The position numbers and the translations under genes were made by a program. Below, in pieces: positions 1 to 32,091 of a DNA stretch of 32,091 nucleotides. Below the pieces are notes generated by a model that was given only the letters and a program-made list of their open reading frames with translations, searched no databases and was not told the DNA's origin. Location of the stretch: positions 1 through 32,091 of the forward strand of contig JAGYLL010000008.1 of assembly GCA_018401135.1 (NCBI GenBank), written 5' to 3'. The stretch's first letter is position 1; each line of letters opens with the position of its first letter. The stretch comes from Candidatus Moraniibacteriota bacterium (GTDB lineage: Bacteria > Patescibacteriota > Minisyncoccia > Moranbacterales > GCA-2747515).

Positions 1-2
1 TT

Positions 3-971
3 TTTTTATGGAGCATTCTTCAGGGAAAACCGTTTTCTGTGAGAAAAACCTTTTATGTATTTTCACTAGCACTTTGTGTGCATATTGGCTTGGGCATAAT
101 GCAATGGGTGACTCAGTATTCACCAGAAATCTCCTATTTCGGAATGTCGCAATACGAAGCATTTCAGCCTGGAATTTCTGTTATAAAAAATGATTTTGGT
201 CGATGGTTGCGAATATACGGAGGATTTTCTCACCCAAATATTTTTGGAGGAGTATTAGCAATAGTTCTTTTGATGAGTATGTTTTTTTATAAAGAAGCCC
301 TAAAAAGAAAAGAAAGAATATACCTCCTAAGTACTTCTCTCCTCTTTATTTGGGGAATGGTATTTACTTTTTCTCGTACTGCTTGGTTAGGCTTCATAGT
401 GGGTTGGCTTATAATAACAGGAGGAAGTTTTTTTTGGAAAAAATGGAAAATAAAACAATGGACTTCCTGGCTTTGTATAAGCGGAGTTGTTTGTATAAGC
501 GGAGTCGTTTTTATGTGTACTGTAAAAGACACTGTAGAAAGTCGTTTTTCGCAAGAGATAATTTCACAAGAACAATCTTTTTCAGATCGTATGAACTATA
601 CACAACAAGCAAAAGAGAGTATTCAAGAAAGTATTTTTTTTGGCACAGGTATAGGAAACTTTACGGCTTGGACAAAGAACGCTTATTGGAAAGAAGATTC
701 GTATATAGCTTTATTTCAACCAGTTCATTCAGTTCCTCTCCTCATTTTTGCAGAAGTAGGTTTGATTGGATTTTTACTTTTTCTTTTTATATTGATTGGT
801 ATTTTTATAAAAATTTTCAAACAAAAAAATATTTTAGCATTTGGATTGATGGGGAGTTTTTGCGTTCTTATGATTTTCGATCACTGGTTATGGACGTCGT
901 ATTTTGGGTTACTTTTCCTCTTTCTCATAGGCTTTTTTGCAAAAAAACAGGGAGGTAAAGAGAAAAAATAA
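3..971 (+). CDS. O-antigen ligase / Wzy-like polytopic membrane protein, 5' truncated by window edge
   Basis: Frame open to the window start (FLWSILQGKPFSVRKTFYVF...); many hydrophobic segments; 'FSHPNIFGG' and 'FSRTAWLGFIVGW' resemble the O-antigen ligase/Wzy_C family. Confidence 0.7.
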   Translation, partial: FLWSILQGKPFSVRKTFYVFSLALCVHIGLGIMQWVTQYSPEISYFGMSQYEAFQPGISVIKNDFGRWLRIYGGFSHPNIFGGVLAIVLLMSMFFYKEALKRKERIYLLSTSLLFIWGMVFTFSRTAWLGFIVGWLIITGGSFFWKKWKIKQWTSWLCISGVVCISGVVFMCTVKDTVESRFSQEIISQEQSFSDRMNYTQQAKESIQESIFFGTGIGNFTAWTKNAYWKEDSYIALFQPVHSVPLLIFAEVGLIGFLLFLFILIGIFIKIFKQKNILAFGLMGSFCVLMIFDHWLWTSYFGLLFLFLIGFFAKKQGGKEKK

Positions 972-1052
972 ATAAAAATAGTATGAAGAAATCAAAGTAT
1001 TTTGTGTTTTTAAAAACTATGCTACAATAAAGAAAATAAAATGTTTTGCCTT

Positions 1053-2971
1053 ATGAAAAAAGAAACAATCTTTTCTGTTCTTGGGACTTTTCTTTATAAA
1101 AAAGAAATATATCTTTTGGTTCGTCAAAAAGATTCTAAAACACGATGTTCCCTTAAAAAACAAACTTCTAAAAATATCTTTGAAATTTTTCACAAAGATA
1201 TTCGAATTGCAAAAGGAGATAAAGGAGATGAATATGAAAATATTTCTTTTTGTAAAGAGTTTCGTTTTTCTGATATTTCTGAAAGAGGGAAAATCGTTTT
1301 TGTCTAACCTATCTTTCTTTGGAGTCGGGCATTTCAGAGCTTCGAATTGCCTTTTCAGAAGATATGGTTCATTGGCAACATATTACAACCCTTTCACACA
1401 TTCATTCGTCAGCATCTCTTATTTTTTTCGAAGAAAATGTAAAAGATCGATACGTTCTTTATCATGGAAAGGTAGCTTTGTCTGTTTCTTCTTCTCGTGA
1501 TTTGCGTTCTTTTACAACAAAAGGAGTTTCTTCTCTTCTCCCTGCTTTAAGTATGCGAAATACTCTTCGTATCGCAGGGATACAGTTGGTTTCTGATGGT
1601 ATTTTGGTTTTCTACTTTGCTTATAGTGAAACGATGGAATATATGGCAAAGAATTGCTCTATTTATGGAGTTCTTTTTGATCGCAAACATCCAGAAAGAA
1701 TGATATGGCAAAGTGATGATCCTTTATGGATGGTTCCTGCTGGAGAAGTTTCTTTACGAGAGCCTGTTTCTATCAATTTTATTGATGATACGCATATTAT
1801 TTCTTATTGGCGAGGAGGAGATAATGCTCTTTATGCCTTTAAACATTGGATAGGAGAAACAAGAGATAGTATAAAAAAAAGAAAAATAGCAAAAGAGAAT
1901 GTTTCCTTGGATAAAGCGGGTCCTCAAGTAAAAAGACATTTTGAAAATCCTATTCTTGAGCCAAAATCAGAACATTATTGGGAAACAAAGGCAGCCTTTA
2001 ATCCTACAGCTCTTTGTGATGACGATGGAAGGGTTCATATTGTGTACCGTGCTATTGGAGAGGGAGATGTATCTGTTTTGGGGTATGCTTTAAGCCGGGA
2101 TGGTTTTCGTATTGACGAAAGAGACACGAAGCCTATGTATGTCCCACGGACTATTCATGAGGGCCTTTCAGAGGATCGTCTATGTCAAAATCCACACACC
2201 TATTCTCCTTATGAGTCGGGTGGAGGTTGCTGGGGTGGATGTGAAGATCCTAAGCTTACACGTATAGAAGATACTGTTTATATGACGTACGTTGCTTATA
2301 ATGGATGGGCACCTCCTCGTGTAGCACTTACTTCTATTTCGATGAAAGATTTTTTAGAGAGAAATTGGGGAAAATGGACATATCCTGTTCTCATTTCTCC
2401 ACCGGGAAAGGTTGCAAAAAGTGCAGCAATTCTTCCAGAGAAGATAGGAGGAAAATATGTTGTTTTCTATAGAATATTTCCTGATGTACTTGTAGATTAT
2501 GTAGATTCTTTGGAGAATTTTGATGGAGAAAATGTTTTTTTACAAGATCTTTACCGTATTAAGCCCCGAGAAGGATTCTGGGATGCAGGAAAATTTTCTT
2601 TCGGTGCTTCTCCTATAAAAACAAAGGAAGGTTGGCTTGTTATTTACCATGCAGTAACAGGTCGACAAGAATGGGAGGGAAGTGATCTTCGCTACAAGAT
2701 AGGCGCAATGCTTCTGGATCTTGAAAATCCAGAAAAAGTCATTTGTAGAAGTTCCAAGCCTATTCTTGAACCAGATTTTGATTATGAAAATAATGGATGG
2801 AAAGCGGGTATTGTGTATCCGTGTGGGGCGGTTGTTCGTAATGGAGATCTTTTGGTGTACTATGGTGGTGCAGATACGGTGACTTGTGTGGCATCAGCAC
2901 CTCTTGATGAATTTTTGAAAACGCTTTTGGCAAGTGGAGATCCTGAATTGACAGAAGTTTTTGTGAAATAA
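1053..2971 (+). CDS. GH130-family protein (beta-mannosyl phosphorylase-like) with an extra N-terminal propeller-like region; one frameshift near 1300
   Basis: C-terminal half has GH130-like motifs: 'RHFENPILEPKSEHYWETKAAFNPTA', 'GGCEDPKLTRIEDTVYMTY', 'YYGGADTVTC'. ORF 1041-1307 (frame 0) appears to continue into ORF 1319-2971 through a one-base frame change at a T-run. Confidence 0.75.
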
Positions 2972-3012
2972 GTATATATTTTTAGAAAGAATTAAAATTT
3001 TTATTTTATCGT

Positions 3013-4938
3013 ATGCGAGTAAAACGTCATCCAAATAATCCTCTTTTAGGTCCTGATATTGATCATGAATGGGAATCTGAAGCAGTCTTTAATCCTTGTG
3101 TGGTGGAAAAAAAGGGAAAACGACATTTTTTTTATCGAGCACTTTCTTCGATGAAGCCTCATAATGGCGTAGAGATGCGTGTTTCAACTGTGGGTCATGT
3201 AGAGGGAATGCATGATTCTTGTTTGTCTGAAAGGGAAATGCTTATTGCTCCTGAAAAAGAATGGGATGCTTTTGGATGCGAAGATCCACGAGCGACCTAT
3301 CTTGATGGGAAGTATTATATTTTTTATACAGCACTTTCCAATTACCCTCATACACCTGAAGGGATAAAAATAGGACTTGCTGTTTCTCGAGATCTCAAAA
3401 AGTTTGACCGTCATCTCGTCACACCTTTTAATGCAAAGGCTATGGCGCTTTTTCCTGAAAAAATAGATGGAAAATTTGTTGCTGTTTTGAGTGTAGATAC
3501 AGATAGACCACCTTCTAAAATTGCTATTGCTGAGTTTGAAAAAGAAGAGGATATGTGGTCTCGAGAATATTGGGAAGATTGGTATTCTCATATAGATGAT
3601 CACCTTCTTGATTTACAAAGAAAATTTAGAGACCATATAGAAGTAGGAGCTTCTCCTGTAAAAACAGAAAAAGGATGGATTCTTATTCACTCCTATATTT
3701 ATGATTACAAAACAGGAAAACCAAATTTTACTATTGAAGGAGCTTTGCTTGACTTGAAAAATCCTCGTAAAATCTTGGGAAGGACACCTGTTCCTATGCT
3801 TTATCCCGAAAAAATGTATGAACTTAATGGGCAGGTTCCTCAAATAGTGTTTCCTTCAGGCGCTCTTATCGAAGAAGATATTTTACATATGTATTATGGA
3901 GCAGCGGATACTCGTTGCTGTGAAGCTTCTGTAAAAGTTTCAGAGCTTCTTGAACAATTACAACAACATCCTCCTCGTATAAAGTGTAAGCGTTTTGAGC
4001 AAAACCCCCTCATTTCTCCAATAAAAGAACATCCATGGGAGACAAAATATACGTTAAATCCTGGTGCGATACGATTAGAAGGTGCTACACATATTATTTA
4101 TAGAGCTATGGGAGATGACGACACTTCTGTTTTGGGATATGCAAAATCAAATGATAATCTCTCAATAGACGAACGACTTGTCGATCCCATTTATGTGCCA
4201 CGAAAGAATTTTGAAATAAAGAAAAAAGAAGGTTTCTCTGGTTGTGAAGATCCACGATTGACACTTTTGGATGATAGAATTTATATGTGTTACACAGCTT
4301 TTAATGCTCAAGACACAGCTGCGGTAGCTCTTACTTCTATTACCAAAGATGACTTTCTTTCTAAGCGTTGGTTTTGGGAAGATCCTAAACTTATTTCTCC
4401 ATTGGGAAGGTTTGATAAAAATGCCTGTCTTCTTTCAAAAAAAGTTCATAATAAGTATACATTCCTCCATCGATTAGATGATTGTATCTGGGCTGACTAT
4501 AGAGATTCACTGGAGATTTCTCAAGAAAAAAATCCTCTTGGAGGAGAAATTCTTTTAGATGTTCGTCCAGATCTTTGGGATAGTCTCAAGGTGGGCATTG
4601 CGGGACCACCTCATGCACTTAATGAAGAGGGAACGTTATGGCTTCTTCTTTATCACGGAGTCTCTAAATATGACAGTCAATATAGAATAGGAGCTTCGCT
4701 TATGGAAATGCTTCCTGGAGATGCTAATGTTACCCATCGCTTACCCTATGCTATTTTGGAGCCAGAAGAAGAATATGAGCATACTGGATACAGACCAGGA
4801 ACGGTGTTTGTATGTGGTTCTGTAGAAGATAAGGGGAAACTTTACCTCTACTATGGAGCGTCTGATCAGTATTGTGCTGGAGCCTTTATATCTTTAAAAA
4901 AATTAGTTGAAGAGCTTAAAAAATTTCCCGTAAAATAA
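3013..4938 (+). CDS. Tandem (two-domain) GH130-family glycoside phosphorylase/hydrolase
   Basis: 641 aa with two GH130-like units: 'RHPNNPLLGPDIDHEWESEAVFNP...FGCEDPRATYLDGKYYIFYTA...YYGAADTRC' and 'RFEQNPLISPIKEHPWETKYTLNP...SGCEDPRLTLLDDRIYMCYTAF...YYGASDQYC'. Confidence 0.85.
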   Translation: MRVKRHPNNPLLGPDIDHEWESEAVFNPCVVEKKGKRHFFYRALSSMKPHNGVEMRVSTVGHVEGMHDSCLSEREMLIAPEKEWDAFGCEDPRATYLDGKYYIFYTALSNYPHTPEGIKIGLAVSRDLKKFDRHLVTPFNAKAMALFPEKIDGKFVAVLSVDTDRPPSKIAIAEFEKEEDMWSREYWEDWYSHIDDHLLDLQRKFRDHIEVGASPVKTEKGWILIHSYIYDYKTGKPNFTIEGALLDLKNPRKILGRTPVPMLYPEKMYELNGQVPQIVFPSGALIEEDILHMYYGAADTRCCEASVKVSELLEQLQQHPPRIKCKRFEQNPLISPIKEHPWETKYTLNPGAIRLEGATHIIYRAMGDDDTSVLGYAKSNDNLSIDERLVDPIYVPRKNFEIKKKEGFSGCEDPRLTLLDDRIYMCYTAFNAQDTAAVALTSITKDDFLSKRWFWEDPKLISPLGRFDKNACLLSKKVHNKYTFLHRLDDCIWADYRDSLEISQEKNPLGGEILLDVRPDLWDSLKVGIAGPPHALNEEGTLWLLLYHGVSKYDSQYRIGASLMEMLPGDANVTHRLPYAILEPEEEYEHTGYRPGTVFVCGSVEDKGKLYLYYGASDQYCAGAFISLKKLVEELKKFPVK

Positions 4939-5235
4939 AAAGGTATGCTTCGATACTTCTTTGCTCGAAGTTTTTTTCTCGGACTCTTTCTCCTTGTAGG
5001 ATTTTTTATGTTCCCTGATGGAGTTGATGCAGAGTGGTCTACAACTTTAAAATGTTGTAAACCGGGGAACCCAACTGATTGTAGTCAAGAGTATACAGTA
5101 AGTGGGACTACTCAAGCTACTTGTGAAACATCTGTTGATAACAAAAAAGAAGCTCTTGCGATTCTTAGATTTACACAGTGCCAAGGCGGTGTATGTAGTG
5201 AAAAACCAGTTTCAGGAAGCGCTGCATGCGGATCG

Positions 5236-6226
5236 GCCAATGGAAAAAGTTTTGCTCAAGCGCCAATGGAAGATCTTTGTGATCCAGGAACTCCACAGCC
5301 AGCGATTCCTACGAAAAGTCTTGATGGAAAAACATGGAATTGGTTATGTAAGACAGAGATGAGGGAAATTCTCCTCCATGTTCAGCTATGGTCAAAACAG
5401 ATTCCTCCAGGATCCAAGTTCAGATGAATTTTGCTCTCAGGACTTGTTCCTTGTGGAAGGCAATGCGACAATCCTGATACTGATATAGATGAGACACAGA
5501 TGTAATCTCTGTCATCTTATAGTAGGGATGGATATGATTATCGATTATCTCCTTCTTCTTCTAGGATTTGCTGCTTCTTTTTTATGCTTGCACAAGCTGC
5601 AGGGATTATGTGTATCTGTAGAGCTGGGAATCAAAAAATATTATTTCTTCAGGTGCTTATATGGGCGGGTCTTGCAGGATTTACTTTTCATTGTTCTTAT
5701 CGCTTGGGTAGTAAAGTTATACTGCTATCGTGTATCTTTTCCTATTGATGAAACAAATCCTATTGGGCTTAAAGTAAATGGTTGGTCAGATTTTACTTGT
5801 GGATCTATCGAGCTGGAGGGGAGATCCAGATCCAAAAGATCCAGATCCAAAAAGATCCAAAACCAGATCCTACCAAAGATACTATCTTTGTTTGCACAAG
5901 AAACCTATCTGATAAAAAAGAAGATGAAGAAAAAAAAGTGAAAATCGAAGTAAAAAGAATACTTGCAACCACTCCAACAGAAAAAGAAGTAATAGTTTCA
6001 AAGTAGAACGTGCTGATGGAACAGCAAAAGCAAGGAGAGGACTATATTGCCATGTCAGGATCATTGACGTGGAAAAAGATGAAACTTCTTCAAAATATAT
6101 CGAAATAGCCAAGCATGAAAGATGATGAAATAGAAGGAGAGGAGACCTTCAGATAGAGCCACTCCCTCTCCAGGTATTGAGATCGTGATAAAGAATAACT
6201 CGGTGATGGTTACTATAGAGGATGCT
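5236..6226 (+). repeat. Direct repeat copy 1 (~0.99 kb), shared module of the two surface genes
   Basis: By eye, near-identical to 8886-9878, from 'gccaatggaaaaagttttgctcaagcgcc' to 'actatagaggatgct'; differences are mostly 1-5 nt indels. Confidence 0.9.
5510..5800 (+). other. T4SS-pilin-like double-TM module (copy 1)
   Basis: Frame-switched reading CNLCHLIVGMD.IIDYLLLLLGFAASF...AGIM...FIVLIAWVV; resembles the CPR T4SS_pilin family (CxLCH...IDxLL...VxxGxMYxxSAG...IVxxAWxVVN). Confidence 0.6.
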
Positions 6227-6244
6227 TCATCTCTTCCAGTAAAA

Positions 6245-7970
6245 GCACACTTCTCAGCTTCTCCTAATCTCTGGCTCTATTCCTTTGGGAGAGAGTAGTT
6301 GTTCATCAACTATTTCTTGGTCTGAGGACTCTTTACAAAGGTGAGACGAAGCTTCAGATGCTCCTTCAGGAACTCAGGAGATCTAACTCTCAGGAGAAAC
6401 CCCTTTCTTGCTCTAAGTAAAATCTTCTGATGAAATAATTCTTAGAACGCTCTATTGCAGGTCGATGTTTCTGGGTATCTGGCAAGGAAATATTTGTTCA
6501 ACAGAGGGGCTGACCTGTTCAAATTATTGCTTCCTCCTGGATCCTTGTTCCACCTTTGGGACAAAGTACCTGCTCACTAACTATTTCCTGGTCTGGAGGT
6601 GGTATGCTCTATAAAGATGATCAAAAACTCAGAAGATCTTCTGGAAATCAATCTATTCAACTTTCAGGTAAAACTTCTTCATTTCAGATAAAATCTCCTG
6701 ATGGTGCGATGCTAAAGTCTCTTTCTATTTTGGGGCAATGTTCTTCTGGGAAGTTGGGATGGCCTAAATGTGTGACGGGGTGGAGGTGGAAGCGCCTACA
6801 CTTTCAGCCTCTTCTAATCCTTGCACCCACAGCAGAAGGAAAAAGAATTGTTCAACAACTATTACTTGGTCTTCCTGTTGGCTATGAGCTTATTCTTGCA
6901 AATACTGGTCAGGTTTTATCTGGAAATAATAGTGGGATCTCTTGGATGTTAATTGGATAAAACTGGAAATAAATTTATTTTCCAAGTAAGAAATAAGGAA
7001 AGTAAAGCTATAAAAGAATGGATCTCTGTTTCAGGGAAATGTGCTTCCAGGGAAGTTGGGATGAAAATGTTCGATCAGTGGAGGGAAGTGGTAATAGCAC
7101 CCTTTCGATTACGCCTAACCCTTGCATTATTAAATCGAGAGTCTTCCCCGGTACAGTTAATATCTCGTGGAATTATCCCCGGCCAGGCAATTCTTGTAGT
7201 TTTAGGTCCGCCAATGGCAGATTTACATTAAAAGCTCTAAGGATAACTGGTGAAGCTTTAGTCATACAATCAGTCCAAATGATGAATATTAAGTGCAAAG
7301 GCTCTCTGAGCGGTATGGATGTATGATAGGTCAATGTATGGGGAGAGAAATAGAAAAGCAAGATTTCCAAAGCCATTTGCTCTTCAGGAGAGTGGGATAA
7401 AAGAAAGGAAGAATGTGTAGGTGGTGGAGGAAGTGCTGCGCCTTCAGCCTCCCTAATCCTTGTACTATTTCTTTGGGCAGTGATGCGCTCTTCATCCATT
7501 TCCTTGGTCTGGGGGATGCCTTTATGAGGAGGAACGCGTATTGAGGAACTTCTGGGAAACTTGGGACTGTTCAAGTTTCTGGAAGAGGATCTCGTTTCAG
7601 GTAAAAATTCTCAAGGAAAATGTGTGTTAAAACTCTTTCTGTTTCAGGCGATGTTCTTCAGGGAAATTGGAGACCAAAATGTAAGTGCAACTACTGATGT
7701 CAAACTTTCAGCTTCTTCCCCAATCCTTGTCTTATTTCCATAGGACAGCAGTTGTTCCTCCACAATCTCTGGTCTGGAGGAACTCTATAAAGACGGGTCT
7801 TCCGCTGGGGCTCTCTCAGGTAGTCAGTCTTTTCAAATTTCCTGAAAAGGATCTTCTGTTTCAGGTGAGGTCTTCCGATGGGAAGGCTTTATGATCTATT
7901 TCAGTGCTGGGAAGGTATTTCAGGGAAGTTGGGATGGTGCAAAATGTGTAGCTGATGGAGGAGCTTGTGA
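6245..7970 (+). repeat. About six degenerate tandem repeats (~260-340 bp) encoding cysteine-containing Ig-like units
   Basis: Recurring DNA 'cttctaatccttg', 'ctattt/cttggtctgg' and 'tcttc(t/a)gggaagttgggatgg...aaatgtgt', with starts near 6262, 6535, 6812, 7112, 7450 and 7710. Confidence 0.65.
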
Positions 7971-8353
7971 TTGGTGGCGCTATGATAAGAAAATATGCAA
8001 AGAAGGTCCAAATATGTATTGTGGGTGAAGGCTGTGGGAGATCTCTGTGCGTGTGAAATGTCTTAGAACTGCTTGTAGATGTTCCGGCACACAATGCTGG
8101 AAAGCTCCTGATGAATGCTAGAAACGCACATGTTTCTTACTTCGATCAAATCAAAGAAAAAGTTTGTTTTTTTAGGAAGTTGGTACGGTTCAAATGCTGC
8201 AGATGGAAAAAGATCATCTTGCATTGGCGAGTCATACTGAAACAATGGGTTCCTTGTAGCGTTACTGATTGTATTTATTCTTGTTTTAACAAACATTACA
8301 GTTGTAATAGTGTCTCATTAGAAAGGTGTCAATATTGATAAATCTTTATAGAT

Positions 8354-8690
8354 ATGAAAAAAAGAAACATTTTTTATTTTACTCATTCTTTCCTTCTAGT
8401 TTTTATTGGAATATCCTCTTTTTCTTTTCTTTGAGAAAGGTGGAAAATCAAGAAGAGATGCAAATATCTTCCAAAAACTTCTTTCAGGGCTATTGTTGAT
8501 ATGGAGACAGGAGAGGAAAATCTTCTCTCAAGGGGCCATTCTTACTGTTAGATCCAGATACTCAAGTGAACCACTGCCTTGTGAGTCCAAATGGTTTTAT
8601 TGAAAATCTTCAGAAGAAGAGATGAAAATGGAATAAATATTTTGGATCAGCTATCGACCTGAAGAAGTTTATGAACAGGAGAGGGGCAAT
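8354..8690 (+). pseudogene. Short putative signal-peptide-bearing protein between the two large surface genes, frame disrupted
   Basis: ATG at 8354: MKKRNIFYFTHSFLLVFIGISSFSFL then stop; other frames continue with EKVENQEEMQISSKNF... and DPDTQVNHCLVSPNGFIENLQKK. Confidence 0.3.
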
Positions 8691-8885
8691 ATCTCAAGTT
8701 GAAAGAATGAGGAAAAAGATAATAAATAAAAAGAATCTTAGTTTTTCTTGATAAAAGTATGAACATTCTTTGTACCAAGCATTTCTCGGGAAAAAAATAT
8801 TTTTCCTTTTCTTAGCACTCCCCTTTTCTTTTTTCTAAGCACTCCTTTTTCTTCCCTGTATGCAGAAACTGGAGTATGTGGCCCA

Positions 8886-9878
8886 GCCAATGGAAAAAGT
8901 TTTGCTCAAGCGCCAATGGAAGATCTTTGTGATCCAGGAACTCCACAGCCAGCGATTCCCGATGAAAAGTCTTGATGGAAAAATAATACGGAATTGGTTA
9001 TGTAAGACATGAGGGAACCTCCATGTTCAGCTATGGTCAAAACAGATTCCTTCCAGATCCAAGTTCAGGGATGAATTTGCTCCTCAGGACTTGTTCCTTG
9101 TGGAAGGCAATGTGACAATCCTGATACTGATATAGATGAGACATACAGATGTGTAATCTCTGTCATCTTATAGTAGGGATGATACATTATCGATTATCTC
9201 CTTCTTCTTCAGATTTGTTGCTTCTTCTTATGCTTGTCGTTGCATGGATTATGTATCTTGTGAGTGCTGAATCAAAAATATTATTTCTTCAGCAAAAAAA
9301 AGCTATATGTATGGGTCTTGCAGGATTTACTATTGTTCTTATCGCTTGGGTAGTAGTTAATTAATTTCGTTATCGTGTATCTTTTCCTATTGATGAACAA
9401 ACCGCCATTGAAGCTTGTAGTAAATGGTTGGCTGGGACTTTTACTTGCATCCATCGGGGAGCTGGAGGGGGAGATCCAGATCCAAAAGATCCAGATCCAA
9501 AAGATCCAAAACCAGATCCTACTAAAGATACTATTTTGTTTGGTAATAAGAAACCTATTCGATAAAAAGAAGATGAAGAAAAAGTGAAAATCGAAGTAAA
9601 AAGAATACTTGCAAAACTACCCAACAGAAAAAGAAGTAATAGTTTCAAAGTAGAACGGTTGATGGAACAGCAAAGCAAGGAGAGGACTATATTGCTATGT
9701 CAGGACTTTCATTGACGTGGAAAAAGATGAAACTTCTTTTCAAAATATATCGGAAATAGCTATTACGAAAGATGATGAAATAGAAGGAGAGGAGACCTTT
9801 CAGATAGAGCTAACTCCCTCTCCAGGTATTGAGATCGTGATAAAGAATAACCCGGTGACGGTTACTATAGAGGATGCT
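8886..9878 (+). repeat. Direct repeat copy 2 (~0.99 kb), shared module of the two surface genes
   Basis: Matches 5236-6226 along its length; homology ends abruptly after 'gaggatgct' ('tcatctcttcc' in copy 1, 'gtagaaaaaacg' in copy 2). Confidence 0.9.
9149..9364 (+). other. T4SS-pilin-like double-TM module (copy 2)
   Basis: ORF 9149-9364: MCNLCHLIVG...LLLLLMLVVAWIMYLVSA...GLAGFTIVLIAWVVVN. Confidence 0.65.
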
Positions 9879-10691
9879 GTAGAAAAAACGTGTGAGTTTA
9901 TGTATGGAAATGAAAACGCTTCCAAAATTTATGTTTTTGCACCACTTAACGATACAAGTGGGGAATATCTTGGTTGGGAAGAAAGTGATATCGAAGAGTA
10001 TAAAATAGAAGTTTCTCCAACATCAGGCGTGGTTACTTTTATTGACGACTACGGATCTTTCGCAAGTCAGTTTGCTGTATATAGATCTTCTGAAATTGTA
10101 GAGATTTCAGCGACAGGACTGGACACAAAAACAGACGTGAGTTGTCCAAAAGGAATAGTGGGAAATATTTATATTGTTAATGATTATACTGCAGATCCAG
10201 GAAATTTGGGTGGATATGCGTATAAAAACTCACTGAAAGTTGTGATTACTCGAGGTGCGTCGAAAAAAGTAGTTGCTCATGAAACAGGACATTCGTATAT
10301 AGGACTTGATGATGAGTATGAGAATTCAGAAACGTACCAAAAATTTCTTGCGAGTAGGGGTATATGTACAGAATCTATTAATTGTCGTACGACTGAGGCG
10401 GAATGTAAACAAGACTTTGGTGTGAGATCTTGTTATTTGGGTTGTAAATATGCACCTCATTCAGGTCCTAATGCAGAATTCTATCGAGAAACATTTAATA
10501 GTATTATGAATTGGCATGAAACGGGAGTTTTTGCACCATATCAGATGGAAGCTTTGGAGTATAAGATTAGAACAGGTAGAATTATGCTAGGGAAAGTTTT
10601 GAGTAGTCCAAATTGCCCAAGGTAGTATTGACAAAATATAATAAATATGCTTATGTATACATACCGTCATTTTTTTTTGGAGTCCTTTACC

Positions 10692-11387
10692 ATGTCAAAG
10701 TCAAAGTATATTTTTGTTCTCGTAGCTATTTTTTCTTTCAACACCCCTTTTGTCCACGGACAACAAGAAATGAAAGAAGGGCAACTATCATCGTTAAGCT
10801 ATAATTTGACGGTGGAGAGAACTGGCGATGTGATCAAACTTTTGGAGGGTGGGTATGTCATAGAATGGACGTATGAATTTTTCAAGAATCTCACACCTGA
10901 ATTGAAGGGAAGAAATAATGCCGTTATTCTTTCTTTTCAAGGAGAGTCACTTGCATATTTTGCGGTTTCCGATATGGAGGCTATTCTTTGTAGAGATTCT
11001 CCAGAAGAGGGAAGGATGACTGGGGGGTGTGAATTTCAAGGAACGGATGGCCAATACCCTTTTAGCGCTCCCTATTTCCCGAATGCTCAATTTATAGATG
11101 TCTATAATGAGAAAGGGGAAAAAATGGGAAGACTCGATGTTTCTCCTTTTGCTCTTTGTAATCAAAATGGACTTTGTGAGATGGGAGAGGGAGTATCAAC
11201 CTGTCCCAGTGACTGCAAAAAGGAGGAGGTTTTTTATCAAGATGCCTTGACGATTCATCAGGAAGAAGAGAATAAGGAAAATAAACTTCTCCTTTGGATT
11301 ATAGGGTGTGTAGGCATCTTTTTTCTTGCTACTTTTGTTATTGTGATACTAAAAATTATACGCAACAAACAAAAGTATGGCATATAA
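10692..11387 (+). CDS. Secreted or membrane-anchored protein with CNxNGxCExGEG...CPSDC motif and C-terminal TM helix
   Basis: Signal peptide MSKSKYIFVLVAIFSFNTPFVHG; 'CNQNGLCEMGEGVSTCPSDC'; C-terminal 'LLLWIIGCVGIFFLATFVIVILKII' plus basic tail. Start chosen at internal ATG 10692 of ORF 10647-11387. Confidence 0.6.
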   Translation: MSKSKYIFVLVAIFSFNTPFVHGQQEMKEGQLSSLSYNLTVERTGDVIKLLEGGYVIEWTYEFFKNLTPELKGRNNAVILSFQGESLAYFAVSDMEAILCRDSPEEGRMTGGCEFQGTDGQYPFSAPYFPNAQFIDVYNEKGEKMGRLDVSPFALCNQNGLCEMGEGVSTCPSDCKKEEVFYQDALTIHQEEENKENKLLLWIIGCVGIFFLATFVIVILKIIRNKQKYGI

Positions 11388-11415
11388 GCGCTTATCTTAG
11401 GAGAGCGCTTTTTCT
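11386..11415 (+). terminator. Rho-independent terminator
   Basis: AGCGCT-tatcttaggag-AGCGCT followed by TTTTTCTTTT. Confidence 0.6.
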
Positions 11416-11582
11416 TTTGGAAGAGAAAATAGGACAAGATGACTGATCTTGACTTATTGTATATAATATGATATTGTTGATTTTTGTTCGTGATGAATCC
11501 GAGGAATAGTCTTATCTCGATGTTCATCTTAGAAACAATCGAAATAAGATTTATTCATAAAGTAAAGAAAGGATTCATTTAT

Positions 11583-12776
11583 ATGGCATATCAAACAAAG
11601 CATCGATCAGCTTCTGGTCGAGCGTCATTTGGCGCAAAACGTTCTTTTCGTGGATCTCGTGGACGCGGACCAAGAAAAGAAAATATACATCCTTCAAAAT
11701 TTATAAAACCAGCATGTATTCTGACACAAGAGACGTACCAAGCACAGCACGCTTTTTGTGATTTTCGAGTGCATAGTATTTTGGAGAAAAATATTATTGA
11801 AAGAGGATTTGATTTTCCTTCACCAATTCAAGATCAAACAATTCCTTTGGCAATGAAAGGAAAAGATATTATAGGTATTGCAAATACAGGAACAGGAAAA
11901 ACCCTTGCTTTTGCAATTCCTGTTTTGCATCAACTTCTTATGGATCGAAGATCTCATGCATTAGTTGTTGCTCCTACACAGAAAATTAGCACAGCAGATT
12001 CTTGAAGAACTACAATCCCTTGCAAAAGAGGGAAAATCCCATGGGCTCTTCTTATAGGAGGAACCCCTAGCGACCACAATTCAGAGATCTTTCCCATTTT
12101 CCAAGAATTGTTGTGGGAACACCGGGAAGAATAAAAGATCATCTTGAAAGAAAGACTCTTCGTCTAACGCTTTCAATGCTGTAGTTTTAGATGAAGTAGA
12201 TCGTATGTTGGATATGGGATTTATCGATGATAAGGAGAGGAATTCTCTCTAATCTTTCTTTTCAACGTCAATCATTTTCTTCTCAGCGACTATGAATGAT
12301 AAGGTGAGAACCTAATACGAGAATTTTCCAATGAACCGATAACGGTTTCTGTAAGTACAGGAAATACCAGTGATAATGTAGAACAAAATATTGTAAAATA
12401 TCGTCTTCTCGAGAAGATAAAGTAGAAAAACTTCATTCATTTCTTGTAGAAAAAGAGATGAAAAATATTGATTTTTGATGAAACGAAACGAGGTGTTGAT
12501 GTTTTGAGGTAAAGAACTTTCAAAGAGGATTTGCTGTAGAGGAACACATGGAAATAAAACACAAGGACAACGACAGCGTGTGCTTTCGAGTTTCGATCTG
12601 GGCAGATAAAAATACTTGTAGCCACAGATGTTGCTGCTCGAGGAATTGATGTTGCAGATATTACCTATGTTATAAATTATTCAACTCCACAGAGTTATTC
12701 TGATTATATTCATCGAATAGGACGCGCGGGGAGAGCAGGAAAAATGGGATACGCTCTTACGTTTATCGAAGGATAA
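11583..12776 (+). pseudogene. DEAD-box RNA helicase, frame broken by several indels after ~11975
   Basis: Intact 11583-11975 ([36 protein letters not shown]); later pieces '[17 protein letters not shown]', 'FFSATMND', '[54 protein letters not shown]' in other frames. Confidence 0.85.
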
Positions 12777-12811
12777 TTTTCGTTGACGAGAAAGAAAAAT
12801 GCTATTACAAT

Positions 12812-12847
12812 AAAGAAAATGTCGAGGATTTCGACTTTTCTTTTTTA
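12812..12847 (+). terminator. Terminator hairpin after the helicase
   Basis: aaagaaaatgtcga / tcgacttttcttt stem (one bulge) followed by T-run. Confidence 0.6.
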
Positions 12848-12883
12848 AAAATATATAAATAAAATATTTTTATACAAGTTTTT

Positions 12884-14670
12884 ATGGAAATACGAAATAT
12901 TGCTATTATTGCACACGTAGATCATGGGAAGACGACGCTCACGGATGCTATTATGGTCAAACAGGGACTATCGTTGATGATAGTACTATGGATTCGAATG
13001 CTCTCGAAAAAGAGCGAGGAATAACTATTTATGCCAAGAATACCTCAGTTATTTACCGAGATACAAAGATAAATATTGTCGATACTCCTGGACATGCTGA
13101 TTTTGGAAGTGAGGTAGAGCGAGTTCTTCGTTCTATTGATTCTGTTGTTTTGGTGGTAGATGCACAAGAAGGTCCTATGCCTCAAACGAGATTTGTTTTG
13201 AAGAAGTCTCTCGAATTAGGACACAAGCCTCTTGTTGTTATCAACAAAATTGATAAGCCAGCTGCTCAACCAGATATTGTTAAAGAACAAGTTTTTGAAT
13301 TATTCCTTGATCTTGGTGCAACTGATGAACAATTGGAATTTACCACTATCTATGCCATAGCAAGAGAGGGCGTTGCAAAAGAAAAAATAGACGATACTTC
13401 AAAAGATCTTTCACCACTTCTTGATACTATTCTTTTGCGCGTAGAACCCGCTTCGAGCGAAAGAGAAAAACCTTTGCGATTCCAGCCTTTCAATCTTGGA
13501 TATGATGATTTTCTTGGACGACTTGCTATTGGAAGAATTTATGAAGGAACTATTCAGTCAGGAAAAACATTTACACTCAAAAAATTAGATGGAAGCGTTG
13601 AGATGGGTCGTGTTTCGAAACTCTTTACGTTTCATGGAACGGAGAGAAAAGAAGTGGAAGAAGCAATTGCCGGTGATATTGCTATGGTTGCAGGATTTTC
13701 TTCTATAGATATTGGAGAAACGCTCTGCCAATCAAATGATCAAGAGGCACTTTCAGCTATTACTGTAGATGAACCGACAATATCATTGCGTTTTCTCGTT
13801 AATGATTCACCTTTTGCTGGTCGTGAAGGAAAATTTGTAACGAATCAACAGATTCGTGAACGGCTCAAAAAGGAATTGGAAGTAAATGTTGGTTTAAAAA
13901 TTGATTTTACCTCTTCAGAATACGCTATGGTTTATGGTAGAGGAGAGCTTCATATAGCTGTTCTTTTGGAGAATATGCGACGTGAAGGTTATGAAATGCA
14001 AGTTTCACAACCACATGTTATTATCAAACAAGAGGAGGGACGAAAGGTTGAGCCATTTGAGGAAGTAACTATTGATGTCCCTACTCTTGTGTCGGGATCT
14101 GTTATTGAGAGACTTGGAAAGCGAAAAGGTATTATGGTAGATATGCAGACGCATGGAGATCAAACACGTATGATATTTGAGATTCCCACAAGAGGACTTC
14201 TTGGCTATAGAGGACAATTTATCGTGGATACAAAAGGAGAAGGAATTCTATGTTCTCGAGTGATTGGATTCCGTGATTATGTAGGAGTCATTGCCAAGCG
14301 AGATGTTGGATCTATGGTTTCTGGACTAACAGGAAAAGCGCTTGGCTATTCTCTGGCTAATTTACAAGAACGAGGAGTTTTATATGTCGGTGCAAGTACA
14401 GATGTATACGAAGGACAAGTAATTGGAAATACTTCTAAAGGAGAAGATATGACCGTAAATCCTATTAAAGGAAAACAACTTACCAATATGCGAGCAAGTG
14501 GAACGGACGATGCTATTATACTTACACCTCCATGGGAACTTTCTATCGAACGTGGTTTGGAAATAATGTCTGATGATGAGTATTTGGAAGTTACACCAAA
14601 AAGCGTTCGTCTTCGAAAGCAACAACTTACAGAAAATGATAGAGTGAAAGCAAAAAGAAAGCAGAAATAG
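12884..14670 (+). CDS. typA: GTP-binding translation factor TypA/BipA, frameshifted near 12950-12975
   Basis: [24 protein letters not shown] in frame 2, then '[48 protein letters not shown]...' in frame 1 to 14670. Confidence 0.92.
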
Positions 14671-14690
14671 AAGTAAGAAGGAAAAAGAGA

Positions 14691-14722
14691 TAATTAAAAG
14701 AGGGGGGACCCTCTTTTAATTA
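14691..14722 (+). terminator. Terminator hairpin after typA
   Basis: taattaaaagaggg-ggga-ccctcttttaatta, perfect 14-bp stem. Confidence 0.65.
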
Positions 14723-14818
14723 TGAAGCATCCAGAATCTCATTTCTTTTTGTTCGTACTATGAACACAAGAGAAAATAGTGTAGTATTGTAAGAGGAGAA
14801 TTTGTAAAGATAAAGGAG

Positions 14819-15625
14819 ATGACTATGTTAAAGCAACAAAATATTTCTTGTATTTCTTGGAATGTTAATGGCCTGCGTGCCGTAGGACGTAAAGGTTTTT
14901 TGGAGTGGATTGAGAAAGGTGAACACGATATCGTTTGCCTCCAAGAAACAAAAATTTCTGATCCAAGTCAGCTAACTCCTGAAATAAAAAGTCCTAATGG
15001 ATATTTTTCGTATTTTCACTGCGCTCAAGAAAAAAAAGGATATAGTGGAACAGCTCTATACACCAAAGAAGAACCAAGAAATGTAAAAATGTTTTTTGGA
15101 GAAACATCCCTTCTTTCTACCGAAGGGCGTGTTTTGGAGGCCGAGTATAAAAATTTTACTCTTCTTACGGTGTACTTTCCCAATGGAGGCGGAGGGAAGG
15201 AGCGTCTTATATATAAACTTGCTTTTTATGAAGAATTTCTTGTGTATATAAGGGAGCTTACACAAAAAGGAAAAAATGTTATTTTTTGTGGTGATGTGAA
15301 CACTGCTCATAACGAAATTGATCTTGCTCGACCCAAAGAAAATGAAAAATCTACGGGATTTCTCCGTATAGAACGCGATTGGATGGATGAGCTTGTAAGA
15401 GAGGGATTTCTTGATACGTTTCGCTTTCTCCATCCTGAAAGGATCCAGTATTCATGGTGGGATATGAAGACTCGTGCTCGAGAAAGAAATATTGGATGGC
15501 GCATTGATTATTTTTTTGTAAGTGAATCTTTGCGATCTTTTATACAAGAAGCTTTTATCATTGATACTCTCTATGGATCTGATCATTGTCCAGTAGGAAT
15601 ACAACTTGATTTTAATAAAAAATAA
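14819..15625 (+). CDS. xth: Exodeoxyribonuclease III / AP endonuclease
   Basis: 'SWNVNGLRAVGRKGFLEWI', 'DIVCLQETKI', 'GYSGTALYTK', 'WRIDYFFVSESL', 'YGSDHCPVGIQL'. Confidence 0.92.
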   Translation: MTMLKQQNISCISWNVNGLRAVGRKGFLEWIEKGEHDIVCLQETKISDPSQLTPEIKSPNGYFSYFHCAQEKKGYSGTALYTKEEPRNVKMFFGETSLLSTEGRVLEAEYKNFTLLTVYFPNGGGGKERLIYKLAFYEEFLVYIRELTQKGKNVIFCGDVNTAHNEIDLARPKENEKSTGFLRIERDWMDELVREGFLDTFRFLHPERIQYSWWDMKTRARERNIGWRIDYFFVSESLRSFIQEAFIIDTLYGSDHCPVGIQLDFNKK

Positions 15626-15648
15626 TTTGAATAATCATAGAATAATTT

Positions 15649-16053
15649 ATGGCAATAATATGGAAAGAAGAATATAGCTTGGGAATTGAAGGTATCGATA
15701 ATCAGCATAAAAAGTTTATCGCTATTCTCAGTTCTTTATCAAAAGCTCTTTCAGAGAGGAGAGAAAAGGATATTATTGCTGATATTCTTCTAGATTTACA
15801 AGAATATGCGGAAATGCATCTTGCTTTTGAAGAAAAATACTTTGAAAAGTTTCATTATGAGAATGAAGAAGAGCATAACAAAGAACACCGGTATTATCGT
15901 TGGAAAATACAAGAATTTATAGATCGTCACAAAGCAGAAGATCAACTTTTGTCTATAGAAATGTTACATTTTTTGGAAGACTGGTTGGAAGAGCATATTA
16001 TGAAATCAGATAAAAAATATGTAGAATGTTTTCGTAGAAATGGAATCAAATAG
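15649..16053 (+). CDS. Bacteriohemerythrin-like protein
   Basis: 'WKEEYSLGIEGIDNQHKKFIAIL', 'HLAFEEKYFEKFHYENEEEHNKEH', 'DWLEEHIMKSDKKY' match the hemerythrin iron-ligand pattern. Confidence 0.88.
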   Translation: MAIIWKEEYSLGIEGIDNQHKKFIAILSSLSKALSERREKDIIADILLDLQEYAEMHLAFEEKYFEKFHYENEEEHNKEHRYYRWKIQEFIDRHKAEDQLLSIEMLHFLEDWLEEHIMKSDKKYVECFRRNGIK

Positions 16054-16123
16054 GTTTTTTTGAAAGAGTTTTCAAGAGATTATTTCTAAAAATTTTTCTA
16101 TTCTTCAAAAAGTAGAAAAATTT

Positions 16124-16155
16124 AAAAGAACATTATCTTTAGATAATGTTCTTTT
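16124..16155. terminator. Bidirectional terminator between convergent hemerythrin and dnaB
   Basis: aaaagaacattatct-tt-agataatgttctttt, perfect 15-bp arms. Confidence 0.65.
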
Positions 16156-16279
16156 AGTTTAATTTTACAAAAAGAAAATAATAAAATTTTGTCTTTCATA
16201 AAACGTACCAATTTCCTTTATTTTTAAAAATTTTTTTCAATAAAAATATCTAGAGATTTACGTCTTAATGTAAAAATTT

Positions 16280-17638
16280 TTACTCTGACCGAGTTTTTTC
16301 TAGAGAACGGAAAGTTGTGGAGGCTTCGTCGAAGTAGAGCTGTACGCGTCCAAGAGGTCCGTTTCTATGCTTGGCTATAATAACTTCTACAATATTTTTA
16401 TTGGGAGTATCTGGTTTGTAGCGATCTTCTCTGTAGAGAAAGAGGACAACGTCAGCGTCTTGCTCTATAGAACCTGACTCTCGAAGGTCAGAGAGTTTGG
16501 GAACCTGGTCGGTGCGAGACTCTACGGCTCGAGAAAGCTGAGAGAGCGCGATGATAGGAATATTAAGCTCTTTGGCAAGGTTTTTGAGTCCTCGAGAGAT
16601 TTCTGAAATTTCTTGAACACGGTTTTCTGTTCGTCTTCCTTCCATAAGCTGGAGATAGTCGATGATAATAAGTCCCAAATGATGCTCGGCTTGAAGTCTT
16701 CTTGCCATCGTACGAAGTTGCATAATATTAGCAGAAGCAGAATCATCTATAAAAATAGGAGCTTCACTCAAAATACCCATAGCGGTATTGATACGTTCGA
16801 AATCATCCGAGCCATCACCACTTTTAAGTTTTCCTGTTCGTAATTTCCACAGATCGATTCCTCCTTGAGCAGCGATCATACGATCAACCAACTGATCGGA
16901 GGACATTTCGAGAGAAAATATCCCCACAGGAACTTTCATTTTTGTTCCAATATTTCTGGCAATATCAAGAGCAAAGGTCGTCTTTCCTATAGAAGGACGT
17001 GCTGCGAGAATGACGAGGTCAGATTTCTGAAATCCTGCAAGTATATTATCAAGATCTCCATAGCAAGAGGGAACACCACGCATATCACTTCCTGCATTGT
17101 GAAGTTCATCGATACGGTTAAAAGCTTCTTCGAGAACGGATTTGATAGGAATGAAATCTTTTTTGGTATGTTTTTGAGAAATAGAAAAAAGTTTTTGCTC
17201 AGCTCTGTCGAGGGTAAGTTGCACATCTTGAGATTCTTCAAAACCAAGTTCCGATATTTCATTGGCCACAGAGATAAGACGTCGTAGAATGGCCTTTTTT
17301 TGGACAACGCCTGCATAGTGAGCGACATTGGAAGCGGAAGGAACACCTCCTACGAGAGATGCGAGATAGCTTGTTCCTCCAATTGTTTCAAGTTTATCTC
17401 GTTCTTCGAGTTTATTGGAAAGACTTAAGAGGTCTATAGGCTCTCGATCTTCATAGAGGTCGAGCATTACTTGATAAATATCATTGTGTTTATCATTGTA
17501 GAAATCGCCAACTTGGACCATATCAGCAACACGAATGATGGCATCTTTGTCGAGCATAAGAGCCCCGAGAACGCTTTGTTCAGCATCGGTATTGTGAGGA
17601 GGAACACGAAGTTCTTTGGAAGCTTTGGTTCGAGCCAT
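16280..17638 (-). CDS. dnaB: Replicative DNA helicase
   Basis: 'PPHNTDAEQSVLGALMLDKDAI', 'LVILAARPSIGKTTFALDIA', 'LIIIDYLQLMEG', 'LSQLSRAVESRTDQVPKLSDLRESGSIEQDADVVLFLYR'. Confidence 0.95.
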   Translation of the reverse strand: MARTKASKELRVPPHNTDAEQSVLGALMLDKDAIIRVADMVQVGDFYNDKHNDIYQVMLDLYEDREPIDLLSLSNKLEERDKLETIGGTSYLASLVGGVPSASNVAHYAGVVQKKAILRRLISVANEISELGFEESQDVQLTLDRAEQKLFSISQKHTKKDFIPIKSVLEEAFNRIDELHNAGSDMRGVPSCYGDLDNILAGFQKSDLVILAARPSIGKTTFALDIARNIGTKMKVPVGIFSLEMSSDQLVDRMIAAQGGIDLWKLRTGKLKSGDGSDDFERINTAMGILSEAPIFIDDSASANIMQLRTMARRLQAEHHLGLIIIDYLQLMEGRRTENRVQEISEISRGLKNLAKELNIPIIALSQLSRAVESRTDQVPKLSDLRESGSIEQDADVVLFLYREDRYKPDTPNKNIVEVIIAKHRNGPLGRVQLYFDEASTTFRSLEKTRSE

Positions 17639-17719
17639 AGGAAATTTTTTGTATCAAACTGGATTTTCAGTATAGACCCCTTTTCTTTTTTTCGCAAAAT
17701 TGACCTATGTGAATAACGT

Positions 17720-19315
17720 GTGGAGAAAAATTTTAAAAGAAGGTATACTAAAAGGAGATTAGCAATCGTCCCTAAAAATACTATGAATACTTCATTGCTT
17801 CAAGCATTAGTTTTGTGGAGAAAAGACCGCGCACAAAGAGAAGGCGTGGATCTTTTTCGTATTCTTTCCAATCGTTCTTTGGAAGAAATAGCCAGAAAAT
17901 TACCACAAACCAAAGAAGAGCTTATACAAATATCAGGAATAAAACAAAAAAAATACGCGCAATATGGAAGAGATATTATAAAAATGGTTCAAGATGCTCA
18001 TACGAAAGACAGTTCTCGAGAAGAAAACGTGCGTAAGGAAAAAGAGGGTGAAGAAGAGCGAGAGGAGACATATAGAGATGTAGAAAGTGTAGGAGATTTC
18101 ATCGATAGGACAAATAAAACACTCGGCTCTTTGGAGAGTCGTGTTCGAGGGGAGATAAGTTCTATCCAATGGAGAAAAAGCTGTGTATATTTTACGCTCA
18201 AAGATACCAAAGAAGAAGCCTCTCTTTCTTGTTTTATGTGGGCAACAGATGTTTCTTTGTGTGGAGTTTCTCTTCAAGAAGGTATGGAAATTATTGCCTC
18301 AGGATTTCCAGAGGTGTATAAGCCGATAGGAAAAATGACCTTTCGTATTGCTGTTGTCGAACCCGTAGGGGAGGGTGCTTTGAAAATGGCATACGAAGCC
18401 TTGAAGAAAAAATTTGAAACAGAAGGATTATTTGACGAGCAAAGAAAAAGAGATCTTCCTTTTCTTCCCACTCGAATAGGAATCATTACTTCACGAGACG
18501 GTGCGGTTATTCATGATTTTCTCAATAATATTGGAAAGCATGGATTTCATTTCGAGTTTTGCAATTCTCGTGTAGAAGGACAAATGGCAGTTAAAGATCT
18601 CATCGCTTCCCTTCAAACATTGAGACATCGCGATCTCGATGCTCTCGTTATTATGCGTGGAGGGGGAAGTGCAGAAAGTCTTCAGGCTTTTAATAATGAA
18701 GCACTTATTAGAGAAGCTCTCAAAGTTCCTTTTCCTATCATTTCTGCTATAGGGCATCATCAAGACGTCCCCCTTTTGTCTTTGGTAGCAGATCGTATGG
18801 TATCTACTCCAACGGCGGCAGCGCTAGCTCTTAATACCTCATGGGAAGAATGTGCTATGCTTGTAATGCAAAGAGAACACCGACTCTTTTCAATGTTTGG
18901 AGAAAAACTCGTTTTTCTTGGAAAAGAAATAGACAGACAACATAGGTATTTTCGTGACAAAATGGATTTTATTTTCGATCGTTTTCGTATGGTACAATCT
19001 ATGCTCGATCGATGCGTGCTTTTTGTAGAAAAAACAATTACGCAGAAAAAACAGTTTCTTGAAGAAACTAAAAATACATTGATACTTCTTTTTCGTAATA
19101 CCTCTATTACGAAACAAACAATGATTGCTCGGTGTAAACAATTACTCGAGGCCTATGATCCCAAAAGACAGCTTAAGCTTGGATATGCTTTTGTAAAAAA
19201 AGAAAATGGATCTTTTGTAAAAAGTGTGGATGATGTAGGAAAAGACGACAAAATTGAAATTATTGTTTATGATGGAAGTGTACGTGCTGTGTGTATTTCA
19301 AAAGATAAAGAATAA
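17720..19315 (+). CDS. xseA: Exodeoxyribonuclease VII large subunit with N-terminal HRDC-like domain
   Basis: N-terminus 'LLQALVLWRKDRAQREGVDLFRILSNRSLEEIARKLPQTKEELIQISGIKQKKYAQYGRDIIKMV' (HRDC); then XseA motifs 'RIGIITSRDGAVIHDF', 'DALVIMRGGGSAESLQAFNNEALIREAL', 'ISAIGHHQDVPLLSLVADRMVSTPTAAA'. Confidence 0.92.
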   Translation: MEKNFKRRYTKRRLAIVPKNTMNTSLLQALVLWRKDRAQREGVDLFRILSNRSLEEIARKLPQTKEELIQISGIKQKKYAQYGRDIIKMVQDAHTKDSSREENVRKEKEGEEEREETYRDVESVGDFIDRTNKTLGSLESRVRGEISSIQWRKSCVYFTLKDTKEEASLSCFMWATDVSLCGVSLQEGMEIIASGFPEVYKPIGKMTFRIAVVEPVGEGALKMAYEALKKKFETEGLFDEQRKRDLPFLPTRIGIITSRDGAVIHDFLNNIGKHGFHFEFCNSRVEGQMAVKDLIASLQTLRHRDLDALVIMRGGGSAESLQAFNNEALIREALKVPFPIISAIGHHQDVPLLSLVADRMVSTPTAAALALNTSWEECAMLVMQREHRLFSMFGEKLVFLGKEIDRQHRYFRDKMDFIFDRFRMVQSMLDRCVLFVEKTITQKKQFLEETKNTLILLFRNTSITKQTMIARCKQLLEAYDPKRQLKLGYAFVKKENGSFVKSVDDVGKDDKIEIIVYDGSVRAVCISKDKE

Positions 19316-19321
19316 AAATAT

Positions 19322-19531
19322 ATGAAACCAGAAGAAAATAATCTTTCGCAAGATTTACGTTCCTTAGAAAAAATCGTGGGATGGTTCGAGTCACAAGAAG
19401 AGATTGATATCGAGGAAGGTCTTAAGAAAATTCGACAAGGAGCTGAACTCATACAATCATCGAAAAAACGTTTGAAAGAAGTAGAAAATGAATTTGAAGA
19501 AATTCGAAAAACACTTGATCAGGAGGTGTAA
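19322..19531 (+). CDS. xseB: Exodeoxyribonuclease VII small subunit
   Basis: Short acidic helical protein (LRSLEKIVGWFESQEEIDIEEGLKKIRQGAELIQSSKKRLKEVENEFEEI) directly after xseA. Confidence 0.85.
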   Translation: MKPEENNLSQDLRSLEKIVGWFESQEEIDIEEGLKKIRQGAELIQSSKKRLKEVENEFEEIRKTLDQEV

Positions 19532-19608
19532 AGAAAGATTATTTTTTCTTTTATAGGAAAGAAAAAACGGGGGAGATTGTGGAAAAAAAGAGATCTAATG
19601 GTGCATTG

Positions 19609-19637
19609 TTGACCGATAGGAGGGGGTGTGCTATACT
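19609..19637 (+). promoter_or_regulatory. Sigma70-type promoter for the RRM gene
   Basis: TTGACC, 17-nt spacer, TATACT. Confidence 0.7.
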
Positions 19638-19770
19638 GTGGGTGTAAGGTTTCTCGAGTTTCGAGTCGTTTCGAAAGTGATACATAGGCGTTTTTCAGTG
19701 TTCGATCGGCGTTTTGTTACGGGCTGCGGGAAAGGGTCGACTTACGTTCGTAAGTAGTAAAAAAATCAGC

Positions 19771-20028
19771 ATGAACAAAAGACTATACGTTGGCGGTATT
19801 CCATACAGCTCAACAGAAGATACTATCAAAGAAGCTTTTTCTCAAGCCGGTGAAGTGACATCAGTTCGTATCATTCTTGACAGAATGACTGGACGATCTC
19901 GTGGATTTGGTTTCGTAGAGATGGCAACTGAAGACGAAGCGCAAAAGGCGATCGAAATGTTTGACGGCAAAGACTTCGAAGGAAGGACTCTTGTTGTCAA
20001 CGAAGCACGTTCAGACGAACGACGATAG
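19771..20028 (+). CDS. RRM-domain RNA-binding protein
   Basis: MNKRLYVGGIPYSSTEDTIKEAFSQAGEVTSVRIILDRMTGRSRGFGFVEM...; RNP-2 'LYVGGI' and RNP-1 'RGFGFVEM'. Confidence 0.93.
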   Translation: MNKRLYVGGIPYSSTEDTIKEAFSQAGEVTSVRIILDRMTGRSRGFGFVEMATEDEAQKAIEMFDGKDFEGRTLVVNEARSDERR

Positions 20029-20056
20029 TTTCGTTTTCGAAACGAAAATTTCTTAT

Positions 20057-20086
20057 AAAAAACGAGGAAACGCCACCTCGTTTTTT
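20057..20086 (+). terminator. Rho-independent terminator after the RRM gene
   Basis: aaaaaacgagg-aaacgcca-cctcgtttttt. Confidence 0.8.
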
Positions 20087-20233
20087 GTTTGCTCGAAACG
20101 TTTTTTTTTGGTATGCTTACTGTGAAAGAAGATGAGAAAGAGAAAATATATTTGAAAGGGAGTGGAAGAATATATTTTCTCTCGTACATATAAGGGAAAA
20201 TATGAGAATATAAACAAAATAAGAGCATCTTTT

Positions 20234-20602
20234 ATGCTACAATTTCTCTTTGGTTTTTTGACCATTCTCTCGTGTATAGGACTGGGATGGACACTCCTCT
20301 TTTTGGATCCAGAGAGTTCTCGTTGGCTACCCTTTATTTCTTTTTATGGTAATCTCTTTCTTTTGATAACTTCGTTATTTTTCCTTATCCTTTCTCGCAA
20401 AAAAACACTTCGTGTGACAAATTGTTTGAGACAGAGTATACTTTTGGGATTGCTTGTCTGCTTGTTTTTTGTTTTACAACAAGAGAGATGGCTTTTCTGG
20501 TGGAGTGGCCTACTTGCACTTGGTGCCATATGTCTTGTAGAATTAGGCTTCTTGGCATTTCTTCCCCAAAAAGAGAGAATAAGAAATAATGAAAGAGAAT
20601 AA
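20234..20602 (+). CDS. Hypothetical polytopic membrane protein
   Basis: MLQFLFGFLTILSCIGLGWTLLFL...; about four hydrophobic segments, ends just upstream of gyrB. Confidence 0.5.
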   Translation: MLQFLFGFLTILSCIGLGWTLLFLDPESSRWLPFISFYGNLFLLITSLFFLILSRKKTLRVTNCLRQSILLGLLVCLFFVLQQERWLFWWSGLLALGAICLVELGFLAFLPQKERIRNNERE

Positions 20603-20623
20603 ATAGTAGTGATTATAGAGCGT

Positions 20624-22612
20624 ATGTCGAAAAAGCAGATGACGTCAGAAGGATATGGTGCAAAATCTATTCAAGTTCTTGAGGGATTAGATCCTGTAAG
20701 AAAGCGTCCCGGAATGTATATAGGAGGAACATCTATCGAAGGATTACACCATCTTGTTTGGGAGGTGATAAATAACTCTATTGATGAATCGATTGCTGGA
20801 TATTGTAATACGATATCTTTGCGACTTTTGCCTGATAATACGGTAGAAATAGCAGATAATGGACGTGGTATTCCTGTAGAAATTCATCCACAAACGAAAA
20901 AATCTTCTTTGGAGACGGTTATGACGATACTTCACGCAGGAGGAAAGTTTGGTGGAAGTGGATACAAAATATCAGGAGGTCTCCATGGAGTAGGTATTTC
21001 TGTAGTAAATGCTCTTTCTGAATGGACTCGAGCAGAAATATGTCGAGAGGGAAAAGTCTACGCTCAAGAGTATGAAAGAGGGAAGCCCCTTTCCAAACTC
21101 AAAGAAATAGGAACTTCTCGAAAAACAGGAACAACCATTTCTTTCAGACCTGATCCACAAATTTTTCCTGAAATACGATTTGAATGGAAAAAAATACTTG
21201 ACTATGTTCGTTGGCAGGCGTATTTGACGAAGAATGTGAAGATCTCTCTTTTTGATGAGCGGAATAAACAAGAAAAAGGCATTAAGCGATACGCGTTTTC
21301 TTTTGATGCGGGTATTGTTTCTTTTGTGCATTTCCTCAATCGTTCTCAAGAAGTGAAGCATAAATATCCCATTTATATTTATAAGGAATTAGACTCTTTT
21401 ATTGTAGAAGCTTCTATTCAATATACGAGTGGATACAAAGAGCATTTGTATTCGTTTGCTAATAATATTTATAACCCAGAAGGAGGAACACATGTCACAG
21501 GATTTAAAACAGCTCTTACGCGAGTACTTAATGACTATGCCAAAAAACATAGTTTCCTTAAAGAAAAAGAAGGAACATTTTCTTCGGAGGACTTGAGAGA
21601 GGGGCTTACCGCAGTTTTAAGTGTAAAACTTACTGATCCTCAATTTGAAGGACAAACAAAAGCAAAATTAGGAAACAGTGAAATTCGAGGAGTAGTTTCT
21701 TCTGCTGTTGCAGAGGGATTGGGGGATTATTTGGAGAGTCATCCGGCCGAAGCAAAATCTATTATAGAAAAATGTCTTCTTACGGTACGAGCAAGACTTG
21801 CAGCACGAGCTGCCAAAGATGCTGTTTTGCGAAAAGGTGCTTTGGAGGGAATGACGCTTCCTGGAAAACTTGCCGATTGTTCTTCTCGAAAAGCAGAAGA
21901 TAGCGAAGTATTTATTGTTGAGGGAGATTCTGCTGGTGGAAGTGCTAAGCAGGGGAGAGACCGAAGAAATCAAGCTATTCTTCCTTTGAGAGGAAAGCTT
22001 GTCAATGTTGAGAAGACAACTTTGGATAAAGTGGTAAAGTCAGATACGCTCAAACCAATTATTATTGCTCTTGGTGCAGGTATTGGAGAAACATTTGATA
22101 TTTCACGTTTACGTTATCACAAAGTTATTATTATGGCAGATGCTGATGTTGATGGTGCTCATATCAGAACCCTTCTTTTGACCTTTTTCTATAGATACTA
22201 TGAACCCCTCATTCAAGGAGGATTTATCTATATAGCACAACCGCCATTGTATCGTTTGCAAAAAGGAAAGACTGTTAAATTTGTTTTTACCGAAGAAGAA
22301 AAGATACAGACATTGAAAGGTTTCGGTTTGAAAGAATCACAATTACAAGAAGTTTCTGATGAAAATGGAGAAGGGGGAGATCCGCAAGAAACTATCGGCG
22401 GAATTAATATTCAGCGATACAAAGGTTTGGGAGAAATGAACCCCAATCTTTTGTGGGAAACGACTATGGATCCAAAAACGCGAACAATGTTGAGGGTGAC
22501 CATAGAAGATGCTCAAGAAGCAGATAGAATGTTTGAAATTCTTATGGGTAAAGAAGTTGCTCAAGAAAAAGTTTCATTCAAACTCACCCAAGAAAAAGTG
22601 AAAAATCTTTGA
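20624..22612 (+). CDS. gyrB: DNA gyrase subunit B
   Basis: 'IQVLEGLDPVRKRPGMYIGGTSIEGLHHLVWEVINNSIDES', 'EVFIVEGDSAGGSAKQGRDRRNQAILPLRGKLVNVEK', 'IMADADVDGAHIRTLLLTFFYRY', 'QRYKGLGEMNP'. Confidence 0.95.
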   Translation: MSKKQMTSEGYGAKSIQVLEGLDPVRKRPGMYIGGTSIEGLHHLVWEVINNSIDESIAGYCNTISLRLLPDNTVEIADNGRGIPVEIHPQTKKSSLETVMTILHAGGKFGGSGYKISGGLHGVGISVVNALSEWTRAEICREGKVYAQEYERGKPLSKLKEIGTSRKTGTTISFRPDPQIFPEIRFEWKKILDYVRWQAYLTKNVKISLFDERNKQEKGIKRYAFSFDAGIVSFVHFLNRSQEVKHKYPIYIYKELDSFIVEASIQYTSGYKEHLYSFANNIYNPEGGTHVTGFKTALTRVLNDYAKKHSFLKEKEGTFSSEDLREGLTAVLSVKLTDPQFEGQTKAKLGNSEIRGVVSSAVAEGLGDYLESHPAEAKSIIEKCLLTVRARLAARAAKDAVLRKGALEGMTLPGKLADCSSRKAEDSEVFIVEGDSAGGSAKQGRDRRNQAILPLRGKLVNVEKTTLDKVVKSDTLKPIIIALGAGIGETFDISRLRYHKVIIMADADVDGAHIRTLLLTFFYRYYEPLIQGGFIYIAQPPLYRLQKGKTVKFVFTEEEKIQTLKGFGLKESQLQEVSDENGEGGDPQETIGGINIQRYKGLGEMNPNLLWETTMDPKTRTMLRVTIEDAQEADRMFEILMGKEVAQEKVSFKLTQEKVKNL

Positions 22613-22633
22613 TATATAAATATAAAAAGAGAG

Positions 22634-22671
22634 AAAATGAAAAAATCTCCTGAGGGAGATTTTTTCATTTT
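22634..22671. terminator. Bidirectional terminator between gyrB and reverse-strand rpmB
   Basis: aaaatgaaaaaatctcc-tgag-ggagattttttcatttt, perfect 17-bp stem. Confidence 0.8.
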
Positions 22672-22885
22672 ATAGACACACAAGAAAAAGTATGTTCTCT
22701 CACAATAATTAAAGCATCTTGCTTTGCCAAGGTTCATACACATATACAGAGGCAGATAGATTTTCCATCAATCTTTTTGGTTTGAATATTAGCTCTAAAT
22801 TGACGTCTTGTTGCAATATTTGAATGACTTCCTTTTATTGCCTGTTTCAGGGATTCTTTTCCATAGGTACATTTTCGCTACTCTA
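22665..22885 (-). pseudogene. rpmB: Ribosomal protein bL28, frame broken (not in ORF track)
   Basis: Reverse-strand frame-switched reading '..VAK(M)CTYGKESLKQAIKGSHSNIATRRQFRANIQTKKIDGKS...CTLAKQDALIIVREHTFSCVSIK*' resembles bL28 (CxxCGK...SHSNIxTKRRFxxNxQTKKIDGK...C). Confidence 0.7.
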
Positions 22886-23019
22886 CTCTTCACAATAGTT
22901 GATTTATTCATATAATTGTATATTCTATATAACAGGAATGTATTGAAAAAGGCAAGTTTTCGAAGAGAGCTTGATGAAGGTTTGGACAGAGGAGAAAAAA
23001 ATAACACTATTTTGTATGG

Positions 23020-23645
23020 GAAGTGAGGTTATTCTTATTGTTTTTATGTCATCGTGTTGATCTATATTAATATACTTCATGAAATTTCTCATGGAGTGGT
23101 TGCTTTGTGGCTTGGTGATGTGACAGGACGGGCAAAATATGCTGGAAGACTTACTCTTAATCCAAAAACACATATAGATCCTATAGGGTCTATACTTGTT
23201 CCGGTATGCTTTCTTTTTATGGGACAAATAGCATTTGGTTAGGCAAAGCCTGTTCCTTATAATCCCACAATCTTCGAAATCAAAAGTGGGGAGAATTGCA
23301 GTGGCAATTGCTGACCTGTATTAATATTTGTATAGCTACTCTTGCCGTGATTCTTTCACAGACAATTGCACTTTCTTCTGTTGGCAAAGAAGAAAGAAAT
23401 TTCAGAAATTGGGCTGAAGTGGGACAAATACTTTCTGGTTCTTTGGAATCCATCTTTTCCTTCTTCTTGTGTATATTGTTTTTTGGAATATTGTTTTGGC
23501 TCTTTTTAATCTCATTCCTATCCCTCCACTCTGATGGATCAAAAATACTTTTATAGTGTTTTTTCTATAGATACAAAAGTGAAGATATTTTTGGAGCAGT
23601 AGATTTTATTCTTCTTTTTATCATTTTCTTTTTGGAAATGGGGTA
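23020..23645 (+). pseudogene. M50/site-2 protease family membrane peptidase, frame broken
   Basis: 'LIYINILHEISHGVVALWLGD' (HExxH), 'GRLTLNPKTHIDPIGSILVP', 'AKPVPYNP', and 'LFNLIPIPPLDGSKIL' in another frame. Confidence 0.8.
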
Positions 23646-23803
23646 AAATTTCTTTCTTGGGGAATAAGCACTTTCTTTAATTTTATGCTTTGAAATAATT
23701 TCAAAGAAAGCATGTTTTTGAATAAAAGAGAGAAAAAAATTTGTAAAAATTAAAAATAAATGAATATATGAAAGAATCTTTCTGAAATTTTTCTTATGGG
23801 AAT

Positions 23804-24553
23804 ATGAAAATGAACCCCATAAATAGAGAAGAAATGAATAGATACGAAACAGTACTGAGAGAAGAATTTGAAAAAATTTCTTTAGACAAATCAAAAAGAG
23901 CTCTTGAAATCATTTTGTTTCCACCATTTTTCTATATAAAAAGTTTATCTCAACATTTTACGGGACTTATAGCGGTAGGATCGCAAGATGTTTCTTCTTA
24001 TCAAAAAGGATCGTACACAGGAGAAATAAGTGCTTCGATGGCCTATGCTGAGGGGGCTTTATTTTCTTTGGTTGGACATAGCGAGAGAAGAGAATATCAC
24101 AAAGAAAACAATAAAGATATTGCAAAAAAAATTCGTACTATTCTTGACGCAGGAATGTGTGCTGTTTTGTGCGTTGGAGAATCTCAAGAAGAACATAATA
24201 CTCAAAAAACAGATGAAGTTATAGAAAAACAAGTAGAAGAAGGACTTTTTGGAGTAAAAGAAGATGAAGCCGACAGAGTCTTTCTCGTGTACGAACCTAT
24301 ATGGGCTGTTGGAAGTGATGAAACGCCAACTTCTTCGGAAATATCTTTTGCAAAAAAAATTATACAAGAGAGACTGTATAAACTTTTTGGGGAAAAGGGC
24401 GAAAAGATGAAAATTTTATATGGCGGATCTGTTCATAGTCGCAATCTCTTAGAAACGTGCATCGTTTCTGGTATGGACGGTGCTCTTGTGGGGAGGTCTT
24501 CTCTCGATCCCAAAGAGTTTTTAGAGATAGCTTCTCGGGCAAAAATTGTGTAG
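23804..24553 (+). CDS. tpiA: Triosephosphate isomerase; true start possibly upstream past an indel
   Basis: 'SYTGEISASMA...LVGHSERREYHKE', 'VFLVYEPIWAVGS', 'ILYGGSVHSRN', 'GMDGALVGRSSL'; N-terminus begins at 'NMKMNP' where NWKMNP is typical. Confidence 0.92.
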   Translation: MKMNPINREEMNRYETVLREEFEKISLDKSKRALEIILFPPFFYIKSLSQHFTGLIAVGSQDVSSYQKGSYTGEISASMAYAEGALFSLVGHSERREYHKENNKDIAKKIRTILDAGMCAVLCVGESQEEHNTQKTDEVIEKQVEEGLFGVKEDEADRVFLVYEPIWAVGSDETPTSSEISFAKKIIQERLYKLFGEKGEKMKILYGGSVHSRNLLETCIVSGMDGALVGRSSLDPKEFLEIASRAKIV

Positions 24554-24855
24554 ATAAGAATTGAGATGTGTTTGACGGAGAGGATTTTTTGGAGTATTCT
24601 AGAGAGGTCAAAGTATTTGGTAGATTTTAGTAGAAGACGATAATGTATTGCCTGAGCGGTTTTTGCGCGAGATACTTCCTCTTTATCTCTTGCAAACGAA
24701 ATCAATTAAAAAGCGTTCCTTACGGGGTTCTTTGCAATTGGGCCGCGCGGGTAATACAATGCTGTTTTCCTTTTTATAGAAAGTAAAAGGAGCTTCTTGA
24801 TTTTCCTTTTTTTTGTGGTACTATTATCATAAAGAATTTTATTTTATACAAAATT

Positions 24856-25500
24856 ATGCAAGAAGAGGTTTTTTTTCGAGGAAAGACATCAAATCAAGAC
24901 CCTGCTTATGGAGTCGGAAGTTTTCTGTTGGAGATTATAAAAGTATTTTTTCTTGCTTTTATTATTATTGTTCCTATAAGAATGTTTGTTTTTCAACCTT
25001 TTTTTGTTCAAGGATCAAGTATGGAACCAAATTTTCACGATGGAGAATATCTTCTTGTAAATGAGTGGGGGTATAAGCATACAGATGTAGGATTTTCTTC
25101 TCATTCTTTTTTTAGTGTAGAGCCGTTTAGGGATCTTAAAAGAGGAGATGTTGTTGTTTTTCGTTATCCTAAAAATCCTTCTATTTTTTATGTAAAACGT
25201 ATAATCGCTCTTCCTGGTGAAAAAATTCTTTTTAAAGAGGGTCGTATTGAAATAATTGAAAAAGGAGGAACAAGAAGATTTTTTTTGGATGAGTCTTCAT
25301 ATCTTCCAGAAACAGCTCTTACAAAAAATTTAGAAGCAACATCACTTTCAGATGAAGAATATTTTGTTATGGGAGATAATCGATCGCATAGTAATGATTC
25401 TCGATCTTGGGGTCCTGTAAATAAATCTTTTGTGATAGGAAAGGTGGCACTTCGTATGTGGCCATTTGATAAAATAAGTAAAGTGAATTCTTTTGAATAA
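24856..25500 (+). CDS. lepB: Signal peptidase I
   Basis: 'PFFVQGSSMEPNFHDGEYLLV' (catalytic Ser), 'RGDVVVFRYPKNPSIFYVKRIIALPGE' (catalytic Lys), 'YFVMGDNRSHSNDSRSWGPV'. Confidence 0.93.
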   Translation: MQEEVFFRGKTSNQDPAYGVGSFLLEIIKVFFLAFIIIVPIRMFVFQPFFVQGSSMEPNFHDGEYLLVNEWGYKHTDVGFSSHSFFSVEPFRDLKRGDVVVFRYPKNPSIFYVKRIIALPGEKILFKEGRIEIIEKGGTRRFFLDESSYLPETALTKNLEATSLSDEEYFVMGDNRSHSNDSRSWGPVNKSFVIGKVALRMWPFDKISKVNSFE

Positions 25501-25511
25501 TACAATAGAGT

Positions 25512-26921
25512 ATGACGCCCAAACAGAATAAGAAAGAAAAAAGCGTTTCTTTGAAAAAGAGTATAAAATCTCAAGAACATTTTAAAAAGGAAAAAAAACT
25601 TTATCATTCACAAGAAAAAAAGAAAAGAAAGTATGGAGGAATGCGATCTGTTGAGGGGATAAGAGATATTCTCCCTGAGGAATATGCCTATTGGGTTCAT
25701 ATTTATAGAATATTAGACAAAGCTGTTCGAGAGTTCGGTTTTCGTCGGATGGAGCTTCCTCTTGTAGAGACTTCACATATTTATAAAAAATCAATTGGTG
25801 AAAAGACAGATTTTTTTGAAAAAGAAATGTATAAGTTTACCACAAGAGAAGGAGAAAATATTACCCTTCGCCCAGAAATAACAAGTGGACTTGTGCGTGC
25901 TTTTATAGAAAATGATATGAAAGCGTGGGCTAAGCCTATTAAACTTTTTTCTTGTGGATCTTTATTTCAATCAAGAATAGTGGAGAAAAAAAATTATCGA
26001 GAATATAAACAAGCTCACTTCGATGTATTTGGTGAACCAGATCCTATTTTGGATGCACAGCTTATACAAATGGCCAACCGTGTCCTTTCAGGTCTTGGGC
26101 TCAAAAATATTCGTTTTTTGGTAAATACCCTTGGATCTGATAGTGATCGAAGAGAGTACGCAAAGCTTCTCGCAGTTTTTTTTAAAGCCAAGAAGACACA
26201 GTTATGTTCAAAATGCCAAGTATTATTAAAGAGTCACCCATTACATATATTACGATGTAGAGAATTTTCTTGTGGAAATATTAGTGCTCAAGCACCTCAC
26301 ATCATAGATCATCTTTCACAAGAATCGCATGATCATTTTAAATATGTTTTAGAATACCTAGATGAATTAGAAGTTCCTTATGAATTAAACCCTTTCTTGA
26401 TTCCAATTTTTGACTATTACAATGATACCGTTTTTGATATTATTTCTTTACGAGAAAAAGGGGGGGATAAGGAGAATACTTTTTTAGGCTCAGGAGGTCG
26501 CTTTGATTTTCTTACGAAAAAAATGGGAGGAGAAGATACTTCAGCTATGGGATTTGGACTTGACCTCGACACCATTGTTTCTGAAATGAAACGTCAAGAA
26601 ACAAAGATATATACAGAACCAAAACCAAGAGTCTTCCTTGTTCAACTTGGAGAAATGGCGAAGAAAAAAAGTTTAAAACTTTTTGAATATCTGGAGAAGA
26701 ACGGTATCCTTATGGCGGAAAGTTTTGGACGGGGAAGTTTGAAAGGACAATTACGACAATCAACAAAAATGGGTGCAGATCTTACCATTATTCTTGGACA
26801 AAAAGAAGTTATGGATGAAACCGTTATTGTTAAAAATATGCAAACAGGATCACAAGAGACAATGCCTCAGGATAAGGTTGTTGATTTTATTAAACATACT
26901 CTTAAAAAGAATGGAAAATGA
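25512..26921 (+). CDS. hisS: Histidyl-tRNA synthetase
   Basis: 'GIRDILPEEYAYW', 'LRPEITSGLVRAFIEND', 'FGEPDPILDAQLI', 'GSGGRFDFLTKKMGG'. Start could be internal, at the 'MRSVEG' methionine. Confidence 0.92.
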   Translation: MTPKQNKKEKSVSLKKSIKSQEHFKKEKKLYHSQEKKKRKYGGMRSVEGIRDILPEEYAYWVHIYRILDKAVREFGFRRMELPLVETSHIYKKSIGEKTDFFEKEMYKFTTREGENITLRPEITSGLVRAFIENDMKAWAKPIKLFSCGSLFQSRIVEKKNYREYKQAHFDVFGEPDPILDAQLIQMANRVLSGLGLKNIRFLVNTLGSDSDRREYAKLLAVFFKAKKTQLCSKCQVLLKSHPLHILRCREFSCGNISAQAPHIIDHLSQESHDHFKYVLEYLDELEVPYELNPFLIPIFDYYNDTVFDIISLREKGGDKENTFLGSGGRFDFLTKKMGGEDTSAMGFGLDLDTIVSEMKRQETKIYTEPKPRVFLVQLGEMAKKKSLKLFEYLEKNGILMAESFGRGSLKGQLRQSTKMGADLTIILGQKEVMDETVIVKNMQTGSQETMPQDKVVDFIKHTLKKNGK

Positions 26922-27376
26922 AAGACTGTATTTTTTGTAAGATAGTACAAGGAGAAGTTCCTTCTCATAGAGTATGGGAAGATGATTTTTTTGTGGCATT
27001 TCTTTCTATTTTCCCCAATACCCCTGGTGTCACCGTAGTCATTCCGAAACAGCATATCTCAAGTTATGTTTTTGATGCAGAAGATACTATCATTATTCAA
27101 CTCGTTCTTTCAGCAAAAAAAGTTGCAACAAAAATAGATAAAGCATTCGAAGACGTTGGGCGGACAGGGATGATTTTTGAGGGTTTTGGTGTAGACCATC
27201 TTCATGCAAAATTATTTCCTATGCATAAGACAGGAGATATGAAAGAATGGAGACCCCTTGAAAGTATTCGAAAAGAGTATTACACTGAATATCCAGGATT
27301 TCTTTCCTCACATGATGGACAAAGAGAAAAAGATGAAGTTCTGGAAAAAATAGCACAAAAGATACGAATGAGTTAG
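26918..27376 (+). CDS. HIT-family protein
   Basis: 'MKDCIFCKIVQGEVPSHRVWEDD...FLSIFPNTPGVTVVIPKQH', 'GVDHLHAKLFPMH'. Confidence 0.88.
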   Translation: MKDCIFCKIVQGEVPSHRVWEDDFFVAFLSIFPNTPGVTVVIPKQHISSYVFDAEDTIIIQLVLSAKKVATKIDKAFEDVGRTGMIFEGFGVDHLHAKLFPMHKTGDMKEWRPLESIRKEYYTEYPGFLSSHDGQREKDEVLEKIAQKIRMS

Positions 27377-27436
27377 GTTTGATAGAAGATTATATATGAA
27401 AGATACTGGTAGCTATAAGAAAGGAGGTTTGTTTCT

Positions 27437-27694
27437 ATGACCGAAGTAAAGCGAAAAGATCGTGAAACGATCGAGAGTCTTTTGCGACGATTTAGCCGTA
27501 AGGTGCAACAAAGTCGTATTCTTAAGATTGCAAGAAAAAAACAAGATCGCGAACAAGTCAAATCTAAGACGCAACGTCGAGAACGAGCATTATATAATAT
27601 TCGTATTCGTAAAGAAATTGACAGAGCCAAGAAAATGGGACGTTTTGATGAAGAAGTTCTCCGAGAAATCAAAAAACGTATGGGAAATGATTAA
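27437..27694 (+). CDS. rpsU: Ribosomal protein bS21
   Basis: 'TEVKRKDRETIESLLRRFSRKVQQSRILKIARKK...SKTQRRERAL'. Confidence 0.85.
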   Translation: MTEVKRKDRETIESLLRRFSRKVQQSRILKIARKKQDREQVKSKTQRRERALYNIRIRKEIDRAKKMGRFDEEVLREIKKRMGND

Positions 27695-27705
27695 AGAGAA
27701 AAACT

Positions 27706-28170
27706 ATGACCATTCGAGAACAAATGAAAAAAGATCTTGTTGAAGCAATGCGTTCACATAACGATGAAGTTCGTGATGTTTTGCGTCTTGTAGGAGGTCT
27801 TATTCGTACTAAAGAAATAGATCTTCGTCTTGCTCCCAATAGTATGGAAACTGATGCTGTCATTGCACTTCTTCTCAGTCAGGTTAAACAAAGAAAAGAA
27901 AGTGCAAAGCAGTATCTGCAGGGAAATCGAGAAGATTTAGCACAAAAAGAAGAAAGAGAAATTACTATTCTTCAGCAATATCTTCCTGCTCAAATTTCCG
28001 ATGAGGTGATAGAAGAAATTATTCTCAATGTTACGAAAAATTTTCCTGATGCTAATCCTTCCGATACGGGAAAAATTATGGGAATGGTTATGGCTGAAGC
28101 GAAAAAAAAAGGTATGGTTGACGGGAATAGTGTGCGAGAAAAAGTGAAAAAATTTCTCGAAAAAGTATGA
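27706..28170 (+). CDS. GatB/YqeY domain-containing protein
   Basis: 'REQMKKDLVEAMRSHNDEVRDVLRLVGGLIRTKEID', 'YLPAQISDEVIEEII', 'PSDTGKIMGMVMAEAKKKGMVDGNSV'. Confidence 0.88.
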   Translation: MTIREQMKKDLVEAMRSHNDEVRDVLRLVGGLIRTKEIDLRLAPNSMETDAVIALLLSQVKQRKESAKQYLQGNREDLAQKEEREITILQQYLPAQISDEVIEEIILNVTKNFPDANPSDTGKIMGMVMAEAKKKGMVDGNSVREKVKKFLEKV

Positions 28171-28634
28171 AAAGACTTCGAGGACAACAAGGGGTAATTC
28201 TTGATATGCCCCAAGAAGGTCTTTGTGGTTTTGATTATCAATTTTTTCAAGATATTGCAGAAAAAACATTTGCGCTCTCTCGATATAGTCTCCCAAAAAA
28301 CAGTACACTTTCTTTCTCGATAGAAGCTGTAAGCAAAAAAGAAATAGCACGATTAAATAAAAAGTATATAGGAAAAAATAGTCCCACCGATATTCTTTCT
28401 TTCCCTACTTTTTCCGAAGAAGTTTTAGCAAAAATAAATTTTTCTAAACCTATTTTTCTTGGAGAGATTATTATATGTCCAGATGTTATACGAGAAGATT
28501 CTCATAAAGATGGAGTTTCCTATGATCGAGAAATGACTTTCGTTTTTTCTCACGGGATACTCCATCTTTTGGGATATGAGCATAGTGAAGAGATGTTTGC
28601 TCTCCAAGATAAAGTGTGCGACAATGGAAAATAA
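28167..28634 (+). CDS. ybeY: Endoribonuclease YbeY
   Basis: 'LNKKYIGKNSPTDILSFP', 'GEIIICPDVI', 'FVFSHGILHLLGYEH'. Confidence 0.9.
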   Translation: MKRLRGQQGVILDMPQEGLCGFDYQFFQDIAEKTFALSRYSLPKNSTLSFSIEAVSKKEIARLNKKYIGKNSPTDILSFPTFSEEVLAKINFSKPIFLGEIIICPDVIREDSHKDGVSYDREMTFVFSHGILHLLGYEHSEEMFALQDKVCDNGK

Positions 28635-28651
28635 TACATTAGTAATAGATT

Positions 28652-29029
28652 TTGATTGGGTGTATGATACGAGTGTGGTATAAAAGTGTAAGACATGCTT
28701 TTTCTGGTTTGCAATACGCTTTTCGACACGAGAAAAATTTTAGAATTGAATGTTATATTGCTTTGGTGGGAGTATTTTTTATTGTTATTTTACCTTTAGA
28801 TGTTTGGGAAAGAGTATTTCTTTTTGCGATGATTGGTTGGGTTTTGGTTGCAGAACTTGCAAATACGATTATTGAAAGAATCGTGGATATGCTCAAACCA
28901 CGACTTCATCCATATGCAAGAATAATAAAAGATATTATGGCAGCGACTGTTCTTCTTTCTTCTTTGATTGCTCTTATTATAGGGAGTATTATTCTTTTTC
29001 CTCACATTATAACTATGTTTTTAAAATGA
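28652..29029 (+). CDS. dgkA: Diacylglycerol/undecaprenol kinase family protein
   Basis: 'FSGLQYAFRHEKNFRIECYIA', 'ELANTIIERIVDMLKPRLHPYARIIKDIMAATVLLSSLIALIIG'. Confidence 0.87.
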   Translation: MIGCMIRVWYKSVRHAFSGLQYAFRHEKNFRIECYIALVGVFFIVILPLDVWERVFLFAMIGWVLVAELANTIIERIVDMLKPRLHPYARIIKDIMAATVLLSSLIALIIGSIILFPHIITMFLK

Positions 29030-29050
29030 AAATTCAAAAATACAAAAAGT

Positions 29051-30286
29051 ATGCGGAGAAATAAATATTTTTCAGCTATAGATCTTGGATCGACAAAGAT
29101 TCGAGTAATGATAGCAGAAACACTTGCAGAAGAAGATAGAGTTCGTGTTATAGGGGTTGGAGAAGCACCTTCTTTCGGTATGCGTAAAGGTTCTATAGCT
29201 GATGGAGAGTCTCTTTCTAAATCTCTTATGATAGCTGTAGGTCAGGCAGAAACTATGGCAGGTGTTCAAATTCGTGAGGCCGTTGTAAGTCTTGGAGGTT
29301 TAAATATTCGTACGCAAAGAGGAAAAGGGGTAATAGCTGTTGGAAAGGTTGATGGAGAAGTTGTGCAGGAGGATGTTGAAAGAGCTCTTTCTGCTGTTGA
29401 AAAAACAGATATTCCTCTTAACTACGAAATTATTCATATTGTACCTCGATCATATCGACTCGATGACCAAATAGATATTGTAGACCCTATCGGTATGCAA
29501 GGAGTTCGTCTAGAAGTAGATGCTGTTGTTATTGTTGCTTTTTCTCCACAAATAAAACAAATACGATCTCTTTTGGTGACCTGTGGTATTGAGACTCGCC
29601 AATTCGTTTTTTCTCCTTTGGCAGCAGCAGAGGCTGTTTTGGATAGACAACAAAAAGAACTAGGTGTAGCTGTTGTTGATATTGGAGGAATGACAACAGG
29701 CCTTATTGTGTATGAAGAAGGAGAGTTACTTCATTGTACTTCTTTTGCTATAGGAGCATCACATATTACCAATGATATAGCTATAGGACTTCGCACATCC
29801 ATCGATTTAGCTGAAAGAGTTAAAGTGGAATATGGAACAGCAAACCTTGATGCTATTGATAAAGATGAGGATATACGATTAAGCTCTCTCGATCCTTCGG
29901 AAGACGGAGATGTTTCGAGGTATCATGTAGGAGAGATTATAGAAGCTCGTCTTGAAGAAATTTTAGAAAAAGTATCTGACATTTTACGATCCATCGAAAA
30001 AGAACATCCCTTGCCTTCTGGACTTATTCTTGTGGGAGGAGGTGCTCATATGCCAGAAATTGTCGATATGACGAAAAATTTTCTTGCGCTCCCTGTTTCT
30101 CTTGGATATCCAAAATCACTCAGTGGTATTGTGGACAAAGTTGATGATCCTGGATATGCGGTTGTTGCTGGGTTGATTTATTGGCAAATTCACAATGATT
30201 TCGAGAGAGGGGGGGGAGGAAGAGAAAATCCTTTATCACCGATCTTTCGGCAAGTAAAGGAATGGTTTAAAATATTTATGCCCTAA
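29051..30286 (+). CDS. ftsA: Cell division protein FtsA
   Basis: 'FSAIDLGSTKIRVMIAE', 'AVVDIGGMTTGLIVYEEGEL', 'GLILVGGGAHMPEI'; C-terminal amphipathic 'FRQVKEWFKIFMP'; next to ftsZ. Confidence 0.95.
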   Translation: MRRNKYFSAIDLGSTKIRVMIAETLAEEDRVRVIGVGEAPSFGMRKGSIADGESLSKSLMIAVGQAETMAGVQIREAVVSLGGLNIRTQRGKGVIAVGKVDGEVVQEDVERALSAVEKTDIPLNYEIIHIVPRSYRLDDQIDIVDPIGMQGVRLEVDAVVIVAFSPQIKQIRSLLVTCGIETRQFVFSPLAAAEAVLDRQQKELGVAVVDIGGMTTGLIVYEEGELLHCTSFAIGASHITNDIAIGLRTSIDLAERVKVEYGTANLDAIDKDEDIRLSSLDPSEDGDVSRYHVGEIIEARLEEILEKVSDILRSIEKEHPLPSGLILVGGGAHMPEIVDMTKNFLALPVSLGYPKSLSGIVDKVDDPGYAVVAGLIYWQIHNDFERGGGGRENPLSPIFRQVKEWFKIFMP

Positions 30287-30295
30287 TGATCGCGT

Positions 30296-30325
30296 TTGAC
30301 ATTTTCGATTTCTTTGTGATACGCT
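30296..30325 (+). promoter_or_regulatory. Putative sigma70-type promoter upstream of ftsZ
   Basis: TTGACA, 18-nt spacer, TACGCT. Confidence 0.4.
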
Positions 30326-30415
30326 AAGAGGAGCTGAAAAACACAAATACTTACCAAATTAATCACCCAAGCTTACGTTCCCATTTAGAAGGGGAAAAAA
30401 GGGAGGGTTTTCCGT

Positions 30416-31675
30416 ATGGCAGAGGTAAAACCAGACATAGAAACATTTGCAAAGATAAAAGTTGTCGGAATCGGTGGTTCCGGTGGAAATGGTATTAATA
30501 GGATGGCGGATGCTAATATAAAAGGCGTTGAGTATGTCGCTATTAATACTGACGCACAAGCACTTCATCAATCACTCGCTTCAGAAAAAGTTCATATTGG
30601 TAAAAATCTTACCAAAGGACTTGGCGCTGGTATGAATCCAGAAGTTGGTCGACAGGCCGCAGAAGAAAATAGAGATGAAATACAAGATGTACTCAAAGGT
30701 GCTGATATGGTTTTTGTAACCTGTGGACTTGGCGGAGGCACAGGATCGGGTGCTTCTCCTATCGTTGCAGAAACTGCCAAGGAAATTGGCGCTTTGACGG
30801 TTGGAGTTGTCACAAAACCTTTCACGTTCGAAGGTGCTCAAAGAAGAGCTATAGCTATGGAAGCCTTGGAAAGTTTAAAAGATAGAGTAGATGCTCTTAT
30901 CACTATTCCCAATGATAAACTTCTTTCTATTATTGATAAAAAAACAACACTCATCAATGCTTTTCGCATTGTCGATGATGTTCTTAGACAAGGTGTGCAA
31001 GGAATATCTGATTTAATTACAAAACCAGGTATTGTTAATGTAGACTTTGCTGATGTACGAGCTATTTTGGAAAATAGTGGTTCTGCTTTGATGGGAATTG
31101 GTATAGCAAGTGGAGAAAATCGAGCTGCTCAAGCCGCAAAAGCTGCTATAAATAGTCCTCTTCTAGAACTTTCTATCGATGGTGCCAAAGGAGTACTTTT
31201 CAATGTCACGGGAAGTTCTGATATGACTATGCTCGAAATAAATGAGGCTGCCAATATTATTACAGAAGCTATTGACCCTAATGCTAAAGTTATTTTCGGT
31301 GCTGTTATGGATGATCAAGTTCGAAAAGGAGAATTGCAAATCACTGTCGTTGCCACTGGATTTGATACGGATAGAATTAAAGATAGACGCTTTGGTTTTG
31401 TTCAAGCAGTAAATAATGCAAAACAAGAAGAGCTTGTAAAAGAAAAAGAAATCGTACCACAAAATACAACACCTACGATTCAAGAAAAAAATAAAGAAAA
31501 AGCTCCTGAGAAAATAATATACCCTCAAAAGCGAACGGCACCTATAGAATCAAAATTTATTACGGAAGAGAAAATTCAGAAACGACCAAGTTTTACAAAA
31601 TCTTCTCTTGAAGAAGATGATGAAGAAGAAGATTTTGAAATTCCCGCTTTTATACGAAGAAAAATTAAAAAATAA
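30416..31675 (+). CDS. ftsZ: Cell division protein FtsZ
   Basis: 'VVGIGGSGGNGINRMADANIKGVEYVAINTDAQAL', 'GLGGGTGSGASPIVAE', C-terminal 'EIPAFIRRKIKK'. Confidence 0.97.
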   Translation: MAEVKPDIETFAKIKVVGIGGSGGNGINRMADANIKGVEYVAINTDAQALHQSLASEKVHIGKNLTKGLGAGMNPEVGRQAAEENRDEIQDVLKGADMVFVTCGLGGGTGSGASPIVAETAKEIGALTVGVVTKPFTFEGAQRRAIAMEALESLKDRVDALITIPNDKLLSIIDKKTTLINAFRIVDDVLRQGVQGISDLITKPGIVNVDFADVRAILENSGSALMGIGIASGENRAAQAAKAAINSPLLELSIDGAKGVLFNVTGSSDMTMLEINEAANIITEAIDPNAKVIFGAVMDDQVRKGELQITVVATGFDTDRIKDRRFGFVQAVNNAKQEELVKEKEIVPQNTTPTIQEKNKEKAPEKIIYPQKRTAPIESKFITEEKIQKRPSFTKSSLEEDDEEEDFEIPAFIRRKIKK

Positions 31676-31693
31676 AGAGATGTAAAAATGTTT

Positions 31694-31731
31694 AAAAATA
31701 AAAACAATCTTTAAAGATTGTTTTTATTTTT
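31694..31731. terminator. Terminator after ftsZ
   Basis: aaaaataaaaacaatcttt|aaagattgtttttattttt, perfect inverted repeat followed by T-run. Confidence 0.75.
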
Positions 31732-31733
31732 TT

Positions 31734-31813
31734 CTCTGTCTTTTCGACTGACGAGTCCTCGAGGAGTGGAGAAATCTCTCTGAATCTCCTTTCTTTTCCC
31801 CGCGTAGATGGGG
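31734..31813. repeat. Intergenic repeat unit, copy A
   Basis: 30-nt exact match 'ctctgtcttttcgactgacgagtcctcgag' with 31951-31980; similarity continues through 'tggagaaa' and 'ccccgcgtag..gggg'. Confidence 0.8.
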
Positions 31814-31950
31814 ATCTAGTCCGAATCCCTCCCCCTGAGAAAAAGGGGGATTGAGGGGGATTTTCTTCGTTTGAAATTCTAAAGAAAAATCAAGAAAATC
31901 CCTCCCCCTCGAAGACTCGGGTACTCCCTTTTGGCAAAGGGAGAGAATCC

Positions 31951-32030
31951 CTCTGTCTTTTCGACTGACGAGTCCTCGAGAAATGGAGAAAACTCTCCGA
32001 GTTTTCCTCTTCTTCCCCGCGTAGGCGGGG
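31951..32030. repeat. Intergenic repeat unit, copy B
   Basis: Same 30-nt block, then hairpins GAAAACTC-TCC-GAGTTTTC and CCCCGC-gtag-GCGGGG. Confidence 0.8.
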
Positions 32031-32091
32031 AACCAGTCTTAGCTTTTTCCTCACGTAGATGGAACCACTCCCTCTTCCTCCACCTTGGGAA

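Follow-up and report, generated by a model that had tools for sequence, protein, structure and literature searches.

A pilin-like anchor shared by two neighboring, putative surface-protein genes of a Moranbacteria genome

The window, that is, the whole 32,091-bp stretch of DNA analyzed, harbors two neighboring genes of putative surface proteins, A and C. They are built on a common scaffold of about 1 kb and differ in the C-terminal part, or cargo, that follows it (table 1). The two scaffold copies are 991 and 993 bp long and contain the modules in the order described by an earlier reading made without database searches (the sequence-only reading). The locus is flanked by GH130 genes and by the DEAD helicase and BipA genes. 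No pilin array or T4SS gene cluster lies beside it in the window; PrgI is encoded elsewhere in the genome, on C9.

Table 1. Features of the locus, in positions of the window
Feature	Position	Strand	Content	Evidence
Clean 5' part of gene A	4945..5365	+	Signal peptide, Cys-rich N-terminal domain, start of CGSANGK module	Open frame 4945-5427
Scaffold copy 1	5236..6226	+	CGxANGK module, pilin-like two-TM module, PDPK linker, Calx-beta	Self-blastn, alignment, three-frame translation
Low-quality consensus patch	5365..9720	.	Indel-rich, without long frame	Frames; gap/mismatch ratio versus clean repeats
Gene A cargo	6270..7970	+	About six copies of a ~90-aa repeat, SPNPCTISLG..SWSGGTLYKDG..SGKCSSGSWDGAKC	tblastn of the unit
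Cys-rich tail of gene A	7970..8330	+	Frame broken	Three-frame translation
Small gene remnant	8350..8740	+	MKKRNIFYFTHSF...; frame broken	Three-frame translation
Signal peptide of gene C	8802..8885	+	..FFLSTPFSSLYAETGVCGP; unlike that of gene A	Three-frame translation
Scaffold copy 2	8886..9878	+	Frame broken up to ~9720	Self-blastn, alignment, three-frame translation
Gene C cargo	9879..10625	+	M64-like zinc metallopeptidase; HETGHSYIGLDDEY at 10278-10319	Intact ORF 9717-10625
Partner gene	10647..11387	+	Secreted, one C-terminal TM	Downstream of the metallopeptidase gene, in relatives too
Second low-quality patch	11990..12985	.	Breaks DEAD-box helicase and BipA N-terminus	Three-frame translation

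Blastn of the window against itself aligned the second copy with the first over 1037 columns at 87.3% identity (E = 0). The global alignment of the pair has 906 matches, 38 mismatches, and 55 gap openings; the copies are 96% identical once gaps are ignored, and most of their differences are indels. The match claimed for the two blocks thus stands over their full length, whereas its stated degree has to be corrected, since the phrase "DNA-level identity" hides the indel majority. Alignment and translation agree with the sequence-only reading that homology stops sharply right after GAGGATGCT (IEDA), at the end of the Calx-beta domain, itself confirmed by a match of the read-through to PF03160 (52.6 bits; cut-off 27). 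According to a search of the organism's own genome, the pair represents the only full scaffold copies and the only repeat of such a size. The flanks differ on either side of both copies, signal peptides and cargos included.

Both copies lack an intact open reading frame, and the view of them as intact coding units had to be given up. In three-frame translation, the open frame at the start of gene A loses sense at ~5365, beyond which the frame of copy 1 is broken, and frame shifts recur to ~9720 through copy 1, the repeat array, the small gene, and most of copy 2; only before and after these two positions is the repeat locus clean. Frames broken throughout could reflect true mutations in two decaying pseudogenes. 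We regard this as extremely unlikely: indels exceed substitutions, unlike in neutral decay, and the breaks end abruptly, leaving the N-terminal part and the metallopeptidase intact. Decay is rejected because unrelated, conserved housekeeping genes of the assembly (BipA, DEAD helicase, and UvrD-like) show similar breaks; BipA is intact in relatives. Among four within-contig repeat pairs in ORF-poor stretches of the assembly, gap openings and mismatches number 92 and 93, versus 3 and 101 for repeats elsewhere in the genome taken together with the scaffold pairs of relatives (Fisher p = 5e-19). RNA genes do not account for the ORF-poor patches, where Rfam yielded tRNAs alone. The frame breaks in the window are therefore low-quality consensus, mostly sequencing errors. 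Thus, the frames within the patches are unusable and the 87% value is uninformative on age; we dropped it as a measure of evolutionary divergence, as indels predominate. Since most copy differences are consensus errors, the true copies are probably closer to each other than 96%. The identity, age, and frames of this repeat should not be taken literally.

Low quality of the whole region also raises the question of whether there is one true scaffold only, the second deriving from a noisy bridging read joined to contig ends with an unrecognized overlap. Other within-contig repeats also lie inside such patches (C4 15979-17236 and C12 11107-12444). Nevertheless, an assembly artifact is unlikely, as the two copies have different flanks with distinct signal peptides and cargos. 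Furthermore, the patch starts ~130 bp inside copy 1 and stops ~160 bp short of the end of copy 2, and changes between clean and noisy sequence just inside the repeat edges are expected where a genuine repeat has interrupted a short-read assembly. A like arrangement in four relatives with clean frames, described below, also argues against it.

A search of the order (Moranbacteria) recovered the two-TM module of the scaffold from 128 of 131 genomes. Its alignment gives the consensus VPCG..CxxCH..YIvSAGN..AK..W..WxxFxC, and 10 of the 11 aligned members match the pilin family PF18895 with E-values below 0.1, the first of them above the cut-off (28 versus 26.6 bits). The read-through of the window does not match PF18895, but it is 42% identical to the module of G005 (E 7.5e-28). 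The label "T4SS-pilin-like" hence holds by homology to modules of relatives that match the family and not by a match of the window itself. In many relatives, module genes are located within or beside arrays of PF18895 pilins, and many relatives have cargo-less modules, with C-terminal tails of 0-10 aa. Other modules are fused to SLT, SLT_3, BD-FAE esterase, FN3, or InlB-type repeats, to an M64-like metallopeptidase, or to an M15-like domain. The last is so labeled from its H..H..D..H motif alone because Pfam and PDB sequence searches returned no match. SLT cargos are carried by G130, G084, G089, and G094, and by no gene of the window. A common scaffold with differing C-terminal modules, as proposed for the window, therefore recurs across the order.

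The cargos of genes A and C are of different kinds. The repeats of gene A had been called Ig-like, which we could not confirm: the ~90-aa unit matches no Pfam family, and among the 37 genomes searched it is confined to its own. In contrast, the metallopeptidase predicted for gene C is corroborated by the zinc site of peptidase family M64 (HExxHxxxxLxDE), present as HETGHSYIGLDDEY, and by two metallopeptidase chains of known structure, 3p1v and 4df9 in the PDB, which the cargo family profile matches at ~1e-6. HE.GH....L.DEY is invariant in the four aligned cargos (the window, G043, G126, and G117). With PF09471 (Peptidase_M64), the window cargo scores 16 bits, below the gathering score of 26, and that of G117 23.7 bits; one relative's cargo matches at 3e-5. 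An AlphaFold model made without an alignment was unusable (mean pLDDT 32). The partner gene adjoins the metallopeptidase gene in G117 (E 6e-24), G043 (8e-21), and G126 (2e-10) in tblastn searches.

Scaffold sharing between neighbors, set beforehand as a check, was found in relatives with intact frames. Among the module matches listed, adjacent genes with near-identical scaffold DNA occur in at least four other genomes: G130 (421 bp, 100%), G011 (384 bp, 100%), G013 (513 bp, 95.5%), and G126 (344 bp, 88.4%, gap-free). The 3' edge of homology coincides with the scaffold/cargo junction in all four pairs, and the cargos are plainly unrelated in two of these genomes. In the scaffold tree, grouping follows the genome and not the cargo. 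The same tree rejected a single clade of M64-bearing scaffolds. Separately, a tandem repeat pair in L158, considered as a scaffold/cargo pair, was discarded because it consists of two pilins without cargo that have the same TM core. Altogether, these data support a shared display scaffold with exchanged cargo as an evolutionary pattern.

Module conservation throughout the order might also suggest an old duplication held by strong purifying selection, with no recent copying. This is very unlikely, as the 100% DNA identity over 384-421 bp in relatives covers synonymous sites, whereas scaffolds from different genomes mostly share just 30-45% amino-acid identity. Recent duplication or gene conversion, already proposed in the sequence-only reading, is the natural cause given the identical DNA of relatives; the age hinted at by the 87% value is unsupported because consensus errors dominate the copy differences. 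Active switching of surface cassettes, in which recombination between direct repeats would remove or exchange cargo among the cells of one population, seems distinctly improbable. Direct repeats of ~1 kb lying 3.65 kb apart would permit a deletion resulting in an in-frame hybrid of gene A and the metallopeptidase, and the geometry is matched by the fully identical pairs of G130 and G011. However, the genome holds two scaffold copies only, with no silent-copy array or recombinant isoform seen, and the deletion would remove the gene A cargo irreversibly. Both genes can coexist stably without switching, and no dedicated recombinase was recognized by eye among the ORFs of the window.

We consider it likely, from sequence comparison, that genes A and C encode real neighboring surface proteins on a common, recently copied anchor, which act on the envelope. 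They would be two members of a surface-protein family sharing the pilin-like anchor. By analogy with VirB2-like pilins, removal of the signal peptide would leave a short lysine-containing loop inside and both ends outside, so that a downstream domain would be displayed outside the cell. In the genome of the window, the shared block appears enlarged by the CGxANGK module and Calx-beta; downstream of this block, gene A has repeats specific to the lineage, and gene C has the M64-like metallopeptidase, accompanied by the partner gene. One of the two genes presumably received its anchor recently from the other, by local duplication or gene conversion. The proteins are predicted to sit in the membrane or on a pilus and to open, in a VirB1-like manner, the envelope of the cell itself or of a host, complemented by binding domains. 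This role is the most likely one, since cargos in relatives are often peptidoglycan-active (SLT by Pfam, M15-like by motif) and the corresponding genes are frequently located inside or next to arrays of T4SS pilins.

More generally, the sequence data suggest that Moranbacteria re-use one anchor for displaying different envelope-active proteins. A bolder and rather doubtful idea is that the anchor is an exchangeable chassis: gene conversion would keep anchors identical and recombination there would swap, gain, or lose envelope-active cargos, supplying the VirB1-type enzyme apparently missing from most Patescibacteria T4SS and allowing lineages to adjust how they attack, or attach to, new hosts. 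The T4SS and its pilins are essential to epibiotic growth in the sole Patescibacterium tested (PMC10633639). Pilin-like modules fused to SLT, M15-like, and M64-like domains are candidates for the apparently missing VirB1 activity and for host-envelope attack. Anchor sharing by neighbors offers a simple, testable route for diversifying such proteins.

In Neisseria (pilE/pilS) and Borrelia (vlsE), surface antigens vary by homologous recombination or gene conversion between paralogous surface genes; in those systems it is the variable part that is swapped, and a silent-copy array exists. Here, in contrast, the constant part is shared by two expressed-looking genes, and we found no silent array. 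With peptidase family M64, the domain of gene C has in common the HExxH..L.DEY motif, a conserved Cys, and the profile match to 3p1v and 4df9, but it is fused to the scaffold and stays below the Pfam cut-off. Like the T4SS or VirB2-like pilins of Patescibacteria (PF18895), the proteins described here combine a signal peptide with a two-TM pilin-like core. Unlike in those pilins, the module anchors a larger protein whose C-terminal domain would face outward, and neighboring genes share near-identical DNA, whereas the amino-acid identity of array pilins averages 25%, with a maximum of 54%, in the available text of PMC12102498, which describes no cargo fusions. The same text reports most Patescibacteria with VirB2 as lacking VirB1 (PMC12102498). 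VirB1-like hydrolases of Gram-positive T4SS (TraG, PrgK, and Orf14) are membrane-anchored and carry an extracellular SLT or CHAP domain (PMC12857230). The SLT cargos of relatives are comparable, but on a pilin-like anchor and within a wider cargo range; in the window, gene A carries a repeat array and gene C an M64-like peptidase, and neither has the membrane-anchored extracellular SLT, CHAP, or LytM domain that defines VirB1-like proteins.

Comparison of the window with itself reproduced the coordinates of the two scaffold copies proposed by the sequence-only reading exactly, as 1037 alignment columns at 87.3% identity. Outside these copies, a search of the 820-kb genome with the scaffold block matched only 34 bp of the PDPK linker. 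The DNA flanking the copies differs on both sides. Past the IEDA motif, gene A continues into a repeat array and gene C into a metallopeptidase, so that the first part of the earlier observation, a shared scaffold with different C-terminal cargos, is right. Its Calx-beta domain was also recovered, at 52.6 bits on the read-through translation pieced across the broken frames.

Main features, with positions in the window unless a locus is named
Feature	Position	Size or identity	Content
Tandem GH130 proteins	1319-4938	550 and 641 aa	beta-1,4-mannooligosaccharide phosphorylase type
Gene A, 5' part	start 4945		signal peptide, Cys-rich domain
Scaffold copy 1 (gene A)	5236-6226
Scaffold copy 2 (gene C)	8886-9878
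Gene C, 5' part			own signal peptide (..STPFSSLYAETGVCGPANGK)
Partner gene	10647-11387		uncharacterised secreted protein, one C-terminal TM; 3' of the metallopeptidase
Second low-quality patch	~11990-12985		DEAD-box helicase (C-terminus) and BipA N-terminus, frame-broken
Dispersed intergenic repeat	31694-32038	~120 bp	38-bp perfect inverted repeat, two direct copies
Near-identical repeat, L031 (own genome, contig C4)	15979-16461, 16761-17236	90%	PilX-like sequence (KKASILAFTLIMLSILLLAGLSLMGSV...), in an ORF-poor patch
Tandem stand-alone T4SS pilins, L158	7079-7402, 7584-7906		TM core identical, N-termini different
Anchor with CHAP/NlpC-amidase-resembling cargo, L138	2342-3007		..NCGSSCRWAW....YPHAFMI..
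Same, L140	1480-2124
Scaffold pair, G130		421 bp, 100%	M15-like vs SLT cargo
Scaffold pair, G126		344 bp, 88.4%, no gaps	M64-like vs M15-like cargo
Scaffold pair, G011		384 bp, 100%	cargos diverged
Scaffold pair, G013		513 bp, 95.5%	cargos diverged, probably related

What did not stand is the 87% value as a measure of divergence. In three-frame translation the coding sense hops among frames from ~5365 to ~9720, and in a global alignment the gaps opened between the window copies, 55 in number and for the most part 1-2 bases long, exceed the 38 mismatches. Within-contig repeats of other ORF-poor stretches carry the same signature (24 mismatches and 22 gaps in the C4 repeat, 14 and 8 in C12, 17 and 7 in C6). 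Three repeats elsewhere in the genome are gap-free (mismatches:gaps 13:0, 16:0, and 13:0), and the relatives' scaffold pairs total 59 mismatches and 3 gaps. Pooled gaps to mismatches are 92:93 in the ORF-poor repeats versus 3:101 in the others (Fisher p = 5e-19), a contrast clear in direction, from pairs chosen by eye from lists and counts only partly independent; the repeat comparison took in ~474 kb of the genome. Both genes broken by the second patch are conserved, and the BipA frame is whole in relatives; frame breaks also occur in UvrD-like and ABC-permease-like genes at other places in the genome. We read the ORF-poor stretches as gaps bridged with low-accuracy sequence, and therefore the true window copies are probably >96% identical. 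The noise begins ~130 bp inside the left edge of the repeat and ends ~160 bp inside its right edge, as would be expected of the residue of a short-read assembly halted by a true repeat. The dispersed ~120-bp repeat, also found at the ends of contigs C3, C6, and C15, is probably one reason for contig breaks.

Scaffold sharing confined to the error-ridden window would have made the finding weak. Four other genomes, with intact frames, provide an independent test, the check in relatives that the earlier reading proposed: each encodes neighbouring genes with a common scaffold, and in 4/4 pairs identity ends on its 3' side at the boundary between scaffold and cargo. Scaffold phylogeny places the members of the adjacent pairs as sisters or as identical sequences, and monophyly of M64-bearing, SLT-bearing, or M15-bearing scaffolds is rejected by AU tests, whose p-values, from a short alignment under one model, are not to be taken literally, the direction being independent of them. 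The two G126 scaffolds share 96% aa identity, whereas those of its M64 relatives are only 33-44% identical to them. Together with the grouping of pairs in the tree, this suggests that neighbours' anchors are copied, or cargos exchanged, faster than species diverge.

The anchor itself is widespread. Homologues of the TM part of the read-through occur in 52 of the 54 genomes searched; eleven align as one module (invariant PC, CxxC, Y, S, G, AK, G, W, C), and ten of these match T4SS_pilin (PF18895), the first exceeding its cut-off. A profile of the module finds matches in 128/131 genomes of the order, and named records with it among relatives belong to Candidatus Moranbacteria/Moraniibacteriota or are entered simply as Patescibacteria. 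Of the roughly 130 top-scoring sites of this profile, about half, judged by eye, lie within open frames of at least 250 aa. Beyond the module, stand-alone copies carry 0-10 aa and fused copies ~150-680 aa. The cargos include SLT (G130, G084, and G089), SLT_3 (G094), BD-FAE esterase (G005), FN3 (G088), InlB-type repeats (G048), Cys-rich domains, M64-like (G043, G117, and G126), and, on the basis of a SH..G..vD...HWDv motif, M15-like domains (G130, G019, G047, and others). The CHAP/NlpC-resembling cargos of L138 and L140 have no Pfam match.

The metallopeptidase proposed for gene C is upheld by an M64-like motif, HETGHSYIGLDDEY, and by profile matches to the solved metallopeptidases 3p1v and 4df9; four aligned M64-like cargos share 20 invariant columns. 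The partner gene adjoins the metallopeptidase in G043, G117, and G126 too, and the two thus form a conserved unit; counting the window with L137, L150, and L136, the pairing is present in at least four genomes. In the gene A cargo a ~90-aa unit recurs about six times; it has no Pfam match and is absent from all 36 relatives searched. The CGxANGK module is a frequent building block in surface proteins of these genomes. Upstream, two matched stretches in the 641-aa GH130 protein suggest a doubled domain.

The direct repeats would geometrically permit a 3.65-kb deletion. As there are only two scaffold copies, and neither a silent array nor a recombinase was recognised, surface-cassette switching in this genome is a possibility of low probability. 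The earlier observation is confirmed in part, and its interpretation is supported in part, for the shared scaffold with varied cargo. What endures is a recurring family of pilin-anchored fusions whose anchors are copied: the module is fused to varied domains, adjacent anchors are near-identical, and the partner gene is conserved. The anchor is probably copied by local duplication or gene conversion. A VirB2-like topology, the signal peptide, and a lysine-containing loop would place the scaffold C-terminus outside.

PrgI is encoded on another contig, and a T4SS is therefore likely present in this genome, elsewhere than at the window locus. A T4SS with pilins is essential for epibiotic growth of a cultivated Saccharibacterium (PMC10633639). 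In Gram-positive systems, VirB1 proteins are anchored in the membrane and expose extracellular domains (PMC12857230), and VirB1 is reported to be missing from most Patescibacteria with VirB2 pilins (PMC12102498). The fusion proteins would most likely be VirB1-like envelope enzymes or adhesins linked to the T4SS. The tandem L158 pilins resemble each other more closely than the highest value, 54%, given for pilin arrays in PMC12102498.
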